Positions 1-64,000 of a DNA stretch of 64,000 bases are shown one piece after another. The stretch is from Planococcus shixiaomingii. Its GTDB lineage: Bacteria > Bacillota > Bacilli > Bacillales_A > Planococcaceae. Both the position numbers and the translations under genes were made by a program. Each line of letters opens with the position of its first letter. Within the stretch, counting starts at the first letter, position 1. The stretch lies in NCBI RefSeq assembly GCF_030413615.1, contig NZ_CP129236.1:3828001-3892000 (forward strand), given 5' to 3'. A model generated the notes under the pieces. It was not told where the DNA came from. It saw nothing but the letters and a program-made list of their open reading frames with translations, and did not search any database.

Positions 1-354
1 AAAGAAAAAAATGAATCGCATCAGAGTTCTGCAAAACTCTCTTTCCTGTTTTGCAGCAGGTATTTTCTGTTTTTCATAATGCCGAATGTACAACAGCATC
101 AATGCGCTTATAACCAGCAAAACAACACTCATGAAAAAATAGAAATCACTTGTTATGAAGAGTGTTGACGTATAACTTAAGAGGATATTGAATACAATAA
201 GGACAGACTGAAAAAAGATCACAAGTTTCACCAAAAGCTTGCATCTTTGAATGTTGTCTATTAATAAATAATCTTCCAGCAAACTTTCTTTACCGAAAGA
301 ATTTACCGATTGTTTTCCACTAAAAAAATAGGTCATTTTAGATGACTGATTCAT
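1..354 (-). CDS. Truncated hypothetical membrane protein (C-terminus outside window)
   Basis: An open minus-strand frame starts with ATG at 354 and runs without a stop to base 1, giving 118 codons. Two hydrophobic stretches (about residues 46-62 and 72-90) look like a pair of membrane helices, preceded by a polar N-terminus and followed by a basic segment. An AAGG-like site lies just before the ATG, and a second ATG is seven codons in. I do not recognise a family; small two-helix proteins of this kind are common in Bacillales. It is divergent from the following transporter, with about 190 bases of AT-rich DNA between them. Confidence 0.5.
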   Translation of the reverse strand, partial: MNQSSKMTYFFSGKQSVNSFGKESLLEDYLLIDNIQRCKLLVKLVIFFQSVLIVFNILLSYTSTLFITSDFYFFMSVVLLVISALMLLYIRHYEKQKIPAAKQEREFCRTLMRFIFFF

Positions 355-544
355 TTCCTTACCCCACATACATATTAAAATAAGCACAAAGTATTACATT
401 AGTTTATCATTCCCCTTTCATTTATCCTAATAAACTTTTACTTTTTATTCCCAAAAACACTATCTATCTAATTAACAGGATTTTGTTATATTAATACAGT
501 AAAATTATTAGTGGACCGAAATAAGTTAATAAGGAGAGCAGAAT

Positions 545-1735
545 GTGAGTAAACGCCATCCAAAACTATGGACTAAAGATTTTATTTTTGTTTCAGGAGT
601 CAATTTTTTCTTAACCTTGGTCTTTTATTTGTTGATAGTTACTATTGCTGTCTATGCTGTGGATGAATACAATGCTTCAACGAGCCAAGCAGGATTAGCT
701 GCAGGAATCGCGATTATCGGAACATTGTCAGGACGTCTGTTGATTGGCCGTTCAGTTGATCAAATTGGCAGTAAAAGAGTATTGGTTGGGGGTCTTATTT
801 TATTCACTTTAACCACGCTTTTGTATTTTCTGAATTTAAATTTGCCATTTCTGCTGTTGACCCGTTTTCTCCATGGCCTGGCTTTGGGAATTGCCAGCAC
901 TGCTTGCGGAACCATTGTGGCGCAAGTTATTCCAGCGGCCCGAAAAGGAGAAGGGATTGGCTATTTCAGTATGAGTAACACTCTTTCTGCGGCGCTCGGG
1001 CCATTCATCGGCATTTATATGAGCCAGCATGCCAGTTTCCAATTGATTTTCGTCCTTTGTTTGGTTTTAGGACTTTTCAGTTTAGTTGCCGCCTTTTTTG
1101 TAAAACAACCTTTGCTTGCCCCTCTACCAGCGAGTGAAGAAACAAAAGGATTTAAACTGTCCCAATTCGTGGAACCAAAAGCAGTGCCGATTGCAATCAT
1201 TACGTTGGCCATCTCTTTTTGTTATTCCAGCGTACTGTCGTTCATCAATTTTTATGCCAGTGAAATCGATTTGGTTAATGCAGCAAGTTTTTTCTTTATA
1301 GTTTATGCCGCAGTAATCTTAGTAACGCGCCCCATCACCGGCCGTTTGCTGGATGTGAAAGGCGCAAACTACGTTATGTATCCCGCTTTTCTTGCCTTAG
1401 CGGCGGGACTGTTGCTTCTTAGCACAGTGAACACTGGCGTAACGTTACTTTTGTCAGCCGCCCTCATCGGCCTTGGATTTGGTAATATGCAATCCTGTAC
1501 ACAGGCCATTGCGGTTAAATTGACGCCGCCGCACCGAATGGGACTTGCCACATCGACTTTCTTTATCTTTTTAGATGCCGGCATCGGATTTGGACCTTAC
1601 ATACTGGGACTCATCATTCCTTCCACTGGTTATCGTGAAATGTATGTCATTCTCAGCGTTTTCGCTTTGGCGACTGCTGTTTTATATTATTTCCTCCATG
1701 GCAAAAAAGAACAGGCAAAAATCGCCGCTGCTTAG
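545..1735 (+). CDS. MFS family transporter (drug/metabolite efflux type)
   Basis: The 396-residue protein has about 12 hydrophobic helices, the usual size and layout of a major facilitator. Between helices 2 and 3 it carries the motif-A signature GRLLIGRSVDQIGSKR, and the N-terminal half resembles the YwoG/YhhS-like exporters of Bacillus. It should move a small molecule by proton antiport in the cell membrane; the substrate cannot be read. Translation starts at GTG 545, because AAGGAG (531-536) is eight bases upstream and the ATG at 543 is followed at once by a stop. It is monocistronic and ends at a shared terminator. Confidence 0.85.
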   Translation: MSKRHPKLWTKDFIFVSGVNFFLTLVFYLLIVTIAVYAVDEYNASTSQAGLAAGIAIIGTLSGRLLIGRSVDQIGSKRVLVGGLILFTLTTLLYFLNLNLPFLLLTRFLHGLALGIASTACGTIVAQVIPAARKGEGIGYFSMSNTLSAALGPFIGIYMSQHASFQLIFVLCLVLGLFSLVAAFFVKQPLLAPLPASEETKGFKLSQFVEPKAVPIAIITLAISFCYSSVLSFINFYASEIDLVNAASFFFIVYAAVILVTRPITGRLLDVKGANYVMYPAFLALAAGLLLLSTVNTGVTLLLSAALIGLGFGNMQSCTQAIAVKLTPPHRMGLATSTFFIFLDAGIGFGPYILGLIIPSTGYREMYVILSVFALATAVLYYFLHGKKEQAKIAAA

Positions 1736-1758
1736 GTTTGTTAAAGGGAAAGCGCAAC

Positions 1759-1803
1759 ATACAAAAAAGGGCTCTTCTTTTGAGAAGAAGCCCCTTTTTG
1801 TAT
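1759..1803. terminator. Bidirectional intrinsic terminator
   Basis: A GC-rich hairpin (arms around GGGCTTCTTCTC) is flanked by A and T tracts on both sides. It lies between two convergent genes that end at 1735 (+) and 1809 (-). Confidence 0.8.
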
Positions 1804-1808
1804 GCTTT

Positions 1809-2858
1809 TTAACGTATCAGCTGTTTCACCAATTCTTGATTTCGTTTTTTAAATATTTCGTTATGTGAAGACACCATGGCGACGCCAAAAGCATCCGGCT
1901 GGATGTATTGTTTCGCTTTATTGACTGCATTGGCAGCGTCTTGGAAAGTGCCGGCAATCAAATTCAGCTTCCCCGGATGCTGCAAGATATCACCTGCCGC
2001 GTAAAGCCCGGGAACCGATGACTCGCTGTTTGCGTTGCCGGCAATGTAATAGCCATCCGAAATTTCGACAGCAAGGGGGCTTTCTTCAAGCAAACTTATA
2101 TCCCGTTCATAGCCATGATTGATAATTACTTCATCGATCGGTATGTGCATCACTTCTCGGCTTTCCTGATGGGTCAGTTCTACAAACTCGATGGCATCGC
2201 GGTCACCGGATGCAATCAATCTTGTAATCGTAGAATTCAAAAAGCAGCTCACTGAGCTGTTCATCAGCTGTTTGACTTGCGCTTCGTGACCTGCGAGCTC
2301 ACTTTTACGGTATGTAATATAGACTTGTTTGGCAATCGGTTCCAGTTCGTTTGCCCAATCAATTGCTGAATTCCCGCCTCCTGAAATCAAAACCGTTTTG
2401 CCTATAAACCGCTCTAAAGATTTGACGGTGTAATTCAGGTTAGCCACTTCAAAACGTTCGGCTCCTTCAATTTCCAATTTCTGCGGATTGAGAATCCCAC
2501 CCCCAACAGCGACAATGACCGTTTTTGACAAATGAACCTGGCCGGATGAACCTGCCAATTCGAAAAGTCCCTCTTCGTTTCGGCTGATCGTTTCCACTTT
2601 CTCATTGAGAACTACTTCCGGGTTGAACGTCAAACCTTGCTCGACGAGCTGGTCAATCAGTTTCGAGCCTTGAATCGGCGTCTGTCCGCCTACATCCCAA
2701 ATCATTTTTTCCGGGTACACATGAATCTTCCCGCCAAGCTGGGGCTGGTATTCTATCAGCTTTGTCTTCATTTCCCTCAGTCCACTGTAAAAAGCCGAAT
2801 AAAGACCGGCTGGCCCTCCTCCAATAACCGTTACATCAAACACTTCTGTCCTCGCCAT
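1809..2858 (-). CDS. Ferredoxin--NADP reductase type 2 / thioredoxin reductase-like flavoprotein (YcgT/YumC-like)
   Basis: The 349-residue protein has an N-terminal FAD-binding Rossmann fold (GGGPAGLYSAFYSG, residues 12-25) and a second nucleotide-binding motif GGGNSAIDWA near residue 160. A C-terminal AAGDIL motif binds FAD. The redox-active CxxC of true thioredoxin reductase is absent, which fits the ferredoxin-NADP reductase type 2 family. It shares a divergent promoter region with a siderophore importer, and a Fur-box-like site overlaps its promoter. I infer it supplies electrons for reductive release of iron in the cytoplasm, as proposed for Fur-regulated YcgT of Bacillus. The start is ATG 2858 with a GGGGTG site upstream. 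Confidence 0.85.
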   Translation of the reverse strand: MARTEVFDVTVIGGGPAGLYSAFYSGLREMKTKLIEYQPQLGGKIHVYPEKMIWDVGGQTPIQGSKLIDQLVEQGLTFNPEVVLNEKVETISRNEEGLFELAGSSGQVHLSKTVIVAVGGGILNPQKLEIEGAERFEVANLNYTVKSLERFIGKTVLISGGGNSAIDWANELEPIAKQVYITYRKSELAGHEAQVKQLMNSSVSCFLNSTITRLIASGDRDAIEFVELTHQESREVMHIPIDEVIINHGYERDISLLEESPLAVEISDGYYIAGNANSESSVPGLYAAGDILQHPGKLNLIAGTFQDAANAVNKAKQYIQPDAFGVAMVSSHNEIFKKRNQELVKQLIR

Positions 2859-2888
2859 TTCTTTAACACCCCATTTTTCCGATTCTTA

Positions 2889-2918
2889 TTGACAATGATT
2901 CTCAATTTCATTTATAGT
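2889..2918 (+). promoter_or_regulatory. Sigma-A promoter of the siderophore operon
   Basis: A perfect TTGACA (2889-2894) is followed after 18 bases by TATAGT (2913-2918). The -35 region overlaps a Fur-box-like palindrome, so repression by iron-loaded Fur is expected. Confidence 0.65.
2890..2904. promoter_or_regulatory. Fur-box-like operator (variant)
   Basis: TGACAATGATTCTCA matches the Bacillus 7-1-7 Fur consensus TGATAATNATTATCA at all but two of the defined positions. It covers the -35 region of the plus-strand promoter. Confidence 0.6.
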
Positions 2919-2922
2919 ATTG

Positions 2923-2951
2923 ATTATAGCGAAATTGATAATCATTATCAA
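2923..2951 (-). promoter_or_regulatory. Sigma-A promoter of the reductase gene
   Basis: On the minus strand TTGATA (2951-2946), a 17-base spacer and a perfect TATAAT (2928-2923) form a strong promoter. Its -35 region lies inside the perfect Fur box. Confidence 0.7.
2936..2950. promoter_or_regulatory. Perfect 7-1-7 Fur box
   Basis: TGATAATCATTATCA is an exact match to the Bacillus Fur 7-1-7 consensus. It overlaps the minus-strand -35 element and lies just downstream of the plus-strand start region, so one protein could control both divergent units. Confidence 0.85.
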
Positions 2952-2991
2952 TTAAAGTTCGTCATTAATTTTTTAGAAAGGAGTTTTGCTG

Positions 2992-3783
2992 ATGGTGCGC
3001 CTCTTTACAAAAGAGTTGAATGTCGGCTATGGAGATCGGCTGATTGTAAAAGATTTGAGCGTTGAAATCCCGGATAAAAAAATCACCACGATCATCGGTT
3101 CGAACGGCTGCGGAAAATCGACGCTGTTAAAGGCAATTACCCGAATCATTTCTCAGCAATCAGGGGCTGTGGTTCTGGACGGCGGCAATATTGCACAAGA
3201 AAGCACAAAATCACTTGCGAAGAAAATGGCCATACTTCCTCAAACGCCTGAAAGCGCGAACGGCTTGACAGTCGGTGAGCTGGTCTCTTACGGACGCTTT
3301 CCCTATCAGAAAGGGTTTGGCCGGCTGACTAAAAAAGACCACGAAATCATCAATTGGGCTTTGGATGTGACCGGCACACAATTTTTCAAATATCATCCCG
3401 TTGATGCACTTTCAGGCGGGCAGCGGCAGCGTGTCTGGATTGCCATGGCACTCGCACAAGAAACCGATATGATTTTCCTGGATGAACCGACCACTTACCT
3501 GGACATGGCCCATCAGTTGGAAATACTTGAGCTGCTGCAGAAACTGAACAAAGAACAAGAGCGGACCATCATCATGGTGCTTCACGACTTGAACCAGGCC
3601 GCCCGCTTCGCAGACCACATTATCGCCATGAAAGACGGAGCTATCATCAAGGCCGGCACTTGCCACGAAGTCATCACCCAGCCTGTACTAAAAAAAGTGT
3701 TTCGGATCGATGCTGAAATCGGGCTTGATCCAAGAACAAACAAACCAATGTGCATCACTTATAACTTAATCAGAGGAGCTTAA
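2992..3783 (+). CDS. fhuC: Ferric-siderophore ABC transporter, ATP-binding protein
   Basis: A 263-residue FecE/FhuC-type ATPase that powers import of an iron-siderophore complex. Walker A (GSNGCGKST), the signature LSGGQRQRVWIAMAL, Walker B (MIFLDEPT) and the switch histidine (VLHDLN) are all present. I chose ATG 2992 because AAGGAG (2978-2983) is eight bases upstream; an in-frame TTG at 2986 is less likely. It is the first gene of a Fur-controlled operon, and its partners follow at once: binding lipoprotein four bases after its stop, then two permeases. It resembles FhuC and YusV; the exact siderophore cannot be told from sequence. The gene symbol is by family. Confidence 0.85.
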   Translation: MVRLFTKELNVGYGDRLIVKDLSVEIPDKKITTIIGSNGCGKSTLLKAITRIISQQSGAVVLDGGNIAQESTKSLAKKMAILPQTPESANGLTVGELVSYGRFPYQKGFGRLTKKDHEIINWALDVTGTQFFKYHPVDALSGGQRQRVWIAMALAQETDMIFLDEPTTYLDMAHQLEILELLQKLNKEQERTIIMVLHDLNQAARFADHIIAMKDGAIIKAGTCHEVITQPVLKKVFRIDAEIGLDPRTNKPMCITYNLIRGA

Positions 3784-3787
3784 TCAC

Positions 3788-4711
3788 ATGAAAAAATACA
3801 TATTGCCTTTACTATTATTTGTCGTTCTACTGCTTGCGGCTTGCAGCAACGGGTCCACAGCTACAGAAGCTGAAGCTAAAGATAAGGATGCCAAATCCGA
3901 TACCATCACCTACCAATCTGAAAATGGGCCGGTCGAAGTCCCAGCAGACCCGCAACGCGTAGTTGTATTGTCTTCTTATACAGGAGATGTACTATCGCTT
4001 GATGTCCCTCTAGCCGGAGTGGATTCTTGGGCGAAAAACAATCCGCGCTTCAAGGAAGAATTAGCAAATGTTGCAGAAGTAAATGATGCAGACTTGGAAA
4101 AAATCCTTGAACTTGAACCTGATTTGATCATCGGCGGATCAACCATCAATAACATTGACAAATTGAACGAAATTGCCCCTACTGTAACATTTACGTACGG
4201 CAAACTGGATTACTTGTCTCAGCATTTGGAAATTGGCAAGCTATTGAATAAAGAAAAGGAAGCTCAAACATGGATTGAAGACTTCCAAAAACGCGCACAA
4301 GAAGCCGGAGAACAAATCCGCGCTGAAATTGGAGAAGATACTACTGTTTCCGTAATTGAAAACTTTGAGAAACAGATCTACGTTTTCGGAGATAACTGGG
4401 GACGAGGAACCGAAATCCTTTACCAGGAAATGAAATTGAAAATGCCTGAAAAAGTTGAAGAAATGGCTTTGAAAGATGGCTATTACGCTTTGTCACAAGA
4501 AGTTCTTCCTGACTATATGGGAGATTATGTGATTTTCAGCAAAGACAGCGAACAAGATAATTCGTTCCAGGAAACTGATCTTTATAAAAATACAGAGGCT
4601 GCCAAAAATAGCCACGTATTTGAAGCGAATGCAAAAGAATTTTATTTCAATGATCCCATTTCATTGGAATACCAATTGGAATTCTTCATCGAAAAATTCA
4701 CAAGCAAGTAA
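3788..4711 (+). CDS. Iron-siderophore substrate-binding lipoprotein
   Basis: The 307-residue protein begins with a lipoprotein signal peptide and lipobox LLAAC; Cys19 should be lipidated and anchored to the outer face of the membrane. A short charged linker is followed by the FecB/TroA-type fold, starting near PQRVVVLSSYTGDVL and containing LEPDLIIGG, a hallmark of iron-complex binding proteins. It captures ferric siderophore, probably hydroxamate or citrate-type as for FhuD/YfiY relatives, and hands it to the permeases encoded next. GAGGAG lies well placed before ATG 3788. A strong hairpin follows the stop codon. Confidence 0.85.
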   Translation: MKKYILPLLLFVVLLLAACSNGSTATEAEAKDKDAKSDTITYQSENGPVEVPADPQRVVVLSSYTGDVLSLDVPLAGVDSWAKNNPRFKEELANVAEVNDADLEKILELEPDLIIGGSTINNIDKLNEIAPTVTFTYGKLDYLSQHLEIGKLLNKEKEAQTWIEDFQKRAQEAGEQIRAEIGEDTTVSVIENFEKQIYVFGDNWGRGTEILYQEMKLKMPEKVEEMALKDGYYALSQEVLPDYMGDYVIFSKDSEQDNSFQETDLYKNTEAAKNSHVFEANAKEFYFNDPISLEYQLEFFIEKFTSK

Positions 4712-4719
4712 TGTAACGG

Positions 4720-4747
4720 AGAGGAATTCTGCATATGGAATTCCTCT
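4720..4747 (+). other. Intercistronic hairpin after the binding-protein gene
   Basis: A perfect 10-bp inverted repeat (arm AGAGGAATTC, loop TGCATATG) sits between the binding-protein stop and the first permease. It is followed by only a weak T tract, so it probably stabilises the upstream mRNA or terminates partially. This would give more binding protein than permease. Confidence 0.6.
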
Positions 4748-4772
4748 TATTCTATGATAGAAATGATGATGC

Positions 4773-5774
4773 GTGATGTTCTCTAAAACTCCAATCTCTA
4801 TAAAATTTGGGCTGAGTGTGCTTTTGTTCATTTTGATGTTTGTTATGTCCATTACGTTTGGAGCCGCGGACATCGGTTTAAAAGATGTCTGGCTATCCCT
4901 GTTTTCCGCCTCTTCAAACGACAGCATAGCCGTCATCCGGGAAATCCGGCTGCCGCGTGAAGTTGCCGCCATTTTCGTCGGTGCCGCTCTTGCAGTGTCC
5001 GGCGCAATGATGCAAGGCTTAACTCGCAACCCTTTGGCAGATCCCGGATTACTCGGATTAACCGCAGGAGCGAATGCCGGCCTTGCCTTGACGCTTGCTT
5101 TTATCCCCTCCGCCAATTATTTCGGCATCATGATTGCCTGTTTCTTAGGCGCTGCACTTGGAGCAGCTATGGTCTTTGGACTCGGAGCGGCAAAACGCGG
5201 CGGCTTTTCTCCGCTGCGCATTGTATTGGCAGGAGCTGCGGTGTCCGCATTTTTAACAGCCGTCGCTGAAGGAACCGGCATCTATTTTAAACTCTCAAAG
5301 AACGTTTCCATGTGGACGGCTGGAGGCTTGATCGGCACGTCGTGGGGCCAGCTGAAAATCGTTGTCCCTTTTATCGTCTTTGGGCTTGTCATTGCGGTAG
5401 TGTTGTCAAGGCAGCTGACTATCCTTAGTTTGAGCGAAGAAGCTGCTATTGGGCTTGGCCAAAAAACTGCACAAGTGAAAGCGCTGTTGTTTTTGGCCAT
5501 CACGATTCTTGCCGGGGCCGCCGTTGCCCTTGCCGGCAATATGGCTTTTCTTGGTTTGATGGTGCCTCATGTCGTCCGCGCAATTGTCGGCACCGATTAC
5601 CGGAGGATTTTGCCTATGTCTGCAATTGCCGGCGCCATTTTCATGCTGTTTGCCGATTTGCTTGGCAGGACGGTTAATGCTCCTTTTGAGACTCCTGTTG
5701 CAGCAATCGTTGCCGCACTTGGCTTGCCATTCTTTCTATTGATTGTCCGTAAAGGAGGGAGAACCTTCGCATGA
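4773..5774 (+). CDS. fhuB: Iron-siderophore ABC transporter permease (FecCD family), first subunit
   Basis: A 333-residue integral membrane protein of the FecCD/BtuC family with about nine to ten helices. It has the family features REIRLPREVAAIFVGAALA near the N-terminus, the GLTRNPLADPGLLGL segment, and a C-terminal GLMVPHVVRAIVG region containing the ATPase-coupling loop. It forms half of the channel that passes ferric siderophore into the cytoplasm. GTG 4773 and ATG 4776 are both possible starts; neither has a strong ribosome site. The stop overlaps the next start by four bases (ATGA), which indicates translational coupling. Confidence 0.85.
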   Translation: MMFSKTPISIKFGLSVLLFILMFVMSITFGAADIGLKDVWLSLFSASSNDSIAVIREIRLPREVAAIFVGAALAVSGAMMQGLTRNPLADPGLLGLTAGANAGLALTLAFIPSANYFGIMIACFLGAALGAAMVFGLGAAKRGGFSPLRIVLAGAAVSAFLTAVAEGTGIYFKLSKNVSMWTAGGLIGTSWGQLKIVVPFIVFGLVIAVVLSRQLTILSLSEEAAIGLGQKTAQVKALLFLAITILAGAAVALAGNMAFLGLMVPHVVRAIVGTDYRRILPMSAIAGAIFMLFADLLGRTVNAPFETPVAAIVAALGLPFFLLIVRKGGRTFA

Positions 5775-6778
5775 TCTTAGAATCTTTACTTAGAAAACAA
5801 AAAATCCTTTTTGTCTCCCTTCTCGTTTTAATTGCTGCTACTGGAGTCGCAAGCCTTGGGTTAGGTTCCTCTTCCCTTTCTTATGACCGGCTGATTCCCG
5901 CCTTCCTTGGACAAGGATCGTTCAAAGAAGATTTCGTGTTGTTTTCCATACGTCTTCCGCGTATCCTCATTACTTTATTGGCTGGTATGGCGCTTGCTTT
6001 ATCAGGGGCGATTTTACAAGGAGTCACCCGCAACGACCTCGCTGACCCTGGCATTATCGGCATCAATTCAGGAGCCGGTGTAGCAATTGCTGTCTTCTTT
6101 TTGTTTATGCCGGTCGAAGCCGGTTCGTTTGTTTATTTGCTGCCAGTTGTCGCATTTGCCGGCGCCTTATTGACCGCTCTCTTCATTTATTTGTTTTCTT
6201 ATAGCCGCCAGACAGGCCTTCAGCCGGTTCGGCTCGTCCTGATCGGCATCGGGTTTTCAATGGCGCTGTCAGGCATCATGATCGTCCTCATTTCTTCAGC
6301 TGAACGCGAAAAAGTGGATTTTATCGCTAATTGGCTTGCAGGCAATATTTGGGGGGCCGACTGGCCATTCATTTGGGCAATTCTGCCTTGGCTCGTGCTG
6401 CTGGTTCCTTTCACCTTATACAAAGCAAACCGCTTGAATATGCTCACTTTAAGCGAACCCGTCGCTATTGGCCTCGGTGTTTCAATTGAGAAAGAACGAA
6501 CCATACTGCTAATTACTGCTGTTGCCCTTGCGGCTTCCGCTGTGTCGGTCACAGGCGGCATCGCTTTTATCGGCTTGATGGCGCCGCATATTGCCAAAGC
6601 CATGGTTGGCCCGCGCAATCAGCTATTTTTGCCGCTTGCGATCCTGATAGGCGGCTGGCTCTTGTTGCTTGCGGATACCATCGGCCGCAACATACTGGAA
6701 GCGAATGGGCTGCCGGCTGGCATCGTAGTTGCTTTAATCGGTGCGCCTTATTTTATGTATTTACTGCTGAAAAAATAA
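5771..6778 (+). CDS. fhuG: Iron-siderophore ABC transporter permease (FecCD family), second subunit
   Basis: A 335-residue FecCD permease, paralogous to its upstream neighbour. The conserved segments IRLPRILITLLAGMALALSG, GVTRNDLADPGIIG and GLMAPHIAKAMVG are recognisable. It completes the heterodimeric channel of the siderophore importer. Its ATG overlaps the stop of the first permease gene, and the operon ends at a strong terminator three bases after its own stop. FhuB/FhuG naming is by position and family, not by proof of the substrate. Confidence 0.85.
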   Translation: MILESLLRKQKILFVSLLVLIAATGVASLGLGSSSLSYDRLIPAFLGQGSFKEDFVLFSIRLPRILITLLAGMALALSGAILQGVTRNDLADPGIIGINSGAGVAIAVFFLFMPVEAGSFVYLLPVVAFAGALLTALFIYLFSYSRQTGLQPVRLVLIGIGFSMALSGIMIVLISSAEREKVDFIANWLAGNIWGADWPFIWAILPWLVLLVPFTLYKANRLNMLTLSEPVAIGLGVSIEKERTILLITAVALAASAVSVTGGIAFIGLMAPHIAKAMVGPRNQLFLPLAILIGGWLLLLADTIGRNILEANGLPAGIVVALIGAPYFMYLLLKK

Positions 6779-6779
6779 A

Positions 6780-6818
6780 ACACCGGCTTGAGATTTTGAA
6801 TCTCAAGCCGGTGTTTTT
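6780..6818. terminator. Strong bidirectional terminator
   Basis: A perfect 16-bp stem (arm ACACCGGCTTGAGATT, 3-base loop) is followed by a T tract. It separates the siderophore operon from the convergent flavin-reductase gene. Confidence 0.9.
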
Positions 6819-6820
6819 CA

Positions 6821-7414
6821 TTATTTCGGACGCTCCAGAGAAAACACTTCACCAAGCTTTGCGTAATTGGTTCCAGCCAAACGGCTTACCGGTTTCAGCA
6901 AATCGTGATTGATACGGCCATTTTCATAGATGGATTCATCGATATGGAAACGGACCACTTTGCCGATTAGAAGGCGAGTGCCGCCAAGTTCGACGACTTG
7001 CTCCAAGCAGCATTCAAAACGAACTTTCGCTTCATTTACTCCTGGAACTGCTATAGCTTCGCTTTCCACTAGCGTTAAGTCTGTTAAGTCCAATTCACTT
7101 TCATCCCGAGGCAAAGAAGCCGCTGTTCTATTGATTTGTTCAACGTTCGTTTCATCGACGACATGGACAACAAACTCCCCTGCTTCGATAGCGTTTTGCG
7201 CTGTGTCCTTTGGTGATCCTGCCCGGCTTTGGACAGAAACCGAAATCATCGGTGGATCGGACGATACGACGTTGAAATAACTGAACGGCGCTGCATTTAA
7301 GGTGCCATTTGCTGCCCGGCTCGTTACAAAAGCGATTGGCCGTGGAATAACGCTGCCAATCAGCAATTTATAATTTTCACGTTCTGTTTGCGCATTTGGG
7401 TCAAAGGATAACAC
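6821..7414 (-). CDS. Flavin reductase-like, FMN-binding split-barrel protein
   Basis: A 197-residue protein of the flavin reductase-like family (YwrF type). The N-terminal signature SVIPRPIAFVTSR with NAAPFSYFNVVSSDPP marks the FMN-binding split barrel, and the length is typical. Such proteins bind FMN and may reduce flavin or act as small oxidoreductases in the cytoplasm; the physiological substrate is unknown. The gene is convergent with the siderophore operon and separated from the upstream oxidoreductase gene by about 80 bases, so it may be part of the same minus-strand unit. I see no sign that it is iron regulated. Confidence 0.8.
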   Translation of the reverse strand: MLSFDPNAQTERENYKLLIGSVIPRPIAFVTSRAANGTLNAAPFSYFNVVSSDPPMISVSVQSRAGSPKDTAQNAIEAGEFVVHVVDETNVEQINRTAASLPRDESELDLTDLTLVESEAIAVPGVNEAKVRFECCLEQVVELGGTRLLIGKVVRFHIDESIYENGRINHDLLKPVSRLAGTNYAKLGEVFSLERPK

Positions 7415-7494
7415 GGATTAGCCTCCTCGATTGTCGGTCTCCCTGTTTATTGCGGATTTCCAGTTTGGCCTTTTGATAAAAGCCTTATTAATAG

Positions 7495-8496
7495 TTACTG
7501 CTGTATTTTGACTCGTTCACCACTATGGATTGCTTCGTAACAAGCATCGATCACCCGCATATTCTGTACGGTAGAATCCCCTGAGTAAACAGGCTCCAGG
7601 TTTTCCAAAATGGCTTTTGAGAAATGTTCCACTTCCATTCGGTAAATGTCTCCGTAAATTTTTTCTTCCCTTTTAAACATTCCTGTTTGTACGATGATGT
7701 GGCCTACGCCACCGTTATGATCCGGCCGAAAGGCGAAAGGCACTTTAATGGAACCTTTCGTTCCGACCACTTCATATTCATTGCGGTCCATCATGTCGAA
7801 ACTGCAGTCCAGAATGGCCTTCGCCCCGTTTTCCAATTTCAAAAAACTATAAGCCGACAAGTCCACTTGAGCTTCAGGATCCATTTCCGCATTTGCTTGA
7901 ACTTCGACCGGCTCGGTTTGCAAGACATGCCTTAACGCATGAATTGAATAGCAGCCGACGTCGTAAATGCTGCCGCCACCCATTTCTTTTACCATTCGAA
8001 TATTTCCGGTCCGGTCCGCAAAATAATACGAATGGCTGGACTTGAAGAGCATGACGTCCCCAATTTCTCCGGAAGCGATGATGTCCCGTACACGTTGGTG
8101 CTGGGGATGAAACTGATACATGAACGCCTCCATGAATTTCACGTTATTTTCTTGGCAGACTTTCACCATCTCCTGCGCTTCCTCAGCCGTAAGTGAAGCA
8201 GGCTTTTCGCATAAAACATGTTTGCCTTTTTGAGCCGCCTTGAAAACCCATTCTTTATGCAAGTGGTTCGGCAGCGGAATGTAAACGGCGTCAATTTCAT
8301 CATCTTCCAAAAGCTCATCGTATGATTCATAGGCACTTTCGATGCTCAGTTCATTGGCCACTTCATATACTTTGCTGCTCCTGCTTGCGATTGCGGCCAC
8401 TTCGGCATTGCTTGCGCGAACTATTGCCGGAATTACTTCCGTCCGTGCAATATTCGCCGTCCCTAAAATTCCCCACCTGACTTTATCCACTGCCAT
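7495..8496 (-). CDS. Gfo/Idh/MocA family NAD(P)-dependent oxidoreductase
   Basis: The 333-residue protein has an N-terminal Rossmann fold (WGILGTANIA, residues 8-17) and the family motif HVLCEKPASLT near residue 92, whose EKP lysine takes part in catalysis. A C-terminal alpha/beta domain contains GGGSIYDVGCYSIHALRHVL, where the histidine is the usual catalytic residue. Members oxidise or reduce sugars, inositols or related cyclic substrates. The substrate here is not readable and the neighbours give no pathway. The gene has its own upstream region and is followed by the flavin-reductase-like gene. Confidence 0.85.
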   Translation of the reverse strand: MAVDKVRWGILGTANIARTEVIPAIVRASNAEVAAIASRSSKVYEVANELSIESAYESYDELLEDDEIDAVYIPLPNHLHKEWVFKAAQKGKHVLCEKPASLTAEEAQEMVKVCQENNVKFMEAFMYQFHPQHQRVRDIIASGEIGDVMLFKSSHSYYFADRTGNIRMVKEMGGGSIYDVGCYSIHALRHVLQTEPVEVQANAEMDPEAQVDLSAYSFLKLENGAKAILDCSFDMMDRNEYEVVGTKGSIKVPFAFRPDHNGGVGHIIVQTGMFKREEKIYGDIYRMEVEHFSKAILENLEPVYSGDSTVQNMRVIDACYEAIHSGERVKIQQ

Positions 8497-8583
8497 TCCC
8501 CCTCAAGTTAAAAGTTTCTTAACGGCATTTAATTAATTTTAAGCATATGCTCATATTTTGGCATAGTCAATTTCCGTTATTAA

Positions 8584-8623
8584 AAAAGCGAAAAACCGGT
8601 AAGAACACCGGTTTTTCGCTTTT
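8584..8623 (-). terminator. Intrinsic terminator of the EAL gene
   Basis: A perfect 17-bp stem (8584-8600 pairs with 8607-8623, loop AAGAAC) sits five bases after the stop of the minus-strand EAL gene, with a T tract in that direction. Confidence 0.9.
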
Positions 8624-8627
8624 AACC

Positions 8628-9623
8628 CTATCGTGCCATTTCTAAAGGAGCAGCAGCCGGTTTGCCGAATAAATAGCCTTGGAACAGTTTATAACCTTGT
8701 CGTTTCAGCCATTCGAAATCCGCTTTTTCTTCTACTCCTTCAGCTAATGGAATAGATCCGACTTCTGAAGCCTTCTTCAAAAACTTAAGGGCCACTTCTT
8801 GTTTAGCGGCATCAGTCGCCACTCCTTGGACATATTGCATATCCAATTTCATGTAATGCGGGCGCAATTCAGCCAACAGCTCGATTGTGCTGTGCCCCTC
8901 TCCAACATCATCCAAGGCGTATTGGAAACCTTTTTCTTTGTAAAAAGCCAAGATTTTTTTCAAATGATCCACATCATCCACTTTTTCCGTCTCAACCACT
9001 TCAAAAACCAGCTGCTTCGGATTCACGCCAAGCTGGTTTGCCAGACTTGTTGTGGAACGCAAACAAAATTCCGGTGAATAGATGGATGTCGGAATAAAAT
9101 TAATGAACGCTTTTTTATCTTTCAATGGAACCGCGTGTTTGACCGCTGTCATGCGGCAAATCCGGTCAAGGGCATATAGCCTTCCGCGGCTTTTAGCAGC
9201 TGGAAAAATTTCGTTCGGGTAAATTGTTGAACCGTCCGCATTGTTGAATCGGGAAAGAAGTTCATATGCAAAAATTTCTTCTGTTTCTGTCACAATCGGT
9301 TGATAATGGCAAATCAGCCGTTCGTTCGAAATCACGTCATCGATCCATTCCATATCAAAAACATGCTCCATCTCAGAAACTGGCTGCCATTTTTCACGAT
9401 TGATGCGGAACATCACTTTATCGGTTTCCAGAAAGTGATTGCAAAAATCCAGAAATTCCTTGGCGCCTTTTTCATCCATCTGCAAAACAGACTCTTTCCT
9501 GCTGATTGTTATCTCTCTTCGCTCTAAATGATCTATAATTTGTCCCAATGACGATTGATTTGTTTCGCCATCAAACTTAATTTCAAATTTTAAACTGGCA
9601 ACCGAACAACTATTACATTCCAC
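8628..9623 (-). CDS. EAL-domain cyclic-di-GMP phosphodiesterase
   Basis: The 331-residue protein has an EAL domain at about residues 95-325 and an N-terminal region of about 90 residues with an early CNSC pair. The EAL motif reads ELLSR (Glu121). Other catalytic positions appear intact: Asn175, Glu208/Glu211, the Asp-Asp pair 238-239, Lys259, Glu295/Glu298 and Gln315. It should therefore hydrolyse c-di-GMP to pGpG in the cytoplasm. No membrane segment or GGDEF domain is visible. The DDFG loop is altered to DDVGEGH. The N-terminal part could be a sensor or oligomerisation module. A c-di-GMP riboswitch lies about 19 kb downstream in this window. Confidence 0.85.
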   Translation of the reverse strand: MECNSCSVASLKFEIKFDGETNQSSLGQIIDHLERREITISRKESVLQMDEKGAKEFLDFCNHFLETDKVMFRINREKWQPVSEMEHVFDMEWIDDVISNERLICHYQPIVTETEEIFAYELLSRFNNADGSTIYPNEIFPAAKSRGRLYALDRICRMTAVKHAVPLKDKKAFINFIPTSIYSPEFCLRSTTSLANQLGVNPKQLVFEVVETEKVDDVDHLKKILAFYKEKGFQYALDDVGEGHSTIELLAELRPHYMKLDMQYVQGVATDAAKQEVALKFLKKASEVGSIPLAEGVEEKADFEWLKRQGYKLFQGYLFGKPAAAPLEMAR

Positions 9624-9735
9624 ACTATCTTCCTCCCCTGATTCCTGCTAATTCCAGTTTACTTTATATGACTTATGAACGGCAAGAACAGAGAATATTT
9701 TCCTATTATATGTCTCACACCTTTTACATAAAAGA

Positions 9736-9764
9736 GGCCAGCCAAGCTTCTAAGCTGGCTGGCC
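9736..9764 (-). terminator. Intrinsic terminator of the haem-copper-oxidase-like gene
   Basis: The inverted repeat GGCCAGCC...GGCTGGCC has one bulged base and is followed in the minus direction by TCTTTTAT. It lies just after the stop at 9772. Confidence 0.75.
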
Positions 9765-9771
9765 AATTCAG

Positions 9772-10152
9772 TTAGAACCGCACTTCTTTTTTAACATTCT
9801 TAAATACATTTATTATAAAAATTACCACTCCAATGATGACTAGCCAAGCTCCGGGTATCGCAAAGGGAAGCCCGGCACTTTCATTTCCATTGGCAAATAA
9901 AATCATTCCTATAAGCAAAGCAACAGTGCCGATGTTGTGCAGCCAAAAATGAACTTTGCCCAATATGCTGTCTCCCGCCCGAGGGAAATAGTAGTAAATT
10001 AAACCAAACAACGCCATTGTCGCCCATGCAAGCAAATTGACGTGTGCATGGACAGGAGTGTACTGAAACTTGTCAGCCATTCCCATATAGAGCCCTAAGC
10101 TAACTCCAATAAGCAAATAGACGCTGGCTACTTTAATGAAGGCGATGCCCAT
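9772..10152 (-). CDS. Small membrane protein related to haem-copper oxidase subunit I
   Basis: A 126-residue protein with four hydrophobic helices. The segment PVHAHVNLLAWATMALFG and the later HFWLHNIG resemble the first helices of cbb3/NO-reductase-type subunit I and NnrS-like proteins, where such histidines bind haem. It is far too short to be an oxidase by itself. Similar stand-alone proteins occur in Bacillales and their function is unknown. I chose ATG 10152, which has AGAGGAG upstream, over an in-frame TTG at 10173. It stands alone with its own terminator. Confidence 0.7.
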   Translation of the reverse strand: MGIAFIKVASVYLLIGVSLGLYMGMADKFQYTPVHAHVNLLAWATMALFGLIYYYFPRAGDSILGKVHFWLHNIGTVALLIGMILFANGNESAGLPFAIPGAWLVIIGVVIFIINVFKNVKKEVRF

Positions 10153-10436
10153 GTTAACCGCTTCTCCTCTCAATTTTCTGCCTACTTATACTTTGGCTAG
10201 TTTGTGGCTTGCCGCCGCTCTTAAGCTGTGCATTAATTGACGGATGGCGCTTATCCTCCTTTCTTTGGCATTGGGACTGCCTGTTTTTCTCACTTTATTT
10301 ATTCTCTAACTGGATGGGATTTCCTTCTTCTTTTACATCAAAAATTTACGAATTTGAAAGAAAAAAGGGAATTCCGTTAAAGAAGAGAATTGTTACTTGA
10401 TGGAGAATCACATTTTGCTGAAAAGGAGAATGTAAG

Positions 10437-10976
10437 ATGGGAAAAATCGTTGTACCGATGTATATAACGCTGGATGGGGTTATGGAAAAACCGGCATGGA
10501 GCGCTCCGTATTGGAACGAAGAAGTGGAAAATTTCCAAAACACACTTCTTCACGCTTGTGATTCCTTGCTGCTCGGACGCGTCACTTATGAAGAATTTGC
10601 AGAATACTGGCCGACAGCGAAAGATGAACAAGGCTTTGCGGAACGGATGAACAGTCTGCCAAAATTTGTCGCCTCACAAACGTTGGAAACCTCTGAATGG
10701 AATGCGACATTCCTTAAGGGAGATGTAGTCGAAGAAGTAAAGAAACTGAAACAAAACGACCACAATATGCTGGTATATGGCAGCGCTATGCTTGTCCAAA
10801 CGCTTTTGGACCACGATTTAGTGGATGAACTGCATTTGATCATCTGCCCGTTGGTGCTTGGCGAAGGAAAACGGCTATTCAAAGAAGGCCAGGCACAAAA
10901 GAAATTCTCTTTGGGCATCAGCAAAGACACGGCCACCGGTGTTGTCATTTCTAGCTATGTTGCGGCGGAAATTTAG
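10437..10976 (+). CDS. Dihydrofolate reductase-fold (RibD C-terminal) family protein
   Basis: A 179-residue protein of the RibD_C/dihydrofolate-reductase-like family. The start IVVPMYITLDGVME, the middle LLLGRVTYEEFAEYW, LVYGSAMLVQTLLDHDLVDEL and the C-terminal CPLVLGEGKRLF are characteristic. These stand-alone proteins probably bind NADPH and reduce an unknown small substrate; they are not the housekeeping folate enzyme or the riboflavin deaminase-reductase. AAAGGAG precedes the ATG. The gene is monocistronic and followed by a hairpin and the repeat cluster. Confidence 0.8.
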   Translation: MGKIVVPMYITLDGVMEKPAWSAPYWNEEVENFQNTLLHACDSLLLGRVTYEEFAEYWPTAKDEQGFAERMNSLPKFVASQTLETSEWNATFLKGDVVEEVKKLKQNDHNMLVYGSAMLVQTLLDHDLVDELHLIICPLVLGEGKRLFKEGQAQKKFSLGISKDTATGVVISSYVAAEI

Positions 10977-10989
10977 CAATACAAAAAAG

Positions 10990-11017
10990 GCTGTCGAGAA
11001 ACTCTCCTCAGCTTTTT
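10990..11017 (+). terminator. Probable terminator of the RibD-fold gene
   Basis: GCTG and GAGA pair with TCTC and CAGC around an AAC loop, followed by five Ts. The stem contains small internal loops, so strength is uncertain. Confidence 0.5.
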
Positions 11018-11018
11018 C

Positions 11019-11150
11019 ATTGCGCTCCAGGCGGACGCTTTTCGCGGGCACGGCCTCAGCCGCTTCCTTCGCTTCGCTCCGTCCAGGGTCTTCGTCTCGT
11101 GCTGTCCCGCTGGAGTCGCCGCCTTCCGCTTCATTCAGCGGTTTATTAGA
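11019..11150. repeat. Bacillales-type intergenic repeat (GC-rich, non-coding)
   Basis: A GC-rich, low-complexity block with nested partial palindromes (CGCTCCAGGCGGACGC, CCGCTTCCTTCGCTTCGC, CCCGCTGGAGTCGCCG) stands out from the surrounding DNA. From memory, near-identical blocks are scattered between genes in many Bacillaceae and Planococcaceae genomes. It has no reading frame with a ribosome site. No second copy is in the window. Confidence 0.6.
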
Positions 11151-11230
11151 GCATAAGAGTTTTATATAGGTATCATAAATCTCTCTCTTTTGTCACCAAG
11201 TGAAATAATCATAAAATCTCTAGAGTAAAT

Positions 11231-11390
11231 AAAAGAAACTAGCTTTGTTCCCACCGTGTGGCTATGGAGCGAAACAGCGGAGAAAACATGTGCTCCTGCA
11301 GCGCTGCGCGCTTCGTCGCAAAGATATGGCCCAAACTCCTTTGGACCATATCTTCGCAGCTGTTTTGCGGAATAGCCATGTGGTCATTTC
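11231..11390. repeat. Dispersed palindromic element, copy 1
   Basis: The block is an imperfect long inverted repeat: the left arm (GGCTATGGAGCGAAACAGC) mirrors the right arm (AGCTGTTTTGCGGAATAGCC). Inside is the hairpin GATATGGCCCAAA/TTTGGACCATATC. A 45-base core (11292-11336) is the reverse complement of 17926-17970 with two mismatches, and both flanks match copy 2 in direct orientation. No protein is encoded. It resembles a MITE- or REP-like intergenic element. Confidence 0.7.
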
Positions 11391-11428
11391 CTTGTCCATT
11401 TATTATTAGGGTTATTTAACAATCTGAC

Positions 11429-11457
11429 AAAAAGGCTCCTGTATTAGGAGCCTTTTT
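11429..11457 (-). terminator. Terminator of the mtnKA-ABC operon
   Basis: A 12-bp stem (AAAAAGGCTCCT/AGGAGCCTTTTT) with a five-base loop overlaps the first base of the permease stop codon. The T tract runs in the minus direction. Confidence 0.85.
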
Positions 11458-12476
11458 CAGGTTTTCGCAAATTTATGTTTTGCATAGACATACGTAACCG
11501 CTAATGCAATAACAAGAACGCCGCCTTTAATAATGTCAAACGCGTAATACGGCAAGTTCAAGATGGTCAAGCCGTTCAGTAAAATACCGATGACCGCTGC
11601 ACCGAAAAACGTTCCGAGAGCGTTCGGCTTTCCTGCCCCAAGTACCGAGTAGCCGACAAAAACAGCAGCAATTGCTTCCATCATCAACGGTGCTCCAGCG
11701 TCAATCTGCCCCGATCCGACACGTGCTGTAAATAAAATTCCCGCCATTGAAGCAAAAACGCCGGATACTACGTATGCTGCAAATTTCACTTTTTTAACAT
11801 TGACTCCGGACAGCGTCGCCGCTTCCGCGTTGCCCCCGGTCATCTGCATAATGCGTCCCCAACGGGTATGGTTCAGTATGACGTAGGTCGCCAAAACCAT
11901 TACCAGCATAATCCAAACAGGCACCGGCAAGCCGAGCATTTTCCCTTGGCCAATCCATAGGAACGCTTCGGACATTTGCCCTGGCGCCGTCCCGCCGGAT
12001 GTCAGCGGCATATTATTATAAATCGAGTACCCTTCCGTATAAGTCCGGTGGAGCCCCGCGACAATGTACATCATGCCCAGTGTTGCCAATAAATCCGGAA
12101 TTCCGATGACTACAATCAGTAAGCTATTAACTACGCCAACTAATACACCAACCAGCAATGGCAATAGCAATACAAGCCAAAGCGGCATTTCGTACCAGAC
12201 CATCAGCGAAGCCGTTACGACAGTCGACAGCGACATGGTGGAACCGACTGATAAGTCAAAGCCATCCACTACCAAAGTAAAGGTTACGCCTAGCGCCAAC
12301 AGCGTCACAATGGAAATCGATCGCAAAATATCCGTGAAGTTTCCATATGTTAAAAAAGCATCACTAATCGTGCTAAAGTAAAAAACAATAAAGGCCAATA
12401 GCGCAATCGCGCCATATTTAAACAGAAATTGGATTGCGTTCTCTTTCGCTGAGCTCTTCTTTTCCACCGCTTGCAT
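11457..12476 (-). CDS. Sugar-type ABC transporter permease, candidate methylthioribose importer
   Basis: A 339-residue membrane protein of the RbsC/BPD_transp_2 family with about nine to ten helices. Recognisable segments are LALGVTFTLVVDGFDLSVGSTM, GVVNSLLIVVIGIPDLLATLG and GGNAEAATLSGVNV. It forms the channel of a carbohydrate importer with the ATPase and binding protein encoded upstream. ATG 12476 has AAGGA nine bases ahead. The frame overlaps the end of the ATPase gene by 59 bases, which is long and implies tight translational coupling. As the last gene of an operon led by a SAM riboswitch and mtnK-mtnA, the likely cargo is 5-methylthioribose. This is inference from context. Confidence 0.8.
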   Translation of the reverse strand: MQAVEKKSSAKENAIQFLFKYGAIALLAFIVFYFSTISDAFLTYGNFTDILRSISIVTLLALGVTFTLVVDGFDLSVGSTMSLSTVVTASLMVWYEMPLWLVLLLPLLVGVLVGVVNSLLIVVIGIPDLLATLGMMYIVAGLHRTYTEGYSIYNNMPLTSGGTAPGQMSEAFLWIGQGKMLGLPVPVWIMLVMVLATYVILNHTRWGRIMQMTGGNAEAATLSGVNVKKVKFAAYVVSGVFASMAGILFTARVGSGQIDAGAPLMMEAIAAVFVGYSVLGAGKPNALGTFFGAAVIGILLNGLTILNLPYYAFDIIKGGVLVIALAVTYVYAKHKFAKT

Positions 12477-13956
12477 ATAACAAAATCCTTTCCTGGGTCG
12501 CTTCTTCTCGTGAAAATTCTTTCACGATCTGCCCGTTATACATAACCAAAATCCTGTCTGAAATTCCAATGGCTTCATGAATTTCACTAGAAAAATAAAG
12601 GCAGCCTTTGCCGCTTGCGGCCAGTTGGCGGATCAACTTAAAAATATCGACCTTTGCGCCGATATCGACGCCTTTCGTCGGCTCATCAAACAAGTACAAA
12701 CTGGAATCGAGTGAAATCCATTTGCCGATCGCCACTTTTTGTTGATTGCCACCGCTTAAATGGACAAGCGGTGTATCTGTATTGTCCGTCTTAATGCGCA
12801 AACGGTTAATAATATCCAGCGCAAACTCTTTTTCCGCCGCTTTGTTCATAAACAAGCCGCGAGAGAATTTCCGCAAATTCGGGAATGAGGCATTGGTTTG
12901 AAGCGATTCATGCACAAAAAGCCCTTCTTTTCTACGCTCTTCCGGAATGAGTGCCATTCCAGCTTTGATGGCATCTTCAGGGTGCCTTAACTTAACCGTT
13001 TTTCCCGCTAATTGTACGCTCCCCTTCAGCTGCGGAGAACTGCCAAACAAAGCTTTGGCCAGTTCGGTTTTACCGGCTCCGACAAGGCCCACTACACCAA
13101 CAATTTCCCCTTCTGCCACTTCCAACGAAATGTTCTTCAGTTTTTCGTCATCGGACAAGCCGCTTACTTGCAGCAATTGTCCGCCAATCGGATGGCTGCG
13201 GCTGATCAATTCATTGCTCAGCGTAGCACCCAGCATCGCGCCGACAATCTGGTCTTGGTCGGCATGCGCCGTTTCAAAAGTTTTTACTACTGTCCCTTCC
13301 CGCATGACAGTAATCCGATCACTGATTTCGAATACTTCCGGCAAACGGTGAGAGATAAAGACGCAGCCGACTCCTTCCGCTTTCAATTTCTGGATGACTG
13401 AAAACAGCTTCTCTGATTCACGGATTGATAAAGGAGCAGTCGGTTCATCAAAAATAATTATTTTTGCTGAATGGACGAGGGCCCGCGCAATAAGCACCAA
13501 TTGCTTTTCAGCGAGCGTCAGCTGAGCCGCTTTTTGCTGTACCGGGATAGTGTCCGCCTGCAATTCTTTTAATACCGCTTTTGCTTGTGCATGTATCTTC
13601 TTTTTGGAAAGAAATACATTTTTGCCTGCCGCAAACGTATCCAGCAAAATATTTTCTGCTACGGAAAGTTCCGCGACAATGGCGGTGTCCACTTCCTGGT
13701 AAACGCAATAAATACCTTGTTCTTTCGCTGCTTTCGGTGATTGCAGGCGAATATCCTTTCCTTCCAGCAACAAATCCCCACTGTCTTGCGGGTAAACTCC
13801 TGACAAAACTTTCATAAGCGTACTTTTTCCAGCCCCATTCACACCGAGCAAGGCATGGACTTCACCTTTTTTCAAATGGAAATTAGCTTCTTCAAGCGCC
13901 TTCACTTTTCCGAATGTTTTATGGATGTTGTTCATCGACAATAAGTGATTTTCCAT
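12418..13956 (-). CDS. Sugar-type ABC transporter ATPase (tandem domains), candidate methylthioribose importer
   Basis: A 512-residue RbsA/MglA-type ATPase with two fused nucleotide-binding domains. The first has Walker A GVNGAGKST and Walker B IIIFDEPTAPLS; the second has GLVGAGKTELAK, LSGGNQQKVAIGKW and LYLFDEPTKGVD, the usual degenerate arrangement. ATG 13956 is chosen because AAGGAG lies about eight bases upstream; the frame stays open 45 codons further 5' but that part crosses an intercistronic hairpin. It energises the importer with the overlapping permease gene. The mtnK-mtnA context points to methylthioribose, but ribose-like sugars are the general family substrates. Confidence 0.85.
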   Translation of the reverse strand: MENHLLSMNNIHKTFGKVKALEEANFHLKKGEVHALLGVNGAGKSTLMKVLSGVYPQDSGDLLLEGKDIRLQSPKAAKEQGIYCVYQEVDTAIVAELSVAENILLDTFAAGKNVFLSKKKIHAQAKAVLKELQADTIPVQQKAAQLTLAEKQLVLIARALVHSAKIIIFDEPTAPLSIRESEKLFSVIQKLKAEGVGCVFISHRLPEVFEISDRITVMREGTVVKTFETAHADQDQIVGAMLGATLSNELISRSHPIGGQLLQVSGLSDDEKLKNISLEVAEGEIVGVVGLVGAGKTELAKALFGSSPQLKGSVQLAGKTVKLRHPEDAIKAGMALIPEERRKEGLFVHESLQTNASFPNLRKFSRGLFMNKAAEKEFALDIINRLRIKTDNTDTPLVHLSGGNQQKVAIGKWISLDSSLYLFDEPTKGVDIGAKVDIFKLIRQLAASGKGCLYFSSEIHEAIGISDRILVMYNGQIVKEFSREEATQERILLYASGGKEELSERERNPISV

Positions 13957-13979
13957 GAACTTGCTCCTTTCTGAGAAAA

Positions 13980-14004
13980 GAGCCGCCCTGATGGCGGGCA
14001 GCTC
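13980..14004 (-). other. Intercistronic hairpin after the sugar-binding-protein gene
   Basis: GAGC and CGCC arms pair with GGCG and GCTC around TGAT with a small bulge, 14 bases after the binding-protein stop. There is no good T tract, so it may stabilise the upstream mRNA segment or act as a leaky terminator. Confidence 0.5.
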
Positions 14005-14017
14005 TCGACGTGATAGA

Positions 14018-15093
14018 TTACTGGCCTTCCAACTCCCGAAGTGCATCTGTGTAGCCTTGATCACTTGAGCCCCAGCCTTCAATATGGTCACTGAGTTCTG
14101 CTGTCGTCACTGTTTCTTCCGGCAGTTTTTCAGCATCAACAAAGACAGGATTCAGGACAATTTTCTCTTCCGGATTTTCTCCGTTAATTTTCTGGTACAA
14201 ATAACGCACTTGGATGCGGCCAATGTCAATCGGATCTACAGCAGCCGAAGCAACCCACGGGCTGTTTTCTTTTTGCATCATCTGCAAGTCCTCGTCACTC
14301 ATATCAATGCCATATACTTTAATATCTGTACGCCCGGCTTGCTCAATTGCCCGGACAGCGCCTTTTGCAAATTCATCCCAAGAAGCCCATACCGCTGTAA
14401 TATCGCCTTCGTTCGGATATTGCTTCAAGATCGCTTCCATTTGTGATTGTGTATCAAGTGCCGTATTTTGGGTAGCTGCACCAAAAGTCGCGACTTCTTT
14501 AATGCCTGGGTTGTTTGATAAAAACTCTTCATAGGCGACTTGGCGTCTTTCCATTGGGGCAAAACCTGCCACCCAGATTTTCACAATGTTCGCTTCGCCG
14601 TTTGCATCTTCAGCCAATTTTTCCAACGTCATTTTTGCCATATCTTCATCGCCTTGCTGCAGGTTTACGGCTCCTTCCACTTCTACTCCAGTGTCGAATG
14701 CAACTACCGGAATTCCTTTTTCAATCGCTTTTTCAACGCCTTGGTTTAACGCTTCTTTTGTTCCATGGTCAATCAAGATGCCATCTACGCCTTGATTAAT
14801 TGCAGCGTCTAGGTTCGAAGCCATTTTAGCCAAGTCACCGTCTGAAGTGAAAACAGTAACATCGCCGCCGAACTTTTCAACTTGTTCTTTCACGCCGTCA
14901 ATATACTGAGCCGAGAACGTTCCCAGATTGATTTGCATGATCAATGCGATTTTCTTGCCTGATAATGGGTTGTCCGAAGCAGCTGTTTTGTTTGCGGATG
15001 TTGTTTCTTCGCTGACATTTCCTTTTGGCTGGCAGCCGGCCAACAAAATGCCGATAAGTAAAAGCACTGATAATAACCAAAGTGATTGTTTTT

Positions 15094-15097
<4 letters not shown>
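14018..15097 (-). CDS. Sugar-type ABC substrate-binding lipoprotein, candidate methylthioribose receptor
   Basis: The 359-residue protein has a lipoprotein signal peptide with lipobox LLAGC (Cys22) and a Thr/Ser-rich linker. A type I periplasmic-binding fold of the ribose/galactose class follows: [21 protein letters not shown], then [37 protein letters not shown] and [10 protein letters not shown]. It binds a pentose-like ligand outside the membrane. Its start overlaps the mtnA stop by four bases, so it is translated with the salvage enzymes. That coupling, plus the SAM riboswitch at the operon head, makes 5-methylthioribose the best candidate ligand. Other sugar ligands remain possible. Confidence 0.85.
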
Positions 15098-17357
<2,260 letters not shown>

Positions 17358-17362
17358 CTAGG

Positions 17363-17570
17363 AATATAAAAAGCCTCTTTCATCAGAAAGAGGCGCAGAA
17401 TAAGAGATTCTTCACCTCTTATCTTTCAGAGATTGTCATCTCTGATGGAATTAGCACCGTGCCTTGCGGGATTTTCATCCCGGCGCAAAAGCGCCCCGTC
17501 TCACAACGGTATTACGGTCGGTTGCTGGGCGTCATCGGGCCAATATCCCTCTGCCAGCTCTTGATAAGAG
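17363..17570 (-). promoter_or_regulatory. SAM-I (S-box) riboswitch of the mtnK operon
   Basis: Reading the minus strand from 17570, the conserved S-box elements appear in order: CTCTTATCAAGAG, GCTGGCAGAGGGA, TGGCCC, GCCCAGCAACC, GGTGCTAATTCC, and the closing GATAAGAG (17423-17416), which pairs with the first strand to form P1. A terminator follows: GCCTCTTTC pairs with GAAAGAGGC (17373-17394), then TTTTTATATT. AAGAGG of the P1 3' strand can instead pair with CCTCTT of the terminator. The switch should be OFF when SAM is plentiful. Confidence 0.95.
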
Positions 17571-17613
17571 TAGTAATTTCAATTTTTTATTTAATTAGTT
17601 AACTCGATAATGA

Positions 17614-17643
17614 ATACTATCACGGTTCAGAATAGAGTGTCAA
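17614..17643 (-). promoter_or_regulatory. Promoter of the mtnK operon
   Basis: On the minus strand TTGACA (17643-17638) is followed after 18 bases by TAGTAT (17619-17614). Transcription would start about 35-40 bases before the S-box aptamer. Confidence 0.6.
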
Positions 17644-17756
17644 TCAAATTTTTCGAAATATTTATGCAAGAACATAATTGACAGATTTCCTCAGGCGTGG
17701 AATAATCAAAATTAATTTACTAATAAGTTATTAAATATACTAAGTTAATTTAAACT

Positions 17757-18003
17757 AAAGAAACCAGCTTTTTCACACCGCTTCGGCCGCTTAGAAAGGT
17801 TGAAGTGGATGATGTGGAGCAAAATAGCGGAGACTCCCGTGGGATAGCGAGACAGCCGAGACCCCGCAGGGCAAAAGCCCGAGGAGGCTTGGCGCTCGCC
17901 CGCAGGAAGATATGGCGCAAAGGTAGTTTGGGCCATATCTCTGCGACGAAGCGCGTAGCGCTGCAGGAGCAAAGGGTCTTCGGAGCTGTTTTGCGGAATA
18001 TCG
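17757..18003. repeat. Dispersed palindromic element, copy 2, with nested GC-rich repeat
   Basis: The left flank (AAAGAAACCAGCTTTTTCACACCG) and right flank (AGCTGTTTTGCGGAATA) match copy 1 at 11231-11390 in the same orientation, while a 45-base core (17926-17970) is inverted relative to copy 1 with two mismatches. Between 17812 and 17910 sits a GC-rich block (GGAGACTCCCGTGGGA to GCTCGCCCGCAGGAAG) of a kind I know as a common Bacillales intergenic repeat. It lies between two divergent SAM riboswitches and encodes no credible protein. Confidence 0.7.
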
Positions 18004-18043
18004 ACAAGTGAAGATTTTTAGTTCAACTTACAATTGAATACTT

Positions 18044-18190
18044 TTCTTATTTAGAGCAGGTGGAGGGACAAGCCCTATGATACCCGGCAACCGGTCCAGC
18101 TTTGGACACGGTGCTAATTCTTGCAGCCAAGCGGCTGAGAAATAAGAAGTTGTTAAGCCCTTAACCTCTTCTTGTTTGAAGTGGTTTTTT
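18044..18190 (+). promoter_or_regulatory. SAM-I (S-box) riboswitch of the mtnWXBD operon
   Basis: The aptamer (18044-18149) shows TTATTTAGAGCAGGTGGAGG, GGCAACC, GGTGCTAATTCTTGC and a closing AAATAAGAA that forms P1. Two exclusive hairpins follow. The antiterminator pairs AAGAAG (18144-18149) and GTTAA with TTAAC and CTTCTT (18168-18173). The terminator pairs AACC-CTTC (18163-18171) with GAAG-GGTT (18178-18186), then Ts. SAM binding holds AAGAAG in P1 and so favours termination. I see no convincing -35 upstream; the promoter must lie close to the end of the repeat element. Confidence 0.95.
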
Positions 18191-18215
18191 ATTTTGTTTA
18201 GGAGTGTGAAATCAT

Positions 18216-19430
18216 TTGAGCAGATTGACAGCTACGTATCAGTTATTTGGACAGTCCGGATCTTTCGAAAAGAAGGCGGAAGGCATCGCCCTTGGGCTGA
18301 CTGTTGGATCATGGACCGATTTGCCTTTATTGGAACAGGAACAACTTAAACAACATAAAGGGACAGTTGTCTCAGTTACCGAATTTGAAGAAATTCATCA
18401 TCCATTTAAACCGGAACAAATTCGCGCAGAAGTAAAAATTTCCTACCCAAGCGTCAACTTTTCACCTGACTTGCCAGCCATTTTGACAACCGTTTTTGGC
18501 AAATTGTCACTCGATGGTGAAGTGAAGCTGCTGGATCTCGAGTTTGACGATGAGCTTCTGTCCCATTTCCCTGGCCCCCGTTTTGGAATTGAAGGCATCC
18601 GCAGTGAGCTAGGAATTATCGACCGCCCACTCGTCATGAGTATTTTCAAAGGGGTGATCGGCCGTGATATGAATTATTTAGCGGATCAGCTTCGCCAACA
18701 AGCGCTTGGCGGGGTCGATCTGGTTAAAGATGATGAAATCCTTTTTGAAAATCCGTTGACGCCATTTGAGAAACGCATCACTACAGGGAGAAAAGTGCTT
18801 CGCCAAGTTTACGAAGAAACGGGACACCGCACTTTATATGCCGCCAATCTATCAGGCAGGACTTCTGATTTAAAAGGAAAAGCACGAAAAGCACGCGAGC
18901 TCGGTGCCGACGCGCTGCTGTTTAACGTTCATGCTTATGGCTTTGACGTGCTGCAGGAGTTAGCGGAAGATGACAGCATCGGATTGCCGCTCATGGCCCA
19001 TCCGGCATTCAGCGGAGCTTTTACCTCTTCTCCATTTTATGGAGTAGCAACACCGCTTGCTCTTGGGAAGTTGACACGATATGCAGGAGCGGACTTTTCC
19101 TTGTTCCCCTCCCCATACGGAAGTGTTGCTCTTGAGAAATCAGCCGCTTTGGCTTTAGGGATAGAATTAACAAAGAAAAGCGCTGTAAAAAGGACGTTCC
19201 CTGTCCCTTCAGCCGGCATTCATCCCGGCTTAGTTCCACTTTTGATCAACGATTATGGGATAGAAAGCATCATCAATGCCGGCGGCGGTGTCCATGGCCA
19301 TCCGGCAGGCGCGTCTGGCGGCGGCCTTGCTTTCAGGCAAGCAGTCGACGCAGTGTTAAATGGAGTCGACTTGGCGGATGCAGCTGAACAGAATGCCGAA
19401 CTAAAAACAGCACTTGAGTTATGGGGGTAA
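18216..19430 (+). CDS. mtnW: 2,3-diketo-5-methylthiopentyl-1-phosphate enolase (RuBisCO-like protein)
   Basis: A 404-residue form IV RuBisCO-like protein that enolises diketo-methylthiopentyl phosphate in methionine salvage. The RuBisCO-derived active-site segment [10 protein letters not shown] is present, with Lys171 as the carbamylated metal-binding lysine and Asp173-Glu174 beside it; AHPAF and the C-terminal [21 protein letters not shown] phosphate loop are also seen. The loop-6 lysine needed for CO2 fixation is not found, as expected for the enolase. It begins at TTG 18216 with AGGAG 11 bases upstream. It is first in mtnWXBD behind the SAM riboswitch. Confidence 0.95.
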
Positions 19431-19435
19431 CCAAC

Positions 19436-20101
19436 TTGGATAAACCAATCATTTTTTGCGATTTCGATGGCACGATAACCGATCAAGACAACATCATCGC
19501 CATCATGAAAAAATTTGCACCGCCTGAATGGCTTCCTGTCAAAGATGGCGTGCTTGACCAAACCCTATCCATACGTGAAGGCGTTGCCAAAATGTTTTCG
19601 CTTCTTCCGGTCTCAGCGAAAGATGAAATTATTTCTTACGTCCTTCAACAAGCTCAGATACGGGAAGGATTCGGCGATTTTGTCGCTTACACAAAAAAAC
19701 ATAACATTCCGCTTTACATTGTCAGCGGCGGCATCGACTTTTTCGTCCATCCCCTGCTCGAACCGTTTGGCCCGTTCGCCGGTGTTTATTGCAACGAATC
19801 GGATTTCTCGGGCGACACCATTCGGATTCACTATCCGCATGGCTGCGATAGTGAATGTACGAGCCAAGGCTGTGGGTGCTGCAAGCCATCGATTATCCGC
19901 ACCTTGCTCAAAAACGATGCAACAAGCATTGTAATCGGAGACTCCATTACCGATTTAGAGGCAGCCAAAAGAGCCGATCTTGTTATTGCCAGGGATTTTC
20001 TTATCGAAAAATGCGAGGAATTGAACATTCCATATGAACCGTTCACGAATTTCCATGAAGTGATGGACATAATCGACTCGCGATTAGGTGTGAAACTATG
20101 A
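19436..20101 (+). CDS. mtnX: 2-hydroxy-3-keto-5-methylthiopentenyl-1-phosphate phosphatase
   Basis: A 221-residue HAD-superfamily phosphatase that follows MtnW in methionine salvage. HAD motif I is CDFDGTIT near the N-terminus, motif II is VSGGIDFF, and motif IV is [14 protein letters not shown]. The cysteine-rich segment SQGCGCCKP also occurs in Bacillus MtnX. I place the start at TTG 19436, because the protein then aligns with Bacillus MtnX and a GGGGGT site lies eight bases ahead. An ATG at 19421, inside the end of mtnW, would add five residues. The stop overlaps mtnB by four bases. Confidence 0.92.
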
Positions 20102-20715
20102 CGGAACTTAAAGAGAGATGGGCAGAACTAGCAGATATTAAAGATGAACTGGCTGCAAGAGACTGGTTCATGGGCACTAGCGGCAATCTGGCGATCAGAA
20201 CCAGTGCTGCTCCCATTCAATTTTTGGTCACCGCAAGCGGCAAAGATAAAAAGAAGCGGACGGCGGAAGATTTCCTTCTCGTCGATGCTGCCGGAAAACC
20301 AGTGGAGAAAACGCATTTAAAACCTTCGGCGGAAACCTTGCTGCACTGTGCCATCTATTCGCAAACTTCTGCCGGGTGCAGCCTCCACGTCCATACAGTA
20401 GCAAACAACGTCATTTCCGAATTGTACGGAGACGACGGAAAAATAGATTTTCAGGGGCAAGAGCTGATTAAAGCATTTGGCATGTGGGAAGAAGATGCTT
20501 TGCTGTCGATTCCCATCATTCCAAATTATGCCGATATTCCCCTCCTCGCAGAAGAGTTCAGCCAGCATTTAAGCTCCGATAAAGGAGCCGTATTGATTCG
20601 CAACCATGGCATTACAGTTTGGGGCAAAGATGGCTTCGAAGCTAAAAAACTTCTTGAAGCTTGTGAGTTTTTGTTTCAGTACCAATTAACGCTAAACCAA
20701 ATTTATTCAAAATAA
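20098..20715 (+). CDS. mtnB: Methylthioribulose-1-phosphate dehydratase
   Basis: A 205-residue class II aldolase-fold dehydratase that converts methylthioribulose 1-phosphate to the diketo phosphate used by MtnW. Zinc ligands are the HVH pair in [12 protein letters not shown] and the histidine in [10 protein letters not shown]; the N-terminal [12 protein letters not shown] glycine loop binds phosphate. Its ATG overlaps the mtnX stop (ATGA). Length and motifs agree with Bacillus MtnB. Confidence 0.95.
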
Positions 20716-20730
20716 GAGAGGATGATTGTA

Positions 20731-21270
20731 ATGGCTATCATTAAAATTCAAGGAACAGACGAAACAATTGAAGCACAAAATGAGGTAGCGGCATTTTTGG
20801 AAAAGCAGGAAGTTGTCTACGAGCACTGGGACATCAATAAATTGCCTGAACACTTGCGCGAAAAATTCGACCTTAGCGACGAAGAAAAAGATGAAATCCT
20901 AAAGGCATTTAAAGCAGAAATCGATGATATTTCAGAGCGCCGCGGTTATCAGGCTGCCGACATCATTTCTTTGTCGGACTCTAACCCGAAACTGGACGAA
21001 CTATTAAAGAACTTCCAGCGCAAACACATTCATACAGACGATGAAGTCCGCTACATTGTCAGCGGCCACGGCGTGTTCATCATCCAAGGAAAAGACGAGC
21101 GCTTTTTTGAAGTTCACCTGTCTCCTGGAGACTTGATCTCGGTTCCGGAGAACATCACGCATTACTTTACATTGGCAGACGACCGCAAAGTAGTCGCTGT
21201 CCGCATTTTCGTTACAACGGAAGGCTGGGTTCCTGTTTATCAGGAAGAAAACGAAGGCGTTCAAAACTAA
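20731..21270 (+). CDS. mtnD: Acireductone dioxygenase
   Basis: A 179-residue cupin that cleaves acireductone with O2. With iron it yields formate and the keto acid precursor of methionine; with nickel it gives an off-pathway product. The metal ligands are visible in HIHTDDEVRYIVSGHGVF (His, His, Glu) and ENITHYF (fourth His). I chose ATG 20731 because AGAGAGG is nine bases upstream and the N-terminus then fits Bacillus MtnD; ATG 20722 would add three residues. This is the last gene of mtnWXBD. The transaminase mtnE and the nucleosidase mtnN are not in the window. Confidence 0.95.
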   Translation: MAIIKIQGTDETIEAQNEVAAFLEKQEVVYEHWDINKLPEHLREKFDLSDEEKDEILKAFKAEIDDISERRGYQAADIISLSDSNPKLDELLKNFQRKHIHTDDEVRYIVSGHGVFIIQGKDERFFEVHLSPGDLISVPENITHYFTLADDRKVVAVRIFVTTEGWVPVYQEENEGVQN

Positions 21271-21286
21271 ATTTGTTGCGCTAATT

Positions 21287-21314
21287 AAAGCTCCCTAAAT
21301 TCAGGGAGCTTTTT
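21287..21314 (+). terminator. Terminator of mtnWXBD
   Basis: AAAGCTCCCT pairs with AGGGAGCTTT around a six-base loop and is followed by Ts. Confidence 0.85.
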
Positions 21315-21422
21315 TGTGTGCGTAGAACCAAAAATGAGTCGTTTTATACACTAATATTTTCTATATTTTGGAGTTTTTTAAGATATAATATCCATTAAAG
21401 TAGCTATTTATTTTAGAAATGA

Positions 21423-24400
21423 GTGAGTTTGTTGAAAAAAATGCTTATAATTTTGTTGATTATCGGAATTGTCATAGCAATGCCGATTTTAATCTGGTTC
21501 TTAAAAGAAGAAAAAAATGTAGAAGTCGCTATCATCAACAAAACGGTGCCGAATGAAACCTATCGGGAGCATCAAGGGCTTTCTTGGCTTTTGAATCATA
21601 ATCGCTATGTCAATTCGAAAGGCCAGCCTTATGAAGTGAGCGAAGATTATTTTGGCTTTGCCCCTGATGAAGCTGGAAAAACTTATGAAACCCGTGCAGT
21701 GCCTGATTCATTGGAAGGGAAGGACCTAATCTACCTTGCTGATACATACGGAGTTTATAAAGAAGATTTGCCTTGGCAAGAGGAAGAAAAAAAACCTGGC
21801 TCCTCTTCTCTCCTTTATGGCGGATTGGAAATGAAAGAATGGCAAACCATTAAAGATCAAGTGAATGCACATGGCGCCGACTTAGTAGTTGAATTCAATA
21901 CGTTCGCTTCCCCTACACCGGAAGATGTCCGAAAAGATATCTCCGATTTTCTGGCACTTGATTGGAGCGGCTGGAGCGGCCGGCATTTCACAGACTTGGA
22001 TTTTTCCGCTGGAGAAGTTCCGCAATGGATCGTTGCTAACTATGAAAAAGAAGAGGGCAAGGATTGGAGCTTTACAGGCGGTGGTTTTATTCTTGTCAAC
22101 GACTTTGAAGGGACGGTGGTCGTCCTTTCTGAAGAACTAGGAGAAGTTGGCGCAGGCGGATTACATCTTTCCTTCACCGAAAAAGGACAAGAGCACTTCT
22201 CTCTTGATAAGAGCCCTTCTTTCGATTATTGGTTCGATATAAACGAAGCGGCTCCAGAGGCCCAGGTACTGGCCGATTATCAATGGAACGTGAAGGAATC
22301 GGGAACAGCCAAACTGAAAGAAGCGGGCATTCCTGAAGCCTTTCCAGCCGTCCTGTATCAACAGAAAAATCAGTCGAATGTTTATTATTTTGCTGGGGAT
22401 TTTGTAGATGTTGGAGAAATGCCAAGTTTCTATCGTTACGCAGCCTTCTCGAATATTCGCTCATTCCTGTCATTCAATGCGCTCGGTGGGGAAAGCAATT
22501 TCTATTGGAAAACCTACACGCCGATGATGAAAACCATTTTAGCGAATACGAACGACAAAAAAGTTGTATCGGAAAAAGCGCAATCACCTATAAAGGAAAC
22601 AGCATTGGTTCCCTTAGCGAAAACTAATGGCATCTCCTACCCATCCCGAATAAACGGCCAGGAATTCGAAGTCTACAAAGACGGTAAATGGGAGCCTTTG
22701 ACGATTAAAGGCGTTAACTTGGGAATGGCAAAGCCGGGAACTTTCCCTGGAGAAGCAGCGATTTCAAGCGAAGAATATGATCGCTGGTTCAAGGCCATCG
22801 GCGACATGAATGCTAATGCGCTTCGTGTCTATACGCTGCACCCTCCCGCTTTTTACGATGCATTAGCACGTTATAACGCCACCGCAGAAGAACCGCTTTA
22901 CTTGTATCATGGTATATGGATTGATGAAGAGCCTTTAGCTAAAACCCTGGATGCGTTTACTCCTGAAATCACGGAGAATTTCCAGAATGAAATTAAAAAA
23001 GTCGTGGATGTTGTACACGGAAACGCCAAGGTTCAACAACAACCGGGACATGCCTACGGAACTTATAACACCGACGTCTCCCCTTATGTTATCGGCTGGA
23101 TGATCGGTATTGAATGGTACCCGCTGACAGTGGCGGAAATGGACAAGGATTATCCAGACTTAGGCGATTTCAGTGGAAAGCATGTCTATACAGAAAATGC
23201 CAATCCAATGGAACACTGGCTTGCCCAGCAACTGGATACCTTAGCAGATTACGAATTAAACAACTATCAAAGCATGAGGCCACTGAGTTTCACCAATTGG
23301 CCGACAACAGACAATCTAGAACACCCAGCAGAACCAAGTGTCCAAGAAGACTTGGCGACAGTAGACCCTAATCATATAAAAGCAAAGGATGAACTTGAAA
23401 AAGTTGGCATGTTTGCCTCTTATCACGTCTATCCTTATTATCCGGATTTCTTGAATCTTGAAGAGGATTATACAGAATTTATCGATCATCGGGGCAAGAA
23501 AAACAATTATGCAGGTTACTTAAAGGATTTGAACGACTCCCATGATATGCCGATTCTCATTGCCGAATTTGGAGTTCCTGCATCACGCGGCATGACTCAT
23601 AAAAATCCTTTTGGCTGGAACCAAGGGTTCATTTCGGAGAAGCAGCAAGGAGACATTGCCAGCAGTTTGTATGAAGATATCCTCCATGAAGGGTTAATTG
23701 GAGGAATGGTATTTACGTGGCAGGATGAATGGTTCAAACGGACTTGGAATACGATGGATTACGACGATCCGGACCGACGTCCATTTTGGTCGAATGCCCA
23801 AACGAATGAACAGCAGTTCGGCCTGCTCAGCTTTGATCGCATGAAGGTCAAAGTGGATGGAGAAGATGACTGGAAAGACAGCCAGCTTCTCTATGAAAAA
23901 GAGTCCGGCGCCATGAAATCTTTATCTATGGATTCGGACGAACGTTATGTTTATTTAAAAGCCCAATTCGATCCTGCTAATAAAAATTGGTGGGGCAATG
24001 AAGATTTTAACGTATACTTTAATATCCGAGGCGACAAAGGGATACCTGTCGATTCCATGTCCGGAACCGCTTTTGCTGCAGACTTCCATTTGAAGATCAA
24101 AGGCGAAGAACAGGCTAATCTGTTTGTTGCAGGAAATTACGACAGCTTTTACTTTGATTATTACAGTCAATTGAAAATGATCCCTAAAGCAAAAAAAGAC
24201 ATCAACACCACGTTCCACCCAATCCGGTTGGCCTTAAACAAAGAAGTTAAGCGTCCGGATACCGGGGAAACCATTCCTTTTGATTCCTATGAAACCGGAA
24301 AATTGCAGTTCGGCAATGCTAATCCGGAAGAAGAAAATTATGATTCCTTAAATGACTATTACTATTCAAAAGAAACTGGCATTTTGGAGATTCGGATTCC

Positions 24401-24662
24401 ATGGATGCTGCTAAATGCAAAAGACCCGAGCCAGCGCCAGTTTATGGGCGATATGCAAAAAGACGACCTGGAATCTTCACTGACTGTTGAGGGAATTGAT
24501 GTAGCTGCCAGCCTGACTAAACCAAACGGAGGGATTTCAGAGAGCTTCGATGCTTCGAAACCCGCACGTTACGTATGGGAAAAATGGAATTTGCCGCAAT
24601 CTCAAGAACGGTTAAAACAGTCGTATTACATTCTTCAAAAAACGTTCGGTGAAACCGAATAA
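21423..24662 (+). CDS. Large membrane-anchored protein with TIM-barrel glycosidase domain, probable exopolysaccharide enzyme
   Basis: A 1079-residue protein with one N-terminal membrane helix (residues 5-26) and a long outside part. Residues 30-400 form an unrecognised alpha/beta region (DLIYLADTYGVY, ADLVVEFNTFASPT) reminiscent of glutamine-amidotransferase-like lumenal domains. Residues 420-800 look like a clan-A glycoside hydrolase barrel: GVNLGMAKPGTFPGE, Glu564 in GWMIGIEW as likely acid/base, Glu715 in PILIAEFGVP as likely nucleophile. Residues 820-1079 look like a DOMON/CBM9-type beta sandwich. It faces a polysaccharide synthase gene across a shared terminator, so I infer polymer trimming or processing. 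The GTG start is uncertain; TTG 21432 and ATG 21441 also fit. Confidence 0.7.
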   Translation: MSLLKKMLIILLIIGIVIAMPILIWFLKEEKNVEVAIINKTVPNETYREHQGLSWLLNHNRYVNSKGQPYEVSEDYFGFAPDEAGKTYETRAVPDSLEGKDLIYLADTYGVYKEDLPWQEEEKKPGSSSLLYGGLEMKEWQTIKDQVNAHGADLVVEFNTFASPTPEDVRKDISDFLALDWSGWSGRHFTDLDFSAGEVPQWIVANYEKEEGKDWSFTGGGFILVNDFEGTVVVLSEELGEVGAGGLHLSFTEKGQEHFSLDKSPSFDYWFDINEAAPEAQVLADYQWNVKESGTAKLKEAGIPEAFPAVLYQQKNQSNVYYFAGDFVDVGEMPSFYRYAAFSNIRSFLSFNALGGESNFYWKTYTPMMKTILANTNDKKVVSEKAQSPIKETALVPLAKTNGISYPSRINGQEFEVYKDGKWEPLTIKGVNLGMAKPGTFPGEAAISSEEYDRWFKAIGDMNANALRVYTLHPPAFYDALARYNATAEEPLYLYHGIWIDEEPLAKTLDAFTPEITENFQNEIKKVVDVVHGNAKVQQQPGHAYGTYNTDVSPYVIGWMIGIEWYPLTVAEMDKDYPDLGDFSGKHVYTENANPMEHWLAQQLDTLADYELNNYQSMRPLSFTNWPTTDNLEHPAEPSVQEDLATVDPNHIKAKDELEKVGMFASYHVYPYYPDFLNLEEDYTEFIDHRGKKNNYAGYLKDLNDSHDMPILIAEFGVPASRGMTHKNPFGWNQGFISEKQQGDIASSLYEDILHEGLIGGMVFTWQDEWFKRTWNTMDYDDPDRRPFWSNAQTNEQQFGLLSFDRMKVKVDGEDDWKDSQLLYEKESGAMKSLSMDSDERYVYLKAQFDPANKNWWGNEDFNVYFNIRGDKGIPVDSMSGTAFAADFHLKIKGEEQANLFVAGNYDSFYFDYYSQLKMIPKAKKDINTTFHPIRLALNKEVKRPDTGETIPFDSYETGKLQFGNANPEEENYDSLNDYYYSKETGILEIRIPWMLLNAKDPSQRQFMGDMQKDDLESSLTVEGIDVAASLTKPNGGISESFDASKPARYVWEKWNLPQSQERLKQSYYILQKTFGETE

Positions 24663-24669
24663 AGTTAAT

Positions 24670-24704
24670 AAAAAGGAGGGAGCCTCATTGGCTCCCTCCT
24701 TTTT
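24670..24704. terminator. Strong bidirectional terminator
   Basis: A perfect 15-bp stem (arm AAAAAGGAGGGAGCC, loop TCATT) joins the ends of the convergent glycosidase and glycosyltransferase genes. It overlaps the stop codon of the latter. Confidence 0.9.
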
Positions 24705-26121
24705 ATTCTTCTGAGAAAACGCCTTTGCGTTCCATGTCGCCCCATACTGATTTTTTCTTGAACGCATAAAACAATCCTTGCACACGCCAGAAATTCATCA
24801 GAATCCGATACCAAAATGTTTCTGTCAATGCATAGAAATACAAAACGAAGATGCTTCCGACTGTCGGGTATTTATGGTAAGTCCATTCTTCCAAAAGAAC
24901 CGCTAATGCTGACAGCAAGGAACCGTAAAGGACCATTACTAATAGCATGATTCCCGCAATCTTCGGGTCGATAAATGAAAAAACCAATCCCCCGACAATG
25001 ATAAAATAGCCTAACACTTCAAAGACAGCACTCAGCATTTCAACAAACAAGTAATAAGGGAAAGAAAAAAGGCCGATGCCCTTGTACTTCGGGTTGAATA
25101 GCATTTTTCGGTGCGTCCACAGCGTTTCCGCCAAGCCTCTTTGCCAACGGATCCGTTGGGCACGAAGAGAAGCCAAGGTGCTCGGTGCCTCTGTCCAGCA
25201 AACAGGATCTTGGATATATTCGATTCGTTGCTTCGACTTTTCGTCCTTGATCGACCTATGGAGCCTGACAATCAACTCCATATCTTCACCCACTGTGTCG
25301 GTTTTATAGCCGCCTACTTTAATAACACGACTTTTTTCAAAAACACCAAACGCCCCAGAGATAATTAGTAAGATATTAGCACGGCTGAAGCCGAGCCGTC
25401 CTATTAAGAATGCGCGGAAATATTCAATGATCTGCATGATTTCGATCGGTTTGCGCGGCAAAGCTATTTCCTCAATAACCGCTTTATTGATCTTACAACC
25501 GTTTGCGATTCGAACAGTTCCGCCTGTTGCTGTTACAAGTCCTGCAGAATCGATAATCGGCTTCATCGTTTTCAACAAGGCGTCTTGTTCAAGGATGGAA
25601 TCACCATCGATGGCTGAAAAGTATGGGTAATGGGAGAAATTTATCCCGGCATTTAACGCATCCGCTTTTCCGCCATTCTTTTTTTCTATAAGAAATAATT
25701 CTGGATGTAAGGCAGAACGGTATGCCCGCATGATCTCGCCTGTTTTAAAATAAGTCCGGATCGCTAAATCAATCGGCTCCATCTGGAATTGGGCAATGAC
25801 TTTGTCACTTGTCCGGTCTGTCGAACCATCGTTCACGACAATGATTTCATATTGCGGATAGTTTAATGCCAACAGCGAACGGACCGTACTGACTACCCCT
25901 GCTTCTTCATTGTAGGCAGGAACAAGGATTGAGATGGGATACGTATCTTTGTTAATCGACATCTCTTCAATTTGTTCATGGCGATTCAGTTTTTTCTCTT
26001 TACTTATCCGAGGACTGGCAATCAGGAACAATACCAAGTAAACCGTACCAGCAGCCATCATATAAAAAATTATTGCCCAAGAAATATATTCGAGAATGCG
26101 AGTGAAGAAAAAATCAGTCAT
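24703..26121 (-). CDS. Processive family 2 glycosyltransferase (polysaccharide synthase)
   Basis: A 472-residue membrane GT2 of the cellulose/hyaluronan/PNAG synthase type. After one or two N-terminal helices comes the GT-A domain: PAYNEEAGVVSTV, VVNDGSTDRT (nucleotide sugar), KNGGKADALNAG, AIDGDS (DxD metal site), GEDMEL (ED base) and QRIRWQRG, the QxxRW motif typical of processive synthases. Several C-terminal helices follow. I chose ATG 26121, with GGGGGAG upstream, overlapping the HEAT gene by eight bases. No PilZ c-di-GMP receptor domain is visible. Polymer identity is unknown. Confidence 0.85.
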   Translation of the reverse strand: MTDFFFTRILEYISWAIIFYMMAAGTVYLVLFLIASPRISKEKKLNRHEQIEEMSINKDTYPISILVPAYNEEAGVVSTVRSLLALNYPQYEIIVVNDGSTDRTSDKVIAQFQMEPIDLAIRTYFKTGEIMRAYRSALHPELFLIEKKNGGKADALNAGINFSHYPYFSAIDGDSILEQDALLKTMKPIIDSAGLVTATGGTVRIANGCKINKAVIEEIALPRKPIEIMQIIEYFRAFLIGRLGFSRANILLIISGAFGVFEKSRVIKVGGYKTDTVGEDMELIVRLHRSIKDEKSKQRIEYIQDPVCWTEAPSTLASLRAQRIRWQRGLAETLWTHRKMLFNPKYKGIGLFSFPYYLFVEMLSAVFEVLGYFIIVGGLVFSFIDPKIAGIMLLVMVLYGSLLSALAVLLEEWTYHKYPTVGSIFVLYFYALTETFWYRILMNFWRVQGLFYAFKKKSVWGDMERKGVFSEE

Positions 26122-27163
26122 ATGTCTCCCCCCCTTTTCTAGTGAGAACATGTTTTGCAATGTCTCTCGAGTAGGCATCTTCATCCCAAAAAGTCACTTG
26201 CTTTAACAGGGTTTCGCCTTCTGGAAATTCTGTTATATTCTCTGCTGCTGCAAAACGGACCCACCATTCAGAGTCGGAGAGCAGATTCACTAGTATCCGT
26301 GTATACTTTGTCAATTTGCAAGCTCCAACTAATTTCGCAGCATACATGCGTTCTTCCCAATGTACAGAGTCAAAGAAAGCAGGCAAAATAGAAGGATCTG
26401 AAATCTTTTTGTAATTGCATAAGCTATTCATAGCTTTTAGACGCACTTCTTTTCGCTCGTCTCGCAATCTTTTTTCAACAACAGGGAAAAAGATTTCATT
26501 TTTATGTTCACCACTAAATGCAATAACTGCAAACAAAACGTTATCAGCTATTTTTTCCCGTTCTTGTCCCATTACCAACGTTTTTCTCAGCAAATCATCG
26601 TTTAAACGAGCCAGCATTTCTTTTAGGAGACCGACCGATAAACTATTATTTTCAAAAATAACAGTGATCATCCGCTCATCTTGCAGTGTCGTACACGTAC
26701 GCAAGCATTGGCGAAATTCTTCATCTTTTTTCTTCAATTTTACAAAGTGCCGATATGTATCTTCGCGCAAAGAAAAAAGATTAAAATCTTCAATAAAGTA
26801 TAACGCGTTAATCCGTTCTGCCCATTTTCCATTTTTTAAGATGTAACGATAATGAGAAGCTAAATATTTTTCCGCAAGATCATTCAGTTTTTCCTTTTCT
26901 AGCTTCCCGTTGACGGTGGTGTGAAATTCATCAAGCATACATTCCATGACCGCAACTTGCATCCTCTTACTTTTTGGGAGATCCGGTTCTGATGAGCGCT
27001 TGCCTTCAATATATTCAATAAATTGAGGCTTCAGCGAATTTTGGAGAGCAGATATTTTTTGTTCATGTTTAATCGTTTTATACTTCCATGAAGTTAGCGA
27101 CAGCAGCAAAAGCAATTGTATTCCCAGCAAGCCTACCACCAGCCAAACAAACACCATAATCAT
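26114..27163 (-). CDS. Membrane-anchored HEAT-repeat protein coupled to the polysaccharide synthase
   Basis: A 349-residue protein with an N-terminal membrane helix and a largely helical cytoplasmic part. The C-terminal 150 residues contain HEAT-like repeats (RDERKEVRLKAMNSLCNYKK, ERMYAAKLVGACKL, EWWVRFAAAENITEFP). I chose ATG 27163, which has AAGGTGG nine bases upstream; the frame is open to ATG 27250 without a ribosome site. Its stop region overlaps the synthase start by eight bases. HEAT repeats are protein scaffolds, so a role as regulatory or assembly partner of the synthase is likely but not shown. Confidence 0.7.
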   Translation of the reverse strand: MIMVFVWLVVGLLGIQLLLLLSLTSWKYKTIKHEQKISALQNSLKPQFIEYIEGKRSSEPDLPKSKRMQVAVMECMLDEFHTTVNGKLEKEKLNDLAEKYLASHYRYILKNGKWAERINALYFIEDFNLFSLREDTYRHFVKLKKKDEEFRQCLRTCTTLQDERMITVIFENNSLSVGLLKEMLARLNDDLLRKTLVMGQEREKIADNVLFAVIAFSGEHKNEIFFPVVEKRLRDERKEVRLKAMNSLCNYKKISDPSILPAFFDSVHWEERMYAAKLVGACKLTKYTRILVNLLSDSEWWVRFAAAENITEFPEGETLLKQVTFWDEDAYSRDIAKHVLTRKGGETYD

Positions 27164-27310
27164 TAGCAAAAGCCACCTTCCACTTTTAATTCCATAAAAA
27201 TTCAGATAATACCCTTCTATTTCCTGAATATGAAAATTACTAAACACCATAAATTTTCAATATACCACTTTATAAGGCAGCTTCCTATTCTTAGTAAGAA
27301 AAGATTCCGA

Positions 27311-27350
27311 ACAAAAAGCAATGTCGTCCCGGCTCGGCAGACATTGCTTT
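27311..27350 (-). terminator. Terminator between the c-di-GMP-controlled gene and the HEAT-GT2 operon
   Basis: AAAGCAATGTC (27315-27325) pairs with GACATTGCTTT (27340-27350), with a T tract in the minus direction. It makes the upstream secreted-protein gene a separate transcript. Confidence 0.8.
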
Positions 27351-27368
27351 ACTAACACTCATTTATTT

Positions 27369-28241
27369 TTAAGGAGCCATCGTTTTCCAGCTGTCCACGT
27401 GGTGGATAGCGATGCCGCCGAATGCTGCATGGCCGGCATAAAAGCTGTTCACTAATGCAAGCTGCTCGTTCATCACAGCTTCTCCTTCTTCATAAAACGA
27501 AATCGAATTTCCTTCATTGGTTTGGTCAGTCTCCACTCCCACTACAACCGTCTTGCCATACTTCTGTCCAAAAGCCATTTCATTTTTAACAAGATCGATA
27601 ATAAGAGGGGCCGAATCACGGTAAGACATGATTGTAACGCTGTCCGTCTTAGCAATCACCCATTCAGCCAAAAAGCCTTTTCCATAAGTGTTTTTATAAG
27701 AAATTTCATCAAACCAGAAAGGCATATCAGCTTCCAAAGGAAGATTGAGGGCTGTCGCGCTATTTTTCGCTTTAGTTAATAAGGCTTGATAGGCTTTGAC
27801 AGTTGTGGCTTGGTTGGTATTCCAGCCGCTATATAAATAAGGTTCCACATCCAAGTGGATGCCGGCGAATTTTTGAGTTGCAGTTGAGCCGGCCTGATAA
27901 GTTTTAATCCATGCCATCAATTGATCCTGATAGACAGCCCCATTTGGCGCCACCCATCCTGGAGCGCCGTCCAGCGCAAAGATGCGCATTCCTTTCGCCG
28001 CTGCCTTTTCGATAAAACTGCGGTACACGGTTGCCGGAATATCGGAATCTATTTGTACGTATACCTTATTCACTCTTTTGCTTTCTAAAAAAGCGAGTGT
28101 TCCAGCTTCATCGTTGTATATCATCCACGGATTCCATAACCAGGTAGCCCGGACATTGCGGTCTGCCGCTTCTGCATTTCCAGCGTTTTGATTGAACAGG
28201 AACAATAACATCACGCCCGCCATAAGTAATTTTTTCATCAT
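27369..28241 (-). CDS. Secreted TIM-barrel protein, putative glycoside hydrolase, c-di-GMP controlled
   Basis: A 290-residue protein with a cleavable signal peptide ending near AEA-AD (residues 24-27) and no lipobox. The mature part looks like a TIM barrel: VNKVYVQIDSD, GMRIFALDGAPGW, FAGIHLDVEPY with an acidic DxE pair (Asp131, Glu133) like GH18-type catalytic motifs, EADMPFWFD, and VTIMSYRD. I do not recognise the exact family. Two adjacent ATGs (28241, 28238) follow GGAGGAG. The leader carries a c-di-GMP-I riboswitch whose platform can hide that site. It lies upstream of the HEAT-GT2 operon, so a role in exopolysaccharide handling is inferred. Confidence 0.75.
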   Translation of the reverse strand: MMKKLLMAGVMLLFLFNQNAGNAEAADRNVRATWLWNPWMIYNDEAGTLAFLESKRVNKVYVQIDSDIPATVYRSFIEKAAAKGMRIFALDGAPGWVAPNGAVYQDQLMAWIKTYQAGSTATQKFAGIHLDVEPYLYSGWNTNQATTVKAYQALLTKAKNSATALNLPLEADMPFWFDEISYKNTYGKGFLAEWVIAKTDSVTIMSYRDSAPLIIDLVKNEMAFGQKYGKTVVVGVETDQTNEGNSISFYEEGEAVMNEQLALVNSFYAGHAAFGGIAIHHVDSWKTMAP

Positions 28242-28246
28242 CTTAA

Positions 28247-28362
28247 CTCCTCCTTTTTTGAGCCGTGGCTCGCAAAAGGAGACCCAGGCAACCAGACGAC
28301 CATACGTTTATCTAACGCTTAGGTTCATGGCTTTGCGCCCTTCCCTTTCGAAGAAGTTTGCC
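28247..28362 (-). promoter_or_regulatory. Cyclic-di-GMP-I (GEMM) riboswitch with Shine-Dalgarno-sequestering platform
   Basis: On the minus strand the aptamer (28362-28287) shows the GEMM-I order: GGCAAAC, a GAAA tetraloop hairpin (CTTCGAAAGGGAAG), GGGCGCAAAGCC, CCTAAGCGTTAG and GTCGTCTGGTTGCC. Directly after it, CTCCTTTT (28281-28274) can pair with AAAAGGAG (28257-28250), and GAGCC with GGCTC, burying the ribosome site of the next gene. No terminator is seen, so control is probably translational. Whether c-di-GMP turns the gene on or off cannot be decided from sequence. Confidence 0.92.
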
Positions 28363-28380
28363 TTTTTCAAGATTTTTTTC

Positions 28381-28410
28381 ATTATAATTCATGTCTAGAT
28401 ATATAGTCTA
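28381..28410 (-). promoter_or_regulatory. Probable promoter of the c-di-GMP-controlled gene
   Basis: A perfect TATAAT on the minus strand (28386-28381) has a weak TAGACT -35 (28410-28405) 18 bases upstream. The start site would fall a few bases before the aptamer. Confidence 0.5.
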
Positions 28411-28511
28411 TACTGTTTTCCATTTATTTCATAATTACAATTACCTATTTATCGTTATACGTACAAAAAAAGAGACAATCGAAAGTGATTGCCTCTCAGG
28501 TTCTATATTAT

Positions 28512-29783
28512 TTATTTCACTTGCCCATTTCCTCTAATGATATATTTGGTCGAGGTCAATGCCGGCAAACCCATCGGTCCGCGCGCATGCAGCTTTTGCG
28601 TGCTTATGCCGATTTCAGCTCCGAATCCAAATTCAAACCCGTCCGTAAACCGAGTGGATGCGTTATGGTAGACCGCGGCGGCATCGACTTCCAGGAAAAA
28701 CTTATCTGCATTTTCAGTTGATGACGACACGATTGCTTCGGAATGTTTCGTCCCGTACCGGTTGATGTGAGTAATTGCTTCATCAGCCGTTTCCACTACT
28801 TTAACAGCGACTTCAAGATCCAGGTATTCGGTCTCCCAATCGTCTTCAGTTACCGGGACAACAGAACTTCCTTGCTGCTGAACAGCGGCGTCGCCATGGA
28901 TTCGGACTCCTTTTTCCTGCAATGCTGCAATCAGATCTGGCAAATGTTCAGCTCCCCAGTTTTCGTGAACCAAAATGCTTTCACAGGCATTGCAGACGGA
29001 AGGCCGCTGCGTTTTTGCGTTGATGGCAATATCAATCGCCATTTCAGGATCAGCCGACTCATCAATGTAGACGTGGCAATTTCCCGCCCCGGTTTCCAGT
29101 ACCGGAACCGTCGCGTTTTTCACAACTGTTTGGATGAGCTTCGCCCCGCCTCTTGGAATTAAAACATCCAAATAATCGTTGAGTTTGAACATTTCTGCTG
29201 CGGTTTTCCGGCTGGTGTCTTCCAGCAATTGCACAGAATCAACCGGTAAATCACTTTTTTCCAACGCTTGGTGGATAACTTGAACGAGCGCCTTGTTTGA
29301 ATGGATAGCTGTCGAACTGCCACGGAGCAGAACCGCATTTCCGGTTTTCAAGCAAAGGCTTGAAGCATCGACGGTAACGTTCGGTCTTGCCTCATAAATC
29401 ATGCCAACAACTCCAAGAGGCACCCTTACCGTAGAAATCGCAAGGCCATTCGGGCGTTCCCATTCTTCCAATACTTCCCCTACCGGATCGGACAATTCCG
29501 CCAATTGGATAAGTGCAGCTGCCATGTCGTTAATACGCGGCATGCCCAGCTTCAACCGGTCCAATAGCGATTCGCTCATGCCAGCATCTTTTCCGGCAGC
29601 CAGATCTTTGCTGTTTTGAGCCATTAAAAATTCCTGTTCCAGCAGTAACTCAGTTGAAATCAAATGCAATGCTGCATTTTTTTGTTGTGTCGTCATGTTA
29701 GCCAATTCCGAAGCAGCTGCTTTCGCTCGCCCGGCTTTTTGGATTAATTCGTTGGATTGTGCAACTTCGATGGTTTCGCTCAT
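28512..29783 (-). CDS. proA: Gamma-glutamyl phosphate reductase (glutamate-5-semialdehyde dehydrogenase)
   Basis: A 423-residue aldehyde-dehydrogenase-fold enzyme that reduces glutamyl 5-phosphate with NADPH, the second step of proline synthesis. [27 protein letters not shown], the catalytic cysteine in [14 protein letters not shown] and the C-terminal [19 protein letters not shown] are typical ProA segments. It follows proB by about 50 bases on the same strand, so the two form one operon. Proline is also an osmolyte in this group. Confidence 0.95.
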
Positions 29784-29830
29784 TCTATCGATCCCTTCTA
29801 TTTTGTTTTTTTATGTTTTTACGGACCAAA

Positions 29831-30649
29831 TTATTGAAGTCCAGATGCTGTTTTAAAATTTCCAACTGCAGGTTCAGGAAGGTTTTCGATATACGTTCCA
29901 TCCCCTTTCCCTGCCAGTATATCGACCAACTTTTCATCTCCATGGCCACTTCCAATAAACACCGGAACACCGGAAACGAAAGCTGTCCGAGCTGCTTCTA
30001 TTTTTGATTTCATTCCACCGGTACCGACGAGAGAACCTTCAGACGAAGTAGCATTTACTAATTCATCCGGAATGTTGTGAAGTACATCATATCTTTGGGC
30101 ATCCGGATTTGTTCGTGGATTATCTTTATAAATGCCATTGATGTCTGTAAGAATCATTAAAAAGTCTGCTTGTACAAGGCAACTGACGAGCGCTGATAAC
30201 ATGTCGTTATCGCCAAATGTCAAACCTTCAATCGACACCGAATCATTTTCGTTGATGACAGGCATCACATCTCGTTTTAATAATTCGCATAGTGTTGCTT
30301 TGGCATTTTTCGATTGCTCTTGATAAAGAATGTTTTGCTTTGTCAAAAGCATCTGCGCCGCCACAATGTTATGTTTTTTGAGTTCTTCGGTATATCCTTG
30401 CAGCAGCAGCCCTTGCCCAACTGCCGCTGCCGCTTGTTTGCCCTCGATTGTTGACGGGCGCGAAAGGTAGCCAAGATCCGTCAGTCCGGCTGCTACTGCA
30501 CCGGAAGAAACCAGAATCACTTCATGGCCACATTTTTTTAAGCGGACAAGCGCACCCACATGCTCTCCCAATTTCATCATACAAAGCCCGCCCTCACCGT
30601 TGATCAAAGAGCTGCTTCCTATCTTTACGACGATTCTCTTTTTTTCCAA
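29831..30649 (-). CDS. proB: Glutamate 5-kinase, short form without PUA domain
   Basis: A 272-residue amino-acid-kinase-fold enzyme that phosphorylates glutamate, the first and feedback-controlled step of proline synthesis. [41 protein letters not shown] and [12 protein letters not shown] mark nucleotide and substrate sites. It ends right after the kinase domain; the C-terminal PUA domain of about 100 residues found in many ProB proteins is absent, and the frame shows no sign of a frameshift. Short forms are known, so this is probably natural. Confidence 0.93.
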
Positions 30650-30744
30650 GTGCTAGTCACCACCCAATTTTTATCGTAAACAATAAACTCCGTGGCTCTT
30701 CCTGCTACAAAACTTATGGCATTAACTCGAGATAAGATTGTATT

Positions 30745-30773
30745 ATTATGCACTATAGAGAATTTTTAGTCAA
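30745..30773 (-). promoter_or_regulatory. Promoter of proBA
   Basis: On the minus strand TTGACT (30773-30768), a 17-base spacer and CATAAT (30750-30745) precede proB by about 95 bases. The leader is too short for a proline T-box. The remaining AT-rich DNA up to 31030 shows no other feature. Confidence 0.55.
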
Positions 30774-31050
30774 TTGTATTCTGTCGCATTTTATAATTAA
30801 TAATCTATATTTAATAAGTTCAACATTTCAACTTTAAATTAAAATGAATATTTATACATTAAATTTGCATATTGAAACAGGGAATTTTCTGTGCAAACCT
30901 GCAATGAGCTAGTATTTAAAAGTATGTTTCTGAATAGCGGCAGTCCACTTGCTTATAGCAGCGAAAGCGAATTGTTTGAATAATACCAAAACTCCTGTTC
31001 TTATAGCAACGGCATTCAGTATAATGAAGCTTATAAGGGAGGAATTGTTG

Positions 31051-31695
31051 ATGCTTAAAATTGAACAGCGAAGTATACAAGGGTATAAGGGAATGGAAGT
31101 TCCTTTCCAATACATCAAAAATGAAAGTGAATCGAAAAGTCTAGCCATTATGCTTCCGGGTGCCGGCTATACGACGGATTCGCCTCTTTTTCATTATTCC
31201 ACCGAACTTTTTCGTAACCGCTCAGTTGATGTGCTGGAAGTGAATTATCAATACAAGAACAAAGAATATGATGACTTCACAATGGAAGAATTGAGCGAAG
31301 CCATTAAGTATGATGTGAAAAAAATCTTCGATCAGGAATTGTCAAATACGCCATATGAAAACTTTTATATTATCGGAAAGTCGCTGGGCACCATCGCCAT
31401 GAGCTCAGAGTTGCAGCGGCCCCTTTTTAAAAATGCCAAAGTCGTCTGGCTGACGCCGCTTTTTCAGCAGGATGATGTTTTCCAGGCAATGCTGGCAAGC
31501 ACACATGAAGCTTTGTGTTTTATCGGGGATGCTGACCGCTGCTATATCGAAGAGCGCTACAACCAAGTGATGAACAAGCCGACAATGACTTCCAAACTTT
31601 TTTCCGGAGTGGATCACAGCATGGATTGCCACAACGATGTCAGCGGTTCGATTGATGTGCTGAAAAGTGTAATAAGTGACATTCAAAATTTTTAA
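31051..31695 (+). CDS. Alpha/beta hydrolase
   Basis: A 214-residue small alpha/beta hydrolase. The motif IGKSLGTIAM holds the nucleophile serine, and VDHSMD near the C-terminus supplies the likely catalytic histidine; MLPGAGYTTDSPLF forms the oxyanion region. ATG 31051 is preceded by AGGGAGG, whereas the open frame further upstream lacks a ribosome site. The substrate is unknown. It leads a run of three small plus-strand genes with short gaps, so an operon is likely. Confidence 0.75.
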   Translation: MLKIEQRSIQGYKGMEVPFQYIKNESESKSLAIMLPGAGYTTDSPLFHYSTELFRNRSVDVLEVNYQYKNKEYDDFTMEELSEAIKYDVKKIFDQELSNTPYENFYIIGKSLGTIAMSSELQRPLFKNAKVVWLTPLFQQDDVFQAMLASTHEALCFIGDADRCYIEERYNQVMNKPTMTSKLFSGVDHSMDCHNDVSGSIDVLKSVISDIQNF

Positions 31696-31717
31696 TAGCA
31701 GAAGGGAGTAGACCTTA

Positions 31718-32092
31718 GTGGAAACTATACAAAAGATTGGCCAGATTAGTGTGCCCGTAAAAGACTTTAACCGGGCAATCAGTTTTTATCAGAACATCCT
31801 GGAATTGCCCCTGCTCTTCAGTACAGGCACTCTGGCGTTTTTTGATTGCAATGGAGTCCGCCTGTTATTAAGCCTTCCTGAAAAAGAAGAATTTGCGCAT
31901 GCAAGCTCGATTCTCTATTTTCAAGTGGAAGAAATCCATAAAGCTCACGCGGAATTCACTAACAAAGGCGTCTCTTTTATCGATGAACCGCATCTCATCG
32001 CAAAAATTGGACAGACGGAAACGTGGATGTCTTTCTTTAAGGACACAGAAGGCAATACGCATGCATTGATGAGCGAAGTTGAAGCGGAATAG
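31718..32092 (+). CDS. Glyoxalase/VOC superfamily protein
   Basis: A 124-residue vicinal-oxygen-chelate fold protein. It shows the two beta-alpha-beta-beta-beta modules: IGQISVPVKDFNRAISFYQNILELP and, after a connector, FQVEEIHKAHAEF with the C-terminal FFKDTEGNTHALMSE. The last Glu is a typical metal ligand position. GTG 31718 is used as start with AGAAGGGAG upstream. It could be a dioxygenase, isomerase or resistance-type binding protein; the family is too broad to say. Confidence 0.75.
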   Translation: METIQKIGQISVPVKDFNRAISFYQNILELPLLFSTGTLAFFDCNGVRLLLSLPEKEEFAHASSILYFQVEEIHKAHAEFTNKGVSFIDEPHLIAKIGQTETWMSFFKDTEGNTHALMSEVEAE

Positions 32093-32115
32093 ACTTTTTC
32101 AAGGGGTGACACAGT

Positions 32116-32535
32116 TTGGATCAGAACTATTACGATACGTTCATTTCAGTAACTGAAGATTGCCCAGCGGTTCATGCGCTCATACCTCCTGAGAAAAAAC
32201 AGGGCAAAACAAAAGCGGCGATTGAATACGAACTTCTTTCGAACAATCCTTATACTTTTACGCAAGAAGAATTGCTGTTTGAAGTCCATGCCCGCCATAA
32301 ACTGGTTTCCGAAAAAGTACGTTCCGAAGCAAGAATTACTTTTTTCCAAAAACCGCAGCCTTGTTTCCGATCTTCAATGTTGCCAAAAAAATACGGCTGG
32401 GGAATTCACTTCAATAATGAAGGAAAAGGAGCACTGGTGCCGATGGAATCCCAGGAATACCAAGATTTCATAGCAGGAAAAAACAAAGGCACCAAACTGT
32501 TGAAAGCCATGAGGAACAAACGGGAAAGTAAGTGA
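32116..32535 (+). CDS. DUF6157-like conserved hypothetical protein
   Basis: A 139-residue cytoplasmic protein. From memory it resembles the DUF6157 family: an N-terminal YYDTFISVTEDCP motif, TKAAIEYELLSNNPYTFTQEELLFEVHA, and PKKYGWGIHFNNEGK near the end. Function is unknown. The TTG start at 32116 is supported by GGGGTGA upstream. It ends a likely three-gene unit before a shared terminator. Confidence 0.7.
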   Translation: MDQNYYDTFISVTEDCPAVHALIPPEKKQGKTKAAIEYELLSNNPYTFTQEELLFEVHARHKLVSEKVRSEARITFFQKPQPCFRSSMLPKKYGWGIHFNNEGKGALVPMESQEYQDFIAGKNKGTKLLKAMRNKRESK

Positions 32536-32540
32536 TGAGA

Positions 32541-32588
32541 AAAAGGATGATTCGGCATTCTGCTTCAGCAGGGCCAAATCATCCTTTT
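32541..32588. terminator. Bidirectional terminator
   Basis: AAAAGGATGATT pairs with AATCATCCTTTT around a long partly paired loop, with T tracts on both strands. It separates two convergent units ending at 32535 (+) and 32631 (-). Confidence 0.8.
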
Positions 32589-32630
32589 TTCGAGTGCTTG
32601 TGAATTATTAGCTCCCATTTTTGCTGCTCA

Positions 32631-34304
32631 TCAGCTTCCTTGGTTCGCTGCCGTCTTTAACTTGCCCACCCCCCGTTTTCTTAACGGTGGAAATGTAAGC
32701 CGCCAGCCTATAACAACCGATATCAATAAGGCCGCAATATAAAGATAAACTCCATAATTGAAGTTGAGACTAATCCAATGCACTAAAGCAAAGCCACCAA
32801 TAATTAAGTTGAGAAGCAGCAACTTTGCCGTGCCTCCATCTTGGACAAACTCGAACGACTTTGAAAACGGAAAATCTTCGTCATTTACAACTTTATAAGT
32901 AATAAGAGTTTGGGCAATCCCAGCTAACAGGATGGCCACTAAATCAGGAACGATTCTGGAGGTGAATATCCATAAAAAAGACGCACTTAGTATCAAAAAG
33001 ACAGGCAAGTACAATTTTATTAAGAATGCTTTTAACGCCCCGCTGTAAGCTGCGGCTGTCCGAGGAATCGGAGCTGCTTTGAACAGCCAGCTTCCTTTGT
33101 GATTTCCCGAAAACTTCAGCATCGTCACTACAAGAGGAATCATGAGATTAGAGAAATAGAGGAGTAAAAACATATTGCTACCCGAAATTTCCGCCAGCGT
33201 TAGACCGTACAAATTATTAAGTAGAAAAACGAACGGAAAAACCAATGAAATGCCAAGCGTCGGGTACACTTTTAATTTGAACTCCCGCTCTTTTTTCATC
33301 ATCATCAATGCAAAACGAAAGAAAACCCGTTCTTCTTTCGTGAAACATGCCAACCTTGCCCAAACTTCATCCAGAAGGTGCCGTTTCTGTTTCTTTATTT
33401 TCATGTCACTCAACAGTTTTTCTAAATTCCGTTCAAATGAAGGCATTAGCCGAGAGTAGCAATAAATAGCCAACAAAGGTATGCAAAGAGCAAGAAGCGA
33501 TAAAGCGATTACCGCAGTGCTGTTGTTCTGGTTCAGCAGCAATTCAAAAGGGGCCGCAAACCAGACGGGCGGCATCAACAAGTGCCACCAGCTAAATGCA
33601 TAGAGAATATCTATTTCTGCAAACTGAAATGTACGCGCAATCAATTGATATCCCACAAGCACTGAAACGGATAATAGGATTTGCACATAGTTAATAACAT
33701 CTTTTAGGCGTTCCCCATCGAAGAACTTCAATACGAATAAATAAAGCAACGACGTGAGAACAACGACAAAAAGCATCCCTAGAAAAAGTCCTGCTAGAAA
33801 GATCAGTGTAAAAAGGATTCCTTTTGTGTAGAAACTCACCAACAACGGAATGGCCGCAAATGCTCCTGTGAGAAAACCCATATAAATCATGATATGCATC
33901 ACTTTTGCCGCATTGATCGTTTTCTTGTTAAGCGGTTTTGTCTGAAGAATGTTCTTATCTCTTACATCGAGCAGTACTGAAGAAAAATCGGAAATCATTG
34001 AAGTCATCAAAATGAACAAAATTATGCCGAATACGATACTCATTTGAACCATGTAATTCTCGCCGAAGAAAAAAAATGGAATGAGGATCAATCCGTACAA
34101 GGCATAAATCCATAGGGACTTAAGAAAATGGTTCCCTTCCTTCTTTTCTCTGCCATCATTAAAAAGCGTCGGCACCCTTCTTTCGTCCATCGTCAATTTT
34201 ATTTGCAGAATTTTTTCCATCGCTTCATAGTCAACGCCCAATGTTGCAAAGACGCTTTTAAATACACGCAGAAATCTTAAAGTATAAAATTCACGCATTC
34301 GCAT
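32631..34304 (-). CDS. ABC transporter permease of an exporter-type pair
   Basis: A 557-residue integral membrane protein with about 12 hydrophobic segments and a charged loop in the middle. I recognise no named family; its size and the overlap with an ABC ATPase gene identify it as the membrane partner. Its start overlaps the ATPase end by 14 bases. Such Bacillales pairs are usually annotated as exporters of unknown substrate, perhaps peptides or antibiotics. The substrate cannot be inferred here. Confidence 0.65.
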   Translation of the reverse strand: MRMREFYTLRFLRVFKSVFATLGVDYEAMEKILQIKLTMDERRVPTLFNDGREKKEGNHFLKSLWIYALYGLILIPFFFFGENYMVQMSIVFGIILFILMTSMISDFSSVLLDVRDKNILQTKPLNKKTINAAKVMHIMIYMGFLTGAFAAIPLLVSFYTKGILFTLIFLAGLFLGMLFVVVLTSLLYLFVLKFFDGERLKDVINYVQILLSVSVLVGYQLIARTFQFAEIDILYAFSWWHLLMPPVWFAAPFELLLNQNNSTAVIALSLLALCIPLLAIYCYSRLMPSFERNLEKLLSDMKIKKQKRHLLDEVWARLACFTKEERVFFRFALMMMKKEREFKLKVYPTLGISLVFPFVFLLNNLYGLTLAEISGSNMFLLLYFSNLMIPLVVTMLKFSGNHKGSWLFKAAPIPRTAAAYSGALKAFLIKLYLPVFLILSASFLWIFTSRIVPDLVAILLAGIAQTLITYKVVNDEDFPFSKSFEFVQDGGTAKLLLLNLIIGGFALVHWISLNFNYGVYLYIAALLISVVIGWRLTFPPLRKRGVGKLKTAANQGS

Positions 34305-35091
34305 TTTCTTCCTGTACGATTGAAACGAACTTTTCTGCTCTGTTTTTATGATCAGTAAAACCGGTCAATTGATTGAAAATCTCAGCAAGTGTCCCTTCTT
34401 CGCTCATTTCCTGCAATTCTTGAAAAGAACCATCTGCAACCACTTCGCCCTTGACCAACAAAATAATCCGGCTGCTGATTTTTTCAACAAGATCCATAAT
34501 ATGTGATGAATAAAAAATCGTTTTTCCTTGTGCCGCCAATTGCACCAAGATTTCTTGGATCACCATCATGCTATTAGCGTCCAACCCACTTAACGGTTCA
34601 TCCAAAAACAGCAAGTCGGGATCATGGAGCAAACTCGAAATGATCAACACTTTTTGTTTCATGCCTTTTGAAAACGAGGAAAGCCGCATATGAAGAACAT
34701 GTCCCAAATCAAACTCCGTCATCAACTTCAAGACTTTCTCTTCTGCATATTTCCGATCCATGCCGTATAATTCGGCTGTAAATAATAAATACTCACTGGC
34801 TGTTAAATTATCGTAAGCCTCTGCATTTTCTGGAACATAGCCAATTCTCTTTTTATACGACGGGTCTCCCGCTGCAATATTTTTACCGAAAATCTCGACT
34901 TCTCCCTGGTAATTCTCAATCAGCCCCAGCATAATTTTTACGGTGGTGCTTTTTCCGGCTCCATTGGGCCCGATATAACCGATGATTTGCCCTTTAGAGA
35001 CTTCAAGGTTTACTCCATTCAGTACACGTTTTCCGCCATAATCCATTGTTAAATTTTTTAAAGTTAACATTTTATCTGTCACAACTTCCAT
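34291..35091 (-). CDS. ABC transporter ATP-binding protein (exporter type)
   Basis: A 266-residue ATPase of the CcmA/drug-export class. Walker A is GPNGAGKST, the signature is LSSFSKGMKQKV, Walker B is LLFLDEPLSGLD, and FYSSHIMDLVEKI contains the switch histidine. The pair with the overlapping permease gene suggests export rather than import, since no binding protein is nearby. ATG 35091 is preceded by GGGGTGAGG; ATG 35070 is an alternative start. Confidence 0.85.
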   Translation of the reverse strand: MEVVTDKMLTLKNLTMDYGGKRVLNGVNLEVSKGQIIGYIGPNGAGKSTTVKIMLGLIENYQGEVEIFGKNIAAGDPSYKKRIGYVPENAEAYDNLTASEYLLFTAELYGMDRKYAEEKVLKLMTEFDLGHVLHMRLSSFSKGMKQKVLIISSLLHDPDLLFLDEPLSGLDANSMMVIQEILVQLAAQGKTIFYSSHIMDLVEKISSRIILLVKGEVVADGSFQELQEMSEEGTLAEIFNQLTGFTDHKNRAEKFVSIVQEENANA

Positions 35092-35212
35092 TTCCTCACC
35101 CCGTTTGCATAGTTGTAAAACTATTCTAACATTTAAGGATGAAGAATTGGGATTTTTCTCCTATTTCCAGATAATGAGTGTCAGTTTTTTTTACATGAAA
35201 ATTTTCCATAGA

Positions 35213-35247
35213 AAAGAGGCTGACTCAATAACTGAGCCAGCCTCTTT
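35213..35247 (-). terminator. Terminator of the lysine-type ABC operon
   Basis: AAAGAGGCTG and CTCA pair with TGAG and CAGCCTCTTT across one mismatch, just after the ATPase stop. Confidence 0.8.
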
Positions 35248-35253
35248 CAAACT

Positions 35254-35988
35254 TTATCTCAACGTGCGTTTTAAAAATTCTCTTGTCCGCTCTTGAGTCG
35301 GGTTATTGAAAATTTGCTCCGGCGGGCCTTCTTCAACGATAACCCCTTTGTCCATAAAGACAACCCGGTCTGCAACTTCTTTTGCAAACTCCATTTCATG
35401 CGTAACAATCAGCATCGTCAATCCGCTTTTCGCCAAATCCTTCATGACTTTTAGCACTTCTCCGACCATTTCCGGATCGAGCGCCGAAGTCGGTTCGTCA
35501 AACAGCATAACGTCCGGCTCCATTGACAACGCCCGGGCAATAGCTACGCGCTGTTTTTGCCCGCCCGACAATTGCCGCGCTTTCGCATTCACATATTGGT
35601 CCATGCCTACAACCTTCAAGTAATTTAGCGCCACTTTTTCGGCTTCTTCTTTTCTGCGCTTCAGCACTTTCACTTGTCCGACTAAGCAGTTGTTTATAAC
35701 GTCGTGGTTGTTGAACAAGTTAAATTGCTGAAACACCATTCCTAATTTGGTACGGTAGGCGTGAATGTTGTGGCGGTCGTCTAAAATGTTTTCCCCGTTA
35801 TAGATGATTTGGCCGCCGCTTGGTTTTTCCAATAAGTTGATGCAGCGGAGAAGAGTCGATTTCCCGGACCCTGAAGAGCCGATGACACAGACCACTTCTC
35901 CTTTATGCACTGAAAAATCGATGTCTTTCAATACTTCATGAGTGCCAAATGATTTGCTTAAATGCTGTATCTCAATTACTTTTTCCAT
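35254..35988 (-). CDS. Polar amino acid ABC transporter ATP-binding protein, probably lysine importer
   Basis: A 244-residue GlnQ/HisP-family ATPase with Walker [16 protein letters not shown], the signature [15 protein letters not shown], Walker [13 protein letters not shown] and VTHEMEFA switch. The whole protein has the compact length of polar amino acid transport ATPases. It is the last gene of a three-gene operon (binding protein, permease, ATPase) whose leader is a lysine riboswitch, so lysine import is the likely role. Confidence 0.88.
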
Positions 35989-36023
35989 AAGGTCTCCTCT
36001 TCCGTTCTCTCAAATTTCTATCT

Positions 36024-36791
36024 TCAGATCTTGATTTTATTTTCAGTGTCATCCGGTTTTGCCACTTGCATCGGCAAACCGCCGATCATGCTGTAGTTTT
36101 CCGGACCATCCAGCCTTTTTTCAAGTCTGCGCAACAATAAAGTAATTGTAAAAGTCATGACGAAATACAATATACAGGCAACAAAAAACGATTCAAAATA
36201 ACGGAAGTTGTTCCCGGAAACGGTTCTCGTTTGAAAGAACAATTCCGTTACACCAATGACACTCAAAACAGCGGTGTCCTTGATGTTAATGACAAACTGG
36301 TTGCCCGTTGCAGGCAAAATATTGCGCACAACTTGCGGCAATACGATATACATCATCGTTTGGAAATGGTTCATCCCAATTGCTTGAGCCGATTCAAATT
36401 GGCCTTTATCTACAGAAAAAATGCCTCCTCGGACAATTTCAGACATGTATGCACCCGTATTGATGGAAACGATGAAAACAGCAGCTATGAATACATCCAT
36501 ATCAATGCCGAACGCTAGAGCGGAGCCATAGAATATGACCATTGCCTGCACCATCATCGGAGTTCCCCGGAAAAATTCGATATAAGCGGAAAGAACGAAA
36601 TTAACAATTTTTAAAACAGTTTTTTTAATGCCTCGCTCAGGCATTGGAATAGTATGCACCACCCCAATGATCAGTCCGATAATAGCACCGATTATGGTGC
36701 CGATTATGGATATTAAAAGCGTCATGCCCGCTCCACGTAAAAACATCGGCCAGTTGTTTGCGATTATATTAACAATCCATTCGTAACTCAT
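36024..36791 (-). CDS. Polar amino acid ABC transporter permease, probably lysine importer
   Basis: A 255-residue HisM/GlnP-type permease with five to six helices. RGAGMTLLISIIGTIIGAIIG, FFRGTPMMVQAM and the coupling segment SAQAIGMNHFQTMMYIVLPQVVR are family hallmarks. A single permease gene implies a homodimer. The gene lies between the binding-protein and ATPase genes under the lysine riboswitch. Confidence 0.88.
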   Translation of the reverse strand: MSYEWIVNIIANNWPMFLRGAGMTLLISIIGTIIGAIIGLIIGVVHTIPMPERGIKKTVLKIVNFVLSAYIEFFRGTPMMVQAMVIFYGSALAFGIDMDVFIAAVFIVSINTGAYMSEIVRGGIFSVDKGQFESAQAIGMNHFQTMMYIVLPQVVRNILPATGNQFVINIKDTAVLSVIGVTELFFQTRTVSGNNFRYFESFFVACILYFVMTFTITLLLRRLEKRLDGPENYSMIGGLPMQVAKPDDTENKIKI

Positions 36792-36909
36792 GATTTTCCT
36801 CCTAGGTAAAGTGAAACTTCAAGCTGCAGACCATTTCCGCAGCTTGTTAGTTGAACCAATCGGGCTCTTAGGGGCAGTGGCTTCCGGTGAAGCACCTTAA
36901 ATAACAAAA

Positions 36910-36935
36910 CCGACTGCATTATTTATTGCAGTCGG
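36910..36935 (-). other. Hairpin between binding-protein and permease genes
   Basis: CCGACTGCA pairs with TGCAGTCGG around an eight-base loop and is followed in the minus direction by TTTTG. It is a likely leaky terminator or mRNA stabiliser after the binding-protein gene. Confidence 0.65.
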
Positions 36936-36948
36936 CACCACTAAAACT

Positions 36949-37785
36949 TTATTGTGCAGCTGGCTGGTTTTTGATAGCAGTATCCATAATTTCTTGGCGT
37001 TTTTCTTCGGAGATCGCCTTCAAGCTTTCGTTGATTTGTTCGGTTAAGTCACTGCCTTTTTCAAGCCCTACTGCAATCGCTGTATCTTCTTCCGATGTTT
37101 CAAATCCATCTGTAAATTCAACCATTGCAAAGTTTTCATTGGCCGCAGCGGCACTTACCGCTTCCGGGCGTTCAGATACATAACCATCAATCATTCCAGA
37201 TTCAAGAGCAACTCGCATTGCAGGGAAACTTTCCATAGCAGTCTGCTTGGAAACCCCTTCGATTTGGTCAATAACCGAATAATGGAATGTGTTCAACTGA
37301 GCTGTGACTTTCGCGCCGCTAAAGTCCGCAAGTGTCGTAGCCCCTTCGTATTTACCGCCTTTTTTCACAACCATCACTAGCTCGGATGTATAGTAATGAT
37401 CCGAAAAATCGATCGTCTCTTTACGTTCTGCCGTCGGAGACATTCCCGCAATGATGGCATCAATTTTACCTGAAGTCAGAGCCGGTACAAGGCCATCCCA
37501 TTCCGTTTTGACGATGACTAATTCTTTGCCCAAGTCTTTCGCAATCTGTTTTGCAATTTCTACGTCGTAACCGCCTGCATACTCTGCATTACCGTCGATT
37601 TTCACTGCACCGTTGGAATCATCTCCTTGCGTCCAGTTGAAAGGCGCATATGCAGCTTCCATTCCTACTTTAAATGTATTGTCATCTCCTGAACCGCCCG
37701 ATTCAGAACCGCCAGACCCACATCCAGCCAATAGAAGCATGGCTACTAAAAATACGATCGAAAACATTGATAATCTCTTCTTCAT
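36949..37785 (-). CDS. Amino acid ABC substrate-binding lipoprotein, probably lysine receptor
   Basis: A 278-residue lipoprotein with signal peptide and lipobox LLAGC (Cys22), then a Gly/Ser-rich linker. The type II binding fold of the SBP_bac_3 family follows: FKVGMEAAYAPFNWTQ, GYDVEIAKQIAKDLGKELVIVKTEWDGLVPALTSGKIDAIIAGMS, and TAERKETIDFSDHYY. It is the first gene behind the lysine riboswitch. Lysine or a related basic amino acid is the predicted ligand. Confidence 0.9.
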   Translation of the reverse strand: MKKRLSMFSIVFLVAMLLLAGCGSGGSESGGSGDDNTFKVGMEAAYAPFNWTQGDDSNGAVKIDGNAEYAGGYDVEIAKQIAKDLGKELVIVKTEWDGLVPALTSGKIDAIIAGMSPTAERKETIDFSDHYYTSELVMVVKKGGKYEGATTLADFSGAKVTAQLNTFHYSVIDQIEGVSKQTAMESFPAMRVALESGMIDGYVSERPEAVSAAAANENFAMVEFTDGFETSEEDTAIAVGLEKGSDLTEQINESLKAISEEKRQEIMDTAIKNQPAAQ

Positions 37786-37843
37786 TTTCTTTTCCCCCTT
37801 TGATTTCCCTTGTCCTTATCTATACAAAAAAGGCAACTTGCAT

Positions 37844-38087
37844 AAAAAACGGCCTGAGATGAACTCAAGCCGAACTATGTATAGTTGCCTTAATCCTCTT
37901 CTGGTCCCAATTGAGATAGCACACCTTGAGAGCCCGGGAAGGCAATCAAGATAGTCCTGCAGCTCTTAACTGCAGACCCAGCAAATAATACAGAGAAATA
38001 TTACAAACTTCGGCGGTATTTCCTTCTCTTAAGGATCAAAGCTTCTCAAACTCCCCTTAAGACTGTTAAAGACCGCGCCTCTACCTC
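37844..38087 (-). promoter_or_regulatory. Lysine riboswitch (L-box) with intrinsic terminator
   Basis: On the minus strand GAGGTAG (38087-38081) opens P1 and is followed by AGAGGCGCGG, GAGAAG, GCCGAAG, TTATTTGCTGGG, and CTGCAG hairpin; CTATCTT (37954-37948) closes P1. These are the L-box conserved elements in order. The terminator pairs CGGC-TGAG with CTCA-GCCG (37872-37850) and runs into six Ts just before the binding-protein gene. High lysine should end transcription early. Confidence 0.9.
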
Positions 38088-38130
38088 ACTTGTAATCAGT
38101 GAGGTTAAATATTATTTAATTATGTTCATT

Positions 38131-38160
38131 AGTTTACCTGAAGCAATTTAAACTTGTCAA
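38131..38160 (-). promoter_or_regulatory. Promoter of the lysine-riboswitch operon
   Basis: TTGACA (38160-38155 on the minus strand), an 18-base spacer and TAAACT (38136-38131). The AT-rich DNA from 38161 to 38395 shows no further feature. Confidence 0.6.
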
Positions 38161-38410
38161 CATCATTTACATACAACAAGGAATACATTAAAAAAATATT
38201 CAAATTACTTATGAAAATCCAATTTATTTCTTTTTTTCCCATCTTTTTCTGTTTTTTAAAACCTGACAATGCAATTTTTAAAAAATAAAATCATGAGTAT
38301 TCTATGCTTTTTTAGATAAGAGCAGGATAAGCCAAGCAGTTGTTGAATGTTTTATATTGAAAAGTAATGTTGCCAGTACGGCCAAATACTTGATTGGAGT
38401 GTGATGTGGG

Positions 38411-39502
38411 ATGGCCGATTTAAGTATCAGCATGCAGCGGTTGTGGAGCCAGCGAATAGAAAGTGACAAGCATGCAAAGCCGGAGGAAGTTGTCCAGTGG
38501 ATGGGTGCGATGCAAGCACAAAATTATTCTCAAGCTTTATGGGCAATCGGTCAGCGCATGCAAAATGCGACTCTCTCCATTATCGAAAAGGCTATTGCCG
38601 AGAAGAAAATAATTCGGACTTGGCCCATGCGCGGAACCTTGCACTTTATCGCTCCAGAAGATATCCGCTGGATGCTCAATCTATCAGCCGAGCGAATGAT
38701 GTCTTCCAATAAAGGCCGATTAAAGCAGCTGGAACTGGATGAAGCAACCTTGGAACGCTGTAAACTGATTTTTTACCATGCCCTTAAAGATGGCCGTCCG
38801 CTTTCACGCCCTTATCTTATGAAGCTTCTTGAAGAATCAGGAATTGCCACTCAAAACCAGCGTGGCCCCTACATTCTTTGGTACGCTTCCCAAACTTCCC
38901 AAATCTGCCAAGGACCGATGCAAGCCAACCAACAGACTTTTGCATTGATCGAAGACTGGGCACCGCATGCCAAAGAATTATCTCGAGACGAATCCTTGTA
39001 TGAGCTTGCAAAACGGTATTTTTTAAGCCATGGCCCAGCGACTGTCCATGATTTTTCCTGGTGGGCCGGTTTGACAGTCGTCGATGCAAAACGCGGGATG
39101 GAAGCAGCAAAACCGGAGCTTGCCGTTAATAAGTTGGACTCTAAAGAATATGGGATGGCGCCAAATCAAATGGCCATTAAAAATTCCAGTTTCCAATTGC
39201 TCCCTGGCTTTGATGAATACTTGCTTGGTTATAAGGATCGCAGCGCAGTCTTATCAGAAGCACACACTTTTAATGTTATACCGGGGAAGAATGGAGTATT
39301 TTTGCCTACCATTGTTGCTGACAGCCAGATTATGGGCACGTGGAAAAGAACGCCGAAGAAAAAAACAGTCGAGCTTATCTTAACTCCCTTTGCATCCTTA
39401 GAAAAAAAACTTGAAGAAAAAGCTGCTCAAGCAGCCGAAGCCTATAGCAGTTTTTTAGAGTTGCCGTTGTCTTCTTTGACTGTTCATGAACAATCTGAAT
39501 AA
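38411..39502 (+). CDS. AlkZ-like winged-helix DNA glycosylase (HTH_42 family)
   Basis: A 363-residue member of the winged-helix HTH_42 family that includes the crosslink-unhooking glycosylases AlkZ and YcaQ. The catalytic QxQ motif is seen as Gln35-Ala-Gln37 in MGAMQAQNYSQAL, which places it with the AlkZ-type (QxQ) rather than the YcaQ-type (QxD) branch. IRTWPMRGTLHFIAPEDIRWML and LLPGFDEYLLGYKDR are other family segments. It probably excises bulky or crosslinking alkyl lesions in DNA. In Streptomyces such enzymes protect antibiotic producers; no toxin cluster is visible here. Monocistronic. Confidence 0.75.
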   Translation: MADLSISMQRLWSQRIESDKHAKPEEVVQWMGAMQAQNYSQALWAIGQRMQNATLSIIEKAIAEKKIIRTWPMRGTLHFIAPEDIRWMLNLSAERMMSSNKGRLKQLELDEATLERCKLIFYHALKDGRPLSRPYLMKLLEESGIATQNQRGPYILWYASQTSQICQGPMQANQQTFALIEDWAPHAKELSRDESLYELAKRYFLSHGPATVHDFSWWAGLTVVDAKRGMEAAKPELAVNKLDSKEYGMAPNQMAIKNSSFQLLPGFDEYLLGYKDRSAVLSEAHTFNVIPGKNGVFLPTIVADSQIMGTWKRTPKKKTVELILTPFASLEKKLEEKAAQAAEAYSSFLELPLSSLTVHEQSE

Positions 39503-39550
39503 ATGAGTTCTATATTATAAAGGCGGCTCTTCACTTCCCGTTTTTCAAGC

Positions 39551-39576
39551 GAATCATTTCACATGAGAAATGATTC
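39551..39576. other. Perfect 10-bp inverted repeat in intergenic DNA
   Basis: GAATCATTTC and GAAATGATTC flank a six-base loop in the gap after the glycosylase gene. No T tract follows on either strand; it may be a weak terminator or a protein site. Confidence 0.4.
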
Positions 39577-39664
39577 TAACGAACGGAGTAAAACTTTCTA
39601 CAAAGAATTTTGGAAATCCGTCAAACCTTTCCACAAAATCAAAGTAGAGTGACTTTGTCTCAAA

Positions 39665-39692
39665 ATAAAAAATCTTCGATTGTTCGAAGATT
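39665..39692 (-). terminator. Terminator of the membrane-protein gene at 39728
   Basis: AATCTTCGA pairs with TCGAAGATT around a short loop, followed on the minus strand by six Ts and ATTTTG. Confidence 0.8.
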
Positions 39693-39727
39693 CCTTAAGC
39701 TAATTATTCATTGTTGATTAGTTACTG

Positions 39728-40612
39728 TTATAAATAATCTTCCTGCGAATATTCAGTCAAGGAACGGTTTTTATGTTCTGCCATGAAACCCATCGTCGTA
39801 GTGGCTATTGCACCGGCAGCGAAAAGGTTTATCAAAAGAACCTGATGCCCAAGAGCTTTCGCAAAACTTGCCTGCCATTCCACGTTCAATCCTGCTTCGT
39901 ATAAATAATCAGAGACAAATACGATGCCTATTAAAAGAAGAACTTTTGCAATCCCACGTACATCTGATGTCTTCTTTTCCGGCAATGCTTGTGAATGGCT
40001 TCGAGCCCCCACTCCCAATATCGGCTCTATTTTTCCATTCAACAGGGGAACCAAGTACAAAGTAGGGAGCAAGCCGAACAGTAAGCCTGAAATGACGATA
40101 GCTGTTAGGAATGAACCAACTTCTACAAGGATTAAAATTTCCGCTAATCCAGGTACTGTCTGCAAATCGTTTATGCTAAGGATTACTTGCTGGATATCGG
40201 CCATACTTCCGATTCCATGGAAAATCACTGCGCCGGCCAAAGCCCCTGCCGCAATTTGTTTCTTGTTTTTTGGATCTCTCACCAAACTGCCTGCAACAAA
40301 CAATCCGAGGGACAAAGCGATGAATTGCTCAATCTCTCCAAAACCGCCAAATTGTCCGGCTAAAATTCCACCGAATACCAATCCCCCAGTCGCTGCGCCT
40401 AACGCCGTATAAAAAGGATGAAACAACATGCACATGGCCAAAGGAATAAAGGCAAAATACTCCGCTGAAAGAACAAGCGGCCCTAAATTCATCACCGGAA
40501 GCAATTCTTCAGCCATACTTGAAAGACCGTACAAAGACATCGATAAAGTAAATACCATCAACTTCTGAGATTGTGTCAATTCGCAGCGCTTTTTAGCATG
40601 TTCCATTTTCAT
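39728..40612 (-). CDS. Multi-pass membrane protein, function unknown
   Basis: A 294-residue protein with about seven or eight hydrophobic segments. The stretch EYFAFIPLAMCMLFHPFYTALGAATGGLVFGG recalls the membrane part of ECF-transporter S components, but the full protein is longer than usual for them and no ECF partner genes are nearby. A Ser/Lys-rich cytoplasmic loop lies near residue 205. I cannot name a family. It has its own terminator and a clear upstream terminator, so it is monocistronic. Confidence 0.6.
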   Translation of the reverse strand: MKMEHAKKRCELTQSQKLMVFTLSMSLYGLSSMAEELLPVMNLGPLVLSAEYFAFIPLAMCMLFHPFYTALGAATGGLVFGGILAGQFGGFGEIEQFIALSLGLFVAGSLVRDPKNKKQIAAGALAGAVIFHGIGSMADIQQVILSINDLQTVPGLAEILILVEVGSFLTAIVISGLLFGLLPTLYLVPLLNGKIEPILGVGARSHSQALPEKKTSDVRGIAKVLLLIGIVFVSDYLYEAGLNVEWQASFAKALGHQVLLINLFAAGAIATTTMGFMAEHKNRSLTEYSQEDYL

Positions 40613-40712
40613 TCCTCCTTTAGTTGATTACCTTTAAAGTAGAACGAAATTCTTAAGGCTGTATAGGATTTATGTAAAGATTCTGTAAACACTAACTAAC
40701 ATGTCGTTCACT

Positions 40713-40762
40713 GCATTAAAAAACGCTGTTTTCTCAGAAGAGAAAACAGCGTTTTTTAATGC
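40713..40762 (-). terminator. Very long perfect terminator hairpin
   Basis: A perfect 23-bp stem (40713-40735 with 40740-40762, loop AGAA) contains A and T tracts on both sides. It ends the Bcr/CflA-type gene on the minus strand. Confidence 0.9.
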
Positions 40763-40806
40763 GAAAATATTTTTTTAACATCACAGCAAATCTATCTACC
40801 GCAAAC

Positions 40807-42012
40807 TCAACGAGACTCTGCCCTTACGGCATTCTTTGCTAAAAATTGATAAGCCAGTAAAGCGATCAAGCACATCGAAAAGATGGTGAGGCCCATTGGA
40901 ATAGCTGTTTCTTCGCCCGCTATTCCTACAAGCGGAGCAGTCAATGCGCCAAGAATAAACGGCAAAAGGCCAAGCAAAGCTGAAGCGCTTCCCGCTGCAT
41001 GGCTTTGCGTTTCCATTGCTAATGCAAAAGAAGAAGTTCCCACAACACCAATAGTGGTTACAAAAAAGAAAATCGGAATAACAACGGCCCAAAGCGGTCC
41101 ATCTGCTAGTATGACAGCCAATAAAACGGCACCCGAAAGTGTGGCAGCGTACAATGCTGTTTCCAAAAAGCGCTTTTCCGAAATAATATATGAAAAACGA
41201 CCCACTGCATAACTCCCAATGATCAATCCGATGCCATTCATTCCGAACAGCAAACTGAACACTTGCGGTGAAACTCCGTAAATGTTTTGGTAAATGAACG
41301 GCGTTCCCGCTACGTAGGCAAATACCCCACCGATTAAAAAGCCTTGCGCTAATGCATAGCCGGTAAATTGGCGGTCTTTTAAAATTGCGGCAAAGTTGCT
41401 GAAGGTGGATTTCCAATTACTCGGAATGCGCTTGTGGGGAGGAAGGCTTTCTGCCATCCGAAAAGCGGTAATTAAAAGAAGCACAAGCCCGAGTACAGAT
41501 AAAGCAAGGAAAATCCCTTTCCAATCCCCGAAAATCAAGACCCCGCTCCCTACGGAAGGCGCCAATAGCGGTACAAGATTATTCACCACCATCAGTAATG
41601 CAAATAGCCGTGTCAATTCTGCTCCACTGCTGACATCCCGAACTATTGCCCGGGAAATAACCAGTCCTGCTGAAGCGGCAAAACCTTGCGCAAAACGCAA
41701 CGCGATAAATATTCCGATGTTCGGTGCAAACATGCAGGCAGCCGATGCTAACACATAAACAATCAATGATATGATCAACGGTTTGCGGCGCCCCTGCATA
41801 TCACTAAGCGTTCCAGCTATGAGTTGCCCTACCGCTAATCCCAGCAAACAGGCGGTCAAACTGAGTTGAACGGCGGAAGCGTTTGTTTCAAAAACTTTTG
41901 CCAAACTCGGAAATGCCGGCAAATACATATCAATCGTAAAAGGAATCAGCGACGTAAGCGCTCCAAGCAGAAGCACAAAACGCGCTCGTTTAAATCCTGT
42001 CATGTTTTCCAT
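40807..42012 (-). CDS. Bcr/CflA-family MFS multidrug efflux transporter
   Basis: A 401-residue major facilitator with 12 helices. The start LTSLIPFTIDMYLPAFPSLAKVF and AGTLSDMQGRRKPLIISLIVY (motif A) are characteristic of the Bcr/CflA drug-proton antiporters, as is GFAASAGLVISRAIVRDVSSG. It should export drugs or cell metabolites such as dipeptides or sulfonamide-like compounds. Monocistronic, with a strong terminator. Confidence 0.88.
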   Translation of the reverse strand: MENMTGFKRARFVLLLGALTSLIPFTIDMYLPAFPSLAKVFETNASAVQLSLTACLLGLAVGQLIAGTLSDMQGRRKPLIISLIVYVLASAACMFAPNIGIFIALRFAQGFAASAGLVISRAIVRDVSSGAELTRLFALLMVVNNLVPLLAPSVGSGVLIFGDWKGIFLALSVLGLVLLLITAFRMAESLPPHKRIPSNWKSTFSNFAAILKDRQFTGYALAQGFLIGGVFAYVAGTPFIYQNIYGVSPQVFSLLFGMNGIGLIIGSYAVGRFSYIISEKRFLETALYAATLSGAVLLAVILADGPLWAVVIPIFFFVTTIGVVGTSSFALAMETQSHAAGSASALLGLLPFILGALTAPLVGIAGEETAIPMGLTIFSMCLIALLAYQFLAKNAVRAESR

Positions 42013-42171
42013 TCGTTTAGCCTCTCTCTTATGTAAAATAGCACTCTATGCTTTCGGCTTTAAATAAACCACGCTCAAAAAGAACCGTTTTCCAGGTTAT
42101 CACAAAAAACTGTTCATTTAACTTATTTTGTCTTATTTTTTTGTTAGTTTTTGAAAAGACATTGTTAAAAG

Positions 42172-42213
42172 TCGAAAAAAAAGAACCTTCATGCTAAAGC
42201 ACAAAGGTTCTTT
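42172..42213 (-). terminator. Terminator of the proline-iminopeptidase-like gene
   Basis: AAGAACCTT pairs with AAGGTTCTT around a 14-base loop, followed on the minus strand by eight Ts. Confidence 0.8.
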
Positions 42214-42238
42214 CTTAATAAGTTATCTGCCTATTTCC

Positions 42239-43153
42239 TTATTCCGACTCCGTATGCAAAGGCATGTTTCTTTCTTCTTTCACTTCTTCTTGCCGGTTCA
42301 AGAAGTCTCTTATTTTCTTCTCGTACGCTTCCGGGTCCTCTTCGCCAGGAGTATGGGAACAATTCTCGAAAATATGAAATTCAGCGCCAGGCATCAGGCT
42401 GGCATAGTATTCAGTCGTAGTAGGAGTGGCCTCATCATACCGCCCGCACGTGAAAAGTGCTGGTAAGTCAATTTCCACCAACCTTTCTGTTACGTCAAAG
42501 TCTTGCAATGTACCTGTTACAGTGAATTCTGAAGCGCCCCACATATAGTTATAAACTTGCTGGTTCATCTTCTCGAATTCTTCCACCATCTCTTTTGGCC
42601 AAGGGTCCAGCCGGCAAACATGGCGCTTGTAAAACGAATACATGGCTTCCTGATACTCTTTTGCCTCTGTCGTCTTTTCCCGTTCATGGTACTCAATAAT
42701 ATCCTGCATGTCTTGTGGAAATTGCTTCAAGTAATTCCGTTGATCCCTTTCCCACATCCGGGAATTGAGCGCAGGACCAGAGAAAATAATGCTCTTAACG
42801 CCTTTTGGCTTTGTCAGAAGATAGCTGGACGCGAGCATCGTTCCCCAGGAATGCCCAAGGATATGTACTTCCTCCAAACCAAGCGCTTCGCGCACTTGCG
42901 CAAGTTCCTCGACATAGCGTTCAACCGTCCATAACGGAAGATCGGTCGGCCGGTCAGAATTTCCGCATCCAAGCTGGTCATACTGAATGACAGGCCGCTC
43001 GCTCCCCATATTCCGAAGCGGATCCTTATCACTGCTCTTGCCTCCAGGGCCGCCGTGCAGCACCAAAAGGGGAACCCCAAGTCCATCGCCTGTTATGCGA
43101 TACCACACTTTGCCTCCAGTGACAGGAATAAAACCTTCCGTTACATGTTCCAT
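42239..43153 (-). CDS. Proline iminopeptidase-family alpha/beta hydrolase
   Basis: A 304-residue S33-family peptidase. The oxyanion segment VLHGGPGGKS, YDQLGCGNSDRP, the nucleophile elbow GHSWGTMLA and the C-terminal Asp (CGRYDEATP) and His (ENCSHTPGEE) complete the triad. Such enzymes remove N-terminal proline or other residues from peptides; the C-terminal DxxH layout agrees. I chose ATG 43153, with GGGGAGAAGG upstream, rather than ATG 43183, which lacks a site. It is separated from ilvE by about 90 bases. Confidence 0.85.
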   Translation of the reverse strand: MEHVTEGFIPVTGGKVWYRITGDGLGVPLLVLHGGPGGKSSDKDPLRNMGSERPVIQYDQLGCGNSDRPTDLPLWTVERYVEELAQVREALGLEEVHILGHSWGTMLASSYLLTKPKGVKSIIFSGPALNSRMWERDQRNYLKQFPQDMQDIIEYHEREKTTEAKEYQEAMYSFYKRHVCRLDPWPKEMVEEFEKMNQQVYNYMWGASEFTVTGTLQDFDVTERLVEIDLPALFTCGRYDEATPTTTEYYASLMPGAEFHIFENCSHTPGEEDPEAYEKKIRDFLNRQEEVKEERNMPLHTESE

Positions 43154-43241
43154 TGCCTTCTCCCCTTTGTTTTTGAATTCCACTTTTCCTATTTCAAAGC
43201 CTTGGACAGAACTTCCCTTGAATTAATTGGTTTACGCAATA

Positions 43242-44351
43242 TCAACTGCTGTACAAGTTAGATCCGCTTTGTATATTTTCGTTTAATTCGACCACCCAGC
43301 CAAATGGATCTTCCAGTTTCCCACGTTGGATGCCCGTGATTGTGTCGTACAATCTTTGGGATATTTCTCCGATTTCACGGTTGTTAATAGTTATTTTTCT
43401 CCCCTGCCAATTCAACTCACCGACGGGAGAAATAATAGCAGCTGTTCCCGTACCGAATACTTCTTCAATAGTGCCGTCCGCAAAAGCCCGGTACACTTCC
43501 TCAATCGATATTTTCCGTTCGGTAACCGGCATGTCCCAGCTCTTTAACAATTCTATAATGGACATGCGGGTGATTCCTTTTAAAATGCTGCCCGTTAATG
43601 CGGGAGTGATGATTTCTCCGTTAATTTTAAAAAAGATGTTCATGCTTCCGACTTCTTCGATATACTTCTTCTCTACTCCATCAAGCCACAACACATCCGC
43701 ATTTCCTTCTTTTTTCGCGTTGGCTTGTGCCTGATAGCCAGAAGAATAATTCCCCGCCGTTTTTGCCATCCCCGTACCGCCTTTTGTGGCCCGCGTAAAT
43801 TGTTCCTCCACATGAATCGTAACCGGATGGATGCCGCCAGCAAAATACGAACCGACTGGGGATAAGATGATCATGAATGTATACGTACGAGAAGGTCCAA
43901 CAGCTAAATTGGGCTCAGTTGAAATGATGAACGGGCGAATATACAGAGAAGTTCCTTCCGTAGACGGCACCCAATCTTTTTCAATATCCAGCAATTTCAT
44001 CAAATGGTCCAACACTCGCTCTTCATCAACAGGCGGTATGCTCAAGCGGTCACTCGATTGATTTAAACGCTGAAAGTTTTTCTCCGGCCGGAAAAGCAAA
44101 ATACGGCCGTCATCTGCCCTATAAGCTTTTAATCCTTCAAAAACCGTCTGCCCGTAATGAAAAATCATCGCAGCAGGATCAAGCGTAATAGGAGCGTATG
44201 GAACAATCCGTGGATCATGCCAGCCTTGTTCCGGTTCGTAGTCCATCATGAACATATGATCAGTGAACACCGTCCCGAAAGGCACTTGGTCTTGTGAAGG
44301 TTTCGGCTTTTTTTGTGCGGTTGTTGAAATTGAAACATTGTATGTACTCAT
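43242..44351 (-). CDS. ilvE: Branched-chain amino acid aminotransferase
   Basis: A 369-residue class IV PLP-dependent aminotransferase of the long Bacillus YwaA/IlvK type. It interconverts leucine, isoleucine and valine with their keto acids and, in Bacillus, also makes methionine from ketomethylthiobutyrate, the last step of methionine salvage. FHYGQTVFEGLKAYR, FRPEKNFQRLNQS, GGTGMAKTAGNYSSGYQAQ and FGTGTAAIISPVG are signatures. AAGGAGG precedes the ATG. The 290-base leader holds a long imperfect hairpin but no T-box. With mtnKA/WXBD in the same window, it may complete salvage. Confidence 0.92.
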   Translation of the reverse strand: MSTYNVSISTTAQKKPKPSQDQVPFGTVFTDHMFMMDYEPEQGWHDPRIVPYAPITLDPAAMIFHYGQTVFEGLKAYRADDGRILLFRPEKNFQRLNQSSDRLSIPPVDEERVLDHLMKLLDIEKDWVPSTEGTSLYIRPFIISTEPNLAVGPSRTYTFMIILSPVGSYFAGGIHPVTIHVEEQFTRATKGGTGMAKTAGNYSSGYQAQANAKKEGNADVLWLDGVEKKYIEEVGSMNIFFKINGEIITPALTGSILKGITRMSIIELLKSWDMPVTERKISIEEVYRAFADGTIEEVFGTGTAAIISPVGELNWQGRKITINNREIGEISQRLYDTITGIQRGKLEDPFGWVVELNENIQSGSNLYSS

Positions 44352-44443
44352 CTAAAAATTCCTCCTTCAATGTCAGAACAAAGTTGATTTGCGCCTCGCG
44401 CTTTCTTATTGAGCCAGTAATTCAAAATTCCAGAGGAATAAGT

Positions 44444-44484
44444 GGAAACTCAAGTCTTCTTGAACAGATAAATTGTTGGTTTCC
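44444..44484 (-). other. Leader hairpin upstream of ilvE
   Basis: On the minus strand GGAAAC and TCAAG pair with CTTGA and GTTTCC with an asymmetric internal loop. There is no T tract. It could be a regulatory stem in the ilvE leader; nothing else in the 44352-44639 gap is recognisable. Confidence 0.35.
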
Positions 44485-44639
44485 CCATGAAAGTTAAATT
44501 TTAATAGAAATCGGAAGGATAAAATTACATGGAAGCGGCACAATGGGGGAATTCTAAAAAAGCTGGCTTTAATTCTACAATTTCAATTATCACATTATTC
44601 CTTAAATTTAGAAAGCAAACCGCATAAGAAAAAGACCAT

Positions 44640-45254
44640 TCACTGAATGATCTCAACAAAGTGAGTTAAAATTTTAGCTGTAAGACCCCAAATCACTTTA
44701 TCTTCGTAAATATAAAAATACTCATCCACTTTCCTGGTCCGCCAATTGTAGTTTTCACCCCCGACAATCAAGTTGTAGGGAAAACTTTCTTCCGGCTGTA
44801 CATCAAAATTGATGCGGTAAACTTTCGGCTTTGTTTCCAGGAAAAAGGCTAACGGCACCGTGAACAGACTATCCACTTCCGGGGGATTAGGCGTAAATTG
44901 GGTAGCCGGATCAATAAACCCGGCGTACGTATACACCATCATGCCGAATGGCGAAACAATATAATCCAACGGGAACACATCAAATATGTCTTCTCTCGTG
45001 ATGCCCAGTTCTTCTGTAGTTTCTCTTAGGGCTGTATCTTTTTCAGTCTCGTCCTGTGAATCGATTCTTCCTCCGGGAAAACAAATTTCCCCCGGCTGGC
45101 TCCTTAAGTTATAGGATCGAACTTCAAACAGAACATGGATTTCCCCTTCTTTTTCGATAAGCGGCAAAAGAACAGCAAATTTCGAGAAATCTTCATTGCC
45201 GAGTATCGATGGCGTACGCATTTTCACTTTATCTAAAATGGTCTTTGATTTCAT
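44640..45254 (-). CDS. Nudix hydrolase, CoA pyrophosphatase-like
   Basis: A 204-residue Nudix protein. The Nudix box begins at GGRIDSQDETEKDTALRETT and ends EELGI, matching GX5EX7REUXEEXGU. The preceding NLRSQPGEICFPGG segment is the UPF0035 motif of CoA diphosphatases (YeaB/NUDT7 type), which split CoA into phosphopantetheine and ADP. Cytoplasmic; monocistronic or loosely linked to its neighbours. Confidence 0.82.
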   Translation of the reverse strand: MKSKTILDKVKMRTPSILGNEDFSKFAVLLPLIEKEGEIHVLFEVRSYNLRSQPGEICFPGGRIDSQDETEKDTALRETTEELGITREDIFDVFPLDYIVSPFGMMVYTYAGFIDPATQFTPNPPEVDSLFTVPLAFFLETKPKVYRINFDVQPEESFPYNLIVGGENYNWRTRKVDEYFYIYEDKVIWGLTAKILTHFVEIIQ

Positions 45255-45312
45255 AATTCCACCAACCAGTTCCGCTTTTATAGTTTCTTCTCTTTATTTG
45301 AGCTAAATCTTA

Positions 45313-45361
45313 TAAAAAAACCCTGAATTAGGACGTTCGCTTGAACATCCTAATTTCAGGG
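45313..45361 (-). terminator. Terminator of the methyltransferase gene
   Basis: A long stem (CCCTGAA, TTAGGA, GTTC arms) with a four-base loop is followed on the minus strand by seven Ts. Confidence 0.85.
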
Positions 45362-45394
45362 TGCGAATCGCAGTTTCAAACGAACGCTGAATTG

Positions 45395-45958
45395 CTATTT
45401 GATTGCTTCGTATAGCCTCAGAGGCGGTATATTTCTCATAAAATATTGATCGTTTGCTTTTGAAAAATAATCTTCCAAGTGCACTTTCAAGTGCTCATCC
45501 TTTTGGAAAAAAGTTTGGTAAAGCAAAAACTTCCCGTCTTTTCTTATTACATGGCTTGTCCTTTTCACCACATCTTCTCGAGTATCTTCATCCATCAACG
45601 AGAAAGGAATACCCGAAATCACGTAATCCACTTTTTCCAAACCGTAGCTTCTGACAATATCAATAATATTTTCAGCACTGTCGTGATGAACTTTTAAACG
45701 CGGATCTTTTACATTTTTCTTTAAATAATCAACAAAATTTTCATTTAGCTCAATAGCAATGACCATCGAATCCGGGGTAATGTGCTCGAGCAAATAATTG
45801 GTGAACACCCCTGTAGCTGGACCATATTCAACAATTACCACTTTTTTGCTTAAATCCATTTTGCTGCACACTTCCCGCACCCCTCTTTGAGATGTTGGGG
45901 TAATGGATGCAATATTCGGGTCTTTAATAAAGTTTTTCACATATTCGATGGTGCTCAT
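45395..45958 (-). CDS. Class I SAM-dependent methyltransferase (rRNA-adenine/phospholipid N-methyltransferase-like)
   Basis: A 187-residue methyltransferase. VVIVEYGPATGVFTNYLLE is the SAM-binding motif I, VIAIELNENFVDYL is motif II, and VDYVISGIPFSLMD stands where KsgA/Erm or PmtA-type enzymes have their catalytic NIPF-like motif. The protein is shorter than KsgA and lacks its C-terminal domain, so a phospholipid N-methyltransferase-like or unknown small-molecule role is possible. Own terminator; monocistronic. Confidence 0.75.
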   Translation of the reverse strand: MSTIEYVKNFIKDPNIASITPTSQRGVREVCSKMDLSKKVVIVEYGPATGVFTNYLLEHITPDSMVIAIELNENFVDYLKKNVKDPRLKVHHDSAENIIDIVRSYGLEKVDYVISGIPFSLMDEDTREDVVKRTSHVIRKDGKFLLYQTFFQKDEHLKVHLEDYFSKANDQYFMRNIPPLRLYEAIK

Positions 45959-46122
45959 TTTCGTGCCCCTTTCCTGACTAGCGTCTTTTAATTATCTAAC
46001 CAATCCTGCTTATTTTTAAAGGATTTTTGTATGATATACCCTGTACGAAACTTGGTTAATCAATAGCAAGGCTTCTTCACCGCATAAAATTGAAATTTGT
46101 TGCCTAACCGTTCCGGTAGCAC

Positions 46123-46770
46123 TCACATAAACCAGCGCGATGCCTGCTGCACCAAGCCGTTTGGCTGGATTGCTTGATACCCCATATAAAGAGCCATTCC
46201 CCATACCATACAAGCAGATAACTGATTTATTCTTTTTAGTATGTTTCCAGTCCCATCTAACTGTCTGATCATTTTGCCCGCAATGGCCAAGCCGAGAAAC
46301 CAGATCCATGAAACGCTTACGCATGCGAGTGTGAAGCTCCATTTGTCCACTCCAGAATAAACCAAAGAGCTGGTTCCAATCACTCCAACCGTGTCCATTA
46401 TGGCATGAGGGTTCAGTAAAGATACCGAGGCAGCGAACGCCACTTGGCGCTTCGCGGAAAATCCAATTATTTGTTGGCTCAGTGCTTCAGTTGAACTCTT
46501 CCACATGACCCATCCCATGTAAGAAAGAAAAAAGAATCCTATAATAAATAATAAATTTTTAAGCCATTCAAAACTGAATACTATAAGGGAAACTCCCGCT
46601 ACTGCGGAATAAATCAAAAGGGTATCACACACACCGGCAGTAATAACTGCTGGAAGAGCATGCATGAAATATTTATGGGCTGCGCCTTGGTTAAAGAGAA
46701 AGATATTTTGTGCACCTAGCGGCAAAATCAAACCGAACGCCAAAATACTGCCATGAATCAATGGTTCCAC
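46123..46770 (-). CDS. LysE-family amino acid exporter
   Basis: A 215-residue membrane protein with six helices, the usual LysE size. FGLILPLGAQNIFLFNQGA near the N-terminus is the LysE signature, and SLLNPHAIMDTVGVIG is the second conserved segment. It probably exports lysine, arginine or related amino acids. The start is GTG 46770, because AAAGGAGGGG is close upstream; the frame is open further but lacks a site. It is divergent from the kimA leader. Confidence 0.85.
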   Translation of the reverse strand: MEPLIHGSILAFGLILPLGAQNIFLFNQGAAHKYFMHALPAVITAGVCDTLLIYSAVAGVSLIVFSFEWLKNLLFIIGFFFLSYMGWVMWKSSTEALSQQIIGFSAKRQVAFAASVSLLNPHAIMDTVGVIGTSSLVYSGVDKWSFTLACVSVSWIWFLGLAIAGKMIRQLDGTGNILKRINQLSACMVWGMALYMGYQAIQPNGLVQQASRWFM

Positions 46771-46913
46771 AAGTCCCCTCCTTTTGCTTTTATTTAGAAT
46801 AACGAAAGATGAGTTGGCTGTCTCTAATAAAAAAGTATTCGTTGAACTTTTTATTGCTGTTTTTTGCCTCGCCACATCTTTGCAGCGCTTAAAAAAATAT
46901 TCGTGCAACCATG

Positions 46914-46941
46914 TTGACTTTTTAAAAAAGCGGCGTAGAAT
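46914..46941 (+). promoter_or_regulatory. Promoter of the kimA transcript
   Basis: TTGACT (46914-46919), a 16-base spacer and TAGAAT (46936-46941) place the start just before the c-di-AMP aptamer. Confidence 0.6.
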
Positions 46942-46949
46942 AACTTTCA

Positions 46950-47132
46950 TCAACCAACTGCATATTTCGGCTCAATCCCTTTACAGGGAACGGAGGAACC
47001 AATCACTTGGGGCTAATTCTGCATTTTTGCAGAAAGGATGAGAGCAACTCTTTCGCCATCCTGCCCGTCAGCTAACTTCGTCGGCTAAAGCGAAGGAGGT
47101 CTTAAGACCACCTTTATTCGAGGTGTTTTTTT
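46950..47132 (+). promoter_or_regulatory. Cyclic-di-AMP (ydaO/yuaA) riboswitch with intrinsic terminator
   Basis: The conserved blocks appear in order: CGGCTCAATCCC, AGGGAACGGAGGAACCAAT, TTGGGGCTAATTC, a CTGCA/TGCAG hairpin, GGATGAGAGCAACTC, and CCGTCAGCTAACTTCGTCGGC. Two exclusive hairpins follow: an antiterminator pairing AAGG-GGTC (47093-47101) with GACC-CCTT (47106-47114), and a terminator pairing CACCTT (47109-47114) with GAGGTG (47120-47125) before seven Ts. c-di-AMP should favour termination. The rest of the leader, 47133-47363, shows no other element. Confidence 0.93.
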
Positions 47133-47363
47133 GTTGCGTATTATTGCAGCAAAATTCAACTTGAGTAGAAACGCAGGTCTTTTTATTGTGCCTATTTTTA
47201 ATTGGCGGTTGGTTTAGAAAATTTAAAGAGAGCCGGGATGTTAAGGGAAATCTGCAAAACACGGCGCCGTTTTGCAGAAAAAAGCCATGGATATCAAAAA
47301 AGCAAACAACTAAAAAGAACCAAATAGAAATTCATATAAACTACTTTCTAGAAGGTGTAAATC

Positions 47364-49190
47364 ATGCTGGCTGCAGTAAAAAGATTTTTAATCGGGCGAC
47401 CGTTAAAATCGAATATGTTAGGCGAACAAAAACTCAATAAAAAGAAAGCGCTGGCTATCCTATCGTCAGATGCTTTATCTTCAGTAGCTTACGGCCCCGA
47501 GCAAATATTGATCGTCTTAATAACGGTCAGCGCTGTAGCATTTTGGTATTCATTGCCGATCGCCTTATGTGTCCTGGTCTTGCTGACCGCTCTCATTTTG
47601 TCCTATCGGCAAATCATTTTTGCGTATCCTCATGGCGGGGGCGCTTATGTCGTCTCTAAAGAAAACCTGGGGATGAATCCTGGTTTAGTGGCTGGCGGCT
47701 CATTGCTGGTGGATTATATTTTGACAGTTGCTGTAAGTGTAAGTGCAGGAACGGATGCCATAACTTCCGCTTTTCCAACCTTGCATGATCACAATGTTGC
47801 CATCGCTGTCTTTTTTGTCATCTTTATCACTCTTTTGAATTTGCGAGGAGTGACGGAATCGGCTTCTGTTTTAGCTTATCCGGTTTATTTGTTTGTTTTG
47901 GCACTGTTCGTATTGATCGGTGTCGGCATTTTCAAGATTGCAATAGGTGCTGTCTCGCCTGATCTGCACGCTTCTGTTGGGACACCGGCCGCGGGCATCA
48001 GCTTGTTCTTATTGCTCAGAGCTTTTGCATCCGGGAGTTCCGCCCTTACAGGAGTCGAAGCGATTTCTAATGCCATCCCGAATTTCAAAGCTCCCGCTCC
48101 TGTCAACGCGGCTAAAACTTTAGCCGTCATGGGAAGCTTGCTTGCTGTATTGTTTTCAGGAGTCGTTTTTTTGGCTTATTACTACGGCATCACACCACAT
48201 GCCGAAATGACAGTCGTGTCACAAATTGCCGAAGCAACATTCGGCCGAAACTGGATGTACTTTTTCATCCAGGGAACTACGGCGTTGATTTTAATCCTTG
48301 CTGCCAATACGGGCTATTCTGCTTTTCCATTGCTTGCAGTCAATTTGGCTACCGATAAGTTTATTCCACGGATGTTTACGGTGAGAGGAGACCGGTTGGG
48401 GTATTCGAACGGAATTATCATTCTCGGCCTTGCTTCTATCATTCTCATTGTTTTGTTCGGCGGACATACGGAACAGCTGATTCCGCTTTACGCGGTGGGT
48501 GTGTTTATTCCGTTTACGTTGTCCCAGACCGGGATGATGGTCAAATGGCTCCGTGAAAAACCGAAAGGCTGGGAAACGAAATTTGCTATTAACACAGCTG
48601 GAGCCGTGATTTGCTTTGGCGTCACCATTATTTTCTTTTTGACGAAATTTGCTCAAGTTTGGTCGGTCCTTGTTTTCTTGCCGATTATTATTGTCATCTT
48701 CCACCGCATCAGAAGCCACTACAGAGCAATTGCAGATCAATTGCGGATTAAAGCTTCCGCAACTGACGTGCCGATGGAAGGCAATGTCATGATTATTCCC
48801 GTTTCGGGGATTACTCAAGTGGTTGAGACATCGATCAATTACGCCCGTTCTTTGTCAGTCGACCAAATTATCGCCGTTTACATCGCGTTCGACCGCGAAG
48901 AAGAAAAACGGTTTGAAGCGAAATGGAAAGAATGGAAGCCTGATGTTCGGCTTGTAACGCTGCACTCTCCATACCGCAGCATCCTGCATCCGTTGATGAA
49001 ATTCCTGGATACCGTTGAACACAAAGCGAACGAATTGCATTACCGCGTTACAGTAGTCATTCCGCAGTTCATCCCGAAAAAAGGCTGGCACAATATTCTC
49101 CACAACCAGTCGGGGACCTTGATCCGCACTGTGCTGCTCTACCGCCGGAACCTTGTGGTGGTGACAGTGCCTTATCATTTGAAGAAATAA
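47364..49190 (+). CDS. kimA: Potassium importer KimA
   Basis: A 608-residue APC-superfamily transporter that imports K+ with protons. As remembered, it matches Bacillus KimA (YdaO) nearly end to end: LNKKKALAILSSDALSSVAY, AYPHGGGAYVVSKENLG, YILTVAVSVSAGTDAITSAF, FASGSSALTGVEAISNAIP and the C-terminal cytoplasmic domain ending LVVVTVPYHLKK. About 12 helices precede a USP-like soluble domain from near residue 465, which binds c-di-AMP in Bacillus. AGAAGGTG precedes the ATG. The c-di-AMP riboswitch in the leader gives a second level of control by the same messenger. Confidence 0.95.
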   Translation: MLAAVKRFLIGRPLKSNMLGEQKLNKKKALAILSSDALSSVAYGPEQILIVLITVSAVAFWYSLPIALCVLVLLTALILSYRQIIFAYPHGGGAYVVSKENLGMNPGLVAGGSLLVDYILTVAVSVSAGTDAITSAFPTLHDHNVAIAVFFVIFITLLNLRGVTESASVLAYPVYLFVLALFVLIGVGIFKIAIGAVSPDLHASVGTPAAGISLFLLLRAFASGSSALTGVEAISNAIPNFKAPAPVNAAKTLAVMGSLLAVLFSGVVFLAYYYGITPHAEMTVVSQIAEATFGRNWMYFFIQGTTALILILAANTGYSAFPLLAVNLATDKFIPRMFTVRGDRLGYSNGIIILGLASIILIVLFGGHTEQLIPLYAVGVFIPFTLSQTGMMVKWLREKPKGWETKFAINTAGAVICFGVTIIFFLTKFAQVWSVLVFLPIIIVIFHRIRSHYRAIADQLRIKASATDVPMEGNVMIIPVSGITQVVETSINYARSLSVDQIIAVYIAFDREEEKRFEAKWKEWKPDVRLVTLHSPYRSILHPLMKFLDTVEHKANELHYRVTVVIPQFIPKKGWHNILHNQSGTLIRTVLLYRRNLVVVTVPYHLKK

Positions 49191-49224
49191 AAAAACCTTT
49201 CCGGATGGTCAGGGTTTTCCATAT

Positions 49225-49260
49225 AAAGAAAAAAGCCTTCAAAACGAAGGCTTTTTCTTT
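49225..49260. terminator. Bidirectional terminator
   Basis: AAAAAGCCTTC pairs with GAAGGCTTTTT around AAAAC between the convergent kimA and dicarboxylate symporter genes. Confidence 0.88.
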
Positions 49261-49265
49261 ATGAA

Positions 49266-50564
49266 TTATGCTTCTGGATTCACAGCGGCTGTTCTGTTCG
49301 CTTTATTCAAGGCGACCATATCAGAGAAGGCTTGCTTGCTTTTTGTTTCATCAAACTCCCCGACGCTTTTCGCTACGACAAGTGTAGCGATACCGTTGCC
49401 GATCAAGTTAACGATGGCACGACCTTCACTCATAAAGCGGTCTACACCAAGAAGCAGCGCCAATCCTTCAAGAGGAATAACTTGTAAAGCAGACAAAGTG
49501 GAAGCAAGTACGATAAATCCACTTCCTGTAACGCCTGCAGCGCCTTTAGACGTCAGCATCAATACGAGAATAATGGTAATTTGCTGGCCGATAGACAAAT
49601 CGACACCGAATACTTGTGCTAAGAAAACCACTGCCATGGACAGGTAAATTGACGTGCCATCCAAGTTGAACGAGTAGCCTGTTGGAATAACAAGGCCGAC
49701 AACCGATTTAGAAGCTCCGTAGCGCTCCATTTTGTCCATCATGCGCGGCAATACGGATTCTGAAGAACTTGTACCCAAGACGATCAAGATTTCTTCTTTG
49801 ATGAATTTCAAGTAATTCCATAAGCTGATACCGTTCATTTTGCAGATTAAGTTCAAGACGATGAAAATGAATAGGAACATCGTTGTGTAAACGGAAAACA
49901 TCAATTTAGCCAGTGGCACCAATGATGATAATCCAAAAAAGCCGATTGTATAAGCCATTGCCGCAAATGCCCCGATTGGAGCCGCTTTCATAACATAGCC
50001 GATAATTTTAAAGAAGACCAATGACAGACGATCAAGGAATTCCGTAATTGGGCGCCCTTTTTCGCCAAGTGCAGCGAGTGCTGTACCAAATAAGATAGAA
50101 AAGAACAAAACTTGCAAAATATCGCCTTTAGCGAAAGCATCCACCATATTTGATGGTACGATATGCGTGAAAAATTCCAGCCAGTTAATGCCTTGTGCGC
50201 CCTGCTCGGTGTATTGGGACACGTCGCCTTTTTCAAGTTTGCTGAAGTCCAAGCCCGCTCCAGGTTTTAAGACGTTCACCACAATCAATCCGATGACCAG
50301 AGCTAAAGTCGTTACTACTTCAAAATAGATGAACGCTTTGCCGCCAACTTTTCCGACTTTTTTCATGTCACCCATTTTAGCGATGCCTAGAACAATTGTT
50401 AAGAAAATAATCGGTGCAATGACCATTTTAACGGCATTGATGAAGGTATCCCCGATCGGTTTCATTTCTTTCCCGATATTCGGCCAAATCAAGCCGACTA
50501 AAACCCCAATGACGATTGCAGTTAAAACCTGAAAGGTTAGATTCTTATATAACTTCTTTTTCAT
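49266..50564 (-). CDS. dctP: C4-dicarboxylate:cation symporter (DAACS family)
   Basis: A 432-residue symporter of the DctA/GltP family with eight helices and two re-entrant loops. VKMVIAPIIFLTIVLGIAKM, GTSSSESVLPRM (serine-rich HP1 tip), GYSFNLDGTSIY and the C-terminal GVDRFMSEGRAIVNLIGNG are diagnostic, and the last segment favours C4-dicarboxylates (fumarate, malate, succinate) over glutamate. The adjacent dctSR two-component genes support this. It has its own upstream region with short TTGGTCTTT direct repeats (50660-50680) that could bind DctR. Named dctP as in Bacillus; dctA is the Gram-negative name. Confidence 0.9.
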   Translation of the reverse strand: MKKKLYKNLTFQVLTAIVIGVLVGLIWPNIGKEMKPIGDTFINAVKMVIAPIIFLTIVLGIAKMGDMKKVGKVGGKAFIYFEVVTTLALVIGLIVVNVLKPGAGLDFSKLEKGDVSQYTEQGAQGINWLEFFTHIVPSNMVDAFAKGDILQVLFFSILFGTALAALGEKGRPITEFLDRLSLVFFKIIGYVMKAAPIGAFAAMAYTIGFFGLSSLVPLAKLMFSVYTTMFLFIFIVLNLICKMNGISLWNYLKFIKEEILIVLGTSSSESVLPRMMDKMERYGASKSVVGLVIPTGYSFNLDGTSIYLSMAVVFLAQVFGVDLSIGQQITIILVLMLTSKGAAGVTGSGFIVLASTLSALQVIPLEGLALLLGVDRFMSEGRAIVNLIGNGIATLVVAKSVGEFDETKSKQAFSDMVALNKANRTAAVNPEA

Positions 50565-50691
50565 GTCTTCTCCTCCTCTGTGAAATGTTCTTCATTTTCT
50601 GATTGTCCAAATGATAACGCTTTCACAAAGACGTGAGAAGTTTATGGTCATAATGGCTGTTTTGGTCTTTTTGGTCTTTTTCGATCAACAC

Positions 50692-50730
50692 AAAAACAGC
50701 GCAGAAAGATCAACGTTCAGCGCTGTTTTT
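50692..50730 (-). terminator. Terminator of the dctSR transcript
   Basis: AAAAACAGCGC (50692-50702) pairs with GCGCTGTTTTT (50720-50730) with a T tract in the minus direction, between dctR and dctP. Confidence 0.75.
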
Positions 50731-50748
50731 ATAAAGTTTTAAAAGAGA

Positions 50749-50841
50749 AGCGTATTTTTAGTTTTATGGAGCGTATTTTATCTGCTGTAGTGCGTATTTT
50801 CACCTTTACAGAGCGTATTCCACCCTTTACAGAGCGTATTT
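50749..50841. repeat. Five-copy 21-bp tandem repeat array
   Basis: The motif (A/T)GCGTATT(T/C) starts at 50749, 50770, 50791, 50812 and 50833, exactly 21 bp apart. Copies 3 and 4 also share CTTTACAG in their second half. A 21-bp period equals two helical turns, so all motifs face the same side of the DNA. It lies between the dctR stop and the dctSR terminator. Confidence 0.85.
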
Positions 50842-50852
50842 ATAAAAACGGG

Positions 50853-51557
50853 CTATTGCTTTCCTTCTTTATTGTAAACATAACGGTTAACCGGCCTGCC
50901 CACTCCACCGTACTGAACGTCTAATGTAATAACTCCGCTTTTCTCCAAATAATCCAGATAGCGGCGGGCAGTAACTCTGGCTATGCCGATAGCACTCGCC
51001 ACTTCTTCCGCAGAACGCGGCACATCTTGCGCTTGAATATTTGCTGTAATTTCATTTAATGTGAATTCATTTAGGCCCTTTGGCAACTGGGTGTCCGCTG
51101 TTTTAACGGCTTGGGTTGAATAAAGCAATGCGTCCAGCTGCTCTTGCGAGAAAGTTTCCGCTTTATCAAAATTCCTCCGGTGTTGCCGGTATTTCTCAAG
51201 TGCCCGCTGAATACGATGAAGTTTGAAAGGTTTCATAATATAATCCATCGCACCGTTTTGCAGCATCAGTTTAATCGTTTCAGCATCTTTCGCTGCTGAA
51301 ACGATGATTACATCAACCGCCAGTTTCTGCTTGCGGAGTTCCTGCAACGTTTTTATGCCGTCTTTTTTGGGCATAAAAACATCCAAAATGACCAAATCGG
51401 GTTGAAGTGACTTAATGAGTGCCAGTCCTTCTTCTCCGTTTCCTGCCACTTCAATTACACGGAACCCTTCTACGCTTTCGATAAATCCTTTGTTGACTTC
51501 CTGAACCATTAGATCGTCTTCAATCAACAATACGTTGAACGTTTCCTTATGTGCCAT
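50853..51557 (-). CDS. dctR: DctR-type response regulator for C4-dicarboxylates
   Basis: A 234-residue CitB/DctR-type regulator. The receiver domain has the acidic pair in LLIEDD, the phosphoacceptor Asp in LVILDVFMPKKDG, and the lysine in IMKPF. The C-terminal helix-turn-helix (SAEEVASAIGIARVTARRYLDYL) binds DNA. It should activate dctP when dicarboxylate is sensed. I chose ATG 51557, with a GGGGG site nine bases ahead; ATG 51566 has no room for one. The gene overlaps the dctS end, so kinase and regulator are coupled. Confidence 0.88.
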   Translation of the reverse strand: MAHKETFNVLLIEDDLMVQEVNKGFIESVEGFRVIEVAGNGEEGLALIKSLQPDLVILDVFMPKKDGIKTLQELRKQKLAVDVIIVSAAKDAETIKLMLQNGAMDYIMKPFKLHRIQRALEKYRQHRRNFDKAETFSQEQLDALLYSTQAVKTADTQLPKGLNEFTLNEITANIQAQDVPRSAEEVASAIGIARVTARRYLDYLEKSGVITLDVQYGGVGRPVNRYVYNKEGKQ

Positions 51558-53148
51558 CCTGTTCATCCCCCGCTTCCATCGGGAAGGTAATCAAAAACGA
51601 AGTTCCTTCATTAGGTGCAGAAGAAACTTGGATCTGCCCTCTTCCCATCTCGACAATCTGTTTGACTAAATAAAGGCCAAAGCCTGTTCCCGCTGTTTTA
51701 TCAGCGGTAAATCCTTTTTCATAAAGCTTCGGCAGATGTTCTTCTTTGATGCCCGAACCGTTGTCTTCCACCAAAATAGCACATACGCCTTCTGATTGTT
51801 CGATGCTGACGTCGATGCGTTTAGCATCCGTTTCCACATGTTCAAATGACCCAAAAGCATTTTCTATCAAATTGCCGAGCAGGACAACGAAATCATGCTG
51901 ATCCAGTTCGGGCGGGAAATTGGCAAAATAACTGTTCGGATCCAGTACCACTTCAATCCCCAACTCTTTCCCTCTTCCGAGTTTGCTCAGGAGAAGGCCG
52001 GCTATTGCGTCGTTCTGAATTTTTTCGTTCAAAAAGCTCGTGACGTTTTCTTGTTCTTCAGCAGTATGATAGGCAAGCTGAAGGGCTTTTTCAGGTTTCC
52101 CAAGCTGAATCAATCCCGCAATGGTATGCAGTTTGTTCATATGTTCATGGCTCTGCACCCGAAGCGCCTCTACGAAGTTTTTGACGCCGGTCAATTCTTC
52201 GGCCAATTTTGTCACTTCTGTCCGGTCCTGAAAAATGGCGACTGCTCCAATCAGTTCTTCATCTTTTCGGATGGGAATTCGCGTGCTGACAATCACTTTA
52301 CCGCTTACTCGGATTTCCTCGTTATATACGGCTTCGTTTTTTTCGACGATTTCCGGAAGCCGCGTGTCTTTTAAGACTGAACGGATCGGCTGCCCAACAA
52401 ATTGGCCTCTGACGTTAAAGACTTTTTTGGCTTTTTCATTGAAAATCGTGATGATTTCTTTATTGTCGATTGCAATGACGCCTTCATTCATGGAATGGAA
52501 CGTTGCCGTCCGCTCCTCATGCATGCGCTTGATTTCATACGGCTCTAAGTGGAACATCTGATTTTTAATATGGTTGGCAAGCAGCAATGAACCGACCAAG
52601 CCAAACACTAACGTTAAGGCAATGATTAGCACTATCGCATTTCGCAAATCGCTCAAGATATCAAGTATGTTAGGTATTTTATTGCCGACGACAACAACTC
52701 CTATTTGGTTAAGTTCGGCGTCTTTAATCGGCACAAAAGCCCGTATCACTGTACCGAGCTCCCCTTTTGCCTTCGAAAAATAAATATGCTCGGCGAAAGC
52801 GGCTTCTTCATCTTCACCGCCTGAAAGCGTGCCAATTTTTTCTCGGACCGGGTGTGAATATCGAATTTTCTCCATGTTCATGACGACAATATAGTCGGCA
52901 TCGTTGATGATGCGAATTTCTTCAACGACTGGATTGATGATTTCCCAGCCTCGCGGTTGTTGGACAGCGTTTTTGACATCAGATACTTCCGCTACGGTGC
53001 GGGCCGTATTCATCGCGCGAATCTGTAAATCCTTTTCTTCGGTTTGCTGGATATTGGCAATAATGACAATCCCGCCGATTAACAAGGAAAAGATGACGAC
53101 GGCATAGGACAAAATCATGATTTTCCAGCGGATAGGCAGCTGCCCCAT
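51547..53148 (-). CDS. dctS: DctS-type sensor histidine kinase
   Basis: A 533-residue membrane kinase of the CitA/DcuS/DctS family. Two membrane helices (about residues 12-34 and 170-195) bracket an extracytoplasmic PAS-like (PDC) domain. A cytoplasmic PAS domain follows (TFHSMNEGVIAIDNKEIITIFN), then the phosphoacceptor region LRVQSHEHMNKLHTIAGLIQLG and an ATPase domain with NLIENAF (N box), VEDNGSGI (G1) and GTGFGLYLVKQIV (G2). AAAGGAG precedes the ATG. It senses C4-dicarboxylates and phosphorylates DctR. Confidence 0.9.
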   Translation of the reverse strand: MGQLPIRWKIMILSYAVVIFSLLIGGIVIIANIQQTEEKDLQIRAMNTARTVAEVSDVKNAVQQPRGWEIINPVVEEIRIINDADYIVVMNMEKIRYSHPVREKIGTLSGGEDEEAAFAEHIYFSKAKGELGTVIRAFVPIKDAELNQIGVVVVGNKIPNILDILSDLRNAIVLIIALTLVFGLVGSLLLANHIKNQMFHLEPYEIKRMHEERTATFHSMNEGVIAIDNKEIITIFNEKAKKVFNVRGQFVGQPIRSVLKDTRLPEIVEKNEAVYNEEIRVSGKVIVSTRIPIRKDEELIGAVAIFQDRTEVTKLAEELTGVKNFVEALRVQSHEHMNKLHTIAGLIQLGKPEKALQLAYHTAEEQENVTSFLNEKIQNDAIAGLLLSKLGRGKELGIEVVLDPNSYFANFPPELDQHDFVVLLGNLIENAFGSFEHVETDAKRIDVSIEQSEGVCAILVEDNGSGIKEEHLPKLYEKGFTADKTAGTGFGLYLVKQIVEMGRGQIQVSSAPNEGTSFLITFPMEAGDEQDGT

Positions 53149-53224
53149 CTTTTCTGCTCCTTTCCCTTTACGAATCGAGAAGTTCTGATTATGCTTACAA
53201 TAGCTATTCTAGAGGAGGTATATT

Positions 53225-54289
53225 ATGAAAAGGATATCCCTTTCTCTGCTTCTTACATGTCTTGGACTTGCTCTTATTGTTTATTTAGGGTATCACAATT
53301 TGTTTTCGCAAGCAGAACCTCCTTATGACGATGACCAAGAAGGGCTGAGCGGACAAATCGTTTTTAAGTTTAGCCATGTAGTGGCAGAAAATACGCCAAA
53401 AGGACAAGCAGCAGCTAAATTTGCGGAACTTGTCGCCCAAAAATCAAAAGGCCAAATTCAAATCGTAGTCTTCCCTAACGGAAGCTTATACTCTGATATC
53501 GAAGAAATCAATGCTTTAAAGGATGGACAAGTTCAAATTATTGCACCTTCCACTTCAAAGCTTGGAGATCTTTCACCTAAATGGGGCGTACTGGACTTGC
53601 CTTTCGCCTTTGAGAACCACGAGGCGATGCAAAGCGGCATCCATGGAGAAATTGGCCAAGCATTGCTGGATTCTCTTCAAGAAGACGGACTGATTGGGCT
53701 TGCGCATTGGTCCAATGGCTTCAAGCAAATCACCACCAACAAGGGACCTATCAAAGAACCCGCTGATATAGCTGGGCAAAAACTACGGATTATGCCAAGT
53801 GAAGTTATTCGGGAGCAATTTCATTTGTTAGGGGCCGCAACGGTTGAGGAATCATTCAACTCTACTTATAACTTGATCGAAACGGGGCAAGTAGACGGCG
53901 AAGAAAATACGATTTCCAATATTTACTCCAGGAAATTTTATAATGTCCAAAAGCATTTGACCATCAGCAACCATGGCTATTTAGGATACGCTGTCATGAT
54001 GGACCAAAAAGCATGGAACCAGCAGACGGAAAGCACCCAACAGATTTTGCTGGAAGCCATGGAAGAAACGACAGATTGGAACGATCAAAACGCCAGCAAA
54101 ATCAACGAAGAGCAGCTTGAGCTCATCAAACAGAAGTCTGATATTCAAATCTATGAGCTGACCGCAGCTGAAAAACAACAATGGGCTGAAAAGATGGCTC
54201 CGTTGTATGAACAATTCAGAGAAACCATCGGGGCGGCTTTGCTGGAGGATTTGGATAAGCTGCAGGAAAGCTACGAAGAAAAACCATAA
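53225..54289 (+). CDS. dctB: DctB-type dicarboxylate-binding protein (TRAP solute-receptor family)
   Basis: A 354-residue DctP-family solute receptor. The first 28 residues form a hydrophobic signal or anchor without a lipobox cysteine. The fold shows FKFSHVVAENTPKGQAAAKFAELV, VFPNGSLYSDIEEINALKDGQVQII, the arginine-containing QKLRIMPSEVI and GQVDGEEN. No TRAP permease genes are near. In Bacillus, DctB works with DctS to sense fumarate and succinate and is not part of a transporter; its divergent position to dctS here supports the same role. Confidence 0.85.
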   Translation: MKRISLSLLLTCLGLALIVYLGYHNLFSQAEPPYDDDQEGLSGQIVFKFSHVVAENTPKGQAAAKFAELVAQKSKGQIQIVVFPNGSLYSDIEEINALKDGQVQIIAPSTSKLGDLSPKWGVLDLPFAFENHEAMQSGIHGEIGQALLDSLQEDGLIGLAHWSNGFKQITTNKGPIKEPADIAGQKLRIMPSEVIREQFHLLGAATVEESFNSTYNLIETGQVDGEENTISNIYSRKFYNVQKHLTISNHGYLGYAVMMDQKAWNQQTESTQQILLEAMEETTDWNDQNASKINEEQLELIKQKSDIQIYELTAAEKQQWAEKMAPLYEQFRETIGAALLEDLDKLQESYEEKP

Positions 54290-54330
54290 AAAAGCTTGGC
54301 AGCGTCCCGCAGGATGCTGCCAAGCTTTTT
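54289..54330. terminator. Strong bidirectional terminator
   Basis: A perfect 15-bp stem (arm AAAAAGCTTGGCAGC) with a 12-base loop lies between convergent dctB and the YjdM-like gene. Confidence 0.9.
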
Positions 54331-54344
54331 CTATTTGTTGACTT

Positions 54345-54686
54345 TTATGCTTTTTTAACAAATTCGGATTTGAGTTTCATTGGCCCGAACCCATCAATTT
54401 TGCAATCAATATTGTGGTCGCCTTCAACTAGCAGGATGTTTTTCACTTTCGTTCCGATCTTCAAGACCGATGAGCTGCCTTTTACTTTCAAGTCTTTAGC
54501 GATCGTAACAGAATCACCATCGCTCAATACATTGCCGTTGGCGTCTTTGACGAGAATCGTTTCTTCAACTGCTTCTGTTTCAGCAGCCAGCGTCCATTCA
54601 TGCCCGCATTCCGGACAAACCATTTGGCTTCCATCGTCGTACGTATACTCTGAGTTGCATTTCGGGCAATTAGGTAAACCTGTCAT
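54345..54686 (-). CDS. yjdM: YjdM/PhnA-like zinc-ribbon protein
   Basis: A 113-residue protein with an N-terminal zinc ribbon ([25 protein letters not shown]; two CxxC pairs) and a C-terminal PhnA domain ([26 protein letters not shown]). It was named for E. coli phosphonate genes but its function is unsettled; it is not the phosphonoacetate hydrolase. Length and motifs match the family exactly. Cytoplasmic, monocistronic. Confidence 0.9.
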
Positions 54687-54777
54687 CGTTTTGTTTCCTC
54701 ATCTCAATTTGATAGCTCTACTATATCAAGAAATTGTTTTTGTTCCTACCCTTCCAAACGGACCGTCGGGTTCATGT

Positions 54778-55836
54778 TCAAACAGGCTGTTGGTCATCTT
54801 CTCTGCCTAAGCGGGGAATGTGGTCTTTTACTGTCTGGATGGCTTCGTCGATATTGCGGACTTTCAACACTTTCTTTTGTGTATCCGGGTATTGAAGCGC
54901 TGTGTGTTTATAGCGGGAATCGTAATAGTATTCCAACAGTAAACGGACAGCAGAAGAAAAATTGCCTGTTTCCAGATCCTTTTCTATTTGAGCGGCAACA
55001 TCCTGCGGCATCCGTGTTTTGATCCAGAGAAAGGCTTCCATGCATTCTTCCTGATACTGCTCGGGCTGATAATCTTTCAGAATTTCTTTAACCCGTTCTT
55101 CCATTGGCATATCGATAACAAGCTGCAGGCTGCGCCCTTTCAAATCACTTAACCAAGGCGGAATTGCGGCTTTGCCGATTCGATTGCCCTCCGCTTCAAA
55201 AAGCACATAAGGGGAATCGTGAAGCTCCCGCATTTTTTTAACAAGCAGGGAGTCAAATACTTTTTGATTATGCGGTTCAACCCCGATATGGCCAAATATC
55301 GAACCTTTGTGATTGGCCATGCCTTCAAGGTCCATAACCGGATAACCTTCTTTTTGCAGCGCCTTTAAAATTCTCGTTTTACCTGCTCCTGTTAATCCGT
55401 TCAACACAATGGCATCGAACGCAATTTCCGGTTGATCCAGCTGGTCGACCACCCATTTCCGATATTCCCGGATGCCGCCTTCTAACCGGCTGACATGAAT
55501 ATCCATTAACGACAGCAACGTTGCGGTCGTTCTGCTGCGCATGCCGCCGCGCCAGCAAAATACGACTTTGTCGCCTTCAATTTTTTTGAATTCACGGATA
55601 AGCTCCGGCAATTTGGCTGAAATAATTTCGAGCCCGCGTTCTTTGGCAGCGTCCACGCTGACTTGTTTGTATATGGTTCCAACCTCTGCCCGTTCTGCGT
55701 CATCAAAAAAAGGAATATTAATGCTTCCTGGCATCGAGAAATTTTTATATTCAGATGGTGATCTAACATCGATCAGCACCACATCTTCTTTTTCGATTAA
55801 TGGAATTAACTCTTCTATTACAATGTTGCTGAACAT
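54778..55836 (-). CDS. mnmH: tRNA 2-selenouridine synthase
   Basis: A 352-residue MnmH/SelU. The N-terminal rhodanese domain carries the active cysteine Cys94 in VVFCWRGGMRSR. A P-loop domain follows with GLTGAGKT (147-154) and the family segment YPVMDLEGMANHKGSIFG. The enzyme replaces sulfur in 5-substituted 2-thiouridine at the tRNA wobble position by selenium, through a geranylated intermediate. It depends on selenophosphate from SelD, whose gene is not in the window. Monocistronic; the start has a GGAGG-like site upstream. Confidence 0.92.
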   Translation of the reverse strand: MFSNIVIEELIPLIEKEDVVLIDVRSPSEYKNFSMPGSINIPFFDDAERAEVGTIYKQVSVDAAKERGLEIISAKLPELIREFKKIEGDKVVFCWRGGMRSRTTATLLSLMDIHVSRLEGGIREYRKWVVDQLDQPEIAFDAIVLNGLTGAGKTRILKALQKEGYPVMDLEGMANHKGSIFGHIGVEPHNQKVFDSLLVKKMRELHDSPYVLFEAEGNRIGKAAIPPWLSDLKGRSLQLVIDMPMEERVKEILKDYQPEQYQEECMEAFLWIKTRMPQDVAAQIEKDLETGNFSSAVRLLLEYYYDSRYKHTALQYPDTQKKVLKVRNIDEAIQTVKDHIPRLGREDDQQPV

Positions 55837-56114
55837 TTGATTTCCTCCAAAGAGTATCCGTTTTTGTTTCCCATGACGTTAAGTATACACGCACTTAATA
55901 CAATAAAACGGCTTTGTTGCTTAAAAGCTTTTAGTTTTGATAGGTTAATCCTGAGGGTGTATGCAGTAACTCGTTCCGAAGTTTGGACCAATTTTTGCTT
56001 GCGATTCAAAATTAGAATCACAATTGCATAGATTTCTCCCATTCTAAAAAACTTATAATGCTATTCCCGCAGAATCGGATTATAATCGAAGAAAATTCAA
56101 CAGGGGGATATCAC

Positions 56115-57140
56115 ATGAAAAAGCCGGTTGAAAAAAAGAAAACCAAACCGCTGTGGATGAAAATTCTTTTTTCGCTTGTTGCTTTAGTGGTTCTTCTCGT
56201 AATGTCAGGTGCTGCTTTTGAAGCTGTAGCCAGCTATCAAGGCGCCAAAAAATTTCCGCCTGAAGGCAAATTGGTGAATGCAGGCAGCTCCAAGCTTCAC
56301 TTGCGGCAGCAAGGTGCCGGCAAACCTACTATTATTTTTGAAACCGGAAGTGGAGTAGCAAGTACTGGCTGGAGAGATTTGCCAAAGAAATTATCCGATT
56401 ACGCCACGGTCGTCACGTATGATCGAGCCGGCTATGCATGGAGCGAAGAGGCAACCACCGAGCGGACCGGCGACAACATTGTCCGTGAACTTTATACGGC
56501 TCTGCAGAAAGAAAATATTGAAGGCCCTTATATACTGGTCGGCCACTCATTGGGGGGAATGTATTCCCGGTTATTCGCCCAAACTTATCCAAATGAAGTT
56601 GAAGGCGTTGTGTTGCTTGATGCAAGGCCTGAAAATTTCTCAAAAGAAACCGCTCCTTTTTTTGAAAAAGCTAACCTTGATCCGGTTTCGGTAAATACCC
56701 CTCCCGCCAATATGTTGGCTTTGTTAAAGCGAATCGGTGTCCTCCGATTAATGGAAAATTCTATTTTGGTTGGCCTTTCTGAAGAAGAGCAGGACTTAGC
56801 AATGAATATAGAACTGCAACCTAAGTTTTTTCAAGCGCAGGAACAAGAACTGAAAAATATGACTGATTTAGAAAACAGCATCCGCAATCAATCGTTAGGA
56901 TCTATCCCTTTAACTATCATTACACATGGAATTCCTTCAGATGCCACTGGGTTTGGAATTTCATCAAAAGATAATAAACGGATGGAAGAAGTGTGGCAGG
57001 AACAGCAAAAACAACTGCTCGACCTTTCTACAGACAGCAAATTGGTTATAGCCGAGAAAAGCGGCCACTTTGTGATGGACGACGAACCGGAGCTCGTTTT
57101 CAACGCCATTAAAGAACAGATTGAACAGACAAAGCAGTAG
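56115..57140 (+). CDS. Membrane-anchored alpha/beta hydrolase
   Basis: A 341-residue alpha/beta hydrolase with a basic N-terminus and one membrane helix (about residues 17-38), so the catalytic domain is outside the cell membrane. ETGSGVASTGWRDLPKKL, DRAGYAWS, the elbow LVGHSLGGMYSRLFA with the nucleophile serine, and KSGHFVMDDEPELV with the catalytic histidine are seen. I chose ATG 56115 after GGGGGAT; the frame is open upstream without a site. Substrate unknown; an esterase or lipase-like role is possible. Confidence 0.8.
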   Translation: MKKPVEKKKTKPLWMKILFSLVALVVLLVMSGAAFEAVASYQGAKKFPPEGKLVNAGSSKLHLRQQGAGKPTIIFETGSGVASTGWRDLPKKLSDYATVVTYDRAGYAWSEEATTERTGDNIVRELYTALQKENIEGPYILVGHSLGGMYSRLFAQTYPNEVEGVVLLDARPENFSKETAPFFEKANLDPVSVNTPPANMLALLKRIGVLRLMENSILVGLSEEEQDLAMNIELQPKFFQAQEQELKNMTDLENSIRNQSLGSIPLTIITHGIPSDATGFGISSKDNKRMEEVWQEQQKQLLDLSTDSKLVIAEKSGHFVMDDEPELVFNAIKEQIEQTKQ

Positions 57141-57155
57141 TCTTTTATTTTAAGC

Positions 57156-57195
57156 AAAAAAGGGAGCAGCAATGTTTATTGCTTCTCCCTTTTTG
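57156..57195. terminator. Bidirectional terminator
   Basis: AAAAAGGGAG and GCAAT arms pair with ATTGC and CTCCCTTTTT with one bulge, just after the hydrolase stop. Confidence 0.8.
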
Positions 57196-57340
57196 TTCGC
57201 TCCACTAACTCATTGCCTTATCCTATACCGGTTGACCATTAAAAAGACACACAGTTGCCCATCTACAGCAATTGTCATTTCCTGCGAAGCATTTTCAAAA
57301 GCACATACAAAACCCATGGCAATAATTTTAAGTTTCTTTT

Positions 57341-58012
57341 CTATTTGCTTCTTTGATATAAGTCCCGGCTCTTGTAACCCGCGGCAAGAATCGTCAGCAT
57401 CTCTTTTCGGCGCTTTTCTTTTGTGGCTTCCTGTTTGGCGCTGTAAACAAAACGCGCCCAGTCTTTCCGGTAGCCTGGCGTCAGTGATTGATACAAGACA
57501 AGCAGCTCGGGCTCATCGCGCAAATCGTTTTCTATAGCCGGAATCATTTCGATGTAATCATCCACACACTGGCTCGCTGCAGTCGACTGCTTATTGCGGT
57601 TCCCGGCGTCTTCTTTTAATCCGACTACCGTGAAGACGTCATCTAGACCGACCATGCGGGCAAACTTAATACCGCTCGATCCGACATATCCGTTTTCGTC
57701 TGCACCAAGGCCTTCCAGTAAATCGTCACGGTGAATAAACGTCGGATATACCTTATTGCCTTTTTTCGGATACGCCAAAAACAAGTAGCCATTTTTAGAT
57801 AAAGCATTGCTTTCGATAATTTGGGTTACCTGCGCTTTTAACGACTCCATATCCAAAACAAAAGAAAAAATAAGGTCGTACGAGGCATCCTTGAGGGCTG
57901 TATCGAAATCTGGAAGCTGAGACAGATAATCTGCTCCTTCTGGTAAATTCAGTACAGCTACTTTTTCATATTTATGTAAGTTAAGTTTCTCTACTATGGT
58001 TTTTGCCATCAT
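57341..58012 (-). CDS. YdeI/OmpD-associated (OmdA) domain protein
   Basis: A 223-residue cytoplasmic protein. The C-terminal third (LVLYQSLTPGYRKDWARFVYSA followed by basic helices) matches the OmdA/YdeI family, some members of which protect against bacteriocins or antimicrobial peptides. The N-terminal 130 residues (VAVLNLPEGADYLSQLPDFD, YDLIFSFVLDMESL) look like the DUF3052-type nucleotide-fold seen with it in Bacillales. Function unproven. The 150 bases after its stop hold no clear gene. Confidence 0.65.
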   Translation of the reverse strand: MMAKTIVEKLNLHKYEKVAVLNLPEGADYLSQLPDFDTALKDASYDLIFSFVLDMESLKAQVTQIIESNALSKNGYLFLAYPKKGNKVYPTFIHRDDLLEGLGADENGYVGSSGIKFARMVGLDDVFTVVGLKEDAGNRNKQSTAASQCVDDYIEMIPAIENDLRDEPELLVLYQSLTPGYRKDWARFVYSAKQEATKEKRRKEMLTILAAGYKSRDLYQRSK

Positions 58013-58196
58013 TATCCCCTTTTGTTTTTCTTTAGTGTACCTTATTCCATAACGAATTTCGCCTTGTCTAAAAGTAAAATCTTAGGCATTCTAATTGGCA
58101 AGAGGCTTTCCAATCGCGCTAATCAGCTATTCTTTCTATCTTTTATGGTAAGCTGTTTTCATTAATTGAAAATTCTAACCTAAAGGATGAAAGCAA

Positions 58197-58433
58197 ATGA
58201 AACGTTTAATCGGCATTTTCATTATCGCCCAAGCCGTTTTTGTCGGCATCCTCTGTTATCAGCTTCAGTTATTGGCAGACTCTGTTCTCAAAGCGGCATC
58301 TTTTGGTTTACGGGACGTAGAACAAACGGGCTGGATTGGCAATCTGCCCGCCATGACCGTACTTTTACTGGTGGCAATGGTGCTGGTCGGAGTGTATTTG
58401 ATGTTATCCAAAAGTGAAAGTCCGAAGCCCTGA
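58197..58433 (+). CDS. Small two-helix membrane protein, unknown
   Basis: A 78-residue protein with hydrophobic helices at about 4-24 and 52-71 and a short polar tail. AAAGGATG precedes the ATG and a perfect terminator follows at once, which supports a real gene. I recognise no family. It stands alone. Confidence 0.7.
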   Translation: MKRLIGIFIIAQAVFVGILCYQLQLLADSVLKAASFGLRDVEQTGWIGNLPAMTVLLLVAMVLVGVYLMLSKSESPKP

Positions 58434-58445
58434 ATATAATCAAAT

Positions 58446-58485
58446 AAAAAGGTGGTTGAAAAACAACTTTTCAACCACCTTTTTT
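58446..58485 (+). terminator. Strong terminator
   Basis: A perfect 17-bp stem (58446-58462 with 58468-58484, loop ACAAC) ends in a T tract after the small membrane protein gene. Confidence 0.9.
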
Positions 58486-58540
58486 AACAGGAAAGGAACT
58501 TTCTTTAAAGCATCTATAGCTTTACTATTCCATCTTTTTA

Positions 58541-58569
58541 TTGCTTCTTTAAATAAATAATAGTAAACT
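58541..58569 (+). promoter_or_regulatory. Promoter of the gal operon
   Basis: TTGCTT (58541-58546), a 17-base spacer and TAAACT (58564-58569) put the start at about 58576, at the edge of a palindrome. Confidence 0.55.
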
Positions 58570-58575
58570 TTCAAT

Positions 58576-58602
58576 AACTTAATTAAATTAATTAATTAAG
58601 TT
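58576..58602. promoter_or_regulatory. Palindromic operator candidate of the gal operon
   Basis: AACTTAATTAA and TTAATTAAGTT form 11-bp arms around a five-base spacer, right at the predicted start site. This is a classical repressor position. A ROK-family gene at the far end of the operon is a candidate regulator. Confidence 0.55.
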
Positions 58603-58655
58603 AAATCGTTTCATTATCTATCGCTTTTATTCTAGTCATCCCTTTAGGAGGCATT

Positions 58656-59837
58656 ATGAGCATATTAACTACATTGACCAAAGATTTTCATTCAATTTTC
58701 AATACTACTGACATCCCAAGAACCTTTTTCGCACCAGGCAGAATGAACTTGATCGGTGAACACACGGATTATAACGGCGGCCACGTCTTCCCCGCTTCTC
58801 TGTCTTTTGGAACTTATGCACTTGGCGCTAAACGCGACGACCAGAAATTCCGGTTTTACTCCATGAACTTTCCGGATGCGGAAATTATCGAATGCGACTT
58901 AACCAATTTGTCTTTCGATGAAGCGGCAGGTTGGGCAAATTATCCAAAAGGCATGATCTTGTATATGAAAGAAGCCGGAAAAAACATTCTTCAAGGCGCT
59001 GACATTCTGTTTTATGGCAATATCCCGAACGGTGCCGGCCTTTCTTCTTCTGCCTCCATTGAATTAGCTACAGGGGTTCTGTTAAACGCACTATATGAAT
59101 TGGATGTGGAACGCATTCCGATGGTGAAGCTTGGACAAAAAGTGGAGAACGAATATATTGGCGTGAACAGCGGCATTATGGACCAATTTGCTATTGGCAT
59201 GGGGAAAAAAGATAACGCTATTCTTTTGAATTGCCAAACTTTAGAATACAAATATGCACCCATTGAGTTGGACGATCATGTAGTGGTGATCATCAATACC
59301 AATAAGCAGCGTACGTTAGCCGGATCGAAGTACAATGAACGGAGATCTCAGTGCGAACTAGCAGTGAGCCAGCTGCAGCAACAATTGCCCATCAGCACTT
59401 TGGGCGAATTATCAGCAGCGCAATTTGAAGAACACAAACACTTAATAACCGATCCCATTATTCGAAAACGCGCCAATCATGCGGTTTATGAAAATCTGCG
59501 GACATTGGAAGCTCTTGAAAAATTGCAGCAAGGCGATCTCGATGGTTTCGGCCAGCTTATGAACGAGTCCCACCTGTCCTTGCGGGATGATTATGAAGTG
59601 ACAGGAATCGAGCTGGACACAATTGTGCAAGCGGCATGGGAGCAGCCAGGCGTCATCGGTGCCCGGATGACCGGCGCTGGATTTGGCGGATGCGCCATTG
59701 CCATTGTCGAGAATGAACAAGAAGAAGAATTTAAGAAAACAATCAATCAGAAATACCGGGAAGTTGTCGGTTACGAAGCAACATTCTATACGGCTGCTAT
59801 TGGCGACGGTGCAAGAGAACTTGTGGAGGAGTGTTAA
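58656..59837 (+). CDS. galK: Galactokinase
   Basis: A 393-residue GHMP kinase that phosphorylates galactose at C1. The signature GRMNLIGEHTDYNGGHVFP is near the N-terminus, the ATP loop is PNGAGLSSSASIELA, and GARMTGAGFGGCAIAIV is motif 3. GGAGG precedes the ATG. First gene of a galKETM operon, one base from galE. Confidence 0.96.
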   Translation: MSILTTLTKDFHSIFNTTDIPRTFFAPGRMNLIGEHTDYNGGHVFPASLSFGTYALGAKRDDQKFRFYSMNFPDAEIIECDLTNLSFDEAAGWANYPKGMILYMKEAGKNILQGADILFYGNIPNGAGLSSSASIELATGVLLNALYELDVERIPMVKLGQKVENEYIGVNSGIMDQFAIGMGKKDNAILLNCQTLEYKYAPIELDDHVVVIINTNKQRTLAGSKYNERRSQCELAVSQLQQQLPISTLGELSAAQFEEHKHLITDPIIRKRANHAVYENLRTLEALEKLQQGDLDGFGQLMNESHLSLRDDYEVTGIELDTIVQAAWEQPGVIGARMTGAGFGGCAIAIVENEQEEEFKKTINQKYREVVGYEATFYTAAIGDGARELVEEC

Positions 59838-59838
59838 T

Positions 59839-60834
59839 ATGAGCGTTTTAGTGTTAGGTGGAGCAGGATATATCGGGTCTCATGCAGTTTACCAACTGAT
59901 TGAACAAGGTGAAAGCGTTGTAATCGTCGATAATTTGGAAACCGGCCATAAAGAATCGGTGCATCCAAAAGCGGCTTTTTATAAGGGAGACATGCGGAAT
60001 TTCGAGTTTCTCAATTCTGTTTTTGAAAAAGAATCCATTGATGCGGTTATCCACTTTGCGGCAAACTCACTTGTCGGCGAATCGATGGAAAACCCACTCA
60101 AGTATTTCGACAACAATGTTTACGGCACGCAGGTGCTGCTTCAGGCAATGGTTCAACACGATGTCAAAAACATTGTCTTCTCCTCCACTGCCGCAACATA
60201 CGGCGAACCGGAGTCCGTACCAATTACCGAGACGATGCCAACAGTGCCGACCAGTACATACGGCGAAACAAAATTGACGATGGAGAAATTGATGAAATGG
60301 ACAGAACAAGCGCATGGCATCCGCTTTGTTTCGCTGCGTTACTTTAATGTCGCTGGAGCAAGAAAAGGCGCCGAGATCGGCGAAGACCACCGGCCGGAAT
60401 CGCATTTGGTTCCGCTCATTCTGCAGACAGCACTCGGGCAACGCTCTCATATCACTGTTTTTGGTGATGACTACGATACGCAGGACGGCACATGCATCCG
60501 TGACTATGTTCACGTAGAAGATTTGATCAGCGCCCATCTTCTTGCTTTGAATTATTTAAAAGAAGGCGGTCAGAGTAATGTGTTCAACCTGGGGAGCAGC
60601 CAGGGCTTCTCGGTGAATGAAATGATCGATACGGCTCGTACGGTAACGGGCAAAGAAATCCCAGCCCAAATCGGGCCACGAAGAGCTGGTGATCCAAGTA
60701 TTCTGATCGCAAGTTCCGATAAAGCTAAAGAGGTACTCGGCTGGAATCCGACACGCACTTCTGTGACCGAAATTATTGAGGACGCTTGGGAGTGGCATTC
60801 AACACATCCGGCAGGCTATGAAAAGGAAGTGTAA
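59839..60834 (+). CDS. galE: UDP-glucose 4-epimerase
   Basis: A 331-residue short-chain dehydrogenase-type epimerase. The NAD loop is GGAGYIGSHAVYQL, the catalytic serine lies in SSTAATYGEP, and the YxxxK pair is in TYGETKLTMEK. It interconverts UDP-galactose and UDP-glucose. GGAGGAG precedes ATG 59839; the galK stop is one base before it. The product also feeds cell-surface polysaccharide synthesis. Confidence 0.95.
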   Translation: MSVLVLGGAGYIGSHAVYQLIEQGESVVIVDNLETGHKESVHPKAAFYKGDMRNFEFLNSVFEKESIDAVIHFAANSLVGESMENPLKYFDNNVYGTQVLLQAMVQHDVKNIVFSSTAATYGEPESVPITETMPTVPTSTYGETKLTMEKLMKWTEQAHGIRFVSLRYFNVAGARKGAEIGEDHRPESHLVPLILQTALGQRSHITVFGDDYDTQDGTCIRDYVHVEDLISAHLLALNYLKEGGQSNVFNLGSSQGFSVNEMIDTARTVTGKEIPAQIGPRRAGDPSILIASSDKAKEVLGWNPTRTSVTEIIEDAWEWHSTHPAGYEKEV

Positions 60835-60838
60835 GCCA

Positions 60839-62332
60839 TTGATCTACCAACAGCTAGAAGGGCTCATCCAACAAGCCCTCAATGCACAGTTAATCGAACG
60901 GGACGACGTTATTTATGCCCGCAACCAAGTGATGAATTTATTGAAATTGGAATCATTTCCTAATAAAGCGGTTGAAGCGGCCGATGATACCATCCCGAAT
61001 TTATTGGAAAGCGTCGTTGCTTATGCCATCACACAAGGAATCATCATGGATGTTTTGGACGACAAAGAAATTTTGTCCGCCAATATCATGAATTGCTTTG
61101 TTGCAAGACCGTCTGCCATAAATGGAGTTTTTCAGCAAAAGTACAGCGAATCGCCAATTGCGGCAACCGATTACTTTTATGAGTTAAGTAAAAACAGCAA
61201 TTACATCCAAATGAACCGGATTGCTAAAAACATTTCCTATAAAGTCGATACAGCGTACGGCGAGATGGATGTCACAATTAACTTGTCGAAGCCAGAAAAA
61301 GATCCCGAGCAGATCAAGCGGGAACGGACGTTAAAACAAACCATCAACTACCCGAAATGCTTGTTATGCAAAGAAAACGAAGGATACACGGGACGGACCG
61401 GCTATCCGGCAAGAGCCAATCACCGGATCGTGAACGTTCCACTACTGGGGGAAAACTGGTATTTGCAGTATTCGCCTTATGTTTATTACAACGAACACAG
61501 CATTTTGCTTTCGGAAGAACATCGTGATATGAAAATTGATAAAAGCGTCTTCGAGCGCTTGCTTACGTTTACCGATAAATTTCCCCATTATTTCATCGGC
61601 TCGAATGCCGATCTGCCGATTGTCGGCGGTTCCATCTTAAGCCATGACCATTACCAGGCGGGACGCTATGAATTTGCTATGACCCGGGCAGAAGACGCTT
61701 TTTCGTTTGAATTGGCTGCTTATCCGGAAATTGACGCAGCTGTTGTAAAATGGCCGCTGTCGGTGATCCGACTGCGCGGAAAAGATATTAACCGCCTCGT
61801 GGCAGCTTCTGATCTTGTTTTTCAAACGTGGCAAACCTATTCGGACGAACAGGCGCAAGTCGCGGCTTTTACAGGCGAGACACCGCATAACACCGTCACT
61901 CCTATCGCCCGAAACAAAAATGGCCAATTTGAAATCGATCTGGTGCTCCGAAACAACCGGACCACTAATGAACACCCGCTCGGCATTTTCCATCCTCACG
62001 CAGATGTCCATCACATTAAAAAGGAAAACATCGGCTTGATCGAAGTGATGGGACTGGCGGTTTTACCGCCGCGCCTGAAGGATGAGCTGGCTGACATCCA
62101 GGGATATTTAATGGGTGAGCCAAAACAGCCCGAAGAATATCATATGGACTGGGCAGAGCAATTGAAAACAGAATACGGAACGCTTGAAAATGAAGAAGAT
62201 GCTGAAGCAATTTTACAAAAAGAGCTTGGAAAGAAATTTGTCCGCGTTCTTGAAGATGCGGGCGTCTTAAAAGATCGGCAAGCATTCGATCGATTTCTTC
62301 ACGCATTAACAACTAAGTGGGTGCAAGTATGA
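60839..62332 (+). CDS. galT: UDP-glucose--hexose-1-phosphate uridylyltransferase, Firmicutes type 2
   Basis: A 497-residue GalT of the longer Firmicutes class, not the HIT-type enzyme of E. coli. LLCKENEGYTGRTGYPARANHR, PIVGGSILSHDHYQAGRYEF and the C-terminal IFHPHADVHHIKKENIGLIEVMG are typical. It swaps UMP between UDP-glucose and galactose 1-phosphate. I place the start at TTG 60839, with AAAGGAAGTG about nine bases upstream; ATG 60818 inside galE is the alternative. The stop overlaps galM by four bases. Confidence 0.92.
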   Translation: MIYQQLEGLIQQALNAQLIERDDVIYARNQVMNLLKLESFPNKAVEAADDTIPNLLESVVAYAITQGIIMDVLDDKEILSANIMNCFVARPSAINGVFQQKYSESPIAATDYFYELSKNSNYIQMNRIAKNISYKVDTAYGEMDVTINLSKPEKDPEQIKRERTLKQTINYPKCLLCKENEGYTGRTGYPARANHRIVNVPLLGENWYLQYSPYVYYNEHSILLSEEHRDMKIDKSVFERLLTFTDKFPHYFIGSNADLPIVGGSILSHDHYQAGRYEFAMTRAEDAFSFELAAYPEIDAAVVKWPLSVIRLRGKDINRLVAASDLVFQTWQTYSDEQAQVAAFTGETPHNTVTPIARNKNGQFEIDLVLRNNRTTNEHPLGIFHPHADVHHIKKENIGLIEVMGLAVLPPRLKDELADIQGYLMGEPKQPEEYHMDWAEQLKTEYGTLENEEDAEAILQKELGKKFVRVLEDAGVLKDRQAFDRFLHALTTKWVQV

Positions 62333-63366
62333 ATATTACAGCAGTACCAGCTACAGAAGAGTGGACAGAATACACCTTGACGAACGGCACAGGAATGGCC
62401 GTCAGCATCCTTGATTTCGGCGGAATTATCACCAAAATCATGGTGCCCGACCGCAACGGAAATCTTGAGAACGTTGTTTTGAGTTATAAAAATGTACCGG
62501 ACTACCAGCAAAACCCCAACTTTTTTGGAGCTTTGATCGGTCCGGTTGCCGGCAGAATCGAAGGAGCTTCGTTCGAACTATCCGGTACACCTTACTCTTT
62601 AGAAGCGAATGAAGGAAATAACCATTTGCACGGGGGCAGTGAAGGGTTTCATCAAGCCCTTTGGAAAGCTGTCCCTTTCCAGAATGAACAAGCGGTCGGT
62701 TTAACGCTTAGCCATACGCGTCCCGACGGCGAAGGAAGCTATCCCGGCACTGTAACCGTTTCAGCTACCTATACGCTGACAAACGACAACCGGCTCATCT
62801 TGGAATATGAAGCAAGCAGCGATAAAACAACGCCGTTGACGTTGACCAACCATTCTTATTTCAACTTGAGCGGCAATTTGAAAAACACGGTTGGGCCTCA
62901 GGTTGCAACCATTGATAGCAGCCGAGTTATCGAATTGGATGATCAGCTGATTCCTACCGGAAACCTGATGGCTGTTACAGAAACCCCTTTTGACTTCCGC
63001 GCTGGCCGAAAGCTCGAAGACGGATTCAACGATGCGTTCGTCCAGAATGAACTCGCCGGAAGCGGTTATGACCATTACTTTGTTTTTGACAATACCCGGC
63101 AGCCGAAAGTGCTCCTTCAAGATTCCGTCAGCGGACGCCAAATGGCTGTAGAGACTGATCAGCCTGGAATGGTCATGTATACAGGGAATGGATTGGACGA
63201 TTCTTTGCATTTGAACGAAGGTATGTCCCGCAAATACCTCGGTGTCTGCTTTGAAACCCAAGGCTCTCCCGCTTCCTTGCATCATGAAAATATGCCGGGT
63301 ATTATTTTGCACGCAGGCGATGTTTACAAAACACAGACTGCTTTCATTTTTAGTTTGATGGAATAA
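62329..63366 (+). CDS. galM: Aldose 1-epimerase (mutarotase)
   Basis: A 345-residue galactose mutarotase. The catalytic histidines are in NEGNNHLHGG and LTNHSYFNLSG, and the base Glu is in GVCFETQGSP. It converts beta- to alpha-galactose, the form used by GalK. ATG 62329 overlaps the galT stop (ATGA), which supports coupled translation. Last gene of the operon before a strong terminator. Confidence 0.93.
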   Translation: MNITAVPATEEWTEYTLTNGTGMAVSILDFGGIITKIMVPDRNGNLENVVLSYKNVPDYQQNPNFFGALIGPVAGRIEGASFELSGTPYSLEANEGNNHLHGGSEGFHQALWKAVPFQNEQAVGLTLSHTRPDGEGSYPGTVTVSATYTLTNDNRLILEYEASSDKTTPLTLTNHSYFNLSGNLKNTVGPQVATIDSSRVIELDDQLIPTGNLMAVTETPFDFRAGRKLEDGFNDAFVQNELAGSGYDHYFVFDNTRQPKVLLQDSVSGRQMAVETDQPGMVMYTGNGLDDSLHLNEGMSRKYLGVCFETQGSPASLHHENMPGIILHAGDVYKTQTAFIFSLME

Positions 63367-63367
63367 A

Positions 63368-63406
63368 AAATAGGGTGAACCTTCACTATGAAGGTTCACC
63401 CTATTT
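63368..63406. terminator. Strong bidirectional terminator
   Basis: A perfect 17-bp stem (arm AAATAGGGTGAACCTTC, loop ACTAT) separates galM from the convergent ROK gene. It overlaps the end of the latter. Confidence 0.88.
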
Positions 63407-64000
63407 GCATCACCGGATCAAACAGTTCGACCAGCAGCAGGGACACTGCTCCCAATAAAGTCGCTTCATCTCCTAGCCGACTGACTGTTACATGCGTCCC
63501 TCTAGCATCAGGAGTGAGAACCTTTTGCTGGATAGCCGCAAGAGCTGCGGGCATCAAGAATTTTTCACTTTTTATGACGCCTCCCCCTAAGACAATTTCA
63601 CCTGGGTTGATCAAATGGATCAAGTTCGTTAAGCCGACGCCAATAACATGCCCGGTTTCCTCTAATAGATCCACACAAGACTGGCTGCCGCTTTCAGCCA
63701 AGTCAAAAACGTCCTTGCCCGTTAAATTCCCATTCTGTTCTTTCAACTGTTTTTCTGCTCGTTTGGCAATTGCTGTCCCGCTTACGAATGTTTGCAGGCA
63801 TCCACGATTACCGCATTCGCATTCTTCACCATTGATATCAATCGTCATATGGCCAAATTCTCCGGCAATGCCTTGTGCGCCGTGGTAAAGCTTGCCATTC
63901 ATGACAATTCCCGCACCCACGCCTCGGCCGATATTCACCGCAACCATGCTGTCGGCATCCCCATGGCCGCCAAACCACGATTCACCTAATGCCATTGCCC
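63396..64000 (-). CDS. ROK-family protein, probably transcriptional repressor (N-terminus outside window)
   Basis: The last 201 codons of a ROK protein; the frame continues past base 64000. VAVNIGRGVGAGIVMNGKLYHGAQGIAGEFGHM and CECGNRGCLQTFVSG give the sugar-binding and zinc motifs (CxCGxxGC). The residue after the zinc motif is Gln where kinases usually have Glu, and the segment before MALGE reads xAMALGE as in ROK repressors. I therefore favour an XylR/NagC-like regulator over a sugar kinase. It is convergent with galKETM and could bind the palindrome at 58576. Confidence 0.75.
   Translation of the reverse strand, partial: AMALGESWFGGHGDADSMVAVNIGRGVGAGIVMNGKLYHGAQGIAGEFGHMTIDINGEECECGNRGCLQTFVSGTAIAKRAEKQLKEQNGNLTGKDVFDLAESGSQSCVDLLEETGHVIGVGLTNLIHLINPGEIVLGGGVIKSEKFLMPAALAAIQQKVLTPDARGTHVTVSRLGDEATLLGAVSLLLVELFDPVMQIG

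Follow-up and report, generated by a model that had tools for sequence, protein, structure and literature searches.

Four neighbouring genes of Planococcus shixiaomingii appear to encode one variant of a widely distributed, apparently undescribed machine for a surface sugar polymer. They lie in the window, the stretch of 64,000 nucleotides analysed here, and, judging from sequence, the locus is likely to be the Planococcus form of a c-di-GMP-linked, synthase-dependent exopolysaccharide system that occurs widely in Bacilli and also in certain further classes of their phylum. The parts, their synteny and fusions, the riboswitch, the Shine-Dalgarno hairpin and the terminators were read directly from the DNA. 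A first-pass annotation had proposed an uncharacterised exopolysaccharide system composed of a GT2 synthase, a HEAT partner, an anchored glycosidase-like protein and a barrel; scans for ORFs, Pfam and Rfam families, motifs and transmembrane (TM) segments located all five of its parts where it had placed them, and synteny and natural fusions bear out its core claim, the activities and the polymer being predicted.

The four proteins

The processive-type GT2 is encoded on the minus strand (24703..26184) by an ORF of 493 aa that matches Pfam PF00535 (6e-21) and probably starts at 26121, giving 472 aa. It carries DxD, GED and QRIRW motifs, with DxD, GED and QxxRW present in all 14 aligned members, and a hydropathy scan found two C-terminal TM segments and one N-terminal TM segment, which together with the motifs mark a processive GT2. 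As annotated, no PilZ domain was found in the Pfam scan; the 493-aa ORF matched GT2-type families only, with no MshEN domain. The earlier annotation could not match the gene set to the cellulose, PNAG, Pss or Bacillus ydaJ-N clusters; here the GT2 reaches 136.9 versus 422.3 bits at the cut-off of the PNAG synthase model (PgaC/IcaA, TIGR03937) and 46 versus 699 bits for BcsA, and its score against the NfrB model was likewise below the cut-off (20 versus 1170 bits).

The HEAT-repeat membrane protein (26114..27250, minus strand; ORF of 378 aa; Pfam HEAT_2, 3e-9) combines one N-terminal TM segment with Pfam HEAT repeats. Its start is very probably 27163, for a length of 349 aa, because GGAAGG stands upstream of this position, 10 of 11 aligned relatives have a longest ORF that begins within two columns of it, the public prediction P0242 is also 349 aa long, and no Shine-Dalgarno sequence was found upstream of 27250. 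With the GT2 starting at 26121, the annotated overlap of the two genes stands, at a likely size of about 8 nt and not the 71 nt of the ORFs as listed.

On the opposite strand, as had been described, lies the gene for the 1079-residue anchored protein (21423..24662, plus strand), which has a single N-terminal TM segment (residues 8-26) and two modules, ghN (about 1-380) and the glycosidase-like ghC (about 383-1079), found as separate modules in relatives. Profile scans gave no Pfam family and no usable NCBIfam family for this protein, and ghC profiles gave no firm match in PDB or Pfam, although 2 of 18 showed a weak resemblance to GH72 (best E 0.014). ghC was considered as a candidate member of clan GH-A, whose glycosidases have a TIM barrel with a pair of catalytic Glu. 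Residues E564 and E715 of ghC (E558 and E709 in the 1073-aa numbering) are invariant in 36/36 and in 18/18 aligned sequences. A terminator-like stem of 18 pairs, listed on the minus strand, occupies the interval between this gene and that of the GT2 (24667..24707).

The barrel protein (27369..28241, minus strand, 290 aa) is putatively secreted, in keeping with the earlier reading, since its start, judged by eye, is hydrophobic and signal-peptide-like. Its D131xE133 pair, placed after strand 4, is invariant in 33/33 sequences. The AlphaFold2 model (pLDDT 86.3, pTM 0.83) is a TIM barrel, possibly of GH18 type: a fold search places it near GH18, Cwp19, SleL and the PgaB C-domain, but other TIM-barrel glycosidases match it at Z scores nearly tied with those of GH18 and GH18-like chains. 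No Pfam GH18 match was obtained in the profile scan, and in the GH18 motif, which we take to be DxxDxDxE, H129 takes the place of one Asp. A profile search of the PDB retrieved 10yv (4e-16), named 'Putative GH97' by its depositors; this family number was not adopted. The database name 'amidase' finds no support in domain scans.

Synteny, fusions and the predicted polymer

HEAT and GT2 genes adjoin in all 21 loci fetched first. Among 398 sampled Bacilli genomes, 89 have a HEAT relative as well as a 1079-type module. Of 100 HEAT loci, 68 have a ghC-type gene no more than 7 kb away and a further 17 are near ghN alone, which makes 85 close to a relative of the 1079-residue protein or of its N-terminal module. 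Lack of a conserved neighbourhood in other genomes would have refuted the first-pass annotation; such a neighbourhood is present. Outside Bacilli, in the same phylum, 6 of 16 fetched ghC loci hold HEAT-GT2-ghC. Within the genus, matches were found in 39 of 46 genomes for HEAT, in 39 for the barrel (one of them a fragment) and in 38 for the 1079-type gene. Of 40 barrel genes there, 34 stand near a HEAT or 1079-type gene; 16 of the 38 genus 1079-type genes are located away from HEAT and barrel. A scan of genome contigs with the HEAT protein gave Alkalicoccus urumqiensis as its sole match. In databases the members go by names that are generic or doubtful (hypothetical protein, amidase, family 2 glycosyl transferase). 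Searches of the open-licence literature on riboswitches, Planococcus and chitinases found no paper describing the gene set, and those on HEAT proteins in connection with GT2 enzymes, exopolysaccharides, c-di-GMP or its cyclases found no relevant report.

It is very unlikely, in our estimate, that the barrel and the 1079-type protein are cell-wall hydrolases merely beside the GT2 pair, with the riboswitch controlling peptidoglycan turnover. Cwp19 is the top VIA-align match to the barrel and SleL is also listed, the barrel gene forms a separate transcription unit, and the dispersed 1079-type genes of the genus fit such a role; nevertheless, the parts are linked in operons across several families and naturally fused in relatives, as HEAT+GT2+ghN (1378 aa, L102), as ghC-TM-HEAT (1081 aa, L104) and as barrel+ghC (L055, L077-L079), all of which argue against it.

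In the favoured exopolysaccharide reading, the GT2 would use a nucleotide sugar, in all likelihood UDP-GlcNAc, to make a polymer and extrude it. The HEAT protein, translationally coupled to the GT2, may act in the cytoplasm as an adaptor that connects across the membrane with the N-anchored outer protein. The glycosidase-like module of the latter would trim, release or anchor the emerging chain, and the secreted GH18-like barrel would cut the same polymer. Of 31 loci rows, 14 (13 places) have a nucleotide-sugar dehydrogenase gene and 8 (7 places) a GlmS gene; their presence in relatives of three families suggests, from gene content, a UDP-GlcNAc-derived polymer.

The riboswitch and the signalling neighbours

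As the first-pass annotation had claimed, the barrel gene with its DxE pair is preceded by a c-di-GMP-I riboswitch aptamer (RF01051; 28284..28372, minus strand), which scores 72.4 bits against a gathering threshold of 35. It is no chance match, since 36 of the 40 barrel genes in the 46 genus genomes, its own included, have a riboswitch within 1.2 kb. Upstream lies a promoter-like pair, TAGACT-18-TATAAT (28381..28410, minus strand; 10/12 in the consensus scan), the TATAAT of which is shared by 15 of the 18 leaders, that of the window among them; in the whole promoter scan such sites were not above shuffles (13 versus 13.7). The expression platform is a hairpin (28248..28282, minus strand) with a 3' arm that holds the Shine-Dalgarno sequence of the barrel gene. 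It was found in 18/18 leaders, with 176 of 180 cells paired and four pair types at one position, in a structure predicted from that very alignment, for which 4 of 22 leaders had been dropped.

An intrinsic terminator (27313..27349, minus strand), with the stem AAGCAATGTC/GACATTGCTT followed by a T-run, separates the barrel gene from HEAT, and terminators follow 16 of 22 barrel genes, including all six at loci where HEAT is directly next. Judged by this terminator ahead of HEAT, the riboswitch would govern the barrel gene only, presumably by setting its translation. The barrel, HEAT and GT2 genes all follow a single promoter-like site in the same direction, as would be expected if the riboswitch drove the whole barrel-HEAT-GT2 operon and c-di-GMP switched synthesis by transcription; we hold this to be quite unlikely, given the terminator in 6/6 loci of that order and a platform built on the Shine-Dalgarno hairpin of the barrel gene. 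As to the sense of the switch, forcing or forbidding P1 in a thermodynamic test changed Shine-Dalgarno accessibility by small amounts in both directions, and the antisequestor pairings sought by eye fail in some leaders and are left out of account. Class I c-di-GMP switches of both senses are reported (PMC6366702).

A second signalling route would run through neighbouring genes. The earlier proposal that c-di-GMP targets the accessory enzyme and not the synthase suits only the sublineage of the window, which has no neighbouring signalling gene and has the riboswitch instead. In relatives, 50 of 65 examined HEAT-GT2 loci have a GGDEF/REC-type neighbour by profile match, so that the synthase there is probably within reach of c-di-GMP or phosphorelay signals. 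An intact GG(D/E)EF is present in 20 of the 65 loci, the remaining signalling neighbours being degenerate or REC-only, and the degenerate GGDEF partners mostly keep the RxxD site. The partner may thus be an intact cyclase, a degenerate GGDEF protein that is possibly a c-di-GMP receptor, or REC alone. Five loci (L044-L047 and L049) share the order cyclase-HEAT-GT2-1079-REC-hybrid kinase, and their cyclases score 418-463 bits against the cyclase profile and have GG(D/E)EF in 5/5. The genome of the window itself has 19 GGDEF domain matches.

A bolder reading, offered tentatively and held to be rather unlikely, is that HEAT-GT2-ghN/ghC is a new polymer secretion machine in which the HEAT adaptor couples the synthase across the membrane to an outer enzyme. 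In relatives it would be gated by a GGDEF/REC protein shifting from cyclase to receptor; in the sublineage of the window, which lacks this gene, HEAT itself or the pool of other cyclases would take over, with the riboswitch setting a dispersal hydrolase only. The product would be an undescribed UDP-HexNAc-derived polymer, amino-uronic in families that add the nucleotide-sugar dehydrogenase. 

What the genes offer is a predicted surface polysaccharide that can be put to the test, two candidate glycosidase families for which Pfam has no model, a putative HEAT adaptor that occurs naturally fused to a synthase, and a series of GGDEF partners from intact through degenerate to absent, with the riboswitch in the last group.

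Comparison with known systems

PNAG systems (IcaADBC, PgaABCD) also combine a processive GT2 with a glycosidase domain, one whose fold the barrel model resembles, and the locus could be a divergent Ica/Pga machine for a PNAG-type polymer, with HEAT in place of IcaD/PgaD and the barrel in place of the PgaB hydrolase domain. This is unlikely, as the GT2 falls far under the PgaC cut-off, no polysaccharide deacetylase (PgaB/IcaB type) was found among the eight Pfam-scanned window proteins around the locus, and the nucleotide-sugar dehydrogenase genes of relatives point to a uronic or some different product in those. The HEAT partner and the riboswitch are further differences, and we know of no Pga counterpart for the giant ghN-ghC protein. 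To our knowledge, little is known about Gram-positive matrix polymers and their c-di-GMP wiring; the gene sets of Listeria Pss and Gram-positive Pel presumably differ from the present one. A c-di-GMP link is described for PNAG systems in Gram-negatives (PMC8461298) and for the Pss and Pel exopolysaccharides (PMC4125290, PMC7112168).

The Bacillus subtilis operon ydaJKLMN, also Gram-positive, is described as encoding a putative glycosyl hydrolase and a c-di-GMP receptor, together with functions for producing and secreting an exopolysaccharide (PMC13274460). In many relatives of the present locus, too, the cluster includes a gene of GGDEF type, which is often degenerate. As described, the two systems differ in that the portion of that source used here mentions no HEAT partner and the window locus has no such receptor gene. 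Escherichia coli NfrBA-YbcH shares a GT2 with DxD, TED and QxxRW, a dedicated diguanylate cyclase, a gene overlap (14 nt) and a polymer inferred from a linked sugar-nucleotide gene, but there the synthase NfrB itself includes a c-di-GMP domain (MshEN) and is partnered by a pore in the outer membrane (PMC8669469), and the present GT2 scores far below the cut-off of the NfrB model. In Aeromonas, a class-I-type c-di-GMP riboswitch before a chitinase gene provides a precedent for such a switch ahead of a glycosidase gene, although in the part of that report drawn on here it has no tie to a polymer-synthase locus (PMC6366702). Among c-di-GMP-linked, synthase-dependent exopolysaccharide systems, the present one is most likely an unreported variant.

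Locus layout and probable control of the barrel gene

On the minus strand of the window, which covers 64 kb of a 4.0-Mb genome whose closest named relations are Planococcus and Planomicrobium, the order of transcription is a c-di-GMP-I riboswitch (28284-28372, 72.4 bits), the gene of a 290-residue secreted protein modelled as a GH18/PgaB-like TIM barrel (27369-28241, hereafter the barrel), a HEAT-repeat protein gene (26114-27250) and a processive-type glycosyltransferase gene, GT2 (24703-26184); they are faced on the plus strand by the gene of a 1079-residue protein (21423-24662). The HEAT gene most likely starts at 27163, as judged from Shine-Dalgarno sequences, relatives and public gene prediction (349 aa), and GT2 most likely at 26121, from its own Shine-Dalgarno, and thus the two genes would overlap by about 8 nt. 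The DxD, GED and QxxRW motifs are present in GT2 and in all 13 aligned relatives, and a Pfam domain search found no PilZ domain in it, as the first-pass annotation had stated. By hydropathy scan, GT2 has three transmembrane segments, while the HEAT and 1079-residue proteins each have a single N-terminal one. Seven HEAT arginines (R146, R184, R215, R270, R301, R332 and R362) are invariant in 12 sequences and are regarded as candidates, not evidence, for a role of HEAT as c-di-GMP receptor; some may be ordinary HEAT-consensus residues.

The 1079-residue protein consists of an N-terminal module (ghN, the first 380 residues) and a glycosidase-like module (ghC, the remainder), which occur as separate proteins in other genomes; with a profile of 36 sequences, the protein or one module was found in 107 of the 398 Bacilli genomes sampled. 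The ghC glutamates E564 and E715 (E558 and E709 in alignment numbering) are invariant in 36/36 sequences and likewise throughout a broader set of 18, and the surrounding motifs are similar to those of clan GH-A retaining glycosidases. Pfam, NCBIfam and PDB profile searches of the protein gave no firm match. At one locus of the relatives, L069 (G044:C2:1889606-1892790), the gene is broken into two ORFs.

The surroundings of 22 barrel genes were fetched, and 18 leaders fitted a common motif. In all 18, the aptamer is directly followed by a hairpin that reaches the Shine-Dalgarno with its 3' arm. Of its 180 cells in the alignment from which the structure itself was predicted, 176 are paired, and one position shows CG, GC, AT and GT. 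Downstream of the barrel gene, 16/22 loci have a terminator-like hairpin, including all six with HEAT next (the window and L015-L019). Given both hairpins, the riboswitch most likely acts on translation of the barrel only. For a riboswitch upstream of a glycosidase gene there is precedent in Aeromonas, where PMC6366702 places c-di-GMP riboswitches ahead of chitinase genes.

Only one other c-di-GMP-I riboswitch was found in the genome (L001 1501-1584; G000:C1:2974163-2974246), preceding genes that we read as flgB/flgC/fliE-like flagellar genes. Two SAM riboswitches, at 17416-17570(-) and 18044-18148(+) of the window, flank divergent methionine-salvage gene sets adjoining the locus (the gene name mtn is our own label), and strong matches to a lysine riboswitch (37909-38091, -) and a c-di-AMP riboswitch (46959-47101, +) were also seen.

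Synteny and natural fusions

Among 46 genomes of the genus, own included, a riboswitch lies within 1.2 kb of 36/40 barrel genes; 28/40 are near HEAT, 16/40 near a 1079-type gene and 34/40 near either or both, and all four riboswitch-less genes belong to the six standing apart. The 1079-type genes are near HEAT in 16/38 cases, near HEAT or barrel in 22/38 and near neither in 16/38, the last group including G006, where this gene and the HEAT gene are both at contig ends. In some genus genomes a GDSL/SGNH-type hydrolase gene replaces the barrel before HEAT (L020 11574-12302; L021 8097-8843; L022 10046-10837; L073 near 13136), and the polymer there might be acylated.

Beyond the genus, HEAT relatives occur in 97/398 Bacilli genomes, 89 genomes holding both HEAT and 1079-type kinds; a ghC-type gene lies within 7 kb of 68 of the 100 HEAT loci, a further 17 have only ghN nearby and 15 have neither module. 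The order cyclase-HEAT-GT2-1079-REC-hybrid kinase, the cyclase being a GGDEF/REC-type signalling gene, is repeated in L044-L047 and L049. Genomes of family f22 carry several barrel domain copies each, some paired in ORFs of about 560 aa (e.g. G341:C1:5282792-5284429). In the phylum sample ghC was found in 22/398 genomes, 16 of them outside the Bacilli class; of the 16 ghC loci fetched from that group, six have HEAT, GT2 and ghC together (L100, L101, L103, L106, L109, L110), two more have fusions, and the other eight lack both HEAT and a strong GT2 match.

In L102 the fusion is a 1378-residue protein combining HEAT (Pfam 262-340), GT2 (481-946) and ghN (1006-1371), with a GGDEF-REC gene in front of it; in L104 it is a 1081-residue protein of ghC, a transmembrane helix (743-761) and HEAT (992-1040), with GT2 alongside. 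As barrel and ghC also share one protein in L055, L077, L078 and L079, natural fusions taken together link all four proteins, and they suggest a topology with HEAT inside and the glycosidase module outside.

Signalling neighbours, sugar supply and proposed mechanism

A gene matching the cyclase profile, in which REC domains are also represented, is present within 8 kb in 50/65 HEAT-GT2 loci, with an intact GG(D/E)EF in 20/65, and absent from 15/65, the window included. As the 65 loci were chosen by hand, the fractions should not be read as natural frequencies. The HEAT loci fetched for the genus comparison are of two types, window-like (44-66% identity) and others (29-34%). None of the nine window-like loci (L015-L023) has a cyclase-profile match within 8 kb. 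All 12 of the second type (L024-L035, Alkalicoccus included) carry such a gene immediately ahead of HEAT and a hybrid-kinase gene after GT2, with a single-REC ORF in 10/12; the clustered cyclases show GGEEF and an RxxD site in 10/11, the remaining one GGEQF.

Among 14 motif-less aligned partners, RxxD is kept at the I-site position in 11 (L039, L041, L050, L051, L062, L064, L081, L091, L093, L094, L095) and missing from L037, L040 and L060; L030 (GGEQF) and L075 (GGDQF) fall outside this set. Pfam assigns a GGDEF domain to L040, L062 and L091 and REC only to L037, L041, L050, L077 and L085, which weakens the RxxD reading for L041 and L050. Retention of RxxD despite a decaying active site is as expected of a c-di-GMP receptor, although not proof.

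Clusters of three Bacilli families, f3, f22 and f27, include a nucleotide-sugar dehydrogenase in 14/31 locus rows (13 places) and GlmS in 8/31 (7 places), and often GlmU or a GlmU-like gene. The two dehydrogenases tested exceed the cut-off of the general model TIGR03026 (419 and 432 bits versus 190) and score higher with UDP-HexNAc than with UDP-glucose dehydrogenase models, every score with these specific models being below their cut-offs. By the logic applied to NfrB in PMC8669469, where the polymer is argued from a linked sugar-nucleotide gene, these genes suggest a UDP-GlcNAc-derived substrate in the relatives; over 36-39% identity, we infer that the window's synthase may use it too.

Most likely, GT2 would make and extrude the polymer, HEAT would act in the cytoplasm as the link between GT2 and the outer ghN-ghC protein, and ghC and the barrel would cut or process the chain. 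In many relatives the c-di-GMP input would be delivered by the GGDEF-type gene next door, whereas the window's sublineage would receive it by way of the barrel gene's riboswitch. Elsewhere the genome has 19 GGDEF matches and, at a distance from the locus, two PilZ proteins.

Comparison with known systems

GT2 scores below the curated cut-offs of the PgaC, BcsA and NfrB models. Full-text searches of open-licence papers returned no paper on this gene set, and HEAT is not mentioned in the available portions of the c-di-GMP review PMC8461298 or the operon survey PMC7112194. Compared by description only, from part of PMC13274460, ydaJKLMN resembles the locus in that polymer enzymes are grouped with a glycosyl hydrolase and a c-di-GMP receptor. 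We rate the system as one that would work like the c-di-GMP-linked synthase-dependent systems, yet is a member of none of those tested.
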